From a virus: a stretch of 43,520 bases of DNA. Below, in pieces: positions 1-43,520 of the stretch. The DNA is taken from IMG/VR virus record IMGVR_UViG_3300020171_000061, positions 1 through 43,520 of that record. One strand, written 5' to 3'. A program made the position numbers and the translations under genes. A model generated the notes under the pieces. That model had not been told where the DNA came from. It worked only from the letters and a program-made list of their open reading frames with translations, and made no database searches. Position 1 is the stretch's first letter; every line of letters begins with the position of its first letter.

Positions 1-1
1 C

Positions 2-463
2 CTGAAGTTTGACGAGTACAACGTAGTACGCAGTGCCAACCGGGACGAGATTTGCCGTTCGCACGGAGTCCCACCGAGGATTGTCGCCATTGTCTCATCC
101 AGCGCATTGGGCGGCACCGGCGAGGGTGAGACACAGTTTGAACTGTTCAAGAGTCTGGTTGTCAATCCCCGCCAACGTGCGTATGAAAGGCTGTTTGACC
201 GTGTGTTCTTCTCGCAGAACACCCGCCGCAATGCGTGGACGGTAAATTTCCGCGACATTGACTATGCCGATGCACTGCGCAAAGCACAGGCACTCAACAC
301 GCTAGTACGTGGTGGCATGATGAACATCAACGAGGCGCGGTCGTCCGAAGGAATGCCAGGCATTGGCAAAGACGGAGACCGATACATCATCGTCTCCGGC
401 GGGATGCCGGTACCCATTGACCAAATAGACCGTGTCGCCGCACTGACCGGCCAGGGAGAATAA
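2..463 (+). CDS. Phage portal protein, C-terminal part (5' end outside window)
   Basis: The reading frame is open from the first bases of the window and ends in TAA at 461-463, leaving 153 residues. Portal proteins form the dodecameric ring at the head vertex through which DNA passes. The visible part has the typical portal pattern: an NRDEICRSHGVPPRIV segment (an N-R-x-E-I...VPP motif), a Gly-rich turn (GGTGEGE), then a long helix with RQRAYERLFDRVFF. The C-terminus NINEARSSEGMPGI resembles the late helix of PF04860-type portals. The stop overlaps the next ATG (TAATG), so the two genes are translationally coupled. Assignment rests on these motifs and on the position directly before a protease and capsid gene. 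Confidence 0.8.
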   Translation: MKFDEYNVVRSANRDEICRSHGVPPRIVAIVSSSALGGTGEGETQFELFKSLVVNPRQRAYERLFDRVFFSQNTRRNAWTVNFRDIDYADALRKAQALNTLVRGGMMNINEARSSEGMPGIGKDGDRYIIVSGGMPVPIDQIDRVAALTGQGE

Positions 464-1536
464 TGCCCGATCTTTTCTTCATCCCATGCAAGTTCGAGAT
501 CAAGGCAGGCAACATCATCGGCTATGCGAATACGCCGGTGGTCGATCGTGGCGACCGCAACCACAAAGACCTGATCCCGGCTGATCTCTGGCTGAGGGCG
601 TTACAGGAATTCTTCGCAAGCGGGGCTGAAATCAACTTCCTTCACCGGCCAATCGCCGCCGGGAAGACCGTCAGTGTGCGGGTCACAACTGACGGACCGC
701 TGCTGGAAACAGTTCCGATTAAGCAGTGGGTCGCAGACGCCATCGCGTCAGGCGACATTGCTGGCTACTCCATCGAATACAAGCTACACGACTTCGAGAT
801 GTTGCCCAGCACCGACATGATGGACCAACGACCAACCAGAAAATTCAAGGACTTCTCGCTTGTCCGCGTTTCTTACGTGGACCAGCCGATGAACCAAGGA
901 AGCTACTTCACCGGAGGTACAGCAGTGAACCTGAAAGACTACGAAATCAGCTTTAACCGTGAAAAGGGATTGGTGACGATTGTGGCCAAAAGCGATCAAG
1001 CAATGGCCGACATCAGCGCATTCCTTTCTGATGGCATCAAGAACTCGACCCTTCACCCGGACGTTGCCGCAGCAATCGGCGTCAAGGTAGAAGACTTCGA
1101 GACAGTCAAGTACGAGATCAAGGCCAAGGCCGGCTTTGCCGACATGCTTGGCAAGTTCAAGGACGAAATCCTGGCTGCCCTTTCTGGCAAGAAGACAGAG
1201 ACACCCGACGACGCCAAAGCAATGCTGGAACAGATGCTGGAACAGTTCAAGTCCGTTGGGCTTGAGGCAGACGCACTGGCAAAGCTGGAAGGCAAGGTCA
1301 ACGACCTCATCGATGCACTGCCGGCAGAAGGCGAGAAATCGTTTGCCGACCGTATGGCAGAGTTGGAGAGTAAGACGGCGGGGACCGACGACATTCATTC
1401 CCGTGTAGGCAACCTAGAAGATGGCATGAAAGCCATCCTCAAGCACCTAGAAGGCAAGGTTGCGGCACCGTCGGCAATCGTTCCAGTCGGCGAACCAGAC
1501 GACTCCAACGAAGAGAAGTTCTGGAGTAAGAGTTAG
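463..1536 (+). CDS. XkdF-like prohead protease with C-terminal scaffold-like region
   Basis: 357 residues. Residues 1-150 resemble the S78-type (XkdF-like) serine protease fold of prohead proteases. A histidine lies in the motif NFLHRP (H61) and a candidate nucleophile serine in IAGYSIEY (S103). The region closes with FKDFSLVRVSYVDQPMNQG, where such domains usually end. Residues 170-340 are charged and predicted helical (EDAKAMLEQMLEQFK-like heptads), as expected for an internal scaffold that is later digested. A protease and a scaffold in one polypeptide just before the capsid gene is a common head-gene plan. Catalytic residues are inferred by eye. The TAATG overlap with the portal gene fixes the start. 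Confidence 0.7.
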   Translation: MPDLFFIPCKFEIKAGNIIGYANTPVVDRGDRNHKDLIPADLWLRALQEFFASGAEINFLHRPIAAGKTVSVRVTTDGPLLETVPIKQWVADAIASGDIAGYSIEYKLHDFEMLPSTDMMDQRPTRKFKDFSLVRVSYVDQPMNQGSYFTGGTAVNLKDYEISFNREKGLVTIVAKSDQAMADISAFLSDGIKNSTLHPDVAAAIGVKVEDFETVKYEIKAKAGFADMLGKFKDEILAALSGKKTETPDDAKAMLEQMLEQFKSVGLEADALAKLEGKVNDLIDALPAEGEKSFADRMAELESKTAGTDDIHSRVGNLEDGMKAILKHLEGKVAAPSAIVPVGEPDDSNEEKFWSKS

Positions 1537-1565
1537 TACCACACCGTAATGGAGGTTTCTAAGCA

Positions 1566-2558
1566 ATGACGCGACAAGAGATTCTGAACAAATTCACCTC
1601 AGACACAATCGGTGATAACGGACTTCTCAATCCCAAACAGTCTGAACGGTTCATCAAGGACTTCATCGAGACGGCTGAGTTCCTCGGCTTCGTTGATGTT
1701 CAGCCGAAATCAGAACGTTCGGGCATCTTCTACCACATCGACATGGCCAACCCGGCCACGGTTGCTGCTGTAGAGGGGACCGAGTATTCGGATGAGACTG
1801 GATCTGTCACCCACAGCAAGTGGGACTTCAACATGAAGAAACGGCGAACCCAGTTCGAGATGACTTGGGAAGATGGGGCCTGGACGATCGAGGGCGGGAA
1901 CTATCTGACCACGATCAAAGACATTTGGCTTCAGCGATGGGGAGTTGACACGGAAATCCTCGCCACACTTGGCGATGAAGACCTGTATGTAGCCCCCGCC
2001 ACACCGATGGAGAAACTCATCGACATCAACGACGGGTTCTTCACCCAGCTTACCGCTGAAAACGGCTGCAACATCCTCGACGCCTCCGGGTTGACTGACA
2101 CGTTCCCGACGCACACGATGTTTGCCTCGGCCTGGAACTTGATTCCGCAGCGTTATCGCCGGTTCGCCCGTGGTAACTACCGCTGGATCACCAGCACCCG
2201 TGTCTGCACAGACTACCGTAACTGGCTGGCATCCCGCCAGACAGGACTTGGTGACGCTGTGCTGCAGGGACAGGTAAATCTTTCCCCGCAAGGCATCCCA
2301 ATCCTCAATGCCAATGGCGCAGACGGTCTTGGTGTAGTGCCTGAAGACCTCGGCGTTGGCGAGAACGAAAGCATGATCATCCTCGGAGATCCGAAGAACT
2401 TCGTGTGGCTACCTCATCGCGAATTCAAGCTGATGAACCGCTACATCCAAGAGAAAGACTCCTTCCGTTGGACTGGTTACGCCTATGACGACTTTGTTGT
2501 CACCAACTTCCCGACATTCGTGAAGATTACCGGCGTAACACAGAACCCCGACTTCTAG
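1566..2558 (+). CDS. Major capsid protein (HK97-fold candidate)
   Basis: 330 residues, the usual size of a major capsid protein without a large N-terminal delta domain. It starts after a good ribosome-binding site (TGGAGG, 1551-1556). It follows the portal and protease/scaffold genes, where the capsid gene is expected. The sequence alternates short strands and helices, contains many aromatic residues, and ends in a segment (YAYDDFVVTNFPTFVKITGV) resembling the P-domain/last-strand region of HK97-fold capsids. No catalytic motifs are present. The family (P2-like versus PBSX/XkdG-like) cannot be decided by eye. It would form the icosahedral shell. Confidence 0.75.
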   Translation: MTRQEILNKFTSDTIGDNGLLNPKQSERFIKDFIETAEFLGFVDVQPKSERSGIFYHIDMANPATVAAVEGTEYSDETGSVTHSKWDFNMKKRRTQFEMTWEDGAWTIEGGNYLTTIKDIWLQRWGVDTEILATLGDEDLYVAPATPMEKLIDINDGFFTQLTAENGCNILDASGLTDTFPTHTMFASAWNLIPQRYRRFARGNYRWITSTRVCTDYRNWLASRQTGLGDAVLQGQVNLSPQGIPILNANGADGLGVVPEDLGVGENESMIILGDPKNFVWLPHREFKLMNRYIQEKDSFRWTGYAYDDFVVTNFPTFVKITGVTQNPDF

Positions 2559-2572
2559 GGAGTTGATTTCCG

Positions 2573-2953
2573 ATGCGTTGTGAGTACATCAAAAGCAACG
2601 GTGAACAGTGTAAGGCCACCGCCATAGAGGACGAGGGCTATTGCACGATCCACCTGAAGATGGTGGCCGATCAGGAAGCCTACCCAGGCATTGATCCAAG
2701 CGACGCGGTTGTCTCTGCTGTGCTTGAAGAAGTGTTGGAGGAGGCACCTGCTGAGAAGGGAGACGACGCAGTGGCTACAGTAATTAACAAGACAGCACCT
2801 CGTAGGGTGCGCTACACGGGGAAGGGGACGTACTCGGTGCCAAGCATCGGGATCACCTTTTCCCAAGTGGGCCAAGAGGAAGAAGTTCCATATTGGTTCT
2901 GGGAGCGCATCCACGAGAATGCTGAGTCATCGAAGGTATTTGAGGAAGCATAG
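2573..2953 (+). CDS. Small head-region protein with N-terminal Cys/His motif
   Basis: 126 residues, function unknown. Residues 3-27 carry C-x9-C...C-x2-H spacing (CEYI..GEQCKATA....YCTIH), resembling the small zinc-binding knuckle seen in many phage proteins of the form C-x-x-GxxCkxxa...yCxxH. An acidic linker with EEVLEEAPAEKGDD follows. The C-terminal half (residues 75-126, RRVRYTGKGTYSVPSIG, then VPYWFWERIHENAESS) looks like a small beta domain. It sits between capsid and connector genes and may be a capsid-associated or head-completion protein. The start is ATG 2573 behind AGGGAG at 10 nt. Its stop overlaps the next GTG. Confidence 0.6.
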   Translation: MRCEYIKSNGEQCKATAIEDEGYCTIHLKMVADQEAYPGIDPSDAVVSAVLEEVLEEAPAEKGDDAVATVINKTAPRRVRYTGKGTYSVPSIGITFSQVGQEEEVPYWFWERIHENAESSKVFEEA

Positions 2954-3579
2954 TGGCACTTGTAACGCTTGCCGAGTTCAAAGACAGCGTCTACAGCGAC
3001 GCGAATCGATCATGGACGACCCCCCAGCTTCAGCAAGCCCTAAGCTTCGGTGAAAGCCGGTTCTATTCAGGGACTGGCCGAGACAAGCTTGGATTCTGGC
3101 TTGAGCCACGGGAACTTTCGGTGACTCTTCACTCAACCGGACTCCCTTCCATCCGCTGCCCCTTTCCCGTGCTGGAGCTGGTGGCCGTCCTTGTAGATGG
3201 TTCCGACATCACAAGCGAGTGCAAACACAAGGGCAACTATATCTTCCGTAATGGAAGCACGTTCGGAGTTGCCCCTGCTTCAGTTGAAACAATGACCTAT
3301 GTCGATGTGGAAGTGACCGCCAAGTTTGGCGACTCATCTCCGCGCATTGTCCGTGACGTAGACCAGATGACAACCATCCCGTGGGACGTAAAAGACTGTG
3401 TTATGCGTATAGCCTGGCACTGGCTGAAGCGGGAACGGATTGAGGTCGATCAAGGCAGCAGCCGCAATGCCGACACCACAAAGGTTCGGTTTGCTGATAT
3501 GTCAAGAGACACCCAGATTCGTTCCGTGATGGCCGACTGGTCAAAGGTGGAGAACACCGGCGCGTTTGACTGGCGCTAA
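2953..3579 (+). CDS. Head-tail connector/adaptor candidate
   Basis: 208 residues with a GTG start overlapping the previous TAG. The N-terminus (LVTLAEFKDSVY...WTTPQLQQALSFGESRF) is of the type seen in gp6-like connector proteins, which begin with an 'L..lK..l..d.d.D..l...i..A' helix. The rest is beta-rich with a final helical part (VKDCVMRIAWHWLKRER). Such proteins form the ring under the portal. Position directly after the capsid gene and before the gp10/tail-terminator-like genes supports this. No decisive motif is visible. Confidence 0.5.
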   Translation: MALVTLAEFKDSVYSDANRSWTTPQLQQALSFGESRFYSGTGRDKLGFWLEPRELSVTLHSTGLPSIRCPFPVLELVAVLVDGSDITSECKHKGNYIFRNGSTFGVAPASVETMTYVDVEVTAKFGDSSPRIVRDVDQMTTIPWDVKDCVMRIAWHWLKRERIEVDQGSSRNADTTKVRFADMSRDTQIRSVMADWSKVENTGAFDWR

Positions 3580-4424
3580 TGACGATACCGAAGGTTAGTC
3601 CTGCCTTTGGCAAAGGGATTTCTGTACAGATTGTCGGTGGATTCTTTCAGATAGCCGACACGGCGATGAGTCACATCATGGACTGGCACCATGCCCACGG
3701 TGTGTTGTATCAGTGGATGATCCCCGGCAGAGAACTTGAACCACTCCTTGTGAAGATTGCTGAGAAACTCAAGGGATACTGGGCTGAGTATCTGGAGATG
3801 GGCAAGCACAAGGTAATGCCGCTGAGTCCATTCACTCTCGCTGCCAGGGAGAAGAATCCTCAGTCTCAAGGCAGCGACGGGTTTATGTTTGACACCGGTG
3901 CCTTGGTGCGCAGCTTCGAGATTGCCGTCGAACAGTCGGCAGGTGGCGCACACACGCTAATCTCCATCAAGCCGGATCGTTCCGATGCCTCACATGGCAA
4001 GGGGGCGTCAATCACCAACCTAGCAGCACTGGCGTATATGTGCCAGAACGGACTTGCCCTGTACGCAGAAGACCTCACCGAAGAAAAGATCATCAAGATT
4101 ATGGCTTGGCGTGACGCCAACTTCGGTGGCAGCAAGAAGAAAGAACTTGGCGAAGATGTCAAGAACGCAGTCTCCAATGATGCTGTCTTCAACGAACGGG
4201 GCGATTTTATAGATGCACGCAAACCCATCGTGTTCATCCCGCCACGGCCACTGATGACCGAAGACCTCAAAGAAGGACTCACCGACACAGCGACCCGCGA
4301 AGCGGGCAAGTATGTCGAACTCATCGCCAAGTACACGGCCCGGCTGCTTGGTTCCCGCTGGGGTATGGACGGCCCGGAGAAACTCAGACAACTTGTTCGA
4401 TCACTCGACCTTGGAGGCAAGTAG
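3579..4424 (+). CDS. Neck/tail-completion protein candidate (virion morphogenesis-like)
   Basis: 281 residues. The N-terminal helix (FFQIADTAMSHIMDWHHAHG), the pattern PLSPFTLAAREKNPQSQG, then FMFDTGALVRSFEIAV resemble the Mu gpG/P2 gpS-like virion-morphogenesis family. In that family, a 'L..tG.L..si' segment follows a residue-swapping arm. A further helical region ends in KYTARLLGSRW. It would act at the neck or tail top during head-tail joining. It overlaps both neighbours by one base (TAATG at 3579, TAGTG at 4424). The family call is tentative because the protein is longer than usual. Confidence 0.45.
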   Translation: MTIPKVSPAFGKGISVQIVGGFFQIADTAMSHIMDWHHAHGVLYQWMIPGRELEPLLVKIAEKLKGYWAEYLEMGKHKVMPLSPFTLAAREKNPQSQGSDGFMFDTGALVRSFEIAVEQSAGGAHTLISIKPDRSDASHGKGASITNLAALAYMCQNGLALYAEDLTEEKIIKIMAWRDANFGGSKKKELGEDVKNAVSNDAVFNERGDFIDARKPIVFIPPRPLMTEDLKEGLTDTATREAGKYVELIAKYTARLLGSRWGMDGPEKLRQLVRSLDLGGK

Positions 4425-5029
4425 TGCCCACACTTAACGAATTCAAAGAGGCATTTGGCACTAGGCTGGACGCCGCCATGGAACGGGTGGAGGACTTCAC
4501 CGTTCCGCGTTCTCTTTTCTGCGATCTTGGGCAAGTTCACACCTTCGAGGATTTACCACGAATCATCTACTACTGGTCGCTGCGTCCCAACAGAGGGGCG
4601 GTTCTTGATGTCAAGGTTGTGAAAGACTACGCAGCGATGACAGCCAAGTCTACGCAGAGAATCCCGCACGACATCATCCTCCAAGTCAAAGCGATTGATG
4701 CCGAAGTCTATGGGGCTGAACGAATGCGAGACGCCATGCTGGAAGAATTTGGAGATTCCCCCTGTGTCTCCGAGATTCCACTTTTGTATCAGGGATTTGT
4801 TGACGCACCGCAAGAGTTTCAAAACGGCATTTACACATTCACCTTCACCTACGAGGGGTTGATTTTCCTCGATGGCCGAAGCGCAGAGAACCCGCTGATT
4901 GAGTCTGTGGTAAACACCATCCACTTTGGAGACAGCATCACAGAGACAGAAGTGGTCGATGACAGACCCATCCCTGACCCATACAGCGTAACTGTTACAG
5001 AAATCGAAGGAGATGTCCTCACCCCGTAA
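4424..5029 (+). CDS. Tail terminator / head-tail joining candidate
   Basis: 201 residues, GTG start. In contractile-tail phages a tail-terminator gene sits between the head-completion genes and the sheath, the position seen here. The sequence has an N-terminal helix (NEFKEAFGTRLDAAMERVEDF) and a central strand-helix-strand pattern with YGAERMRDAMLEEFGD. It then has FTFTYEGLIFLDG, compatible with the terminator fold (beta sheet flanked by helices). The C-terminal 45 residues are acidic. No motif proves it. Confidence 0.4.
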   Translation: MPTLNEFKEAFGTRLDAAMERVEDFTVPRSLFCDLGQVHTFEDLPRIIYYWSLRPNRGAVLDVKVVKDYAAMTAKSTQRIPHDIILQVKAIDAEVYGAERMRDAMLEEFGDSPCVSEIPLLYQGFVDAPQEFQNGIYTFTFTYEGLIFLDGRSAENPLIESVVNTIHFGDSITETEVVDDRPIPDPYSVTVTEIEGDVLTP

Positions 5030-5035
5030 GGAGTA

Positions 5036-5218
5036 ATGATGCACACGATTAAGAACGTCTCTCGCAATACGAAAACAATCAACCTCAGCGGGAGGAAGGG
5101 TTCGCTACACCTTCCCCGTAGGGGCAAGGCCGCACTCACCAAACAGGAGTTTGAAAGCTCCGATGTTCAGGTTTTGCTACGCGGCGGCTACCTGGTTGAA
5201 ATTGGAGGTGAAGGATAG
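5036..5218 (+). CDS. Small conserved-position protein before tail sheath
   Basis: 60 residues (59 if the second ATG at 5039 is used). AAGGAG at 5028-5033 lies only 2 nt from the first ATG and 5 nt from the second, so the second ATG is the better-placed start. A basic N-terminal half (NVSRNTKTINLSGRKGSLHLPRRGKA) is followed by SSDVQVLLRGGYLVEI. Mu-like and related contractile-tail phages often have a 50-70 residue protein immediately before the sheath gene (Mu gp38 position). Here no family match can be claimed. Its TAG overlaps the sheath GTG. Confidence 0.6.
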   Translation: MMHTIKNVSRNTKTINLSGRKGSLHLPRRGKAALTKQEFESSDVQVLLRGGYLVEIGGEG

Positions 5219-6759
5219 TGGCTGGAAACGAACGCTATCTCTTTCCTGGTGTCTATACGTCGGAAGTCCCAGTCGGTGGAGAACCCCTCCAGCCAACCGG
5301 AACTTCTGCGGCTGCGTTTATCGGTACCGCCGAATGGGGTCCGATGGGAACGCCTACACTGGTAACAAGCTGGGCCGACTTCGTTCGCAAGTTCGGAAAC
5401 GATCGCACGAACGGCTACCTGGCACGGGCTGCGCTGAACTTCTTCAGAATGGGCGGAATGCGACTGTACGTTGGCCGTACCTGCCATTACACTGATGTGT
5501 CAAACCCGGCAACCCTGACTGCGGTCAAGGCAGCGGTAACGATGATGTCTGGCGAAGTAGTGCCACAAGCCATGCTGGTATTCACCGCAAAATACTATGG
5601 GTCATTCGGCAACGACCTCAGTGTCCAGATTCTCAATGTGGATGAAACCAACTTGGTATTCGATGTTGCGATCATCCAAACGGTTGACGTTGGCAAGTCC
5701 AAGGTGATTGAGTGGTACCAAGACGTGTCCGCCGATTCAACCAGTGACGACTTCATTGAAGACATCATCAACTCAGGCACCCGCAAGTCGAACTATGTGG
5801 CTGTGGCCGTGTCTGTAGAAAATGTCCTTCCTGCTGCTGCAACCACCGCACTGACGCTAGGCGGCGACGGGCTAACCAGTATCGCCGACGAAGACTACAT
5901 CGGTAACTCGGCAGGCAGGACGGGTATGTACTCACTGGATACCGTCCGCGAGATGTTGACCATCTGCCATCCTGGCATCACCGCACAAGATGTCATTGTC
6001 GCCGGTCAGAACTATGTGACCACCGCACTATCGCGACGCAGCATCGATGTGTACGCATTCGACTTCCCGCTTGGCTACACCGCACAAGAAGTCGCGGCAT
6101 GGAAAGCGTCCCACCTCAGCAACACAGGCTATGAGTGGGGATGGTTCCCGTGGGTGGTCGAAGGGTCTACCGAACAGCCGCTTGCGCCGTATGTCTGTGG
6201 TGCAGCTGCACGGAATGACTTCCTGTACGGTGTGTGGAACGCCCCGGCAGGCACGGACTTCGATCTGCCAATTACCGAACTTGACTATGACGTTTCCCTG
6301 GGAGAAGGACAGATTCTTAACCCCAAGGGAATCAACGTTGCCATCCGATTGCCTGACGAGGGCTTCGTGTTGTGGGGGGCGAGAACGTTCGCTGTCAATA
6401 CCCACTTCCGCTACATCAACGTACGCCGGTTCACCAACGCGATCAAGAAGACGCTGCAAGATGGGACACTGCAATTCGTGTTCGATCTCAACGCCCCGTC
6501 TACTTGGCGACGGGTTGAAGACACGGCACACATGTTGATGATGTACTACCACTCGTTGGGTGCCTTCGCTGGCAAGACGCCGGAAGAAAGCTTCTATGTG
6601 CGATGTGACGCGACGACCAACCCGCCTGAACTCGTAGACCAGGGCATCATGACTTGTGTCATCGGTATCTGTCCTGTCAAGCCTGCTGAGTTCGTCGAGT
6701 TTGAAATCCAACTCTTCAACACGGGCGATCTTCCTTTGGCCGAATCTCCGCAGGCATAG
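5218..6759 (+). CDS. Contractile tail sheath protein
   Basis: 513 residues, GTG start coupled to the preceding stop. The N-terminus FPGVYTSEVPVGGEPLQPTG followed by AAFIGTAEWGP is the classic start of sheath proteins. The C-terminus carries the conserved sheath module: NAIKKTLQDGTLQFVFDLNAP, TWRRVEDTAHMLMMYYHSLGAF, then ESFYVRCDATTNPPE and GICPVKPAEFVEFEIQLF. The sheath surrounds the tube and contracts on infection. An insertion-like middle domain spans about residues 60-330. Length and order (small protein, sheath, tube) are standard. Confidence 0.95.
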   Translation: MAGNERYLFPGVYTSEVPVGGEPLQPTGTSAAAFIGTAEWGPMGTPTLVTSWADFVRKFGNDRTNGYLARAALNFFRMGGMRLYVGRTCHYTDVSNPATLTAVKAAVTMMSGEVVPQAMLVFTAKYYGSFGNDLSVQILNVDETNLVFDVAIIQTVDVGKSKVIEWYQDVSADSTSDDFIEDIINSGTRKSNYVAVAVSVENVLPAAATTALTLGGDGLTSIADEDYIGNSAGRTGMYSLDTVREMLTICHPGITAQDVIVAGQNYVTTALSRRSIDVYAFDFPLGYTAQEVAAWKASHLSNTGYEWGWFPWVVEGSTEQPLAPYVCGAAARNDFLYGVWNAPAGTDFDLPITELDYDVSLGEGQILNPKGINVAIRLPDEGFVLWGARTFAVNTHFRYINVRRFTNAIKKTLQDGTLQFVFDLNAPSTWRRVEDTAHMLMMYYHSLGAFAGKTPEESFYVRCDATTNPPELVDQGIMTCVIGICPVKPAEFVEFEIQLFNTGDLPLAESPQA

Positions 6760-6769
6760 GTGATCACTG

Positions 6770-7738
6770 ATGACTGAAAAACGTGCACGACGTGGCCTGT
6801 TCACTGTGTCAGTGATCGGGGCTGGTGGCGAACATAAGCTGCAAGGCATTACCAACTTGGAACGCACTGTCGAGATGATTGACAATGTGTCCGAGTCAAC
6901 GCGCAACAGCAAAATCTCGTTACCGGCACAGCTTAACACAGGCCCGATCACCTTCTCCGAAGCCCCATTTGCGGGCTGTGGAGACATGCCGGCAGGCAAC
7001 TTCTTCTTTGAGGTGCTGCACCAAGGAGAGGTCATCGCCCATACTCGGAGTGTCTCCGGGCTGGGTATTGAATGGCCAATCTCCGAATCACGGGAAAGCA
7101 CTTCTCTCAATGTCCAGAAACTCTGGGACAAGTACACCGTACCAGAGATAACCATTCAGCAGGTGATCGAACTCACGGAGGGCAATCCTCTGCTGACAGC
7201 GATGGAGAAGATGGGCAAGATTCAAGGACCGGGTGAAGGTTATTCTGTCGTCGGTGGCGCATCTTGTGCCTACCGTGGCGACTGGATCATCCGGCTGATG
7301 AATCGTGGAAGTGACGAAGTAGCCAAATGGATACTTCATGGGGCATGGCCAAGCAGGTACCAACCGATTAACGACTTCGACGCCGATGGTGGCGATGTCG
7401 GACTGCGGTCACTTACTCTGCGCCTTGCACCAACCGCTGCATCACCGGCCATCGAAGAGACCGTTTCTTCGTGGGCGAATGCAGCCGGCAGTGGATTGGT
7501 CAGCCAAGCATGGCTTACCTGGATCTCTGCTGTCTTCCGCGCCGCCCCGACACGCAAGAACCTTTCCATCAATCACTACCATCCTGACGCAATCCCCGGC
7601 ACCGACGAACCAGTGAAGACCTACAAGCTATTCAACTGCTGGCCGTCTTCGATTTCCTACCAGGATCTCGATGCCGGATCACCCGCACTAGCTACTCGCG
7701 AGATTTCCATGGCTTGCGACGGCTGGCAAGAAAGCTAG
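6770..7738 (+). CDS. Tail tube protein (gp19-like, enlarged)
   Basis: 322 residues, about twice the length of a T4 gp19-type tube protein. Residues 95-215 follow the gp19 pattern: a GLGIEWPISESRES turn, strands and a helix. They end in 'AWPSRYQPINDFDADGG' and a final 'LRSLTLRLAP' strand. The C-terminal 90 residues repeat the last part of this fold (NCWPSSISYQDLDAGSPA, then EISMACDGW). A second, partial copy of the tube fold is therefore likely. The tube polymerises inside the sheath, and the gene directly follows it. A strong stem-loop terminator follows 10 nt after the stop. Confidence 0.75.
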   Translation: MTEKRARRGLFTVSVIGAGGEHKLQGITNLERTVEMIDNVSESTRNSKISLPAQLNTGPITFSEAPFAGCGDMPAGNFFFEVLHQGEVIAHTRSVSGLGIEWPISESRESTSLNVQKLWDKYTVPEITIQQVIELTEGNPLLTAMEKMGKIQGPGEGYSVVGGASCAYRGDWIIRLMNRGSDEVAKWILHGAWPSRYQPINDFDADGGDVGLRSLTLRLAPTAASPAIEETVSSWANAAGSGLVSQAWLTWISAVFRAAPTRKNLSINHYHPDAIPGTDEPVKTYKLFNCWPSSISYQDLDAGSPALATREISMACDGWQES

Positions 7739-7748
7739 TCAATTTAAG

Positions 7749-7784
7749 GCGGGGTAACTGGGCAGGTTGCCCCGCAGTTTTCTC
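7749..7784 (+). terminator. Rho-independent terminator after tail tube gene
   Basis: A 10-bp stem GCGGGGTAAC (7749-7758) pairs with GTTGCCCCGC (7766-7775) around a 7-nt loop, with one T-G wobble, followed by AGTTTTCTC. It lies between the tube gene stop and the chaperone ribosome-binding site (GGAGGGAG). It would lower transcription of the catalytic-amount chaperone and tape-measure genes relative to sheath and tube. Some read-through must occur unless a promoter lies downstream. Confidence 0.7.
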
Positions 7785-7801
7785 AACGGAGGGAGTCACA
7801 A

Positions 7802-8590
7802 ATGAAAGCTACGCTACCTGTTGGTGTAAGGAACGAAAGTGCTTTACTTCGAGAGATCGAGGTTTCGGCACCTACTGGCCGATGTCTGAAGCAACTACGC
7901 AATGATCTGATTGGGGGCACCAACCGCGACGTCTATCTCAACGTGCTGAAACAAGGCGTTGTCGAGGTCGTTGGATTTGGCAAACCGACAGAATCGTTGC
8001 TGCTTTCGATGAAGGCGGTTGACGCAGAGTTTGTCTACTACACGATGGCTTTGCTTGACGCACAAGGCGACTGGCCAACGCTGACCCGTGCCTGTTCTCA
8101 ATGCGGGCACTCATTCAAAGAAGAATTCGACTTCACCGATGTCGTTGTACGCCGGATTGGAGACGAAGACTTCGACTCACCCTTCAACAACGATGAGGGC
8201 ATGGCTGATTTCACGCTATCTCGCCCCATCACATCACTCGATGTCGAGAAGACGCCCTACACGAAAGGCAAGATTGGCCTGACGGCAGTGGGCGACTGGC
8301 TGGACATCATCTCCTCCAAGAAGAAAAGCGAAGATGGACTTGGCACCAAGATGATGCTGTCGCTTGTGAAAGCGATTGCCGAACTGGGGCCTGACTGGAA
8401 GAACAGCGGCACGATTGCCGATCTTGACGGCCTGCCGATGCGCGATCTGAAGATGCTAGAAAAACTCCACAACGACAACAAGCCCGGGGTGCGTACACCG
8501 GAAGAGACAACGTGCCCAAACTGTGGCACCGAGTTTCGTCTGATGCCATTTGACTGGGTGAAGGATTTTTTCGTAGCCAGTGCGGACTAG
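7802..8590 (+). CDS. Tail assembly chaperone / T4 gp26-like protein, zero-frame product
   Basis: 262 residues. Two Cys pairs (C98-x2-C101 in RACSQCGHSF and C238-x2-C241 in TCPNCGTEF) suggest a zinc site. The arrangement recalls T4-type baseplate-hub/tail-assembly chaperones, which carry 'C-x-x-C-G-x-x-F' elements. The gene occupies the standard chaperone place, directly before the tape measure. Five residues before the stop it has a perfect -1 slippery heptamer T_TTT_TTC (8566-8572). This is the zero-frame, shorter product. The start at ATG 7802 follows GGAGGGAG. Confidence 0.75.
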   Translation: MKATLPVGVRNESALLREIEVSAPTGRCLKQLRNDLIGGTNRDVYLNVLKQGVVEVVGFGKPTESLLLSMKAVDAEFVYYTMALLDAQGDWPTLTRACSQCGHSFKEEFDFTDVVVRRIGDEDFDSPFNNDEGMADFTLSRPITSLDVEKTPYTKGKIGLTAVGDWLDIISSKKKSEDGLGTKMMLSLVKAIAELGPDWKNSGTIADLDGLPMRDLKMLEKLHNDNKPGVRTPEETTCPNCGTEFRLMPFDWVKDFFVASAD

Positions 8591-8808
8591 AACACCAGCC
8601 TGACGGCACGTTCGCAGAGGTCAAGCAAAAGCCCTACGAAACGGGCGTGCTTGACGTCATCGACCATCTCGTATTCCAGAAGTACCACTGGACTCTTGAC
8701 TATTGGGACTCTCTCCTCACACCCATCCGCCGCACCTACATCAGCATGTTAATCAAAGATGCCGAACTCCAGGCAGATGCGTTGGAAGACGCTAAGTCTG
8801 GGCATTAA
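7802..8808 (+). CDS. Tail assembly chaperone, -1 frameshift product (join at 8572)
   Basis: Slippage by -1 at T_TTT_TTC (8566-8572) lets the ribosome read C8572 again. It then continues through 78 further codons to TAA at 8806-8808, giving a predicted 335-residue fusion (257 zero-frame residues plus the extension). The extension begins RSQCGLEHQPDGTF, ends in KDAELQADALEDAKSGH, and is protein-like. The -1 frame is closed upstream by TGA at 8551-8553. Between that stop and codon 8646 it has no ATG, GTG or TTG start, so independent translation of the whole extension is unlikely. Lambda G/GT-type frameshifting before the tape measure is known in many phages. This instance is read from sequence only. 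Confidence 0.7.
8566..8572 (+). other. -1 ribosomal frameshift slippery site T_TTT_TTC
   Basis: In the zero frame the codons are GAT TTT TTC GTA. The heptamer T TTT TTC fits the X_XXY_YYZ rule for tandem -1 slippage of the P- and A-site tRNAs. It lies 13 nt after the only nearby stop of the -1 frame and 16 nt before the zero-frame stop. No convincing stimulatory stem-loop was found by eye in the following 60 nt. Confidence 0.75.
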
Positions 8809-8817
8809 GGAGGCACC

Positions 8818-11688
8818 TTGACCGGCATCGGTTCCGAAGTTGGACTCTATTTTCGCGCAAAGGTTATTGGTGCAGAAGCAACTGCGGCAAACCTAAACAA
8901 GATCGCTAGTGCTGTTGGCAATGTCAACCAGCAACTGACAAATCAAGGCCGCGCCATGACGGGAATGGGCACAGCTGCCGGCACTGCCGGGACGGCTGTC
9001 TCCAATACCATGAACGTGGCCGCACGGTCAACGACCAGCCTGGGCCGCTCCGCTACTGCTGCCGGAACTTCTGTTACCGGGGCAATGAACGGTGCGGCCC
9101 AATCTGCATTCCGCTATACCTTCTACGCGATGATGGCCTTGCGGGTCGGCCAAATGCTGATTTCCAAGGTGCTGTCCAAGGGCATGATCACCGCTGGGGC
9201 CAGCTACGAGAGGGCGTGGACGCGCATCAACGCCGTTCTCCAGACGACTACGGCGAACATCGGCTTACTGCAAGAAAAGGCCGACCACATTGCAATGACG
9301 CTGCCGTTTGGCCCGATTGACGCAGCCGAGGCAATGCGCACTATGGCCAAGGCGGGGATGCAGGTCAACGAGATTGTTGATTCCATCGCCTATTCAGCCA
9401 ATATGGCGGCAATGGGTGAAATCTCGTTGAGTGATGCCGCGACAATGACCGTGACCACCCTCCGTGCTTACGGCAAAGAGGCAACCTACGCCGCCCATGC
9501 GACAGACCTCATCGGCTACTACGCAAGCAAGTCCATCTACGACATTGCCGATCTTGGAACAGTCCTCAATACAATCGGCCCGACTGCCCATGCCTATGGC
9601 CAGGATCTTGCCCAGACACTCCAGCTTGCCAGCGCCTTCGGTGGCGTTGGCGTTTCTGCTTCTGAGGCAGGTACACTGATGCGCCAACTCTACATGAGGG
9701 CGTCGAAGCCTGAAGTGCGTGGTGCGCTTGAGTGGGGACTGGCAGCAGAGGGAGAAGCGGCGCTTTACAGCCCTGAGACAGGATCGATGACCAACGTTGG
9801 GTCTGCCTACATGGCCCTAGCACGTCAATTATCCGCTTACAAGCATGAGGCAGGCATCTCCGGTGCCGAGAAAGCCGATCGTGGGGCAGCTATTGACGAA
9901 GCCATTTACCAGTTGTTTGGTGTACGCCAAGCACGAGGCTTTCTCTCGTTGTCAACATACGACGAAAACCAGTTCAATTCCCTGATTATTGAGAACCTAG
10001 CAACCACAGAAAAGGCTGCCGAGGAATACCGCAAGAAGTACATCGACGTACTCAGTGATTCCTACTACTGGACAGAACAGCAACTTGCATCGACTAAACA
10101 GTTATTTGCGACAACGATGGGTGCACCGATGTTGCGCGTGTTGCGCCCGTTCAAACAAGCGGCCACAGAAGTCGTCTCCTTTGTCAACAACCTGATTAAG
10201 GCTAACGAAACCACCGAGGTTATGATCCCCAACCTCATCCTTGCTGGTACGATGGTCCTCGGCTTATCAGGTGCCGTAGCCATTGCCGCCGGTACGTTCA
10301 TGTTGCTGAAGACACGTATGGCAGACGTAGGCCGCACGATCCTCGCCAATACTGCCGCAGTGATGAAACTCAATGCCGCCGGCTTTGCAACTGCCGGCAT
10401 GTCTGAATCCGCAGTCGGTCTTGCCTATTTCCGTTCCTTTGCCAGAGTGCCGATGCGCTTCATCGGCGGGGCTGCCCTTGTCGGTGGATTGGTGGCGATT
10501 GCCTGGCGTAACAACCTGTGGGATCTTCAAGAACATACCTCGAAGTTTCTTACCTGGTGGCGTGTGAACATGCGGCAAACTGGCGGGGTTGCAAAAGCGC
10601 TGTCAGACAAGCTGTTGGGTGCGACTGAAAAAGGAACGGGGACAGGTAGCTTCCTTGAAGGATTTGTCAAGCAGTTCCAGAGAGGCGGAACGCTGGATGT
10701 CGTCGGTGAGGTGATGTTCAAGTTCCTCGTCTCCGCCGGCAAGATGGTATACACGGTGTTGTCAAAGGTCTTCTGGATTGCCGGCAAACTGATGCACGGC
10801 TTTGCATGGATGGTTGGATTTGGGGACACTGCCAAGGGACTTGAGAGGGTGGGGGCTGCGATTGGGTTCCTGTTGTCAATCACCATCCTAGAGAAGACGG
10901 CCCATAGTCTGTGGACAGTTGGCAAGGGTTTGTTCGTTGTTATCCGATGGATTTCAGGTTTACGGAAAGCGGTTGATGGCTGGTCCTTCGGCGGCATGGG
11001 GGCTATTAACCGACTCATCCCGTTCAGACAGCAACGGGCGTCTGCTTACAGCTTTATGATGAACCCACGCCGTATGGCAGCGGCGGCAGTCGGCGACCCC
11101 CGGCTTAGGGGGATTACTACTAATGCGCAGATTGCAAGCGCGATCGCGTTGAATACAAGGCATAGTGCAGTTGTAAGGGCGGCGACACAAGGCACTGCAT
11201 ACAACCTTGTGGCCCGCGATGCGGCTACTGCTGCTGCGGTACGTTCAACCCAGGAAACCGTAAAGAGTACAATGTGGCGCAACCAGATGGGCGGTCTGTA
11301 CCTTGCCCCACGTGCCAGATATGCGGCGTTTAGAACAGGCGGGGATCTGCCAGGTTCCGGCTTGGCTGCACATGGCGGCATCGGCATGGGGCGTGCTGGA
11401 TCGATGTTGGCCACTGTGATGCCCTACATCCTCACGGCAGCAGCCATCGTTGGAATCATTGCCCTTATTGCCCACATGTTCAGGAAGAAGGAAGAGGTCG
11501 GCCCCGGCTACGGCCCAACGAATGACTTCAGCAACCACTTCACTATTGTCGCTGCGCCGGGAGAATCGCCGGAACATACCGGGCGCACTGTCCTAAAGAT
11601 GATCGAAGCGAGTGACCGCAACGCAGCAGAAATGGCCAAAGAATACGCGGTGCGGAAAAGCACTTCTGCCCTGCCAGCCACTGCCTAA
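8818..11688 (+). CDS. Tail tape measure protein
   Basis: 956 residues. The TTG start at 8818 is chosen because AAGGAGG (8807-8813) lies 4 nt upstream and overlaps the frameshift stop. The sequence from PFGPIDAAEAMRTMAKAGM to the QLYMRASKPEVRGAL region matches the core of TP901-type tape measures (PF10145). Hydrophobic, Ala/Gly-rich segments lie near residues 474-498, 545-560 and 862-888; the last is YILTAAAIVGIIALIAHMF. They are typical of tape measures that insert into the host membrane. As the longest gene it would set tail length; at about 0.15 nm per residue this suggests a tail near 140 nm. Confidence 0.92.
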   Translation: MTGIGSEVGLYFRAKVIGAEATAANLNKIASAVGNVNQQLTNQGRAMTGMGTAAGTAGTAVSNTMNVAARSTTSLGRSATAAGTSVTGAMNGAAQSAFRYTFYAMMALRVGQMLISKVLSKGMITAGASYERAWTRINAVLQTTTANIGLLQEKADHIAMTLPFGPIDAAEAMRTMAKAGMQVNEIVDSIAYSANMAAMGEISLSDAATMTVTTLRAYGKEATYAAHATDLIGYYASKSIYDIADLGTVLNTIGPTAHAYGQDLAQTLQLASAFGGVGVSASEAGTLMRQLYMRASKPEVRGALEWGLAAEGEAALYSPETGSMTNVGSAYMALARQLSAYKHEAGISGAEKADRGAAIDEAIYQLFGVRQARGFLSLSTYDENQFNSLIIENLATTEKAAEEYRKKYIDVLSDSYYWTEQQLASTKQLFATTMGAPMLRVLRPFKQAATEVVSFVNNLIKANETTEVMIPNLILAGTMVLGLSGAVAIAAGTFMLLKTRMADVGRTILANTAAVMKLNAAGFATAGMSESAVGLAYFRSFARVPMRFIGGAALVGGLVAIAWRNNLWDLQEHTSKFLTWWRVNMRQTGGVAKALSDKLLGATEKGTGTGSFLEGFVKQFQRGGTLDVVGEVMFKFLVSAGKMVYTVLSKVFWIAGKLMHGFAWMVGFGDTAKGLERVGAAIGFLLSITILEKTAHSLWTVGKGLFVVIRWISGLRKAVDGWSFGGMGAINRLIPFRQQRASAYSFMMNPRRMAAAAVGDPRLRGITTNAQIASAIALNTRHSAVVRAATQGTAYNLVARDAATAAAVRSTQETVKSTMWRNQMGGLYLAPRARYAAFRTGGDLPGSGLAAHGGIGMGRAGSMLATVMPYILTAAAIVGIIALIAHMFRKKEEVGPGYGPTNDFSNHFTIVAAPGESPEHTGRTVLKMIEASDRNAAEMAKEYAVRKSTSALPATA

Positions 11689-11699
11689 CCGGAGACAAC

Positions 11700-12368
11700 A
11701 TGCCACAAGCAAGATATGGAACGATAGGCGGAACCTCGCTTTATGCTTCGGGCGCAACAGCCGCTGCCGGATTTGTTGGGGCGTCGCCGCCACCTGCGGG
11801 ACCACGGCTAGTGGGCAGAACAAGACAAGGCATCATCTCCAACTATTCACTCTCTGTCTATATCGTCTTTCAGAAGAACCCAGAGACCGTCACCGAAGAA
11901 ACGCAAGACACCTACACGTTCACAACCATTCAAGGGCAAGCCAATCCGCTGATGTCCTTCTCTGGGCGTGGGGCCAAGCACAAACGCTTTGACATCCTGA
12001 TTGACGCCCATGCTACCCCACATGCGTTGGGGCACATAGGAGAAGATCTCGACGCCATCGAAATGCTAACCATCCCCCATGACAATGCGGGGCTGCCTCT
12101 TGTAATACCAGCCAGGCGTGGAGTTCTTCTTTCAAATTCAGGCATACAATCCCGCCAGCCACAAGGAACGCCGCCAGTTGTCAAGATTGCCCATGGAAGC
12201 AGGGTCCAAAAAGGGTTCATCGTCAATCTATCCATCGAAGAGATAATGCATGGCACAACACCCCAATCAGAGGCATTGTGCCTTCCAACTCGCGCCAAAG
12301 TGTCGTTTGACTTCGTAATCATTGACGACATGCGAATGCTTGTTTCCGTGCCGGAGGTCGTAGCATGA
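11700..12368 (+). CDS. Baseplate/tube-initiator protein, CIS-tube-like
   Basis: 222 residues. From about residue 85 the pattern matches the contractile-injection-system tube/initiator family. A hydrophobic strand RFDILIDAHATP is followed by a helix with EMLTIP, then PPVVKIAHGSRVQKGFIVNLSI, and finally LPTRAKVSFDFVII. This corresponds to the 'PPlv.f.wG......V..v......F...g.P.RA.v.v.l' order of gp53/CIS_tube domains. Such proteins join the tube to the LysM/hub proteins. The next gene is a LysM protein, as in those systems. ATG 11700 has GGAGA upstream. The stop overlaps the next ATG (ATGA). Confidence 0.65.
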   Translation: MPQARYGTIGGTSLYASGATAAAGFVGASPPPAGPRLVGRTRQGIISNYSLSVYIVFQKNPETVTEETQDTYTFTTIQGQANPLMSFSGRGAKHKRFDILIDAHATPHALGHIGEDLDAIEMLTIPHDNAGLPLVIPARRGVLLSNSGIQSRQPQGTPPVVKIAHGSRVQKGFIVNLSIEEIMHGTTPQSEALCLPTRAKVSFDFVIIDDMRMLVSVPEVVA

Positions 12369-12613
12369 GACGCGGCAAAGAACCGATAATCGCCTGGAAC
12401 GATTACCAGCTTCCAGACATACGTCTTCCTGAAACAGCGATTCAGGCCAACAGTCAACTCCACCATGTACAGGCAGGCGATATGCTTGACCATCTTGCCT
12501 TCAAGTATTACGGCGATGAGTCGATGTGGTACATCATTGCCGATGTCAACGAACTGATGGATGTAATGGTTCCTCTCACTCCCGGAATGTCTTTGGTGAT
12601 TCCCTCTATCTAA
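12365..12613 (+). CDS. LysM-domain baseplate protein (gpX/gp53-like)
   Basis: 82 residues. Residues 32-82 form one LysM domain: HHVQAGDMLDHLAFKYYGDE, then WYIIADVNELMD and the closing LTPGMSLVIPS. P2 gpX-type and CIS LysM proteins bind between tube initiator and hub and may contact peptidoglycan. The order initiator, LysM, hub, spike is the expected one. It overlaps the previous gene by ATGA and the next by TAATG, so the start is fixed by coupling. Confidence 0.85.
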   Translation: MRRGKEPIIAWNDYQLPDIRLPETAIQANSQLHHVQAGDMLDHLAFKYYGDESMWYIIADVNELMDVMVPLTPGMSLVIPSI

Positions 12614-14172
12614 TGGCCAACGACCTGCTGAAAATACAAGGGTTCATGGACGTGCGCAGTAAGGCGCTTGACGATGCCTTCGCTGATACCGATGTGTTGC
12701 CCCGTCAGCGGTTGATTAGCGCCAAGATCGATTACACCTCCAAGGTAATCGACTGTGCAACAGTAGAGTTTGCCGACCCTGATGGCCGCATTGCCAAGGC
12801 AGTGAGGACTGGCGCGACAACAGATGCCGGTCAACTCGTCTACTATCCATGGACAGTGGAGATTGGATATCTTCGCCAGTCGCCGGAAGAACGAACGGTC
12901 CTCGTTGGACAGCCGCAGCTAGAGGTACCCTCCTTCCCACAAGAGGGAGATCCTACGGTGAAGATTAAGATTCTGGATGCGTCCGTTGCACTGAAGAAGA
13001 ACATCACACCTGGGGCAAACCCGGCAAACTACATTGAACCCCTGGCACAGAACCCTGGCCCACTCAGATGTTCGTTCAATGCCATCCTTGCATTCTACGA
13101 GGTTGAGGCCGATTTCGGGCTGATCGATCCACTAATTGACAGGATTGATGCCGAGTGCATTATCCCTAGGCTAACAGAGTTCAAACACATCCATAGTCCG
13201 GCGTATGACATAGTAACAGGAGGGGAGGACCTTCAGATCCCCGGACTTGCGGCATTTGGAGACAACTTCTGCCGCAACCTGGAATCAGAGACAGACCATG
13301 ACTGGCTTAGTCGTATCGCAAGAGTAGTAACGGAAATGATCAGCCAATCTGGCAAGTTCCCTCCTATGCTTGCGGGGGTTCAGAACGTCTGGGAGAAGCA
13401 CTTCGATCCATGGTTGCCCGGCGAACCGTCAACAGGGGCCATCGAAATCGTCGTCGGAATGAGAGAAGGCAAACTCATCTTCAAGACGGCCTACGAGTTG
13501 ATCCTTGAAAATGGCTTCACGCAGGGCATCCCGATCATCGACTGGCGCTGCGGCAACAACGTATTGCTTGAATTCTACCCACAGACGGTTGAGGCAGAGA
13601 CTCAAGGCGGATGGATGGCATTGTTGGCCAACCTGTTCAACCGTGATGACGACACAGAACTGATTGACCAACCGCCTGAGATCACCCCCGCGTTATCTCC
13701 TGGTGATGGTGCTGGAGAGTTGAACCAATTTCTCAAAGACAAGAAATACTACCTCGCATCTGGCCTGCCGGATGGGTCTAGCGCCACGTCGTTGGAGTGG
13801 GTCAAGTTCATCAAAGAACACCTAGAGACAAACATCTCAGGCCGGGCGAAAGCACTCGGTATTCCAAAACTACTTGCCAGCCAACTGATTGGCTTCAACG
13901 GGCTTGGTTGGGGGACGAAGAAAGAGGCTGACGCAAAAGAAGCAAAGGCACAGCAGTTTGCTTGCTACAACCGGCTATACCTCACAAAGAAAGTAACCCA
14001 CAGCATGGATCAAACAGGTCTCTACTTAATCGACATGGAAGTTGGCGGTTGTACGCTGGACGGAAGCGAGAAAGACGTTATCGACGACTTTCTCAAACGA
14101 CTCAAAGACGGAGTTAATACCGGGGCCAGTGGAGGATTCTGGGATTCACTCGGATTAGGGGGCCTTGACTAA
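12613..14172 (+). CDS. Baseplate hub protein (gpD/gp27-like)
   Basis: 519 residues from ATG 12613; the frame is open further upstream, but that part overlaps the LysM gene and reads as non-protein. Early segments resemble hub domain 1 of gpD/gp27 proteins: ISAKIDYTSKVIDCATVEFADPDG, then LVYYPWTVEIGYL and ILDASVALKKNIT, with repeated split-barrel strands. It lies between LysM and spike genes, the standard place for the trimeric hub that carries the spike. The middle region (residues 130-280) contains a helical insertion with HDWLSRIARVVTEMI. The C-terminal 130 residues are helical and charged. Confidence 0.75.
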   Translation: MANDLLKIQGFMDVRSKALDDAFADTDVLPRQRLISAKIDYTSKVIDCATVEFADPDGRIAKAVRTGATTDAGQLVYYPWTVEIGYLRQSPEERTVLVGQPQLEVPSFPQEGDPTVKIKILDASVALKKNITPGANPANYIEPLAQNPGPLRCSFNAILAFYEVEADFGLIDPLIDRIDAECIIPRLTEFKHIHSPAYDIVTGGEDLQIPGLAAFGDNFCRNLESETDHDWLSRIARVVTEMISQSGKFPPMLAGVQNVWEKHFDPWLPGEPSTGAIEIVVGMREGKLIFKTAYELILENGFTQGIPIIDWRCGNNVLLEFYPQTVEAETQGGWMALLANLFNRDDDTELIDQPPEITPALSPGDGAGELNQFLKDKKYYLASGLPDGSSATSLEWVKFIKEHLETNISGRAKALGIPKLLASQLIGFNGLGWGTKKEADAKEAKAQQFACYNRLYLTKKVTHSMDQTGLYLIDMEVGGCTLDGSEKDVIDDFLKRLKDGVNTGASGGFWDSLGLGGLD

Positions 14173-15677
14173 TGGCACTTAGATCTCAAGTTCCACAAGA
14201 ACCTAAACTGCCCGGCGTCTATCAGGGAGAAGTTGTCTCTACCCGATACCACAAAGGAGTTCCCTTCGTCAAGGTCAAGTTGTCTGCTGGGTCAATGCGC
14301 AGTGATGGGAAAATCTACGATTGGGTGACCTCGTGGGCACGGATTGTCTCACCGATGGTTGGTGCAATCGGTGACGATGCAGGCAAGTACGGCGCATGGT
14401 TCTCGCCCAAGGTTGGAGATGTCGCCGTCATCGCCTTTGAACAAGGGTACAAGTCAACCCCCATCTGCCTCGGCTTCTGTTCTCGTCTTGGCGACATGCC
14501 GACCGAGTTCGACAACGACGACTACACGGACAAGGATAGAGAGAAAGAAGACCGCGAGAAAGAGGAAATCAATCAGGCGCAGATGCTGAAGACCCTCAGC
14601 CTGTACTTCCTTATGCACCAGAAGACCAACCACATGGTACTGGATGCCGCGAAGATAGGCGGAGAACCCGAACCACGTATCGAGATTGGCGAGAATGCGT
14701 CCGAGATTGGCTGGGAGATTGCCCTTGGCCGCCGGCTAGTCGAACAGTTCCTCAAGCATACACATCCAGAGAATAACGACGAAACAAGCGCCCCAGGCAA
14801 TCTCGATTACGAAGAAGTCGAAGACTACCTATCCGAGTTTGCGTTCATCAACAAAGAACCCCGCGAAGACGGCAAGACGACATCGGCCAGCCAAGACCGG
14901 AAGGCAATCTCGCTGGAAGGCATTCTCTCTGCCCTGGCTGACTTCGCTGAGTCGATGTGCAAGGCGGTCACCAAGGCTGACGAGTTCATGGCCAACCCTG
15001 TGGGTTCAATTACTACGGGCATCACAGACGGCCTTGCTGCCGCTGCCGGCGATCTCGTCCCCGACTTCGATGTGGCTGAAGCCATCAACAGTTCGACCGA
15101 ATTCCTCACCAACCTAGGCAGCAACATTGAGACAGGCGCTAAGGGCGCATTGTCCGCCTGGGCGGGAGAGGGTGGCGAACTCGGCAACCTCATTGGAGGC
15201 GATGCCAGTGCCGCACTACAAACCCAGATCGGCGGGTTGAACCTCAGTGGCGTTGCGGCGATGGTCAACGACGGGGCCAACAAGCTACTTGAGATGGGTG
15301 CAGCAGCCGGCATCACTGAGACACTGACCGGGCTTGGCACAGACATACTTGGCGGGGCGCTGGATGCTGCAATTGGATCAGTCGCACAGATTGCCAGCGA
15401 CACTATCGGCGGGGCGATTAACAACCTCATCCCAGACATCCCGTTTGTCGAGAGTGCGCTTGATCTCGCTGCCGGCATCTGTTCGGGAAACCCTGGCCAG
15501 ATTCTCAGCGGCATCTTTGGTGGAATTGTTGATGGCATCAACACAATGACCGGCGGTGTCCTCACCCCGTTCACCAACGGCATCAAGGCAGTTGGTGGCG
15601 GCTTGCTTGAAGGGCTATTCAGCAAAGAGGGATTACCTTCTGGTAAGGAATTGCTAGACCTGGCGCTAGGAGGATAA
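14172..15677 (+). CDS. Baseplate spike protein with OB-fold (gpV/gp5-like) and Ala/Gly-rich C-terminus
   Basis: 501 residues. Residues 10-115 form a gpV/gp5-type OB-fold: a YQGEVVSTRYHKGVPFVKVKL strand pair, the acidic turn YDWVTSWARI and WFSPKVGDVAVIAFEQG, then PICLGF. A charged linker follows (DKDREKEDREKEE, about 117-130), then a conserved segment with GRRLVEQFLKHTHPE. The spike punctures the outer membrane. From about residue 275 on there is no beta-helix needle. Instead there is a long Ala/Gly-rich, amphipathic to hydrophobic stretch with imperfect repeats (LGTDILGGALDAAIGSVAQ; ILSGIFGGIVDGINTMTGG), ending in KELLDLALGG. The end overlaps the gp25-like gene by TAATG. Confidence 0.75.
   Translation: MALRSQVPQEPKLPGVYQGEVVSTRYHKGVPFVKVKLSAGSMRSDGKIYDWVTSWARIVSPMVGAIGDDAGKYGAWFSPKVGDVAVIAFEQGYKSTPICLGFCSRLGDMPTEFDNDDYTDKDREKEDREKEEINQAQMLKTLSLYFLMHQKTNHMVLDAAKIGGEPEPRIEIGENASEIGWEIALGRRLVEQFLKHTHPENNDETSAPGNLDYEEVEDYLSEFAFINKEPREDGKTTSASQDRKAISLEGILSALADFAESMCKAVTKADEFMANPVGSITTGITDGLAAAAGDLVPDFDVAEAINSSTEFLTNLGSNIETGAKGALSAWAGEGGELGNLIGGDASAALQTQIGGLNLSGVAAMVNDGANKLLEMGAAAGITETLTGLGTDILGGALDAAIGSVAQIASDTIGGAINNLIPDIPFVESALDLAAGICSGNPGQILSGIFGGIVDGINTMTGGVLTPFTNGIKAVGGGLLEGLFSKEGLPSGKELLDLALGG
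15526..15544. promoter_or_regulatory. Dispersed palindrome copy 1 (18 of 19 positions)
   Basis: TTGTTGATG-G-CATCAACAC, inside the spike gene. It matches the consensus TTGTTGATGNCATCAACAA except at the last base. The element recurs at 21853, 24861, 27083, 37090 and 41290. Its role is not known; dyad symmetry suggests a dimeric DNA-binding protein. Confidence 0.5.
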
Positions 15678-16084
15678 TGCCCAATTGGTTCCGCGAGGAG
15701 ATAGGCTTTACAGGGATCTCGTTCCCTTTCCGGTTCACTACCCAAGGGACGATCTCTTGGTCAACTGTCAACTTCAATACCGGCGATATGACCCACATTG
15801 TCGAGGCGATCGTGCAAGTGATCCGCACCATGCGTGGAGAGAGGTTCTTCCGTAGGGGGTGGGGTGCATACCCAGTCAACGCCGTCTTCAGGCCCAACAC
15901 TGAGACAGAGATGCTGTGGATGGCCTCAGAAATCAGGGACCTACTCGCAGAATACGAACCACGGGTGTCTCTCATCGAATGTGTGATTGTGGAGATTGAC
16001 CCCGACCAAGGCCGCGTGAAGCTACGACTAGGCTTTAAGCACATCATGACTCAGATTGTCAACCAAGTAGAAGTGACCATCTAG
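15677..16084 (+). CDS. Baseplate wedge protein, gp25/gpW-like
   Basis: 135 residues. The order is MTHIVEAIVQVIRTMRGERFF, a gap, PVNAVFRPNTETEMLWMASEIRDLLAEYEPRV, then VIVEIDPDQGRVKLRLGFKH. This is the characteristic gp25-like pattern ('...i...l.t..GeR...p..G.......e.......i...l...EPRi.v..v.v....g...v.i.....'). The gp25 protein nucleates sheath polymerisation at the baseplate. The context (spike before, gpJ- and gpI-like after) is the standard wedge order. Confidence 0.9.
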   Translation: MPNWFREEIGFTGISFPFRFTTQGTISWSTVNFNTGDMTHIVEAIVQVIRTMRGERFFRRGWGAYPVNAVFRPNTETEMLWMASEIRDLLAEYEPRVSLIECVIVEIDPDQGRVKLRLGFKHIMTQIVNQVEVTI

Positions 16085-16117
16085 CCGGAAGCAACCCGGA
16101 AGTACCCCGGAAGTATC
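16085..16117 (+). repeat. Three tandem 11-bp repeats between wedge genes
   Basis: Three consecutive 11-mers read CCGGAAGCAAC, CCGGAAGTACC and CCGGAAGTATC. They start directly after the gp25-like stop, in one of the few untranslated gaps (85 bp) of the structural operon. The gpJ-like gene follows with AAGGAG (16152-16157) placed 12 nt from its ATG. No stem or T-run makes this a terminator. Confidence 0.6.
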
Positions 16118-16169
16118 TGGCGACACATTCGGCAACGATTCTGCCGGATACAAGGAGTAACAACGCAAA

Positions 16170-17576
16170 ATGCCAAGGAACACTTTCGTCCAGTACACAA
16201 GTAAGGACTTCGCCACGATCCGTGCCGACATCATCCAGGCGATCAAGACCGATTTTCCTCAATGGACGGATCATCTTGCGTCTGATTTCGGTATGGTGCT
16301 TGTCGAGGTTATGGCCGGTCTCGCCGATATGATGCGGTTCAACCAGAACGTAACCGCAACGGAATCCTTCCCCGCGACAGCACGCAGCCGGGCGTCTTTG
16401 TGCCGCCATGCCGAATGGTTTGGCTATCACCCTCACCCAGCCGCTGCTGCCCAAGTGGACCTCACCTTCACCAAATCCAATTCAGCCTTGTCGGCAATCG
16501 TACCTAAGAGAACGAGAGTATCTACTGTTGACGGCACGGTCACCTTTGAGACAACGGCACAGCTATACATGCCTCCTGGACAAATCTTAGGCACAGTCGG
16601 GGCAGTGCATGGCCGCCACATTGAAGGACAGTTACTAGGTGCATCGGCTGGTACAAAGAACCAAGTCTTCCCGCTACTTACCTCTGGCCTTGTTATGCTG
16701 GCCGAAGACGAAAACTCCCTAGCTGTGTATGTTGGGGGAGAACAGTGGGAAGAGTTTGCCTCCCTCCCGTGGGCAGCCGGTGCGAATGGCTGGCGACTGT
16801 GGGTAGACTCCGACAATGATGCCTATGTGCGCTTTGGTGATGGCCGGTATGGGAACGTTCCTGCAATCGGCAGTCACATTGTCGCCGAGTACATCGTTGG
16901 TGGCGGCGTCGATGGCAATGTCGGCGCACACACGCTGTCCTCGATGAGTACCTCTACGGTGAACATCGCTAGTGTGACTAACGGGGATGCAGCCAGCGGC
17001 GGTGCTGACGCAGAAAGCACAGAAGACCTACGTGCCAACATGCCGACAATGGCGATTACCCGTGGCCGCGCCGTCACCCGTGACGACTACACACGGCTGT
17101 CACAAGCCTTTGGAGAGATTGACAAGGTTGACGTGAAGCACCCCAGTGCCAACGTGATTGAGTTGTACATACTCCCTCACGGTGGGGTGGTGCCAAGCGC
17201 AGTCTTGCTGGAATCCGTCCGTGACTACTTCACCGACATTCGGATGATTACAGAAGACCTGCGCGTACTCGCACCGACGATTGTCAATGTGGATGTCAAG
17301 ATAGACATCGTGCTGGAAGAGGACTCTAGTGCCTCCCGTCTTGTTGCCGACATTGGCAACGGAATCCGTGCCTTGCTTGAAGGGGCCGACTTCCACACCA
17401 CCGTTCACATCCAAGACATATATGAACACCTAGATGCTTATGACGCCATCGAACATGCCACTGTGACGCTGTTGGCTGAGTCGGGCGGTAGTGGTGTCTC
17501 CGACATTGTTGCCGATCGCGGCGAGATCCTTGCCCCTGGCGTGATCACCGTAGAGGTCATTGACGAAGATGAATAA
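16170..17576 (+). CDS. Baseplate wedge protein, gpJ-like (gp6 family)
   Basis: 468 residues. The N-terminus FVQYTSKDFATIRADIIQAIK, followed by DFGMVLVEVMAGLADMMRFNQN and ESFPATARSRASLCRHAEWFGY, is typical of the gpJ/Baseplate_J family (PF04865). That family contains 'D.g..l.e..a........n....e.f..tA..r..l...a..lGy'. The middle has YVRFGDGRYGNVPAIGSHI, then ADAESTEDLRANMP, ITRGRAVTRDDYTRLSQAFG and VKHPSANVIELYILP, also family hallmarks. It forms the inner ring of the baseplate with gp25 and the gpI-like protein. The ATG of the next gene lies inside its last codons. Confidence 0.92.
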   Translation: MPRNTFVQYTSKDFATIRADIIQAIKTDFPQWTDHLASDFGMVLVEVMAGLADMMRFNQNVTATESFPATARSRASLCRHAEWFGYHPHPAAAAQVDLTFTKSNSALSAIVPKRTRVSTVDGTVTFETTAQLYMPPGQILGTVGAVHGRHIEGQLLGASAGTKNQVFPLLTSGLVMLAEDENSLAVYVGGEQWEEFASLPWAAGANGWRLWVDSDNDAYVRFGDGRYGNVPAIGSHIVAEYIVGGGVDGNVGAHTLSSMSTSTVNIASVTNGDAASGGADAESTEDLRANMPTMAITRGRAVTRDDYTRLSQAFGEIDKVDVKHPSANVIELYILPHGGVVPSAVLLESVRDYFTDIRMITEDLRVLAPTIVNVDVKIDIVLEEDSSASRLVADIGNGIRALLEGADFHTTVHIQDIYEHLDAYDAIEHATVTLLAESGGSGVSDIVADRGEILAPGVITVEVIDEDE

Positions 17577-18441
17577 CATCTGGAACCTTCTGCCACAGCT
17601 GTATCACCTGATGGACAGAGAGGGCGAACTTGAACGATTTCTCGCACCGCTACAGGCAGAACTTCAGAGTGTCTACGATGACGAACAAGGGCTACGGCAA
17701 CTGCAAAGCATCTCTGAAACAGACCCCGATTATCTGAAGTACATCGCCCGTAGCCTGGGTTGGCAGTTGCAGGCGAAGGATGACGACGAACGGCGCAACG
17801 AATGTGCAACCATCGTCGATTTCTACGACCTCAAAGGCACGCCCTACGCCATCCGCCTCATCTCAACCCTCACGCTGGACAAGTTGTTCAAGAAGCTGGG
17901 AGAACTGTGGACACCAGTCGAAGGTTCAGCCTCAGTGATTACCACGGAAGCAGACGCGAACCTCGCCAGCTTGCTTGCCAGTGAAGGGACGTTTGTCAAT
18001 CTCGACTGGAATGACGAAGGCGGCTATGCGTATCACTACGACCCGCTGTACAGCTACATCGTCTTCATCCGTATTGACCCAGACGACTACACCTACGGAG
18101 AGATTCGTCCAAGGGTGAAGGCGTTCAAGAACCTGATTCACACCATGCACCCAGCCGGCAGATTCTGTTATCCCTACTTCATCTGTCGTGGGACAAGGGC
18201 AGACCACTACAAGCAAGTCTTACTCGTGCGCCAGGAACTCACCGGGTTGAGGACGTTTGACGACCTTGGCTTCTGGGACGACGGCGGCACGCTAGACGGC
18301 AACGACGCCCCGATTGACCGATCGGTATCCACCAAGATGTACCTGGACTGGGAAATTCTCGACGATGGCGGCGATCTCGATGACGAGGGCACATGGGATG
18401 ACGGTTTATGGGCTTGCTTCGGTTTGCTAGAAATCGCCTAA
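17569..18441 (+). CDS. Baseplate/tail protein, gpI-like
   Basis: 290 residues from ATG 17569, which overlaps the gpJ-like gene by 8 nt; a TTG three codons upstream is a weaker choice. The pattern WNLLPQLYHLMDREGELERFL, then QLQSISETDPDYLKYIARSLGW and ERRNECATIVDFYDLKGTPYAI, is that of P2 gpI-like wedge proteins. These have 'LlP.....D......l...', 'lp.ia....v' and '..r......i..h..kGT...i' elements. The C-terminal 60 residues are an Asp/Gly/Trp-rich repeat (FWDDGGTLDGND; ILDDGGDLDDEGTWDDG), possibly a fibre-attachment region. Confidence 0.75.
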   Translation: MNNIWNLLPQLYHLMDREGELERFLAPLQAELQSVYDDEQGLRQLQSISETDPDYLKYIARSLGWQLQAKDDDERRNECATIVDFYDLKGTPYAIRLISTLTLDKLFKKLGELWTPVEGSASVITTEADANLASLLASEGTFVNLDWNDEGGYAYHYDPLYSYIVFIRIDPDDYTYGEIRPRVKAFKNLIHTMHPAGRFCYPYFICRGTRADHYKQVLLVRQELTGLRTFDDLGFWDDGGTLDGNDAPIDRSVSTKMYLDWEILDDGGDLDDEGTWDDGLWACFGLLEIA

Positions 18442-18456
18442 AAGGAGTCTAAAGCA

Positions 18457-19809
18457 ATGACGCAACATAGAACACACGACTTCGCCGCGCCGCGAACGAC
18501 CGATCTTCTCAATACCAAATGGGAACGGTTGATTCCGGCATGTGCGACGAAAGACATTTCCGTTCAGAAAGGCACGGGCGTTTACGATCTCACCATCAAC
18601 ATCGGTTCGTGGCTTTGTGACGGTGTATGTATCCACGAAAGTTCGGCACTAACTGACGAACTCACTATTGACTCGCCATCCGGCCTCGACCGTATTGACG
18701 TTATCTATGGGACATTCACCTACGAAGCGGACACTGAACCGACACCGGCATCGTACTCAATCAAGAAAGGAACACCCAGCGCGACACCTGCCGAACCAGC
18801 GGTTGGCACCAACGAGGTCAAGCTGGCCAGCATCTATGTGCCGACAACGGCGGTCGATCTCGACGACTGTTATGTTTACAACGTCAGGACGCTGCAAGGC
18901 GTTCTCGCATCGCTGCTTGGGATCAACCTAGAAGGTAGTTTATGGATTCAGGAAGCAGGCGATCCATTCCTAACCAGCGGCAACCCGACAGTCAGCATGG
19001 TGTACGAGACAGGCATCAAAGACGGCGACTTGTGGGTGAACACCACCGGCCTTGATCTGTACATCTATGACGCAGACTTGAACCAGTGGGTTAGTTCCGA
19101 TGTCACCGCCCATGCCACTACACACTCGTCAGCCGGATCTGATGAGGTCGATCTGAAGAACCTGGCAGACTCGCTTGGTTATCGCCATCTGGCGACAGCG
19201 GCAGTCCACAATGCCATGGCATTGAATCATGCCAATCTGTCCAATATCACTGTCAACCAGCACCACACCCAAGACCACAAGACGCGGCATCATCTCGGTG
19301 GGGACGATGCAGTGGATGTCAAGGATTTGGCCGACTCTGTGGCCTATCTGCACAACACCCATGTGGGCCTTGCGCCGTCCCCGCACGACAATGGCCATCA
19401 CAGCGTTGCGTATGCGCCGACGCCCCACGATCATGCCCATCACAGCGGAAACCTTGCGGCAGGATTCATTCCCGTCTACTTCTCGCCTTCTGCGGATTGC
19501 CAAACAGGGGACAAGATATGGGTAGGCGACAACCCAGGAATGGACATCGCTGGCACTGTTGTTCAGGCTGTAGGGCTGCGTCTGAATGTAGAGACTGCGC
19601 CATCGGCTGATATCATCTATACCTTCCTCCGTAATGCGGCATCTATAGGCACTGTAACAATCCTGTCAGGGCAGACTGTTGGCACGACAACGTTAGATCC
19701 TGTTGTCGAATTAGTGACTGGCGATAAGTACCAACTGAATGCCCCGGCTGACGTTAAGGGGGCCAAGGGTCTTCGTGGATACATCGCACTCAAGAGAGTG
19801 ATCTCATAA
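18457..19809 (+). CDS. Tail fibre protein with His-rich repeats
   Basis: 450 residues, with AAGGAG 11 nt before the ATG. The N-terminal 145 residues form a baseplate-binding-like beta domain (DLLNTKWERLIPACATKDI...VLASLLGINLEG). Residues about 218-335 hold repeated His-rich elements: HATTHSSAGSDEVDLKNLAD, then HHTQDHKTRHHLGGDDAVD, and PHDNGHHS / PHDHAHHS. Such 'H..tH..gGsD' repeats occur in trimeric fibres, where His residues can coordinate metal ions along the shaft as in T4 gp12. The last 115 residues are a beta-rich tip or assembly domain. It follows the gpI-like gene, where fibre genes usually begin. Confidence 0.75.
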   Translation: MTQHRTHDFAAPRTTDLLNTKWERLIPACATKDISVQKGTGVYDLTINIGSWLCDGVCIHESSALTDELTIDSPSGLDRIDVIYGTFTYEADTEPTPASYSIKKGTPSATPAEPAVGTNEVKLASIYVPTTAVDLDDCYVYNVRTLQGVLASLLGINLEGSLWIQEAGDPFLTSGNPTVSMVYETGIKDGDLWVNTTGLDLYIYDADLNQWVSSDVTAHATTHSSAGSDEVDLKNLADSLGYRHLATAAVHNAMALNHANLSNITVNQHHTQDHKTRHHLGGDDAVDVKDLADSVAYLHNTHVGLAPSPHDNGHHSVAYAPTPHDHAHHSGNLAAGFIPVYFSPSADCQTGDKIWVGDNPGMDIAGTVVQAVGLRLNVETAPSADIIYTFLRNAASIGTVTILSGQTVGTTTLDPVVELVTGDKYQLNAPADVKGAKGLRGYIALKRVIS

Positions 19810-20474
19810 TGCCGATTACCTTGACGCATCTTGCGACTGCTGAGGGAGGACAGAACAAGAAGTATGTCGATCTGGGTGTACTGACCAACGACCTAGTCTT
19901 CGCCACCTGTTCGTACTACACGGGCGGCAACCCAACGATGTCTCCCTCAGTCGTATCAACAAGGCTGATTGGAACGTTGACAATACGCACCCTGAACGCT
20001 GATGTGATTAGCCGCGTCTACGAAGCACTCGGAAACGGGACGCTGCGCATCTCTATCAACTCAACAAATACCTCCAACCTCGATTTTGCGGCGGCGTCCT
20101 TTCGGCCAAGCAGCCCCGCGCTAAACGTTAATGCCTACATCTCGACAAAGGTGTCGGGAACTCGTGCCTGGACTGACTCTCTTCAGGTGTTCGATGGCGA
20201 GTATCTGTTATGTGCCCAGTACGCATCAACGTCTTCTGCCGATGTCAGGTCTGTGCCAATCGCAGCGGACAAGGGTGGGACTGCCGCTGTGTCTGTTGCC
20301 GCCTACAGGTTGCCGGAGGGTGCGACCGATGTCGGCAACTCGTTCATGGAAGTTATCCGTGTCGATACAGGAGGCACGTTCTTGTACTACGGCCCGAACC
20401 CAACCGTCATGCGGGTCACTGTTCAAGGCGATCCGGCCCTGTCTATGATCGGCGGTGGATTCACACTCCTATAG
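19809..20474 (+). CDS. Putative virion protein of the tail-fibre cluster
   Basis: 221 residues, not recognised. The composition is Thr/Ser/Ala-rich and beta-type, with few charges, as in fibre or adhesin domains. The start ATG overlaps the previous TAA (TAATG). It ends four bases before the next ATG, so it is part of the same translational chain as the fibre genes. It could be a fibre tip, a decoration protein or an accessory adhesin. No catalytic motif, signal peptide or membrane segment is visible. Confidence 0.6.
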   Translation: MPITLTHLATAEGGQNKKYVDLGVLTNDLVFATCSYYTGGNPTMSPSVVSTRLIGTLTIRTLNADVISRVYEALGNGTLRISINSTNTSNLDFAAASFRPSSPALNVNAYISTKVSGTRAWTDSLQVFDGEYLLCAQYASTSSADVRSVPIAADKGGTAAVSVAAYRLPEGATDVGNSFMEVIRVDTGGTFLYYGPNPTVMRVTVQGDPALSMIGGGFTLL

Positions 20475-20477
20475 CGC

Positions 20478-22001
20478 ATGAATCTAACACTGGGAACTCC
20501 AGCAGTCCTCGACGGCGACGCCCGATATGTGCCAATCGCACGCCTGTCTAATGGCGTCCTCGCCATTGGCGGGCGTCACAGAGTCCTTGATGGCCAAGGC
20601 GGCATAAAATACTACGTTATGCCTGGCGTACTCAAGGTTGCTGCCGGAGTTGACCCGGTGCGAATAAACGGCGCTGCCACTACTGTACAGGGCGGACCAA
20701 CTGCCGTTGTCGCGATAACAGAGACGAAGTTCGTCGTGTTCTTTGGTTCTTATGCCTGGGTATGCACATGGAATGGTACCACTGTTTCCGTCGGGGCTAC
20801 ACAACAACTGCCGCTGAATATGTATCGTTGCTGTGTGGCGAGGCTGACAGACACGACGTTTGTTGTCGCTGGGCAGGTTATGTCTGTTGGCAACTATGCC
20901 TATGTATGCACCGTCAACGGAACGACCATTACCAGCTACGCCAGGGTAACCCTTCCTGTGTATGGCACTCCTGGCGGCATTGTGGGGCTTGACAGCAACC
21001 GCTTCGTCCTTACCTATGCCGACAATTACGACGACAATCCTCGCGTAATCGCCGGGACAAGAAGCGGCGGGACAACGATAACGCTGGGGTCGCCGGTTGC
21101 ACTATCCGTTGCATACCCGCTTATCCCCTCGCCTGAAAAGGTGTCGTCAAACATGGTGGTGATCGCGTACAAGTCCATACTCGGCAAGTCTGCGGCCATG
21201 ACGATGACCGTCAACGGCACGACAATCACCAAGAACGGCGAATTCACCACCTACGGCAGCACGGTGAATCTTACAAAGGCACACGGATGTTGTGTTCTTC
21301 CGCCTGTTCACGACGGGTTGTGGCCAAGACGGATGGCTGTTTCGTTCTATGCCGATGTGCAGCTTGCCCCTTACCACTACTACCGCAATGTTCAACTGAT
21401 GCAAATCTCGGCAAGCGGCGTCATCTCCAACGCATCGACACCTGTGCGGGTTGGGTATGTCCCCAATTACGAATACAACGGTAGCCGCCTAGTCGCCTTG
21501 TCTCAGTGGGAACTTGTTTACACCTGGGTCAACAGTTATATCGCTTACAACCAGCACGGGGCGATTGACCCTGAGACGATGGCGCTTTCCTTCACTGTGG
21601 CTGAGGCCCTCTCGACAACCGAGTCGATGGACAAGCAGATTGTTCGGTCACTGTCCGAGATGCTGTCCGTTCTCGCACACGCAGCAGTGGTCCCTAACAA
21701 GGTAGCCAAAGAGACCCTGGCGCTAGACGAAAGCATCGCCTTCCTATCGACACTGATCCGTTATCTATCGGAAGGCATCCCGTTGTTTGATACCTGGGAA
21801 CTTGGCGGGGATGCAGGACTCAGAAAGACCTTCGGGGAACGTCTCGGATTATCTGATGATGTCATCAACAATCCACACAAGCTGGCGCAAGAGATCATTG
21901 CCATGTATGACCGGCTACGGCTGGGCGGGGTATTCGACGATCCGGTTAGCAGGATCACAACGGCCATTCTCAAGGCTGGATTGAAGACGGAGAAATTGTA
22001 G
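20478..22001 (+). CDS. Fibre-like protein: beta-propeller-like repeats plus helical-repeat C-terminus
   Basis: 507 residues. Residues 1-360 contain about six or seven repeats of roughly 50 residues, each with a strand ending in NGTTVSVG, NGTTITSY, SGGTTITLGSP or NGTTITKNGE. This suggests a propeller of WD/kelch-like blades. From about residue 365 the sequence changes to 18-20-residue helical repeats with an 'E.L.L.D' signature (ETMALSFTVAEAL; KETLALDESIAFL; GERLGLSDDVI). It ends in YDRLRLGGVFDDP and ILKAGLKTE. The same C-terminal module closes the next protein. Likely a receptor-binding or fibre protein. The start ATG 20478 lacks a clear ribosome-binding site. Confidence 0.6.
   Translation: MNLTLGTPAVLDGDARYVPIARLSNGVLAIGGRHRVLDGQGGIKYYVMPGVLKVAAGVDPVRINGAATTVQGGPTAVVAITETKFVVFFGSYAWVCTWNGTTVSVGATQQLPLNMYRCCVARLTDTTFVVAGQVMSVGNYAYVCTVNGTTITSYARVTLPVYGTPGGIVGLDSNRFVLTYADNYDDNPRVIAGTRSGGTTITLGSPVALSVAYPLIPSPEKVSSNMVVIAYKSILGKSAAMTMTVNGTTITKNGEFTTYGSTVNLTKAHGCCVLPPVHDGLWPRRMAVSFYADVQLAPYHYYRNVQLMQISASGVISNASTPVRVGYVPNYEYNGSRLVALSQWELVYTWVNSYIAYNQHGAIDPETMALSFTVAEALSTTESMDKQIVRSLSEMLSVLAHAAVVPNKVAKETLALDESIAFLSTLIRYLSEGIPLFDTWELGGDAGLRKTFGERLGLSDDVINNPHKLAQEIIAMYDRLRLGGVFDDPVSRITTAILKAGLKTEKL
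21853..21871. promoter_or_regulatory. Dispersed palindrome copy 2 (17 of 19 positions)
   Basis: CTGATGATG-T-CATCAACAA, inside the propeller/helical-repeat gene. The right arm is perfect and the left arm differs from the consensus at two bases. Confidence 0.4.
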
Positions 22002-22007
22002 TGCGAC

Positions 22008-24479
22008 ATGAAGGACATCATGAAATCACTTTCAAAGGTTACTGATCCCGCGAAGATTGTCACCGACTCGTTGGTTCTTGAGGAACTGGCGAAACAAGGG
22101 ATTGACAAGGATTACGTTGAGTTCTTCCGAGATTACTCAAAAGAACGCCCATCAACCAAATCTTATCGCGACCTCAAGACTGGTAAACAGATCACAGTGT
22201 TCCAAGGCATCCCAAAGGTCAACAATAAAGGGGAGAAGGTTCGGCCAGAATGGATTAAGAAGGGGGCGCTTTATCGGTCTGGAGTAAACTTGCTTGATGC
22301 AACGTCCCTCCCAAGCGGCGAAACCACAGTCGCCGTAGGCGAGAAAACCGTTGTGTGGAATCCGCAAGTATTTGTCGCCGGAGTCGAACAATACCACGGC
22401 GGGTCAGTGACAAGACTCAAGGCTGATCCGATCGGCGGAAACTACTCCAACAACGTCCTTGAATGGGACTTCGGAGCGTGTGTCCGAAGATTGCGCCTGA
22501 TTGAAGGGATGATCCAGGAACTTTACGTCTTCCAGGCAGATCCAGGCGGAGATGTCGTTATCAAGTCGAACACTGCGGGAGACTTGTCGGCAGCAGGCTA
22601 TTACGCTGTTGATGCAAACATGGAGTCCATCGCTGGGTTCAACGTGGTTGGCGACGAAAAACACGTTCCCGCTGAGGGATGGAAAGGCATTACGTATCCG
22701 GCAATTGTAGACGATTCCTACACTGCATATAGCCACGTGAACGATGGGTATCTCGGCGGCAATTATTCCTTCGACAATTACTTGGACCTCAGGGCCAAGA
22801 CATCGTGGGACACTGTAATCACGAACGTGATAAAGGTTGGGCAGTTGCTTTCGACGTATTACGCTATCTTTCGCGGGTACGTCCACTTCGATACGTCCTC
22901 AGTGCCGGCCGCTAATCTCGTCACCGCCGCGACCCTCTACCTCAAGAAACTGGACTCCAATCTTGCGACGGCATTCACCCTTGTGATCCAAAACGGACAA
23001 CCGACGTATCCTCGAAGTCCTGTTGTGACGGAAGACTGGAATCAGGCGCTATACTCCGGCAACGGAGGCCAGGCCGCTTCTTCAGCTTTTGGGGCTGATT
23101 ATGTGGCAATCAGCATGACGCCATCGTGGGTAACGAAGGAAGGCTGGACAAAACTGACCCTGAAGTCTAGCCGAGACATTGAGGCCAACTCTCCCAGCGA
23201 TAACGAGTGGCTTGTGTTTTATGCGCAAGAAGGTGGCACGTCGAATCAGCCCAAGCTGATCGTCACCCACAGCACAGCCCCAACCGCCCCAACAGCTCTC
23301 CTCTGCGAAGGGGCGACTAATCCTCAAGCCGTCACTGACCTGACGCCGGAGTTCTCGGCGATCCTCAACGATCCCAATGCAGGCGACACCCTAACCCACA
23401 CAGAAATCTATGTTGGCACCTCCTCTGGTGGATCTGATCTATGGAGTTCAGGCTGGATTGATATTGCAGATGTGGTTGAGGGCAATCGCTGTTCCGACAT
23501 CTCTTATGCCGGATTTGCCCTTTCACTTGACGGGCAAAAGAAGTTTTGGAAGATTCGGGCCAAGGACAGTTATGGTCTCGAAGGGGCATGGAGTGATGTC
23601 TCCTTCTTCCGCCCCCCCTTCATCCCTGAAGAAATCCTTGCCCTCCCCGACTCAGTGTCCAAGAGTCTTCAGCGCAGGCCATTCTCCGAAAGCCTGTCCG
23701 TCACCTCAGCCAATCTGAGATCGCTGGCCAAGCTATTCCCTGAGATTCTAGCGATGGCTGACGACAGAGACTTCGTGATCTCCTTCGTCCGCAGTTATGC
23801 CGACACGTTGGCGTTAGGCGATGCCGTCACCAAGGCACTGATTCGTGCGTTTGCCGACGACCTCGATCTCGTGGCAAGCGTCAGTCATGCAATCACCAAA
23901 ATCATGACCGGCGAAGTCCTCGGCCTAGACGACAGCATATCATTGGCAACAATCAAGACTCTTCTCGAAACGATGTCACTGGCGGACCAAGTTTCGATCT
24001 TGTTGGCCCTCACTCGCTCGCTTGGCGAGACAGTTGCCGTGTCCGGGCAGGTCAACACACAAGCGGCGTTAATCCGCGCCCTTGCCGAGGCATTACCTGT
24101 CGCTGATGCAGTGGCCAAGGCGCTTTCAGTGGCCAAGGCAGACGGCTTCGATTTGTCTGATTTGCGGTTGTTGGCACTAGGCAGAGAACTTGCCGAACAG
24201 CTTGGTTTCACTGAGTCCTACATCATTAACACGATCAGGGACATCATTATCCTTGACTCGCTATCGGTTAGCGACGAGATGTCCAAGACGAAGATGGTAG
24301 ACCGCATTCTGGCCGAACTGCTTGGCCTGTCCGACCGTCTTCGGCTTGGCGGTATGTGGGACGACCCCAACATCAAGATCATCGCTAGCATTCTCAAGGC
24401 GGCGGTGAAGGCAGAGATCATCAAAGCAGAAGTTGGAACGACTATACCCAAATCGGGAATTCAAACGGAGGTGAGATAA
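22008..24479 (+). CDS. Large fibre-like protein: CBM/DNRLRE-like and Fn3-like domains plus helical repeats
   Basis: 823 residues. Residues 255-420 resemble the DNRLRE/CBM-like beta-sandwich: YAIFRGYVHFDTSSVP, then AATLYLKKLDS, a GWTKLTLKSSRDIE strand and final QPKLIVTHS. Residues 425-540 look like a fibronectin-type domain (LTPEFSAILNDPNAGDTL; FWKIRAKDSYGLEGAWSD). Residues 545-790 are about thirteen repeats of 18-20 residues with the pattern 'sE.L.L.D.v.k.l.r.l' (ADTLALGDAVTKALIRAF; AEALPVADAVAKALS). The end has SDRLRLGGMWDDP and ILKAAVKAE. ATG 22020, with GAAGGA four bases upstream, is an alternative start. Probably a long fibre or side-tail protein that binds surface carbohydrate. Confidence 0.65.
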   Translation: MKDIMKSLSKVTDPAKIVTDSLVLEELAKQGIDKDYVEFFRDYSKERPSTKSYRDLKTGKQITVFQGIPKVNNKGEKVRPEWIKKGALYRSGVNLLDATSLPSGETTVAVGEKTVVWNPQVFVAGVEQYHGGSVTRLKADPIGGNYSNNVLEWDFGACVRRLRLIEGMIQELYVFQADPGGDVVIKSNTAGDLSAAGYYAVDANMESIAGFNVVGDEKHVPAEGWKGITYPAIVDDSYTAYSHVNDGYLGGNYSFDNYLDLRAKTSWDTVITNVIKVGQLLSTYYAIFRGYVHFDTSSVPAANLVTAATLYLKKLDSNLATAFTLVIQNGQPTYPRSPVVTEDWNQALYSGNGGQAASSAFGADYVAISMTPSWVTKEGWTKLTLKSSRDIEANSPSDNEWLVFYAQEGGTSNQPKLIVTHSTAPTAPTALLCEGATNPQAVTDLTPEFSAILNDPNAGDTLTHTEIYVGTSSGGSDLWSSGWIDIADVVEGNRCSDISYAGFALSLDGQKKFWKIRAKDSYGLEGAWSDVSFFRPPFIPEEILALPDSVSKSLQRRPFSESLSVTSANLRSLAKLFPEILAMADDRDFVISFVRSYADTLALGDAVTKALIRAFADDLDLVASVSHAITKIMTGEVLGLDDSISLATIKTLLETMSLADQVSILLALTRSLGETVAVSGQVNTQAALIRALAEALPVADAVAKALSVAKADGFDLSDLRLLALGRELAEQLGFTESYIINTIRDIIILDSLSVSDEMSKTKMVDRILAELLGLSDRLRLGGMWDDPNIKIIASILKAAVKAEIIKAEVGTTIPKSGIQTEVR

Positions 24480-24808
24480 TGATCGTTGTGTCGTCGGCAC
24501 TGATTGGCGAGACCGTCACTATCACCCTGCTTATTTACGACGCTGCCGACAACCTGACCGACCCTGACGAATGGAATGGAGATCCGGCGATCATGCCGAC
24601 AATCACTATCCGTAAGGGCGAGACCAAGTTTGTTGCCAATATCATTGACGAAGCAGATACCACTCGCGTATCGCTTGGCGAGTACGAGTACAAGTGGGAC
24701 ACAGCCGGCCTCAAGCCCGGCCCCTACACCCTAACCGGCTACAGCGTGGTGGACGGAGACGTTCGTACACCACAGAAGACGTTCACCCTGAAAGATTCAG
24801 GCACATAG
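24479..24808 (+). CDS. Small Ig-like virion-associated protein
   Basis: 109 residues, start coupled by TAATG to the large fibre gene. The sequence is a single beta-sandwich-like unit: VSSALIGETVTITLLIYDAAD, a loop, TRVSLGEYEYKWDTAGLKPGPYTLTGYSVVDG, then QKTFTL. The 'G.Y.y.w...g...G.Y' pattern is common in bacterial Ig-like or BppU-like domains used in fibre assembly. No other function is suggested. It lies in the fibre cluster. Confidence 0.6.
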   Translation: MIVVSSALIGETVTITLLIYDAADNLTDPDEWNGDPAIMPTITIRKGETKFVANIIDEADTTRVSLGEYEYKWDTAGLKPGPYTLTGYSVVDGDVRTPQKTFTLKDSGT

Positions 24809-24826
24809 AACCAGGAGGTTCGACTC

Positions 24827-25354
24827 ATGAGTAATGAAGCAAAGACCCCACTTCAGGTTCTTGTTGATGTCATCAACAAAAGACTGAGAAAGATTTTCCC
24901 CACCCAGGATGTTGGCCTAATGGGCCAGATTGACTTCCATCTAAGGAAGGCAGACGGATCGGTCAGTGATTGGTCGTTGAAGAACCTAATCATGGACGCC
25001 GGCGAAAACGAAGTAGCCAAGCTAATCGGCGGGTTGACAGCCAGTCCATTTGACTACATCGCCATCGGCACCGACAACACGGCCCCGGCAGACTCACAGA
25101 CGGCGCTGATTGCCGAGATCTCCACCAACGGCGGCGCACGCACTCAAGACGCCACCCCTGAAACAACCGCCAATGTGCTGACTGTCTCAGTGACATTCAC
25201 GTTTACCGGCGTGTTGGCCATCATGGAAGTCGGCCTGCTTAACGAAGCGGCGGCTGGCGACATGCTGGCTAGACAGATATTCGCCGTCATCAACGTAGAC
25301 AACAATGACCAACTGACAGTAACGTGGTCGATCTGCTGTGGCGTCGCGAGATAG
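24827..25354 (+). CDS. Putative tail-fibre-associated structural protein
   Basis: 175 residues behind a strong AGGAGG site. The pattern NLIMDAGENEVAKLIGGL, then FDYIAIGTDNTAPADSQTAL and LAIMEVGLLNEAAAGDMLA, is that of a widespread phage virion family located among fibre genes. That family has 'n.it..G......l......f.yiaiGtg.t.....t.L..E', later 'i.EvGlfn'. The C-terminal DQLTVTWSICC strand is also typical. Function in the particle is unknown. One dispersed palindrome copy lies at the codons for VDVIN. Confidence 0.65.
   Translation: MSNEAKTPLQVLVDVINKRLRKIFPTQDVGLMGQIDFHLRKADGSVSDWSLKNLIMDAGENEVAKLIGGLTASPFDYIAIGTDNTAPADSQTALIAEISTNGGARTQDATPETTANVLTVSVTFTFTGVLAIMEVGLLNEAAAGDMLARQIFAVINVDNNDQLTVTWSICCGVAR
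24861..24879. promoter_or_regulatory. Dispersed palindrome copy 3 (perfect)
   Basis: TTGTTGATG-T-CATCAACAA, 34 nt after the start codon of the 175-residue structural gene. Both 9-base arms are perfect. The element is identical (apart from the strand-dependent centre base) to the copy at 37090 in the early region. Confidence 0.6.
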
Positions 25355-25356
25355 CG

Positions 25357-25806
25357 ATGGCCGACTATACCAAGAGGACAGCCGAGGTCATTCCTGTAAC
25401 GGCTGACTTCACCAGCGTCCTTGGCACCATCGAACATCTTGAGACAGTCCTAGTCCAGGCGTTCATGTACCAAGCCGACAGCATCATCCAAGACTACGAC
25501 TTGACCGACATCGATTATGTCGCCATTGAACTGTCTGCTGGTGGAATCACCACATTCCGGCGTGCATTCCCGGTAACGGAAACAGATAGTGCCCGCCTTG
25601 TCCTGGCACGAGGGTCAGTGGCGGCAGACGGAATCATCGACCCGGCTACTCTCGACGAGAACTATGCCATTGAGGTTGATGAGAAGCAAGCAACGGTACG
25701 CATTCAGGCAGGTTCGTCTGGGAGTACGTATCGCATCTTGTTCACCGCCGCAACCAGCGAGGGGAATGTTCGACAGATTGAAAAGACTGTCGATGTCACC
25801 CCGTAG
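25357..25806 (+). CDS. Small protein of the fibre cluster, unknown
   Basis: 149 residues from ATG 25357, two bases after the previous stop. The frame is open 33 nt further upstream, inside the preceding gene, but no ribosome-binding site supports that. The sequence is beta-rich with VIPVTADFTSVLGTIEHLETVLVQA, later FRRAFPVTETDSARLVLARG. It ends in TYRILFTAATSEGNVRQIEKTVDV, an Ig-like strand pattern common in phage proteins that end virion operons ('Y.i...a.t..G....d...i.V'). No family is claimed. Confidence 0.6.
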   Translation: MADYTKRTAEVIPVTADFTSVLGTIEHLETVLVQAFMYQADSIIQDYDLTDIDYVAIELSAGGITTFRRAFPVTETDSARLVLARGSVAADGIIDPATLDENYAIEVDEKQATVRIQAGSSGSTYRILFTAATSEGNVRQIEKTVDVTP

Positions 25807-25856
25807 TCGCTTTCCCGGCGGAGTATGGTTGACCGAAGCATTAAAGGAGGAAACAC

Positions 25857-26348
25857 ATGAAACGAAACTTTGTTTGGGCAGTGATTCTAGCGGCGTTATT
25901 CGCCTTCTCGGCATTTGCACAAGAGGTAGTAATCGACGTCCCGCTAGTCACGACAATCCCGTTTGGATCGTTCACCTATCTCGACGAAGGCACCGGCTTC
26001 ACCTTGGGCGCAAGTGGCGGGGTCCAGTTCTCGGCACGTGAGACCGCGCTTACCATTGAAGGCACCATCGCCAACATCGCAGATCCACTCAACCTCGACC
26101 TGGTGGCGGGTCTTGAAACGACCCTCGGCCTTGGAATCCCGATTGACCTGTACATGACACTGGATATGTTCTTGGATATCGCCGATCCAGTCAACCCATT
26201 ATTTGGAGTAGACGGCCTGGAAGCAGGATTCCTAATAAACTTCACCGGCAAATTCGCAGTTGGGCTTGACACGGCTATCGCCGAAGCGGGTGGCGTCCTT
26301 ACGTTCCCGTTTGTCAAGGTCACCGTGTTCTTTGGTTCCATTCGGTAG
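25857..26348 (+). CDS. Secreted/outer-surface protein with Sec signal peptide
   Basis: 163 residues, with AAAGGAGG 7 nt upstream. Residues 1-21 form a textbook signal peptide: MKRN, a hydrophobic core (FVWAVILAALFAFS) and the cleavage motif AFA followed by Q22. There is no lipobox cysteine. The mature part (about 142 residues) is almost free of Lys/Arg. It is built of alternating short strands (VPLVTTIPFGSFTYL; TLGASGGVQFSA; LVAGLETTLGLGIPI; MTLDMFLDI), as in beta-barrel or beta-sandwich proteins of the outer membrane. The last residue is Arg, not aromatic, so a standard OMP end signal is absent. It is an unexpected cargo gene at the end of the virion operon. Roles such as superinfection exclusion are guesses. 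Confidence 0.75.
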   Translation: MKRNFVWAVILAALFAFSAFAQEVVIDVPLVTTIPFGSFTYLDEGTGFTLGASGGVQFSARETALTIEGTIANIADPLNLDLVAGLETTLGLGIPIDLYMTLDMFLDIADPVNPLFGVDGLEAGFLINFTGKFAVGLDTAIAEAGGVLTFPFVKVTVFFGSIR

Positions 26349-26362
26349 CGACGACGCAGCCG

Positions 26363-26386
26363 GCCCTCCTCCTTCGGGAGGGGGGC
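26363..26386 (+). terminator. Strong UUCG-tetraloop hairpin after secreted-protein gene
   Basis: A 10-bp stem (26363-26372 with 26377-26386; nine Watson-Crick pairs plus one T-G wobble) closes on the extra-stable loop C(TTCG)G. It begins 15 nt after the preceding stop. The following bases are TTGCTTAAA, without a real T-run. It may be a weak terminator, an mRNA-stabilising 3' hairpin or a processing site. Confidence 0.55.
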
Positions 26387-26409
26387 TTGCTTAAAGGGGG
26401 GCTAAGCAA
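26387..26409 (+). promoter_or_regulatory. Inverted repeat presenting a ribosome-binding site in its loop
   Basis: TTGCTTA (26387-26393) and TAAGCAA (26403-26409) are perfect 7-bp arms. The 9-nt loop AAGGGGGGC holds the only Shine-Dalgarno-like sequence for the gene starting at 26409. The last base of the right arm is the A of the ATG. The structure could control translation of that gene. Confidence 0.5.
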
Positions 26410-26867
26410 TGGCGCAAAAAGGATTGGATCTCAGCTACAAGTCGGTCTATGAAGGCGAAGACATCGCCGCAGACCCGACGAGAACAGATATAGAACGCGA
26501 AACAGTGATGTACCTGGCTGACTCAGCCAGAGAATGGGTCTTCCATGTGTTCAACGTTCCTATGATGCGGCGGATGCTTGACTGTTCCGACATTCTCATC
26601 GACCCAGAAGGTATTGAGTTGATGGATGGTGTTGTTGTCAGCATCAAAGGGCGATTGCCGGTGTCCATGTTGTCGATCAAGAAGGCACGCAAAAGCCTGT
26701 CATTTGGCGATATGGTCTCAACCGCAATCACAGACAAGGGAATCGTGCCCAAAGAAGATGGCGAGAGGGCGCAGAGACTACAAAGATACCGCGAACAGCA
26801 TCAAGGCGAAACAAAGGCCGATGCTACCTGCCCCCAACAGGTACGCCGAGGTAAATCCAATGGCTAG
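26409..26867 (+). CDS. Unknown protein upstream of phosphoesterase
   Basis: 152 residues, not recognised. The first 115 residues look like a mixed alpha/beta domain (TVMYLADSAREWVFHVFNVPMMRRML; IDPEGIELMDGVVVSIKGRLP). The last 40 are hydrophilic and basic (ERAQRLQRYREQH...QVRRGKSNG). The start lies at the end of an inverted repeat that carries its ribosome-binding site. The stop overlaps the next ATG by 8 nt (ATGGCTAG), so it is coupled to the phosphoesterase and may work with it. Confidence 0.65.
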   Translation: MAQKGLDLSYKSVYEGEDIAADPTRTDIERETVMYLADSAREWVFHVFNVPMMRRMLDCSDILIDPEGIELMDGVVVSIKGRLPVSMLSIKKARKSLSFGDMVSTAITDKGIVPKEDGERAQRLQRYREQHQGETKADATCPQQVRRGKSNG

Positions 26868-28224
26868 ACACCCCAGTAAAGAAACGCTGGTCAAGTTTGC
26901 CGAGATGATCTACCAAGGGATGACGGTCAAGCAAGTGATGGCCGTTGCCTCACTCAAGGAAGACTCTGTTCGCCGCTATCTTTCCTGGGCGATGGAGAAG
27001 GGATATGCCCATCCTGGCACCCACATGAAGGAAGGCTTGTTCGTCAACGAGGACGGGACACGATCGGCGGTCGCTGTTGGGAATGTTGATGACATCAACA
27101 TTGAGGAATCTGCGCAAACGCTGATTGTCGAGGTTAAGTCTACCCACATCGAGACAGTGGACGAGGCGCTGGAGAGGGCAGACGTTGACTTGCAAGTGTG
27201 GGAAGTAGAGAAGTACAAGAAGAAAGCTGACCTCACCTATGGCGAAGGGAATGGCCGCAGCAAAGATCCTGGCACATTCAACGCCCCGTTGTGGCACTTC
27301 CAAGTGTGGTTGAAGCGGCGAGTCTATGACATCGATGCGTCGCTGGAACACATCGCAGAGGCATTCAAGAATGTTGCCCCGACATTCGTGCCGGCGGCCC
27401 ATCCGTGGGCCAACTCAGGTGTGTTGCTAGAGATCGAGTTTCCCGATCTGCACATGGGCAAGCACTCGTGGGGCAGACAAACGGGGGCCGACTACGACCA
27501 CAAGATTTGTATGCAGGGATTTGAGACAGCCACTGACGAACTGTTATCACTTGCCGCTACGATGAAGCCTGAGAGGATGCTTGTGCCAGTTGGCCACGAC
27601 ATCCTACATGTTGACAACATCAACGAGACAACGACACGGGGCACGGCGCAAGACGTTGATACTAGACCGCAGTTGCTATTCGACAAGACGGTGGAGATGC
27701 TGGTCTCCTTCCTAAGAAAGGCAAGGCAGATTGCCCCGATAACCGTCCAGATTGTCCCCGGCAATCACGATATGCTGACCTGTCATCACATTGGTGCGGC
27801 GCTGCAAGGCTATTTTTGGAATGACAAGCACATCGAGATTGATAACGAACCAACCTCGCGCAAGTATTATCGTTGGGGGACTGTGTTGTTGGGATTCGTG
27901 CACGGAGGCAAGGAAGACCCTCGCCTGGAGGACTTGCCCTTGTTGATGGCTGTTGAGAGGCCCGAAGATTGGGCCGAGACGACCCATCGAGAGTGGCATA
28001 CCGGCCACATTCATCGCCGCAGGGCTATGCAGTGGCTGACCACCGACTCCACTCAAGGCATTCATGTTCGGACACTGCCATCATTATGTGCTGCTGATGC
28101 TTGGCACGCCCAGCATGGCTATGTCGGCCAACCGAGGGTTGCTGAGATGTACGTGTTCTCATCCGAGCACGGATATGTAGGGCATTTCTCGACAAAGCCT
28201 GTCCGAGAGGCATCTTCAACATGA
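26860..28224 (+). CDS. Calcineurin-like metallophosphoesterase with N-terminal HTH-like segment
   Basis: 454 residues from ATG 26860. Metal-binding motifs appear in order: FPDLHMG (D196-x-H198), VPVGHDILHVDN (D247), PGNHDM (N302-H303-D304), FVHGG (H348) and TGHIH (H383, H385). The segment TTTRGTAQDVD after the second motif is typical of phage members of this family. The second motif has GHD instead of GD/GND. Residues 8-45 (TLVKFAEMIYQGMTVKQVMA...EDSVRRYL) look like a helix-turn-helix. The likely activity is DNA or nucleotide phosphoesterase, Mre11/SbcD-like in fold. Its place at the end of the late strand, not in the replication module, is unusual. Confidence 0.85.
   Translation: MARHPSKETLVKFAEMIYQGMTVKQVMAVASLKEDSVRRYLSWAMEKGYAHPGTHMKEGLFVNEDGTRSAVAVGNVDDINIEESAQTLIVEVKSTHIETVDEALERADVDLQVWEVEKYKKKADLTYGEGNGRSKDPGTFNAPLWHFQVWLKRRVYDIDASLEHIAEAFKNVAPTFVPAAHPWANSGVLLEIEFPDLHMGKHSWGRQTGADYDHKICMQGFETATDELLSLAATMKPERMLVPVGHDILHVDNINETTTRGTAQDVDTRPQLLFDKTVEMLVSFLRKARQIAPITVQIVPGNHDMLTCHHIGAALQGYFWNDKHIEIDNEPTSRKYYRWGTVLLGFVHGGKEDPRLEDLPLLMAVERPEDWAETTHREWHTGHIHRRRAMQWLTTDSTQGIHVRTLPSLCAADAWHAQHGYVGQPRVAEMYVFSSEHGYVGHFSTKPVREASST
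27083..27101. promoter_or_regulatory. Dispersed palindrome copy 4 (perfect core, 10-bp arms)
   Basis: ATGTTGATG-A-CATCAACAT inside the phosphoesterase gene. The symmetry extends one base on each side (27082-27102). The 17-bp core TGTTGATGNCATCAACA is identical to the copies at 24861 and 37090. Confidence 0.55.
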
Positions 28225-28286
28225 GCAAAACAAATCTGCGCCCTCTTTGGGCGAAGGAAAACCTGTGCCGTCGGAGGCCGCTATGA
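28221..28286 (+). CDS. Possible 21-residue coupled peptide
   Basis: ATG overlaps the phosphoesterase TGA (ATGA), and its own TGA overlaps the next ATG. The peptide begins MSKTNLRPLW and ends CRRRPL. It has no good ribosome-binding site and may be only a bridge for translational coupling to the membrane peptide that follows. Confidence 0.3.
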   Translation: MSKTNLRPLWAKENLCRRRPL

Positions 28287-28387
28287 CATGGATGGAAGCA
28301 CTGCTAGTAGGCGCGACATGCTTTGTGTTTGGATGGCTATGCTGTATGTGGTGGTTAATTATGGACAAGAACACACCGACGACCTAG
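28283..28387 (+). CDS. Tiny single-span membrane protein (34 residues)
   Basis: GGAGG (28273-28277) stands 5 nt before the ATG. The product starts MTWMEALLVGATCFVFGWL, runs on as a Cys/Trp-rich hydrophobic helix (CCMWWLIM) and ends in a short polar tail (DKNTPTT). One membrane span with an N-out/C-in or reverse topology is predicted. As the last gene before the terminator of the late operon it is a candidate holin-like or spanin-like accessory, but no endolysin was found nearby. Confidence 0.5.
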   Translation: MTWMEALLVGATCFVFGWLCCMWWLIMDKNTPTT

Positions 28388-28394
28388 AGTCTCA

Positions 28395-28408
28395 CGGCTG
28401 AAAAGCCG
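28395..28408 (+). other. Small GAAA-tetraloop hairpin
   Basis: CGGCT-GAAA-AGCCG forms a 5-bp stem with a GNRA loop, 8 nt after the last late gene. There is no T-run; it probably adds to the 3' end structure of the late transcript. Confidence 0.4.
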
Positions 28409-28423
28409 CTTGAACCCCCCAAA

Positions 28424-28466
28424 AGAGAGGCCCGGCGAAGGGATCTTCCCCTAGCTGGGCCTCTCT
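28424..28466. terminator. Bidirectional terminator between convergent operons
   Basis: AGAGAGGCCC (28424-28433) and GGGCCTCTCT (28457-28466) form a perfect 10-bp stem with a 23-nt loop that can fold further (AGGG with CCCT). On the + strand ATTTCTACTT follows; on the - strand TTTTGGGG follows, extending the CTCT to CTCTTTT. It lies 36 nt after the last + gene and 4 nt after the stop of the last - gene, so it can end both transcripts. Confidence 0.8.
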
Positions 28467-28470
28467 ATTT

Positions 28471-28581
28471 CTACTTATCTTTGCCGAACAAGGTTTTGTG
28501 GTCACGTTCGGCCTGTGCGATACCTCCGAGGATTGTGCCACTTCCTACGAGGATTAAGAACAGCCACCAATACCAAGCCAT
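28471..28581 (-). CDS. Small membrane protein (36 residues)
   Basis: AAGGAGG precedes two consecutive ATGs (28584 and 28581). The second has the better spacing (4 nt) and gives MAWYWWLFLILVGSGTILGG followed by IAQAERDHKTLFGKDK. One N-terminal transmembrane helix and a charged cytoplasmic tail are predicted. It is the last early-strand gene, and its stop lies 4 nt from the bidirectional terminator. The first residues (MAWY) match those of the next protein upstream, perhaps by chance. It is a plausible holin-type or membrane-modifying peptide. Confidence 0.6.
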   Translation of the reverse strand: MAWYWWLFLILVGSGTILGGIAQAERDHKTLFGKDK

Positions 28582-28610
28582 CATCCCTCCTTTTGGTAAT
28601 CTATGGCCGC

Positions 28611-29132
28611 CTAATACCGCAACCCCCACACCACGCCGTTGTCAACGATGACATGACATAGCCCGTAGCCGGGCACTCGATAGACGTGGACGTGCTGGTA
28701 CACGCCGGGGCCAACATACAGCCAGTAAGTGTTCACTGGCGTTCCATACATCCATGTGACTTCATGTGACGACATCCCAACTGTGATGTTGGGCTGATGG
28801 TCAACGTTCAGATTGACTGTGCCCCCTGTTGCGGACACCAAGAGAACTGCCAAGATTATCCCCAATACCAATAGAAAAGCGGTGCTGTTGTACATGTACA
28901 TGCGTCGTTGCCTCCATTTCGTCCCTGCTCCACTCCCCCCCCCAACCGTCTCAGTCGATTTAACGGCCCTCTCAGTCGATGGATTTTCGCCCAATTTGGC
29001 TTGTTCTCTGTTCTTCTTCCGGTCAGCCACCTCCCCTGGATGCCAATTACATGACCCACAAACCCTGTCTGCATACGGCTTTCCCAGGTCAGTTTCCTGT
29101 TTCGTGCTGCACCTCAGACAATACCACGCCAC
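28611..29132 (-). CDS. Zinc-ribbon membrane protein with BamE/SmpA-like C-terminus
   Basis: 173 residues; GTG start at 29132 with AAGGGGG 7 nt upstream. Residues 5-28 hold two CxxC pairs (C5/C8 and C25/C28), a zinc ribbon. A Gly-rich linker precedes one transmembrane helix at 83-102 (STAFLLVLGIILAVLLVS). After this the pattern ITVGMSSHEVTWMYGTPVN continues into VYRVPGYGLCHVIVDNGVVWGL. It resembles SmpA/OmlA (BamE-like) domains: 'i..GMs..eV...lG.P......'. The domain order suggests an inner-membrane protein with a cytoplasmic zinc ribbon and a periplasmic domain. Function is unknown. Confidence 0.7.
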   Translation of the reverse strand: MAWYCLRCSTKQETDLGKPYADRVCGSCNWHPGEVADRKKNREQAKLGENPSTERAVKSTETVGGGSGAGTKWRQRRMYMYNSTAFLLVLGIILAVLLVSATGGTVNLNVDHQPNITVGMSSHEVTWMYGTPVNTYWLYVGPGVYQHVHVYRVPGYGLCHVIVDNGVVWGLRY

Positions 29133-29143
29133 TCGTTACCCCC

Positions 29144-29338
29144 TTATCCTCCATCACTATCTACGCGAACAAACGCATTCTCAATCCCTCTCAACTTCGC
29201 CACTCTCCTGAATCGCTTACGGAAGTTGCCGTTGCATACATGCGGTTGGCCCGGACTGGTGAATCTGTCGCGTCCGCACAACATACAGCGGTAGCGTTCA
29301 TACGGCCCCGTCGGTCTCTTCGAAGGAAACTCACACAT
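29144..29338 (-). CDS. Small Cys-rich protein, zinc-finger-like
   Basis: 64 residues from ATG 29338, chosen because GGAGGAG lies just upstream; the frame is open further but runs through the next gene. It contains YRCMLCGRDRFTSPGQPHVC, a C-x2-C-x(about 11)-C arrangement with a His that can bind zinc, followed by a basic patch (RKRFRRVAKLRG). It overlaps the ASCH gene by 8 nt. A nucleic-acid-binding role is possible; no family name is claimed. Confidence 0.65.
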   Translation of the reverse strand: MCEFPSKRPTGPYERYRCMLCGRDRFTSPGQPHVCNGNFRKRFRRVAKLRGIENAFVRVDSDGG

Positions 29339-29711
29339 TCTCTCCTCCTTCACTTGTGAACTCCCACAGGATGAGTTGTCCATTGAACGGGAACCCGTGA
29401 GATTCACCGAACCACGCTTCCATGTCGTCGTAGGAAGCGAACCCGTCAGCCTGTGCCAGCATTTCACGTTGGTCAGCATCCAAAGGAATTCCGTGGTCTA
29501 AGACTACTACACAACCGTCAATCATGATATTACGAACTAGGAGACACTCGTTTTCGAGTAGCTTCCTGCACTCCTTCGTCCTCATCCCGGTGTAGTGGCA
29601 CAATCGATCCCCAACTTGAAACGGACGCTTGCGCCTCGCCCGGATCGTCTGCACGCACTCGCCGGACTCGACCTTCTCAGCCTTCCATTGTTGGTAGTTC
29701 AGTGCCGGCAT
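29331..29711 (-). CDS. ASCH-domain protein
   Basis: 126 residues. The segment CVQTIRARRKRPFQVGDRL, then CHYTGMRTKECRKL, is the signature of phage ASCH (PUA-like) domains: 'K.qTIR..r..p...Gd.l..yt..rt..cr.l'. ASCH domains are thought to bind RNA, and some act as nucleases on modified nucleosides. The second half has a helical region (QREMLAQADGFASYDDMEAWF) found in the same phage family. Its start overlaps the Lar-like gene by 35 nt. Confidence 0.75.
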   Translation of the reverse strand: MPALNYQQWKAEKVESGECVQTIRARRKRPFQVGDRLCHYTGMRTKECRKLLENECLLVRNIMIDGCVVVLDHGIPLDADQREMLAQADGFASYDDMEAWFGESHGFPFNGQLILWEFTSEGGENV

Positions 29712-30015
29712 GATCCACCTCTATCATATCAAGCAGCTCTCTCGCTGCAGTATGTAACGCCCCGGCAACAGAGGCATTTATTCCACAGAATGCGTAACTC
29801 TTCTCGGTCAACACTAAGGCACACTCCTCGATCGTCTCTCTGCGGATACGGGCTTCATTAGGGCGAGTGTTCCAAGCGGCAATTGCCTCTTCCTCGGTGT
29901 CCTGCAAAATAGCAGGGCAATCATCGTCTGAACATTCACACCACATGCGCCCGATCCATCCGCTACTCACCTTCGCCTTTCCCCCGCAGAATGGGCACGG
30001 TTTCAACTCAGGCAT
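29677..30015 (-). CDS. Lar-like restriction-alleviation family protein with C-terminal extension
   Basis: 112 residues behind GGAGGAG. Residues 1-52 match the Lar-like family: LKPCPFCGGKAKV, then WCECSDDDCPA, and EEAIAAWNTRP ('CPFCGG...C..C....t..eAi..WN.R'). Lar of the Rac prophage alleviates type I restriction, but most phage relatives are unstudied. The extra 60 residues (RRETIEECALVLTEK...AARELLDMIE) look like the helical 'E...E.A......A..IR.L' tail of other small phage proteins, so this may be a fusion. Confidence 0.7.
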   Translation of the reverse strand: MPELKPCPFCGGKAKVSSGWIGRMWCECSDDDCPAILQDTEEEAIAAWNTRPNEARIRRETIEECALVLTEKSYAFCGINASVAGALHTAARELLDMIEVDHAGTELPTMEG

Positions 30016-30574
30016 TCTCTCCTCCTTCCCTCGCCGTCTTTAGAATGTTGTCAAGCCAGCAGTCCTGGGAATGTTCGTCCTCCAACCATCCTCCACATGC
30101 TGGGCAAGTACAGGCAAAGCCTCCGCCCCTTTTCTGAGACGAAGCAGCCCATTCAATCTCTCGCAGCTTCTCTAAGAGATCAGGCCCATGTTTAAGGGGA
30201 GCAATCTCATCTATCGGTTTAGCTGATAGGACAGCATTCGCTTCCGCTATCTGCTGCTTCATGGCGGCATCCTCATCCACCAGCATCTTGCCGCTGTCTG
30301 GGGTGGCAGAGAGTGCTGCCCTGATCCTCTCATGCGCGGCCAATGGATCGTTTGTTAGATGCGCCGAACAGAACTCTAGCGCCGCTCTCAACCCCGCGTT
30401 CGCAGCTTCCAAGGCGGCTATTTTCTCCTTCGCAGCGTCTTCCCACGCGCATCTGTCGATCAAGGTTGCTAGTTCGGCCTCTGCTTCTGTTGCCATCTCG
30501 TCGCGGAATGGAGCGTCAATAATACTTCCTTGTCTCGTATTGCGTATGCAGTCTCTGATCTTCTCACTCTTCAT
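30008..30574 (-). CDS. Coiled-coil protein with C-terminal Cys motif
   Basis: 188 residues from ATG 30574, with AAGGAGG 7 nt upstream; an open extension upstream overlaps the ThyX-like gene and is rejected. The middle is strongly helical (ATEAEAELATLIDR; EKIAALEAANAGLRAALEF). The C-terminus has FACTCPACGGWLEDEHSQDCWLD, a C-x-C-x2-C...H-x3-C motif seen in many phage proteins of unknown role. It overlaps both neighbours by a few bases. Confidence 0.65.
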   Translation of the reverse strand: MKSEKIRDCIRNTRQGSIIDAPFRDEMATEAEAELATLIDRCAWEDAAKEKIAALEAANAGLRAALEFCSAHLTNDPLAAHERIRAALSATPDSGKMLVDEDAAMKQQIAEANAVLSAKPIDEIAPLKHGPDLLEKLREIEWAASSQKRGGGFACTCPACGGWLEDEHSQDCWLDNILKTAREGGENA

Positions 30575-31109
30575 TGTGAACCTCCTTGATTCCAGTGATA
30601 AACTCTGGATGTTCGATGCCTTCAAGAACTGCACCGAGGAACACCTGCCACTCTGGCAGCTTGTGCTTGATGCGCTGGCCATAGATATTCGATAGGCACT
30701 TGTAGTTCAGGCAGACAATTCTTCGTTGTAGAAATCCTTCTGGCAGCAATCCTTTCACAGCGCCTAGTTGTTTTGACCGTATCCGTAGGTTGATCGTGTT
30801 GATGATCCCAAGTGGAATCGGAACGCAGAAGTCGTCCTGAGTAACCGGACGCGCCAGCAGCGTGTGCATCGTTGACGCAGACTGGACACTGATTCCAACA
30901 CGGTACGTGCTGAGTTGTTGGTAAAAGTATCGCGGTGCTGTCACATCAAGCCAGACAACAATGCTTTCAAGAAACTTCGTATGGCTTCCGCCTTTCCCAA
31001 TCAACTTCCTGGCGACATCCTCCATGTTCTCAACCGGCTGGCTGTAGCTTAGAGACAGGCCAAGCATTGCTTCGTCATAGCCGGCCTCATTCAGGACTGA
31101 TACTTTCAT
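30564..31109 (-). CDS. ThyX-like phage protein
   Basis: 181 residues. The core GGSHTKFLESIVVWLDVTAP, then RYFYQQLSTYRVGISVQSASTMHTL, resembles flavin-dependent thymidylate synthase (ThyX) relatives of phages. There, 'fl..i.v.fdi..p...wiq..tYR......s.StMh' replaces the standard RHRxxSxNexSxRY motif. The key RHR is not present (TYR instead), so enzyme activity is doubtful. If active it would make dTMP. It is shorter than typical ThyX (about 220). AGGAG stands 7 nt before the ATG. Confidence 0.5.
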   Translation of the reverse strand: MKVSVLNEAGYDEAMLGLSLSYSQPVENMEDVARKLIGKGGSHTKFLESIVVWLDVTAPRYFYQQLSTYRVGISVQSASTMHTLLARPVTQDDFCVPIPLGIINTINLRIRSKQLGAVKGLLPEGFLQRRIVCLNYKCLSNIYGQRIKHKLPEWQVFLGAVLEGIEHPEFITGIKEVHNEE

Positions 31110-31581
31110 GCGACCACTCCTCGAACACCTTCCCCCCAGCGACCGTCACAATTCTCTTGAACTCTTCCGGCGAACACCCCGCCTGGATGCTTTCCCCCTC
31201 TCTGTCTGCCAGCAGCCATGCAATCTTGCCGTTGTTCATATCGCGCACACACCACGGTGAATTCACATGGAAGTCACACGGTTGGCTGAACGGACCTTCC
31301 CACGCCATGCGCATCAGTGCCCACTTCGGCGTGCCATCGGCGTTCCAATCACGCAGACAAGAAACACACTCACACAGTTTACCTGGTTCAGCTTTCAATC
31401 GCCCCGTATCGAACAAATTCTCCGGCTTGTTGTGCCAGCAGGGTTCGTCGGGGTCTCCGGCGTTGTGTTCATAGGGGGCTTTGCCCCACCCATCTCCCCA
31501 TTGCGTATCCAATCCCTGGGTAGTGAACCATGCCCAGGGACCGTCTACGTAACACAGCCTCCACTTACTCTCATATCTCAT
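31087..31581 (-). CDS. Conserved phage protein of unknown function (GDGW...APYEHNAG motif)
   Basis: 164 residues from ATG 31581, which overlaps the preceding stop as ATGA; an ATG 18 nt upstream is less likely. The segment WGDGWGKAPYEHNAGDPDEP is the hallmark of a common phage family ('qwGDdWdDaPYEHNAg.Py') of unknown role. A Cys-rich centre follows (GKLCECVSCLRDW), and EWSHESISPE lies at the end. The centre may bind a metal. Confidence 0.65.
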   Translation of the reverse strand: MRYESKWRLCYVDGPWAWFTTQGLDTQWGDGWGKAPYEHNAGDPDEPCWHNKPENLFDTGRLKAEPGKLCECVSCLRDWNADGTPKWALMRMAWEGPFSQPCDFHVNSPWCVRDMNNGKIAWLLADREGESIQAGCSPEEFKRIVTVAGGKVFEEWSHESISPE

Positions 31582-31853
31582 TGATACCCCCTCATACACC
31601 GCTTGGCAATCTGTGTTGCCCGACGTCCCTTAATCCCCCACTTGCCGGTAAGAACAGCGCGGATTTCCTCAAGCGTTCTCCCCGCCGCCGCCATCCGGTA
31701 ACAGACCCGCCACGGCAACATGCTTTCATCGCTGAACTCGTAGTCATCCCACGGGTTAGGAGGGACGCTGCGATCTCCTCGGCGCAGCGCCGCCCGTCGG
31801 CCACGAAAGCTACGGAGATACCGATACGGCAACTTGCGAATGGTCTTCCCCAT
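31578..31853 (-). CDS. Small basic phage protein
   Basis: 91 residues. The N-terminus is very basic (KLPYRYLRSFRGRRAALRRG), followed by PPNPWDDYEFSDESMLPWRV and a helical C-terminus with TLEEIRAVLTGKWGIKGRRATQIA, which could be a helix-turn-helix. Another frame over the same bases is open but less protein-like. GGGGAGG precedes the ATG. It is coupled to the next gene by ATGA. Confidence 0.55.
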   Translation of the reverse strand: MGKTIRKLPYRYLRSFRGRRAALRRGDRSVPPNPWDDYEFSDESMLPWRVCYRMAAAGRTLEEIRAVLTGKWGIKGRRATQIAKRCMRGYQ

Positions 31854-31880
31854 CGCCCCTCCCCGATCATTCCTTGCTTC

Positions 31881-32078
31881 CTAATGCTTGGGGTGGATCA
31901 AATTATCCGGCCAGTCCTTAGACACATCCGGCAGAGAGTTTGCTTCGCAGAATTCCTTTACCCTCTCCGCCACCGGGGCAGCATCATGGTGTGCGCCTAT
32001 GGTAATTTCTTCTTCTCTTCCTGTTAGCCATGCAGCAAATCCATACACGGCTTCACTTGAATTCAATTTCTTTCCCAT
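31881..32078 (-). CDS. Small acidic phage protein
   Basis: 65 residues from ATG 32078, with AAGGAGG 7 nt upstream. The pattern KKLNSSEAVYGFAAWLTGREEEITIGAH, later APVAERVKEFCEANSLPDVS, is that of small phage proteins with a 'A..GFaaWLT.R.e....g..hdaa....l...F...N.L....' arrangement. Function is unknown. It ends with a His-containing tail (LIHPKH). Confidence 0.65.
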   Translation of the reverse strand: MGKKLNSSEAVYGFAAWLTGREEEITIGAHHDAAPVAERVKEFCEANSLPDVSKDWPDNLIHPKH

Positions 32079-32079
32079 A

Positions 32080-32367
32080 TCAATCCTCCTTGTCCTCTCT
32101 TTTATTTGCAATCTCCCACAACAGCCGTAGCCACTCAGCCCTGTCGATGTCGGCACCCAGCGGATGTGCCCTGCCCCCTAGCTGGCGAGATCTGGCATCT
32201 TTCTTAAACTCTTTTTCCAGTTCGGACTCAATCAATTCCTGTATGCCCTCTGGTACAGACTCCCAGTTTTCGATAAGCCATCGCGTCGTTTTCTCAACCT
32301 GATAGGTCGAACGCCCAAGCGCATGTCTGAACGAGTTAAGAATCATCCAATCGGGTATCGTATTCAT
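32080..32367 (-). CDS. Small conserved phage protein (FRHALGRSTY motif)
   Basis: 95 residues from ATG 32367, which shares one base with the preceding stop (TGATG) and has GGAGG upstream. The motif NSFRHALGRSTYQVEKTTRWL occurs in a frequent phage family with 'il..fRYAlGR.ty.v'. A second half reads REDIDRAEWLRLL-like helices. Role unknown. The C-terminus is acidic (KREDKED). Confidence 0.65.
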   Translation of the reverse strand: MNTIPDWMILNSFRHALGRSTYQVEKTTRWLIENWESVPEGIQELIESELEKEFKKDARSRQLGGRAHPLGADIDRAEWLRLLWEIANKREDKED

Positions 32368-32534
32368 CACACCTCCGCATCGCAGTAGGGACACCAGTGC
32401 ATCGGCAAGAACCCACGGCTAGTCCACCAGCCCACCACAAGCGGCCCTGATTCATCGCCGCCAGATACCGGCGTCCACTCCAATGCCCGGGTTATCATTG
32501 CGTTCCAAAGAGACGTGCAGCAAATATACTTCAT
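32367..32534 (-). CDS. Small protein with C-terminal CPYC motif (55 residues)
   Basis: The short frame begins at ATG 32534 (ATGA overlap with the previous stop; GGAGG upstream) and ends in TGA at 32369-32367. The product starts MKYICCTSLWNAMITRALEW and ends GFLPMHWCPYCDAEV. Trp/Cys-rich with a final H-x-C-P-x-C, it could form a half zinc site. Overlaps on both sides make it part of the coupled chain. Similar 'phWCPyCG' endings are common in small phage proteins. Confidence 0.6.
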   Translation of the reverse strand: MKYICCTSLWNAMITRALEWTPVSGGDESGPLVVGWWTSRGFLPMHWCPYCDAEV

Positions 32535-32971
32535 TCCGCCTCCATTGCCAAGATGAAGGCCGTCGTAATGGCTCTAGGCAACTGGCCAAGATCATATATG
32601 TGTGAATACTTCCACTCAAATACGCCAGTCTCATCCCTAACCATACAGACTCGCACACACTTCATATTTTTGGTAGACGTATAAAACTCAAGCGCTTTTT
32701 CAGCGGGGATCTCGCACCACAACCCCCACGCCGCCGCGATGTCGTTGAGGAAATCGGGGAGATCGCCCCTGCGCATTTCTGGGCAGTCGTCAACAAGGCC
32801 GCCTTCTCTTAAATGAATGCAATCATAGACGTCTTCGTCTCCGTACAAGCAGATGGTCGGCGGACAGAACGAATCTTCACAACATAGATATGGCCTTTCC
32901 GCCCCCAGCAACTCAGCCGCCTTGACTCGCAACTGTTCGTCAGTCATCTCCATCACTTGTTCGCGTTTCAT
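32531..32971 (-). CDS. Phage ABA-sandwich-like protein
   Basis: 146 residues. PDFLNDIAAAWGLWCEIPAEKALEFYTS is followed by a strand and LPRAITTAFILAMEAE. This fits the 'PdYs.Di.aAw.v.e...' to 'aAIc.A.L.A.' order of the phage ABA-sandwich domain (PF18066). The first 60 residues add helices and a Cys cluster (YLCCEDSFCPPTICLYG...YDCIH). Function is unknown. The start ATG overlaps the preceding stop region by four bases. Confidence 0.65.
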   Translation of the reverse strand: MKREQVMEMTDEQLRVKAAELLGAERPYLCCEDSFCPPTICLYGDEDVYDCIHLREGGLVDDCPEMRRGDLPDFLNDIAAAWGLWCEIPAEKALEFYTSTKNMKCVRVCMVRDETGVFEWKYSHIYDLGQLPRAITTAFILAMEAE

Positions 32972-33243
32972 TTCGCCTCCGGCTGTTGCTTCCCTTCACT
33001 ACAAGCAATATGTGGCTGCTTATCGCCTGATTCCTCACCTAATGCGCAACTAATGACACTTTGTTGTTTAGGCGTCGGGTTCTTCATGAAGTGATCGCAG
33101 CTTCCATCCTTGTATGCACCATCAAAGTACGACTGCCACTGTGGTGTCGGTATGGCGGTGTACCGATAGCATTGGTATCTAATCGGACACAGAGGCTTGA
33201 ATCTTCCTCCCGGTATTCCGAGGCACATCGTGATGTCAGGCAT
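32968..33243 (-). CDS. Small Cys-rich phage protein (MPDIxMC family)
   Basis: 91 residues from ATG 33243. The start MPDITMCLGIPGGRF...CPIRYQCYRYTAIPTPQWQSYF is the clear signature of a widespread phage family ('MpdItMC....CP....CyRy.a.p...qsyF......C..f'). Six cysteines in conserved spacing probably bind a metal such as zinc or an Fe-S cluster. Function is not known. It overlaps the upstream gene by 8 nt. Confidence 0.7.
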   Translation of the reverse strand: MPDITMCLGIPGGRFKPLCPIRYQCYRYTAIPTPQWQSYFDGAYKDGSCDHFMKNPTPKQQSVISCALGEESGDKQPHIACSEGKQQPEAK

Positions 33244-33487
33244 CTGTGCCCCCTGAAACCTGCCTGGCAAACCCCTCCTGCCTCCGCGCCTCCCCGCGCA
33301 GGTGTTCTGCCAGCCCAAGATGCGCGGCCTTGTGAGATGCGTATACGTCCATGATTTGGTCACAGTCGCGACAAATCATTCTCACAAAAGAGTCGCGCCC
33401 ACGATGAAGGTAAGCATGATAATGGAGACAGTCCAATTTCCTGTTTACCTTTTCCTCTAGCCTATCCACTCTCTGCCAAAGACTCAC
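33236..33487 (-). CDS. Small helical protein with CxxC motif
   Basis: 83 residues from GTG 33487, chosen because GGAGG stands 6 nt upstream; the longer open frame runs through two other genes. It starts with a coiled-coil helix (SLWQRVDRLEEKVNRKLDCLHYHAY), has MICRDCDQIMDVYASHKAAH (C39-x2-C42, a likely zinc site with H22/H24 or later His), and a basic tail. It overlaps the zinc-ribbon gene upstream by 26 nt. Confidence 0.6.
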   Translation of the reverse strand: MSLWQRVDRLEEKVNRKLDCLHYHAYLHRGRDSFVRMICRDCDQIMDVYASHKAAHLGLAEHLRGEARRQEGFARQVSGGTDA

Positions 33488-33713
33488 TTTGCGCCTCCTT
33501 CTGTCTCTCTCCCTCAACCATCGCTTTAATCTGCCGTAGAATCTCCTTGTGATAATCGGACTGATAAGCAAACTTCTTCTGGCACTGTCCACAGAACCAT
33601 ACCTCGCCAATAGGTCTGGCCTTGCTGTGCATCCTGTAGATGTGCTTGGATGAGGGTGCCTGACAGTCCGGGCATCGCGGTTCGTCTCTATCCTTCGGCG
33701 CACTTTCTTCCAT
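33462..33713 (-). CDS. Zinc-ribbon protein
   Basis: 83 residues behind GGAGGGG. Two CxxC pairs (C14/C17 in RCPDCQAP and C41/C44 in FCGQCQKKF) are separated by 23 residues, as in a zinc ribbon of the transcription-factor or rubredoxin type. The C-terminal half is a charged helix (HKEILRQIKAMVEGERQKEA). DNA or RNA binding is likely, but the target is unknown. Confidence 0.65.
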   Translation of the reverse strand: MEESAPKDRDEPRCPDCQAPSSKHIYRMHSKARPIGEVWFCGQCQKKFAYQSDYHKEILRQIKAMVEGERQKEAQSESLAESG

Positions 33714-33722
33714 TGTCCCCTC

Positions 33723-34043
33723 CTAGAGTTCCAGTGAAATCTTCTCTCTTGCCTTAACGCCGTCCAGCCGTGCAGCAAGTGCCGTTCTGTCGTTCCACCG
33801 CGTCTCGTAGTCATCATCGGCTGGTGCGTACTGGCCTTTGAGTTCTTCGCCTGTTCGAGGGCACACATGAGGTTCTTCCATACACTGGAAGTACGTCACT
33901 TCCTCAACCAGCACAATCTCGGCCAGCTTCTGCTTCGTCTTAGCATTCCAGATAGGCCGCTGGTATGCCAGGCAACGAGATCCATAGCGATGCTTGCACC
34001 GCTTGTTCTCCTCGCACGGCTTCTTCTGCTTCTTCTTCGCCAC
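33723..34043 (-). CDS. Cys-containing small protein overlapping the sigma-factor gene
   Basis: 106 residues from GTG 34043. The first 34 codons overlap the 3' end of the sigma-factor-like gene in another frame (about 104 nt). The N-terminus is very basic (AKKKQKKPCEENKRCKH) with C-x6-C-x7-C spacing (CEENKRCKHRYGSRCLAYQ), then CMEEPHVCPRTG. The sequence reads as a genuine Cys-motif protein through the overlap. Only a weak ribosome-binding site (AGGCGGA) precedes the GTG, so translation may depend on the upstream gene. Later starts cannot be excluded. Confidence 0.5.
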   Translation of the reverse strand: MAKKKQKKPCEENKRCKHRYGSRCLAYQRPIWNAKTKQKLAEIVLVEEVTYFQCMEEPHVCPRTGEELKGQYAPADDDYETRWNDRTALAARLDGVKAREKISLEL

Positions 34044-34629
34044 TATTCCGCCTTATCATCTCTGTGCTATGTGCCAACCGCTGCCTCACTTGGCCGGGTG
34101 TCATCCCGACAATGCCGGCAACCTCCAACTGTGTCCTCTTCACGCCGTCATTCAGCCCGTGACTGAGGGCATAGACTTGGTAGTCAATCCCCATTGGCAG
34201 TATGTCTCTGGCTGTCTCTCTGGCTGTCTCGACTGCGGCATGAGTCGCCTCAGTCTCCTCATCTGTCATTGGTTCGTCAGGCAGATTCGCCGCAACCAGT
34301 TCGTGGTGCCTGTTCTCGCGCCTGAGTAGCCTACGCAGGTGATTACGAATGGACGCCGCCGCGAACGACCCAAACTCCCCCCGGTTAGGGTCGAATCTCT
34401 TGGCGATTACCATCATTTTCATTGCCCCCTCTTGCACGAGATCCTCGAATGGTATGTCGCACCTAAACGTACCGGCGATGGTTATAATCAGCCGATAGTT
34501 GCCGACGATTAACTCCTCAAGCGCAGCCTCATCCCCGCTTCTATAGCGGATGACACATGCCTGACTCTCTTTTGCTGTCATCGGGCGGCGTCTAGCGCCA
34601 ATGGAGTACATCGCGGCCTTGGTGTTCAT
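33940..34629 (-). CDS. Sigma-70-like RNA polymerase sigma factor
   Basis: 229 residues, ATG overlapping the previous stop (ATGA). Region 2 is visible at about residues 30-107: NYRLIITIAGTFRCDIPFEDLVQEGAMKMM (the 'DLvQEG' core), then AKRFDPNRGEFGSFAAASIRNHLRRLLR, the -10 recognition part. A region-4-like HTH follows near 150-197 (QVYALSHGLNDGVKRTQLEVAGIVGMTPGQVRQRL). The last 35 residues overlap the next gene and are low in complexity (SGEEEAEEAVRGEQ). It could direct host polymerase to phage late promoters. Region 1 and part of region 3 are absent, as in small alternative sigma factors. Confidence 0.8.
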   Translation of the reverse strand: MNTKAAMYSIGARRRPMTAKESQACVIRYRSGDEAALEELIVGNYRLIITIAGTFRCDIPFEDLVQEGAMKMMVIAKRFDPNRGEFGSFAAASIRNHLRRLLRRENRHHELVAANLPDEPMTDEETEATHAAVETARETARDILPMGIDYQVYALSHGLNDGVKRTQLEVAGIVGMTPGQVRQRLAHSTEMIRRNSGEEEAEEAVRGEQAVQASLWISLPGIPAAYLEC

Positions 34630-34835
34630 TCGTCAGAGGCATCCTTTGTCTTTGCAGCCCGAATCGCATAAGCAACCTGAAGGCAACCGTGTGATTTACT
34701 TGCAAGGGAGTCTGCGTTCTCTGGGTCGTAGAGAGGACTGGCTTTCTCCCGTGCCTCGAACGATGACATTGCGAACATGGACGCCTTGTCTTCACAGATT
34801 TTCGCCGCCTCTTCTAGCACATCGTTTCGATTCAT
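34626..34835 (-). CDS. Small helical phage protein
   Basis: 69 residues with GGAGGAG before ATG 34835. The pattern RNDVLEEAAKICEDKA...FEAREKASPLYDPENA...GCLQVAYAIRAAK is the common small phage type 'R..vLeeAAk.ce..a........A..iR.lk'. Function is unknown. It is coupled by ATGA to the sigma-factor gene and so may be co-expressed with it. Confidence 0.65.
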   Translation of the reverse strand: MNRNDVLEEAAKICEDKASMFAMSSFEAREKASPLYDPENADSLASKSHGCLQVAYAIRAAKTKDASDE

Positions 34836-34859
34836 TTCTCCTCCCTCTTCTATTTTGCT

Positions 34860-35069
34860 TCATTTCCTCAAGAGAATCTGATCTCGTGTCGTTTTCGGAA
34901 GAAAGTGTGCCAAGATGTCTATCCCAAGCCCCATAACTTCCACCCCAAGATCGCGCCGTTGAAAGGCGTATGAGTCTTTTGGGAAGGCACACATCTCGTT
35001 AATGAGAACGGCTTGATCATGCACCATTCTCGCTATCTTCTTCTCTATCGCGTGATAGAATTTATTCAT
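34860..35069 (-). CDS. Small helical protein, unknown
   Basis: 69 residues from ATG 35069; the frame is open upstream but overlaps the next gene. The site before the start is G-rich (GAGGGGGG). The protein is helical and basic at the N-terminus (NKFYHAIEKKIARMVHDQAVLINEM), with VEVMGLGIDILAHFLPKTTRDQILL later. No motif is recognised. It overlaps the upstream gene by 8 nt. Confidence 0.55.
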   Translation of the reverse strand: MNKFYHAIEKKIARMVHDQAVLINEMCAFPKDSYAFQRRDLGVEVMGLGIDILAHFLPKTTRDQILLRK

Positions 35070-35331
35070 CCCCCCCCTCTTCCAGCAGGGCCAGTGCGGC
35101 GTCCATCGCAAAAGCAGATTGCCCGATATGTGTATCGCCAACAATGTTGATCTTTAGCATGTCGCAATCCGGCAAGTAGCTCCGCGCATTTTGAACAAGC
35201 TCCCTCACCGGCTCCAGCTTCGCGGCGATGAGGGATTCTACATGCTCCATTACGTTGAATCCTTCGCTGTTGTGTCTATCGTCGATGAATGGATTGATCT
35301 CTTCGATAATCTCTCGCGCTAATTTCATCAT
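35062..35331 (-). CDS. Small protein, paralogue A (MKLAREI...IAAKLEP)
   Basis: 89 residues from ATG 35331 (ATGA overlap) or 88 from ATG 35328, which is better spaced from GAGGA and lines up with the paralogue's start. The beginning MKLAREIIEEI, middle MEHVESLIAAKLEPVRELV and end LALLEEGGDE mirror the adjacent upstream gene (MKLAKQIADDI, VEHIIAAKLKPMKEAI, LDLLSEEE). This indicates tandem duplication. The protein is all-helical and acidic. Role unknown. Confidence 0.65.
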   Translation of the reverse strand: MMKLAREIIEEINPFIDDRHNSEGFNVMEHVESLIAAKLEPVRELVQNARSYLPDCDMLKINIVGDTHIGQSAFAMDAALALLEEGGDE

Positions 35332-35555
35332 TCCTCCTCAGACAGCAGGTCTAGTACCTCGCGCAATGCCTTGTCTGTCTTATTCGTCAGCATCGTGCCA
35401 GACCATTCCTCTTTGCTGTCATCAAGCACGAACTGGATGGCTTCCTTCATTGGCTTCAGCTTCGCGGCAATGATGTGTTCTACTGCGCACAATTCCTCGC
35501 TAGTCATCAGCACTTCTTTGTATATATCGTCAGCAATCTGTTTCGCTAGTTTCAT
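35328..35555 (-). CDS. Small protein, paralogue B (MKLAKQI...IAAKLKP)
   Basis: 75 residues from ATG 35555 behind GGGAGGAGG; the open extension upstream is not used because it lacks a ribosome-binding site and overlaps the previous gene. It has the same helical layout as its neighbour downstream, without the insertion around residues 50-70 of that copy. The products could form a hetero-oligomer, or one may be redundant. Confidence 0.65.
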   Translation of the reverse strand: MKLAKQIADDIYKEVLMTSEELCAVEHIIAAKLKPMKEAIQFVLDDSKEEWSGTMLTNKTDKALREVLDLLSEEE

Positions 35556-35568
35556 CGTCCTCCTCCCT

Positions 35569-36012
35569 TCATACTGCCGAATCAACATCCCTCTTGGCAC
35601 AGCCTTCTGAAATCAGCAGTCGTGTCGCATTGGCCATCGTCCCGTTAATATCCAAAGCAACCTGTCTCACTTTCCTCATCATGTACCCCGACATCGGTAC
35701 TGCCACCGGAGGAACACCTAGCGACAATACGCCGTAGGTGTCCTCCAGGGCGTTGGCTGCCTTTGCGCGGCACTTCTTGTCACAGAAGATTTTGTCAGTG
35801 CGAAACTGAATCTTTTCCAAACACACCGGGCAGAACTCGCCGGGGGCCAACACTTGCAGCACGTCCAACATGCGATAGTAGCACGTCCCATCCTTCTCTT
35901 CCATGGGGATGTACATGCCGGCCAGTTTCTCTCCAACTGTACCTGTCCCCAAGCCAAGCAGCGCAGCAATCTCACTCTTACTCAACCAGGGAACCAGGCG
36001 GCGGGTTATCAT
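35569..36012 (-). CDS. HTH/zinc-finger protein of unknown function
   Basis: 147 residues, ATG overlapping the HNH-gene stop (ATGA). The N-terminus LSKSEIAALLGLGTGTVGEKL looks like a helix-turn-helix. The middle has EFCPVCLEKIQF...KIFCDKKCRAKAAN, a C-x2-C-x12-C-x3-C zinc finger like the 'CP.C......FCs..CR.k' type. The last third is amphipathic (SGYMMRKVRQVALDINGTMANATRLL). A DNA-binding regulatory role is plausible. Confidence 0.6.
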   Translation of the reverse strand: MITRRLVPWLSKSEIAALLGLGTGTVGEKLAGMYIPMEEKDGTCYYRMLDVLQVLAPGEFCPVCLEKIQFRTDKIFCDKKCRAKAANALEDTYGVLSLGVPPVAVPMSGYMMRKVRQVALDINGTMANATRLLISEGCAKRDVDSAV

Positions 36013-37076
36013 CTAGCGGTCAACTCCTCACAAGTCTCACTCGGTCCAAGGTCGTGGGCCAGCTTCTTCTTCACCGCACAGTACCAGATTCCTTCCGCTG
36101 CCCCGCTGCCAAGAATCACGCCCTGCCTGTACAGCGTCATCGTAGTATCTGCATCTGTTCTTTGACAGTGCTTACAGGTGTACGGGCACGTAGCCGGCGT
36201 ATTCCTCTCCCCATCAGGGAAGCCCATCAGAATGTCTTCTTTGAACTGGCTGGCACTGTAGTTTCTGTTGGACAGCCGCCGTTCTTCCCCTTGGTTCAGT
36301 GCTTCAATCGGGTCGAAGAACGACTTGGAACGATAAGCGGCGTAGAAGAATTCAGGGGTAAGAAATGTCCATGTCTGTTCTTCTGGCACTTTAGAAAAGA
36401 TACTTACATATACAGCATGACGTAACCGGGCTGTTGGATAAGAGATGCCAAGCAGCTTAGCAGTATCCTCCATGCCCACCCGCTTACTCGATGTGCCGTT
36501 CACCAACTCTCTGCGTGCCGACAGGATGTGAATAATCTGGCACTGGGTAGCGAACAACAGGCTGCCTGTTGTCTCGGCAATGTGATACTTCTCTACCAAT
36601 GCCCGGTCGTCCCACATCGACATCTCTTTCCTCTGTTGGTTCAGCCAACCGCTAAACGACTGTGCGATGTTCAGCGTGTCGCCAAGCAGTTCAGACTTCT
36701 TGAACCGGCCATAAGGAACACGCTTAATCCATTCCCCATCAACCATCTTCTCGTACCACAGCTTGAGGTCTTCGGTGTCCCGGTAGAAGCGAAGCACTCC
36801 CTTGCCGTGAATCTGGTTGTGGCAGATGTTGCAGATGAGTGCTTGGTTGGTGTCAACGTCCCGCAACCCGGACCCGCCAGACCCTCGGTTCTCGATGTGA
36901 TGCTTGTTGGCTGCGTACACGGTGAACTCAGACCCGCAGATGTAGCAGGTGTCGCGGTCAAGCTGTTCGACGACTTCGGCGAATGGAATCTGGTTAAGGG
37001 TCGCCGACAGTTGTGCACCAAGTGCCGAGTATTCTACGCTGAGGACATTGGCTTGAATCATTACGTCGTTACCCAT
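36009..37076 (-). CDS. HNH endonuclease-domain protein
   Basis: 355 residues from ATG 37076, with AGGAG 5 nt upstream; the open frame before it overlaps the nuclease gene. The HNH motif is at residues 44-90: CYICGSEF (C44, C47), KHHIENRGSGG (H59, H60), NQALICNICHNQIHG (N77, C82, C85, H86, H90). It is a zinc-bound beta-beta-alpha-metal nuclease. The long remainder is unlike a homing enzyme, with an HTH-like stretch (MEDTAKLLGISYPTARL) and a second Cys cluster (CPYTCKHCQ). It may be a DNA-processing or regulatory enzyme working with the PD-(D/E)XK nuclease directly upstream. Confidence 0.75.
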   Translation of the reverse strand: MGNDVMIQANVLSVEYSALGAQLSATLNQIPFAEVVEQLDRDTCYICGSEFTVYAANKHHIENRGSGGSGLRDVDTNQALICNICHNQIHGKGVLRFYRDTEDLKLWYEKMVDGEWIKRVPYGRFKKSELLGDTLNIAQSFSGWLNQQRKEMSMWDDRALVEKYHIAETTGSLLFATQCQIIHILSARRELVNGTSSKRVGMEDTAKLLGISYPTARLRHAVYVSIFSKVPEEQTWTFLTPEFFYAAYRSKSFFDPIEALNQGEERRLSNRNYSASQFKEDILMGFPDGERNTPATCPYTCKHCQRTDADTTMTLYRQGVILGSGAAEGIWYCAVKKKLAHDLGPSETCEELTAR

Positions 37077-37084
37077 CTGGACTC

Positions 37085-37558
37085 CTATTTTGTTGATGAC
37101 ATCAACAATTTCCCCTCTGCCTCGGTAAGCACATTGAGGTCTTCCAGCCACACCAGCGCCCGGCTGTTCTCAACATCACAGAAGAACGGATTGAGATTGC
37201 CTAGCCGATACGGCGACTTGACATCCTTGGAGTCAATCATCCGAAACTCAATCCACGGGAACCTGGCACGGAACAAGGCCACTCCCCTGGCTACGTTGGG
37301 GCGGCGAAATCCCTTAATCTCAAGTGCCACCCAGTGATTGGTTTTCTTGTCGATGTAAGTGAAGTCGGGGACATACCGAACAGCCCCTTTGTCAGAGTGA
37401 CCTGTCCTGAAGCTGACATCCTCGTACAGTAGATGGGCGATGCGTCCGGCATCTTCAGCAATCCGCAGCCAGACGTATGCCCATTTCTCCGCCTTGTTCT
37501 TCACAAGCACTGGGTCTGTGTCCAGTGATAGTGCCATTGCTTCGTCGTCCATCTTCAC
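37085..37558 (-). CDS. PD-(D/E)XK nuclease (endonuclease I / Holliday-resolvase-like)
   Basis: 157 residues, AGGAG 4 nt before ATG 37558. The motif RYVPDFTYIDKKTNHWVALE with IKGF gives the PD-(D/E)XK active site: P64-D65-F66, then E80-I-K82. A helix follows with ARGVALFRARFPWIEFRMI, as in phage DUF1064-like and T7 endonuclease I-like enzymes. Likely roles are junction resolution or DNA recycling in replication. The last codons (TTG TTG ATG TCA TCA ACA) carry a perfect copy of the dispersed palindrome. Confidence 0.7.
   Translation of the reverse strand: MKMDDEAMALSLDTDPVLVKNKAEKWAYVWLRIAEDAGRIAHLLYEDVSFRTGHSDKGAVRYVPDFTYIDKKTNHWVALEIKGFRRPNVARGVALFRARFPWIEFRMIDSKDVKSPYRLGNLNPFFCDVENSRALVWLEDLNVLTEAEGKLLMSSTK
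37090..37108. promoter_or_regulatory. Dispersed palindrome copy 5 (perfect), before the HNH gene
   Basis: TTGTTGATG-A-CATCAACAA on the + strand. It covers the 3' end of the nuclease gene and lies 14 nt upstream of the HNH start codon. Here the reading frame differs from that at the late-gene copies, so a shared peptide motif does not explain it. Confidence 0.65.
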
Positions 37559-37612
37559 TCCTCTTGGTGGTGCGGCTGGTCAGCCACTCGCTTCCCACCC
37601 CGTCTTACTGGT

Positions 37613-37747
37613 CTACGTCCAGTACCGCTTTGGACTTCCATCGGTTATTACGGGCCTAAGCCTTGTCCGCTGTGCCGCACCTTTAGATGACTGACAGTTC
37701 CAACTATCCTGTCGGTAGAGTTTTTGCGGTCTGCCGTGGTTGCCCAC
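37613..37747 (-). CDS. Possible 44-residue basic protein
   Basis: GTG 37747 is preceded by AGGAG at 7 nt. The product begins MGNHGRPQKLYRQDSWNCQS and ends ITDGSPKRYWT, with many Arg/Lys residues. A TTG in another frame at almost the same site also gives a short frame, so the assignment is weak. Confidence 0.25.
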   Translation of the reverse strand: MGNHGRPQKLYRQDSWNCQSSKGAAQRTRLRPVITDGSPKRYWT

Positions 37748-37850
37748 AAGATCACTCCTGAGAGATCACCCTTGGAGGCTCAACCGCAATCATGTTTTAC
37801 GCACTGGGATACGCCCAGAAGGTTTCTCCGGCAAACAATGGAGTCGCCCC

Positions 37851-37910
37851 TTATACGCTCGCAAAACACTCTCTGCGTGACGCGAACACGCCGCAGTCAT
37901 CCATAGCCAT
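37851..37910 (-). CDS. Possible 19-residue leader peptide
   Basis: GGGGAGG lies 2 nt before ATG 37910 and 8 nt before an in-frame ATG at 37904. The peptide reads MAMDDCGVFASRRECFASV. It begins some 20 nt after the predicted transcription start. It may be an attenuator-type leader or simply chance. Confidence 0.25.
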   Translation of the reverse strand: MAMDDCGVFASRRECFASV

Positions 37911-37938
37911 AGCCTCCCCTATATGTTGCTTCACTGAG

Positions 37939-37966
37939 AGTATAAACATCTTTGCCAATATATCAA
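37939..37966 (-). promoter_or_regulatory. Sigma-70-type promoter, minus strand
   Basis: -35 TTGATA (37966-37961), 16-bp spacer, -10 TATACT (37944-37939). Five of six -10 bases and five of six -35 bases match the E. coli consensus (TATAAT, TTGACA). It lies just after the helicase stop and would drive the nuclease, HNH and sigma-factor genes. Confidence 0.6.
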
Positions 37967-37976
37967 GGTTGCCATC

Positions 37977-39359
37977 TCACTTTTGGAAAGAGGAAAACGA
38001 CGGCCTCTGTTTGGCTTCTTCATCTGCCGGCATATAGATAGAATCATGAAACAGGAACTGCGGTTTGTCCCATTCCAGATAGGCAATGCCGGTGTCTCCG
38101 CTGCGGTTCTTCGAGACGATAATCTGATGTGACCCCTGTATTCCAAACTTGATGGGGTCATACGAGAACATCACTACGTCAGCGTCCTGTTCAATAGACC
38201 CACTATCGCGCAAGTCAGCCAGTGAGGGTTTCTTGTCAGTTCGTCTCTCGATGTCGCGGTTAAGCTGGCACAGGATGACGATTGGGACGTTGAATCTCCG
38301 GCGCATCCGCACCAATCTTGCCATCACTGACGAGAGTTCACGGTCACGGTTTGTGTCCTTGCCCTCCTTGTTGCCGAGGAGTTGGAGGTAGTCGATGTAC
38401 ACAATGTCAGCCTTGTGCCTCATCACCAACTCGAAGATAGCGGCATCAACGGTTTGGATGGTGTAGTGGGACCGTTCGTCAATCAGCACTGCCTTCTGCT
38501 GCACAATACCCATTGCCCGTGTCACTTTCTGGCAATACTCAGTCGGTGTCATGTTCCTAGGAACTGACTTCCAGTGATGGTGCAACTCACGACACACTAA
38601 TCGTTCCAAGATTGGCGCACCCTTCATCTCGATGGAGATTATACCAGGCCGCACCTTGCGCCCGTGTACGGGATGAAGCATGTCAGCCTGACGATAGGCC
38701 ATGTCTACTCCGAAAGAAGTTTTCCCCATCCCAGGACGACCGGCCAATATGTACAACCCTGGTTCAAACCCGCCGATTATCTTGTCCAGATTCTTGAACC
38801 CCGACGAGATTCCTTGCTGCCCCGACATGATAACCCGTGCCATGTGTGTGATGGCTTCTTGGGCATAGCCTGACAGTGGCTTGATGCCCTCTTGTGTGCT
38901 ATCCGCAAACACCAACCCAATGTCGTCGGCCATCGCTTGCAGGCTGTCTAGTCCCTTCCCAACGTCGTAAGCCGCGTCAGCTAAGTGTAGCCCCCGGTTG
39001 ATGACTTCTCTGCGAATGCCATTCTGCCGCACGATGTCGGCGAAGTGCCCCAGGCTGGCGGTTGTCGTCGTCCGGTCAAGCAACTCGTTGAGGTACATGC
39101 GACCGCCGGCACGTTCCATCTGCCCGATGTCCTCCAGCCTGTTGGCAAGAATGACGGTATCGCACGGGCGGCCTTGGACGAACAGGTCAGACATCGCAGA
39201 GAAGATGGCCCGATGACGACGGTCGTAGAAGTTGTCGGCGACCAGTCTCTCGATGAGAACCGGCATCACTATGTCCGGTTCAAGCATCGCTGCGCCCAAC
39301 ACAACTTGTTCAGCTTCGATGTTCTTCGGAAGTTCTCTCATCTCCTGCCTATCAAACAT
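37977..39359 (-). CDS. Replicative DNA helicase, DnaB-like
   Basis: 460 residues. Residues 8-150 form the DnaB N-terminal domain (PKNIEAEQVVLGAAML..., YDRRHRAIFSAMSDL). The RecA-like motor has Walker A GRPGMGKT (207-214), Walker B IVYIDYLQLL (D323), SLADLRDSGSIEQDADVVMF (sensor and switch) and an arginine-finger region IVSKNRSGDTG. It unwinds DNA at the phage fork. The start ATGTTTGA overlaps the initiator stop by eight bases, giving the lambda O/P-like order initiator then helicase. Because the phage has its own DnaB-type helicase, no separate loader was found in the window. Confidence 0.93.
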   Translation of the reverse strand: MFDRQEMRELPKNIEAEQVVLGAAMLEPDIVMPVLIERLVADNFYDRRHRAIFSAMSDLFVQGRPCDTVILANRLEDIGQMERAGGRMYLNELLDRTTTTASLGHFADIVRQNGIRREVINRGLHLADAAYDVGKGLDSLQAMADDIGLVFADSTQEGIKPLSGYAQEAITHMARVIMSGQQGISSGFKNLDKIIGGFEPGLYILAGRPGMGKTSFGVDMAYRQADMLHPVHGRKVRPGIISIEMKGAPILERLVCRELHHHWKSVPRNMTPTEYCQKVTRAMGIVQQKAVLIDERSHYTIQTVDAAIFELVMRHKADIVYIDYLQLLGNKEGKDTNRDRELSSVMARLVRMRRRFNVPIVILCQLNRDIERRTDKKPSLADLRDSGSIEQDADVVMFSYDPIKFGIQGSHQIIVSKNRSGDTGIAYLEWDKPQFLFHDSIYMPADEEAKQRPSFSSFQK

Positions 39360-40392
39360 TCAATTCCACCCCCATTTCTTTCGCAGTGCGCAAGATGTCC
39401 TCGAACGTGATGTCCCCCGGCTTGTCCCAGTTGTTCATTGCCTGCTGATGTGCCTGTTCGTACCGAGTCGATGTTGCCTCCGATGCCCGGATACGAATCA
39501 CGGTCAGGAAGTAAGCTAGAGATGCTGGCGTACCTGTTGGGGACGGGTACGAATCGAAGCTAAGTGCCGCGTCCATCCAGGCGGGGTACTCAAACTTGTA
39601 TTCCTTCATTCCCTTGCTGTACACCCGTTGGAGAAGCCTGTAGAACGATGTGTACCCATCCTTGAAGTTCGCCAACAGGTTGTCAAACCCCGGCATCGTC
39701 GCAATCGCACACGAAATGGCCTGTACATACGAACATCCATCTGGCGGTGTCGTTGGATGAATATGATGGTGCCCCAAGATGTCAGCACGAGACCAACCCT
39801 TCAACGAACGTGGCCCGTATGGCTTGTCGTAGTGTTTTTCTGGATTTGGATAGTCGTCGCTGCGCTTTGAAGAAGTAACTGCGTCAGCAGTTGCTTCTGA
39901 AAAGCTTTCTTCAGTACTTTTCTTTAAGAGAAGTTCTTTCTTTAGTACTTGTGTCGTATTTTCCGACACCAGTGGTGTCGTATTTTCCGACACCAGTGGC
40001 TGGATTGGTGTCTGATTTTCAGGGTATGCTTTGGCATCAAGATTGTGTAGAGAGATGCGATAGAACAGCGGCCTATGTAGCTGGCCCACTTCGCGGCGTT
40101 TGTTCGGTGAGTCTAGGCTATTCCATTCCTCATCGAAGGCTTGGACGATACCAAGCTCATCAATCAGTGTGGACATAGCTTTTGTGATGGTATCCCGCTG
40201 AACACCCGCCATTGCCTCAAGCTCACGCTGGGAGATGTTGTCAAGCTCCTTCCGTCTTCCTGTCGCCGGATCTTCAATCCATCCAAGAGTATTCCTGACA
40301 ATGCAAAGAAGAATCTTGAACTCGCCGCCCTTTAACCGCGACATCCAGTAATCGAAGATGCAATTTGGGGTCTGTGTTGTGTTAGGCAGCAT
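39352..40392 (-). CDS. Replication initiator, lambda-O-like, with internal origin repeats
   Basis: 346 residues. Residues 1-120 form a winged-helix domain typical of phage O-type initiators: CIFDYWMSRLKGGEFKILLCIVRNTLGW, then ISQRELEAMAGVQRDTITKAMSTLIDELG. A tandem peptide repeat PLVSENTT occurs twice at 132-147, encoded by two 24-bp DNA repeats that look like iterons. A Lys/Ser-rich linker follows, then a helical C-terminal domain (YTSFYRLLQRVYSKGMKEYKF). It would bind the origin inside its own gene and recruit the helicase encoded next. The upstream frame MTRNDAQGGQDAA (13 codons) overlaps its start. Confidence 0.8.
   Translation of the reverse strand: MLPNTTQTPNCIFDYWMSRLKGGEFKILLCIVRNTLGWIEDPATGRRKELDNISQRELEAMAGVQRDTITKAMSTLIDELGIVQAFDEEWNSLDSPNKRREVGQLHRPLFYRISLHNLDAKAYPENQTPIQPLVSENTTPLVSENTTQVLKKELLLKKSTEESFSEATADAVTSSKRSDDYPNPEKHYDKPYGPRSLKGWSRADILGHHHIHPTTPPDGCSYVQAISCAIATMPGFDNLLANFKDGYTSFYRLLQRVYSKGMKEYKFEYPAWMDAALSFDSYPSPTGTPASLAYFLTVIRIRASEATSTRYEQAHQQAMNNWDKPGDITFEDILRTAKEMGVELNV
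39951..39998. repeat. Two perfect 24-bp iterons (candidate replication origin)
   Basis: 39951-39974 and 39975-39998 are identical 24-mers. Each holds a palindrome, GTGTCG-TATTTTC-CGACAC. A degenerate third copy (GTGTCTGATTTTCA) starts near 40008. On the other side (39890-39950) lies an AT-rich stretch with GCTTTCTTCAGTACTTTTCT and repeated AGTACT. Iterons next to an AT-rich region inside the initiator gene is the plan of lambda ori. Confidence 0.65.
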
Positions 40393-40447
40393 CTTGTCCT
40401 CCCTGTGCGTCGTTGCGTGTCATTAGTTATCTCCCTTCCTGAATTGG

Positions 40448-40639
40448 CTAGTCGAAAAGGTCAATCCCCTCTTCGCACGCCATTTGCTGGAGTAATCGTC
40501 TGGCATCCTGCGCATCCCCGTCATGGTGTTTGAGTTGTTGGTCTAAGTGTTGCAGGATGCCTCTCCAGCGGGTGCCGTTGAGTGCATTCTGTAAGGCTTC
40601 TTGTTCTTCTGGCAAGTCGAACTCAAGGATTGCTTTCAT
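40448..40639 (-). CDS. Small acidic phage protein (MKAILEFDLPEEQ family)
   Basis: 63 residues behind GGAGGAT. The start MKAILEFDLPEEQEALQNALNG is a common phage opening, followed by a helical segment (WRGILQHLDQQLK). Such proteins are usually encoded near SSB and replication genes. Their function is unknown. The gene lies directly after an inverted-repeat cluster that touches its ribosome-binding site. Confidence 0.65.
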   Translation of the reverse strand: MKAILEFDLPEEQEALQNALNGTRWRGILQHLDQQLKHHDGDAQDARRLLQQMACEEGIDLFD

Positions 40640-40694
40640 TTCTATCCTCCTCTACAACTGTAGACAAACTGTCTACGGTTCGCTGCTTGTTCAT
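40623..40694 (-). CDS. Possible 23-residue coupled peptide
   Basis: ATG 40694 overlaps the HTH-gene stop (ATGA), and the frame ends 17 nt inside the next gene. The peptide is MNKQRTVDSLSTVVEEDRNE plus SNP. It spans the operator-like dyads, so it may be a coincidental frame. Confidence 0.25.
   Translation of the reverse strand: MNKQRTVDSLSTVVEEDRNESNP
40651..40676. promoter_or_regulatory. Operator-like cluster of overlapping dyads
   Basis: TCTAC-aact-GTAGA (651-664) overlaps GTAGACA-aac-TGTCTAC (660-676), a perfect 7-bp dyad. The inner TACAACTGTA (653-662) has the TACAnnTGTA form known from CopY/BlaI-type operators. It stands immediately upstream of the ribosome-binding site of the 63-residue gene and downstream of the HTH gene. 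A repressor such as the HTH protein could bind here. Confidence 0.5.
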
Positions 40695-40915
40695 CCCACA
40701 ATCTCGAAAGAATAGGTCTTGTGCCTGATTCTGGACGATGGGCCGAGGTGGACATAGAGAAAGCTGGAAGACACACCAAGCACCTTCGCTACGTCCTTGC
40801 GCATCGTGCCGGAACGTTCCATCGTAGACGCCCTTGCCAGCAACCTGGCCATTGCTTCTGGATTTAATTGCCGTCTGCCGCCGTGCAGTGACGGCCATTT
40901 CATTGCCTCTTTCAT
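40691..40915 (-). CDS. Helix-turn-helix protein (Hin-recombinase-like HTH)
   Basis: 74 residues, AAGGAGG 9 nt before ATG 40915. The layout is HGGRRQLNPEAMARLLARAST...RKDVAKVLGVSSSFLYVHLG. It matches the resolvase/Hin-type HTH found alone in phages ('GGR...l..e....l......G....diA..lgvs.stlY..l'). It is likely a small DNA-binding regulator. A second open frame over the same bases is less protein-like. The dyad cluster just downstream is a candidate target. Confidence 0.65.
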   Translation of the reverse strand: MKEAMKWPSLHGGRRQLNPEAMARLLARASTMERSGTMRKDVAKVLGVSSSFLYVHLGPSSRIRHKTYSFEIVG

Positions 40916-40937
40916 GTGTCGTTGCCTCCTTGTGGCG

Positions 40938-41276
40938 TTATTCTATGGGCACCTCTCCTCTCGCTTTGGTGAGAGCCTCTTCGGCTGCCTCGCGAATGCA
41001 CGGCGAGTGCATCTCTAGCCATTCCATAACTCCACGGTTATCACATAGCTGCTGTAGCGCCGCGTACATCTCGGGCGCGGCGGCGATGAGATTGGTATTG
41101 GCTTCACATTCTTCCTCAGTAATGCCTCCTATGTTTTCTGCATCGTATACGCTACAAACTGTTCCACGATAGACATCTTCGATCCTTGCCACGTCCCAGA
41201 AGAGTAGTTCTTCTTTTGATCCCATCGCGGCACGCTTGCCCCACGGTCCAGCAGTAAATTCATTTCTATGAAGCAT
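40938..41276 (-). CDS. Small phage protein with NLIAAAPEMYAAL motif
   Basis: 112 residues behind AAGGAGG. N-terminal FTAGPWGKR...ELLFWDVARIEDVYRG, then a central ECEANTNLIAAAPEMYAALQQL, is a widespread phage layout ('...NA.LIAAAPemyeaL...') of unknown function. The motif recurs in the gene at 42676-42999. A hairpin and a palindrome copy lie in the 106 bp before its start, so it may be under specific control. Confidence 0.7.
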   Translation of the reverse strand: MLHRNEFTAGPWGKRAAMGSKEELLFWDVARIEDVYRGTVCSVYDAENIGGITEEECEANTNLIAAAPEMYAALQQLCDNRGVMEWLEMHSPCIREAAEEALTKARGEVPIE

Positions 41277-41289
41277 ATCGGCCTCCTTT

Positions 41290-41308
41290 TTGTATATGAC
41301 ATCAACAA
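41290..41308. promoter_or_regulatory. Dispersed palindrome copy 6 (17 of 19 positions), non-coding
   Basis: TTGTATATG-A-CATCAACAA, 14 nt upstream of the start codon of the 112-residue early gene and next to its AAGGAGG. The position matches copy 5, which is also 14 nt before a start codon. The right arm is perfect. Confidence 0.55.
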
Positions 41309-41364
41309 AACCGGTCGCCGGGAAAGGTCGGTGAGAAAAACCCAGACACGACCGGCTTGTTGAT
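41301..41364. promoter_or_regulatory. Long imperfect hairpin in early intergenic region
   Basis: ATCAACAA..CCGGTCG (41301-41317) pairs with CGACCGG.TTGTTGAT (41349-41364), an 8-bp plus 7-bp stem with a small bulge and a 31-nt loop. GGTCG inside the loop can also pair with the CGACC of the right arm, so two folds compete. It could be a terminator/attenuator for the SSB-like gene or a leader switch for the next gene. Confidence 0.45.
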
Positions 41365-41382
41365 TATTCCCCCCGGAGTAGG

Positions 41383-41892
41383 CTAGAACGGAACTTCTTC
41401 GTATGGCGCTTCTTCCTCTGGTATGGGTGCAGCGGCTGCCTTGGGCAGGATGGACGGGTTGACAAGCCGCGCCATCTTCTCGTGGACGGTCTTAATCCCC
41501 TCATCCACCTTGTCCGCGTAGCCAATCCACTTGGCAGTAAGCCGTTGGTCGTTGACCACCTGTGAGATTTCCAACTCCATGCGTGGCCCTCCGCCTGCCT
41601 TCCACCCGTCGCCGGCTGCCTTAGCCGGCTTGTATCGGTAGCGCGTCTCGCCGTTGCGGTCAATCGACTTCTCGTAATTGATTGGCCCAGGGAGTGGCCC
41701 CATCTTCAGCGGACACTCAGCATTGGGTTCGCCCCAGGTTGTCACCTCCAAGGGCATGATGTGGTCGGTACCGGGAACGCTGATGTCAACGAGATAACTG
41801 CCGTTCGTCTTACCGTTCCACTCCCACGAATCTTGCTTCCTGATCTGGACAACTTGTCCAGATTGCAGCGTCTTCAGTTCTTTGTCTGACAT
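41383..41892 (-). CDS. SSB-like protein with acidic C-terminal tail
   Basis: 169 residues behind AAGGAGG. The core is beta-rich and OB-fold-like (GQVVQIRKQDSWEW, GSYLVDISVPG, ELEISQVVNDQRLTAKWIG). The last residues are acidic and end in a hydrophobic pair (PIPEEEAPYEEVPF), like the DDDIPF tip of bacterial SSB, which recruits partner proteins. Location in the replication module fits a single-strand-binding protein. No standard SSB signature was found, so it is a functional guess. Confidence 0.5.
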   Translation of the reverse strand: MSDKELKTLQSGQVVQIRKQDSWEWNGKTNGSYLVDISVPGTDHIMPLEVTTWGEPNAECPLKMGPLPGPINYEKSIDRNGETRYRYKPAKAAGDGWKAGGGPRMELEISQVVNDQRLTAKWIGYADKVDEGIKTVHEKMARLVNPSILPKAAAAPIPEEEAPYEEVPF

Positions 41893-41916
41893 AGATGCCT
41901 CCTTGTACTGTAGATT

Positions 41917-42282
41917 CTAGCGCCACCCGCGCTTCGGGGCAACCCACTCACTGAATGGTTCGACAATGCCAAGGCGCAGCTTGCGAAACCGTTGCCTGAT
42001 GTTCAGGCGGCCACGGTTTGTAGCCGCCTCCAGCCGTCGCACCAGTCTGAGTATCTTCTTGGTGTAGTCTTTCTTCAGTTCCCGTCGTGTTTCAAACATG
42101 GCAATCATGGCAAGAATCGCTTCATCGTCGTGTCGTCGTGTGACCAGCAGGAAATCGAAGTAGTCAAGAAGATGCCCATCAGCGTCAATTGTTACCTTGT
42201 CCCCCCGTGCCCACAGCGGCAGCCCTTTGCTTAGGGTCTCTTGTGGGTTCCCTTTGTGTCTGATTGTGTGTTTAGCAGGCAT
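41917..42282 (-). CDS. Small basic protein, unknown
   Basis: 121 residues. A beta-hairpin-like start (TIRHKGNPQETLSKGLPLWARGDKVTI) is followed by a helical, basic half (RRELKKDYTKKILRLVRRLEAATNRGRLNIRQRFRKL). It could bind nucleic acid. AAAGGGG stands upstream of the ATG. The N-terminal part overlaps a possible 49-codon membrane frame. It lies between the SWIM-finger and SSB-like genes. Confidence 0.6.
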   Translation of the reverse strand: MPAKHTIRHKGNPQETLSKGLPLWARGDKVTIDADGHLLDYFDFLLVTRRHDDEAILAMIAMFETRRELKKDYTKKILRLVRRLEAATNRGRLNIRQRFRKLRLGIVEPFSEWVAPKRGWR

Positions 42283-42380
42283 GATATCCCCTTTCGTAGT
42301 AGGTTCATGAACACGTCAAAGAGAAATATCAACACCAGGAGTCCGAGAAGTCCTGACGCTAGGCCGAGTAAGTTGGTCAC
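42231..42380 (-). CDS. Possible 49-residue membrane protein in an overlapping frame
   Basis: GTG 42380 (AAGGGGGT 8 nt upstream) opens a frame ending at TAA 42231. The peptide begins MTNLLGLASGLLGLLVLIFL, then FDVFMNLLRKG and a polar tail. The helix is long enough to span a membrane. It overlaps the ends of two better-supported genes, so it may be chance. If real it is a pinholin-sized membrane peptide. Confidence 0.3.
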   Translation of the reverse strand: MTNLLGLASGLLGLLVLIFLFDVFMNLLRKGISCLLNTQSDTKGTHKRP

Positions 42381-42645
42381 TGTCTGCTACCCCCTTGAGT
42401 AGGTTTTCTGCTGAGATGATTCTGCTTTGCAGCGTTTCGGTCATGTCGATTACGTCGAATGGATGACTGGGTTGTGCTTGACGCAGGAGAAGCAAGGCGA
42501 TTAGCCGGTGCTTGCACCACCCCTGGTGTTTTGCCTTGCGGGTCTCGAAGTCCATACAATCGCAAGGGCCGATGACGCCGCCGGTTATGGTAATCCGATG
42601 GTCGTTGACGGCCAGCGTGTTGTGGTCTTCCCAGTTGACGGTCAT
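42316..42645 (-). CDS. SWIM zinc-finger protein
   Basis: 109 residues with AGGAGGA before ATG 42645. Residues 28-46 hold CDC...C-x-H: CDCMDFETRKAKHQGWCKH, the exact SWIM pattern C-x-C-x(n)-C-x-H, followed by a helix (RLIALLLLRQ). SWIM domains bind DNA or proteins, and small stand-alone copies are common in phages. The N-terminal beta strands (DHRITITGGVIG) precede the zinc site. The C-terminal 60 residues have no feature. Confidence 0.75.
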   Translation of the reverse strand: MTVNWEDHNTLAVNDHRITITGGVIGPCDCMDFETRKAKHQGWCKHRLIALLLLRQAQPSHPFDVIDMTETLQSRIISAENLLKGVADSDQLTRPSVRTSRTPGVDISL

Positions 42646-42675
42646 TTCATTCTTCCTCCTTTGTATAGCGCGGGT

Positions 42676-42999
42676 TCATGATTCGCCTTGCGCTTTGGCG
42701 AGAGCAGCGCACAGCTTTAGCCATCCCTCGGTATTGGCAGCCTCGCTGCTTTCCAGCGTTCCGTCTTCAAGGAGTGCTGTAATCTCGCTGTGTATGGTCT
42801 CCAGCGCCTCGTACATCTCCGGCGCAGCGGCGATGAGATTGGCTCTGCGTTCTTGCGTCCGCTCGTTATTCAGGTCTGCGTGCCAAGCCTTCAGGTCTTC
42901 AATCTCGTCAATGTCAGCGGGAGTCATCCCCTGTCGCACCTCTTCCCCTAAACGCCTAATTGCATTTTCCAACAGTGTCAGCTTCCTTGCATTATTCAT
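42676..42999 (-). CDS. Small phage protein with NLIAAAPEMYEAL motif
   Basis: 107 residues. Helical N-terminus (NNARKLTLLENAIRRLGEEVR, DEIEDLKAWHADLN), then RANLIAAAPEMYEALETIHSEI. The motif is shared with the 112-residue gene at 40938-41276, while the rest differs, so the two probably share one small domain. Function is unknown. The start overlaps the preceding stop by four bases. Confidence 0.7.
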   Translation of the reverse strand: MNNARKLTLLENAIRRLGEEVRQGMTPADIDEIEDLKAWHADLNNERTQERRANLIAAAPEMYEALETIHSEITALLEDGTLESSEAANTEGWLKLCAALAKAQGES

Positions 43000-43241
43000 G
43001 AATCCTCCTTCACACCGTTACATTCGCGTTCTGAAATCATCGCGTCTGCCAATCCATGCGCTTGTCTGGCCATGTCTCCATTCGGCATACGAGGGATAGA
43101 GATAATCAGCCCCATCAATGCCATCCCGGCGTACCAATCGTGTAGACTCATCCCTTCCGCGTGCTCGCTATGACGGTCATTCCCTGATCCGACTGCTACA
43201 TCTGTTGGAAACACCGGTCCTCCGGTTCGATCGTCTTTCAT
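42996..43241 (-). CDS. Small phage protein (GGPVFP...GMSLHDWYAG family)
   Basis: 81 residues from ATG 43241, chosen because AAAGGAGG lies 4 nt upstream; an ATG five codons earlier would put that site inside the gene. The layout TGGPVFPTDVAV...EGMSLHDWYAGMALMGLI is a known small-protein family of phages ('GGpafP......GmtlRDyfAa.aL.g'). The C-terminus AHGLADAMISERE is helical. Function is unknown. It is related to the neighbouring gene at the window edge. Confidence 0.7.
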   Translation of the reverse strand: MKDDRTGGPVFPTDVAVGSGNDRHSEHAEGMSLHDWYAGMALMGLIISIPRMPNGDMARQAHGLADAMISERECNGVKEDS

Positions 43242-43259
43242 AATTCCTCCTTTCATGAT

Positions 43260-43520
43260 TCATCCCCTGTCTCTCTCTTCAATCATTGCGTCTGCGTAAT
43301 TGTATACCGTCCTAGCCAGTGTCCACTCTGGCCAGCGCGGAGGATCGCCTCGATATTCCATCTCATCGGCAAGGTTCACGCACGCGAATTCTGTGGACAG
43401 ACATGCCAGCAACCCCTGTAGCGCCTGCCCAGCAAACCAATCGCGCAGAGACATTCCTGGAAATGATTCCCTGACCACCTGCGCCCCAGTGCTGTCTCTG
43501 TCATACCATTGATTCGGGAA
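43260..43520 (-). CDS. Paralogue of the previous gene, 5' end outside window
   Basis: The frame is open to the last base of the window (86 residues seen), so the gene begins further to the right. Near the edge it reads FPNQWYDRDSTG, then FPGMSLRDWFAGQALQGLLA and later VYNYADAMIEERDRG. These parts match the GMSLHDWYAGMALMGLI and LADAMISERE parts of the neighbouring gene. A GTG inside the frame (43478) has no good ribosome-binding site, so the gene is treated as partial. Confidence 0.65.
   Translation of the reverse strand, partial: FPNQWYDRDSTGAQVVRESFPGMSLRDWFAGQALQGLLACLSTEFACVNLADEMEYRGDPPRWPEWTLARTVYNYADAMIEERDRG

Follow-up and report, generated by a model that had tools for sequence, protein, structure and literature searches.

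The region from 7802 to 8808 of the window, the 43,520-nucleotide stretch of viral DNA analyzed here, raises the question of how a tail gene and the open reading frame that overlaps its end are expressed. The initial annotation proposed that the two are joined by a programmed -1 frameshift. The best explanation is that the region codes for a T4 gp26/gp51-type tail assembly chaperone, very probably made as two isoforms through a -1 slip. All of the features described below lie on the + strand.

The tail gene cassette

The genes are arranged in the order sheath, tube, chaperone gene and tape measure. The tail is contractile, as judged from the predicted sheath gene (5218..6759; phrog_23, E 2e-51). 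The sheath gene is followed by a tail tube protein of the T4 gp19 family (6770..7738; PF06841, E 4.3e-27), by the zero-frame gene of the putative chaperone (7802..8590) and by a tape measure protein of 956 aa with a TTG start (8818..11688; PF10145, E 4e-24; phrog_1533, E 7e-20). The gene at 7802-8590 thus lies between the tube and tape measure genes, immediately before the latter, the position expected for a frameshifted chaperone of the G/GT type.

Close relatives of the phage were sought with several of its proteins. None was found in the viral contigs searched by the chaperone, sheath, capsid or tape measure protein, in bacterial genomes by the chaperone, or in phage records by the chaperone, extension, tube or sheath protein. 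With respect to the first four proteins in viral contigs, the phage represents an orphan lineage. Only distant relatives of the sheath were recovered, and these gave access to the chaperone family.

The slippery site and the -1 extension

The 262-codon ORF at 7802-8590 ends ...GTG AAG GAT TTT TTC GTA GCC AGT GCG GAC TAG. The heptamer T_TTT_TTC (8566..8572) is in the correct frame for -1 slippage, the zero-frame reading being GAT TTT TTC, and the zero-frame stop, TAG (8588..8590), is located 5 codons past it. Its T6 run has no counterpart elsewhere on the + strand of the 43.5 kb, and A6 runs are absent; a check of 7,684 in-frame codon positions gave no other homopolymeric slippery heptamer. The -1 frame stays open between 8554 and 8808. 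Reading after the slip would begin with CGT at 8572 and end with the TAA at 8806-8808, so that the extension (8572..8808) comprises 78 codons plus TAA and the predicted fusion 257+78 = 335 residues. The TAA overlaps the ribosome-binding site of the tape measure gene, AAGGAGG (8807..8813), with the TTG start then at 8818. The heptamer, the length of the fusion and the end of the extension at the tape-measure ribosome-binding site had all been claimed initially and were confirmed.

An open run of 78 codons occurs off frame by chance at 6% of positions and is not decisive by itself. The coding score of the extension in the -1 frame, in contrast, is gene-like, +30.7 bits compared with 32.9 +/- 10.4 for slices of real genes of equal length and at most -7 bits for off-frame slices. 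A hidden Markov model built from the extensions of 73 relatives scored 8554-8805 (E 0.024) above all others of the window's 1,035 six-frame segments (runner-up 1.2), and alignment of the window extension with those of its relatives by hhalign gave P 5.6e-5 and a probability of 66%. The profile match is modest alone and becomes persuasive only when combined with position and frame. The extension is predicted to fold as a helical hairpin (pLDDT 79). Searches with the window extension alone found no family match in Pfam or PHROGs, and a fold search found no match.

The sequence 3' of the heptamer was also evaluated for stimulatory RNA structure, and none at the usual distance was significant. A tentative stem-loop with a 7-bp outer stem starts 8 nt downstream (8581..8616), its stem being no better than that of shuffled sequence (z -0.55 to -1.26). 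When an additional hairpin is included, the segment 8577-8660 reaches z -3.2.

One alternative is that the extension forms a small gene by itself, its translation beginning at a start codon of its own or by re-initiation once the TAG has been passed, with no frameshift involved. The cyanophage P-SSM5 is annotated with a 57-aa gp51 gene of its own, and in the Pseudomonas phage Cygsa01 an ATG overlaps the zero-frame stop (TAATG) and the heptamer is absent. However, the first start-like codon in the extension frame of the window is GTG 8647 (extension codon 26), 57 bases beyond the zero-frame stop and within the first predicted helix, and the first ATG is codon 59; no Shine-Dalgarno sequence or ribosome-binding site was found at either. 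Moreover, the open stretch of the -1 frame begins ahead of the stop and includes the T6 run, and even in P-SSM5 a T_TTT_TTC lies in phase just upstream. A separate gene is therefore very unlikely in the window, and the claim that the extension lacks a start of its own holds, no usable start having been found.

Family of the zero-frame protein

The 262-aa zero-frame protein scored 17.9 bits against PF12322 (E 0.0027), below the Pfam curated cut-off of 24.5 bits, and E 0.0081 against phrog_150, both weak alone. The two profiles were matched at E <= 0.01 by every one of the 59 aligned rows, among them the window. Because the profile scores are sub-threshold, the placement of the protein as T4 gp26-type rests on homology in alignment and fold together with the CxxC pairs and the terminal Phe-Phe. 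In a small database, blastp gave E 2.7e-11 with one related locus (L035) and 1.6e-6 with phage BRock. The AlphaFold model of the window protein was of moderate confidence (pLDDT 64), and its best viral match was the baseplate hub subunit of phage SP-15 (E 8.8e-8); other T4-like hub assembly proteins also matched. A search of the PDB with the core gave no match.

The protein has two zinc-type cysteine pairs, C98/C101 and C238/C241, and a Phe-Phe at F256 and F257. The four cysteines are kept in about 46-47 of the 59 aligned rows and the terminal Phe-Phe in 57-59. A profile scan with all gp26-like proteins yielded no conserved stretch. Taken together, alignment, predicted fold, the CxxC pairs and the sheath gene support the original proposal that the partner of the extension is a zinc-pair, T4 gp26-like protein in a contractile-tail phage; the window gene appears to be a divergent member of this type in the interval between tube and tape measure.

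The initial annotation had also pointed to a further cysteine in the extension (RSQC). The residue is present but private to the window, a cysteine being found within the first 8 extension residues of 0/69 relatives. Its role as an additional zinc ligand was rejected since no relative has a cysteine there.

Conservation of the site and extension in relatives

Six phages reached through the sheath, SP-15, LIS04, BRock, LuckySocke, GiJojo and SagM-GXN1, have the same gene order, and the 'baseplate hub' gene of each aligns to the window gene, CxxC pairs included. In all six, an extension that has no start or starts late overlaps the end of the gene; it lies in the +1 frame, equivalent to -2, and the sites are TTT TTT CAC, TTT TTT AGT, TTC TTT CGT or CTG TTT C. 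A tblastn search with the SP-15 protein led to PA5oct, Atu_ph07, Mel-JY01 and two huge phages. PA5oct, Atu_ph07, P-SSM5 and Rhizobium phage LG08 share with the window the gene family, the heptamer T_TTT_TTC and the -1 frame of the extension. Vibrio phage VmeM-32 has T_TTT_TTT with a -1 extension, and the extension of LR756511 is in the -1 frame. These relatives are remote: PA5oct and Atu_ph07 differ from the window in having only about 15% protein identity, and the conservation of the heptamer as a whole rests on very distant relatives (12-26% identity).

In the records of P-SSM5, LG08, PA5oct and Atu_ph07 the extension is annotated as a separate gp51, annotated as a hypothetical gene, or absent. 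The 57-aa 'gp51' of P-SSM5 (L116:3154-3366) looks like the -1 extension of gp26 and not a separate gene, and a small ORF in LG08 (L117:3142-3360) likewise resembles a gp26 -1 extension rather than a gene of its own. The -1 extension of VmeM-32 (L119:3088-3360) carries no annotation.

The breadth of the arrangement was determined by two profile scans of environmental viral contigs in which only the gp26 part served as query. The scans yielded 98 loci, 97 with a readable stop, of which 90 were distinct; 81 distinct loci had enough downstream sequence. An extension of at least 50 codons in a +1 or -1 frame crosses the stop in 81/81 distinct gp26-type loci, as compared with 32/195 control ORF stops on the same contigs. 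For five of the 81, scoring had picked a longer spurious frame; in each of them the other frame carries a genuine extension of 50 codons or more. T|TTT TTC is present in 17/18 loci of the -1 class, and TTT TTT T in 64/72 loci of the +1/-2 class, mostly as TTT TTT TGG. Elsewhere in the surveyed genes the phenylalanine codons are mixed (132 TTT, 84 TTC), and the remaining 73.9 kb of gene sequence outside the sites contains 14 T6+ runs. Substitutions in the extensions of 20 independent pairs number 339, 214 and 651 at codon positions 1, 2 and 3, a pattern indicating that the extensions are under selection at the protein level.

Several further observations were made in the course of the survey. 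Weak matches to the extensions of relatives were obtained with PF20546 (DUF6760, a family of unknown function), in 34/70 relatives (alignment of L018-L103), and with phrog_634, 'baseplate hub assembly catalyst'. In Nostoc phage N1 (L004:7332-7980), a different-looking protein at the same position ends GAA TTT TTT CGG with an extension in the +1/-2 frame, and the poly-T site may recur in another type of chaperone.

Two loci of the +1 class, L054 and L076 (stops at L054:3104 and L076:2111), have CTT TGG in place of TTT TGG. CUU U is the classical +1 frameshift site of the RF2 gene. The resemblance favors +1 over -2 slippage, at least at those two loci.

Cygsa01 was the only examined locus that clearly gives the extension its own ATG, with loss of the slippery site; there the extension (L118:2809-2982) is now a separate, coupled gene. 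With this single exception, the relatives examined did not clearly keep the extension as a gene with its own start, and both the heptamer and the coding signature downstream are present in the window. Since distant relatives retain the heptamer and a homologous extension, the initial interpretation is supported and was mostly right, and the pattern extends far beyond one phage.

The same sites bear on the possibility that the frames are joined by slippage of RNA polymerase on the T6 run and not by the ribosome. The site is a homopolymer, and T7 runs are present in many relatives of the +1 class. Six bases, however, is a short run for transcriptional slippage. Furthermore, loci of the -1 class hold the run in a single phase with a C after it, the signature of tandem re-pairing of Phe-tRNA, and some sites of the +1 class have no long run (CTG TTT CGC in BRock, TTC CTT TGG in L054). 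Polymerase slippage is likewise very unlikely. Least credible of all is a reading frame that is really continuous and was broken by an error of sequencing or assembly, or by decay of the gene: the window is a single metagenomic record and errors favor homopolymers, but the same break position and short zero-frame tail after Phe-Phe occur in very distant phages that include the isolates PA5oct, Atu_ph07, P-SSM5, SP-15 and BRock.

Comparison with known chaperones

T4 gp26 ends ...LKEFFELL and has no extension. In T4 gp51, a core resembling gp26 (P 1.9e-17) is combined with a C-terminal tail aligning with the extensions of T4-superfamily phages (P 3.3e-13). On the basis of these alignments, gp26 and gp51 may be read as the short and long isoforms, encoded by one gene each. 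T4 resembles the window in that the proteins belong to the same family by alignment and predicted fold, the short form ends in Phe-Phe and the long form has a homologous C-terminal tail. The difference is that T4 uses two genes, whereas the window has one gene with a putative -1 frameshift. The +1/-2 class (SP-15, LIS04, BRock, Mel-JY01 and most environmental loci) shares with the window the position, the family, the Phe-Phe/Leu-Phe site and the extension family. Unlike in the window, the extension of this class lies in the +1 frame and the site is TTT TTT T(GG CCT) or TTT C, which would involve a +1 or -2 slip instead of a -1 slip.

The chaperone gene of phage P2 is designated E/E+E'. By arrangement, the window is similar to lambda gpG/gpGT and to the P2 chaperone, which precede the tape measure gene and are produced as two isoforms by frameshifting near the 3' end (PMC5009743). 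By signal and position it is similar to the chaperone of Vandenendeviridae/Andersonviridae (phage Adele, PMC12846349): these phages have myovirus morphology, and a poly-T -1 signal, GTTTTT, is located where their chaperone gene ends.

Much of this is already known. A 2010 review described gp26 and gp51 as hub assembly chaperones, gp51 being essential and of unknown function (PMC3004832). A 2016 review considered G/GT frameshifting widespread 'except T4', with -1, -2 and +1 variants, and covered the contractile-tail phages P2, Mu and HSTV-2 (PMC5009743). The contrast drawn initially with long non-contractile tails is therefore not new, contractile-tail cases having been described in these phages, in Vandenendeviridae and in T4-like chaperones. 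According to the papers that cite them (PMC10885494, on PRFect, and PMC12846349), Vladimirov, Gautam and Davidson (Virology 2022, 566:9-15) reported T4-like chaperone genes consisting of a short gene and a fused long gene; poly-T signals in chaperone genes of the T4-like kind are cited in the Adele paper (PMC12846349) as well. From the citing papers and the gp51 alignment we infer that these short and fused genes are gp26 and gp51. The GenBank record of Acinetobacter phage Stupor names gp26, gp51 and gp28 tape measure chaperones. The T4 short/long result is best taken as an independent reproduction of the 2022 work, as cited, and not as a discovery.

The window extends these systems by a lineage that is very divergent. 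Neither the depth and extent of frameshifting among gp26-type zinc proteins, nor the large +1/-2 class at TTT TTT TGG CCT, nor the approximately three frame changes were found in the literature searched, which missed most subscription journals; all of these may be new.

Proposed mechanism and implications

Most ribosomes would terminate at the TAG at 8588 and release the 262-aa short form. A minority would slip by -1 on T_TTT_TTC, with the Phe tRNAs in the P and A sites re-pairing on TTT TTT, and would produce a low level of the 335-aa long form with its predicted helical C-terminal domain. The slip frequency would set the ratio of short to long form. If the roles are like those of lambda gpG/gpGT, the short form would coat the adjacent tape measure protein, and recruitment of the tube subunit would fall to the long form. 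The sequence shows the anatomy of the locus, an extension that is coding and homologous to others, and conservation of site and arrangement in the relatives; the slip, its efficiency and these protein contacts are inferred.

The annotation of many contractile-tail phages is affected, since their 'baseplate hub' and 'hub assembly catalyst' genes appear to be pieces of a single frameshifted chaperone gene, the long product of which is absent from the records examined. The tree, which is poorly resolved, requires about three changes of frame. It is reasonably likely that an ancient family of contractile-tail zinc chaperones kept one Phe-Phe/poly-U site while the mode of recoding changed between lineages, being -1 in some and +1 or -2 in others, with gene duplication in T4 and a coupled gene in Cygsa01. 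If this is true, selection would act on the output of two isoforms and not on the mechanism that produces them.
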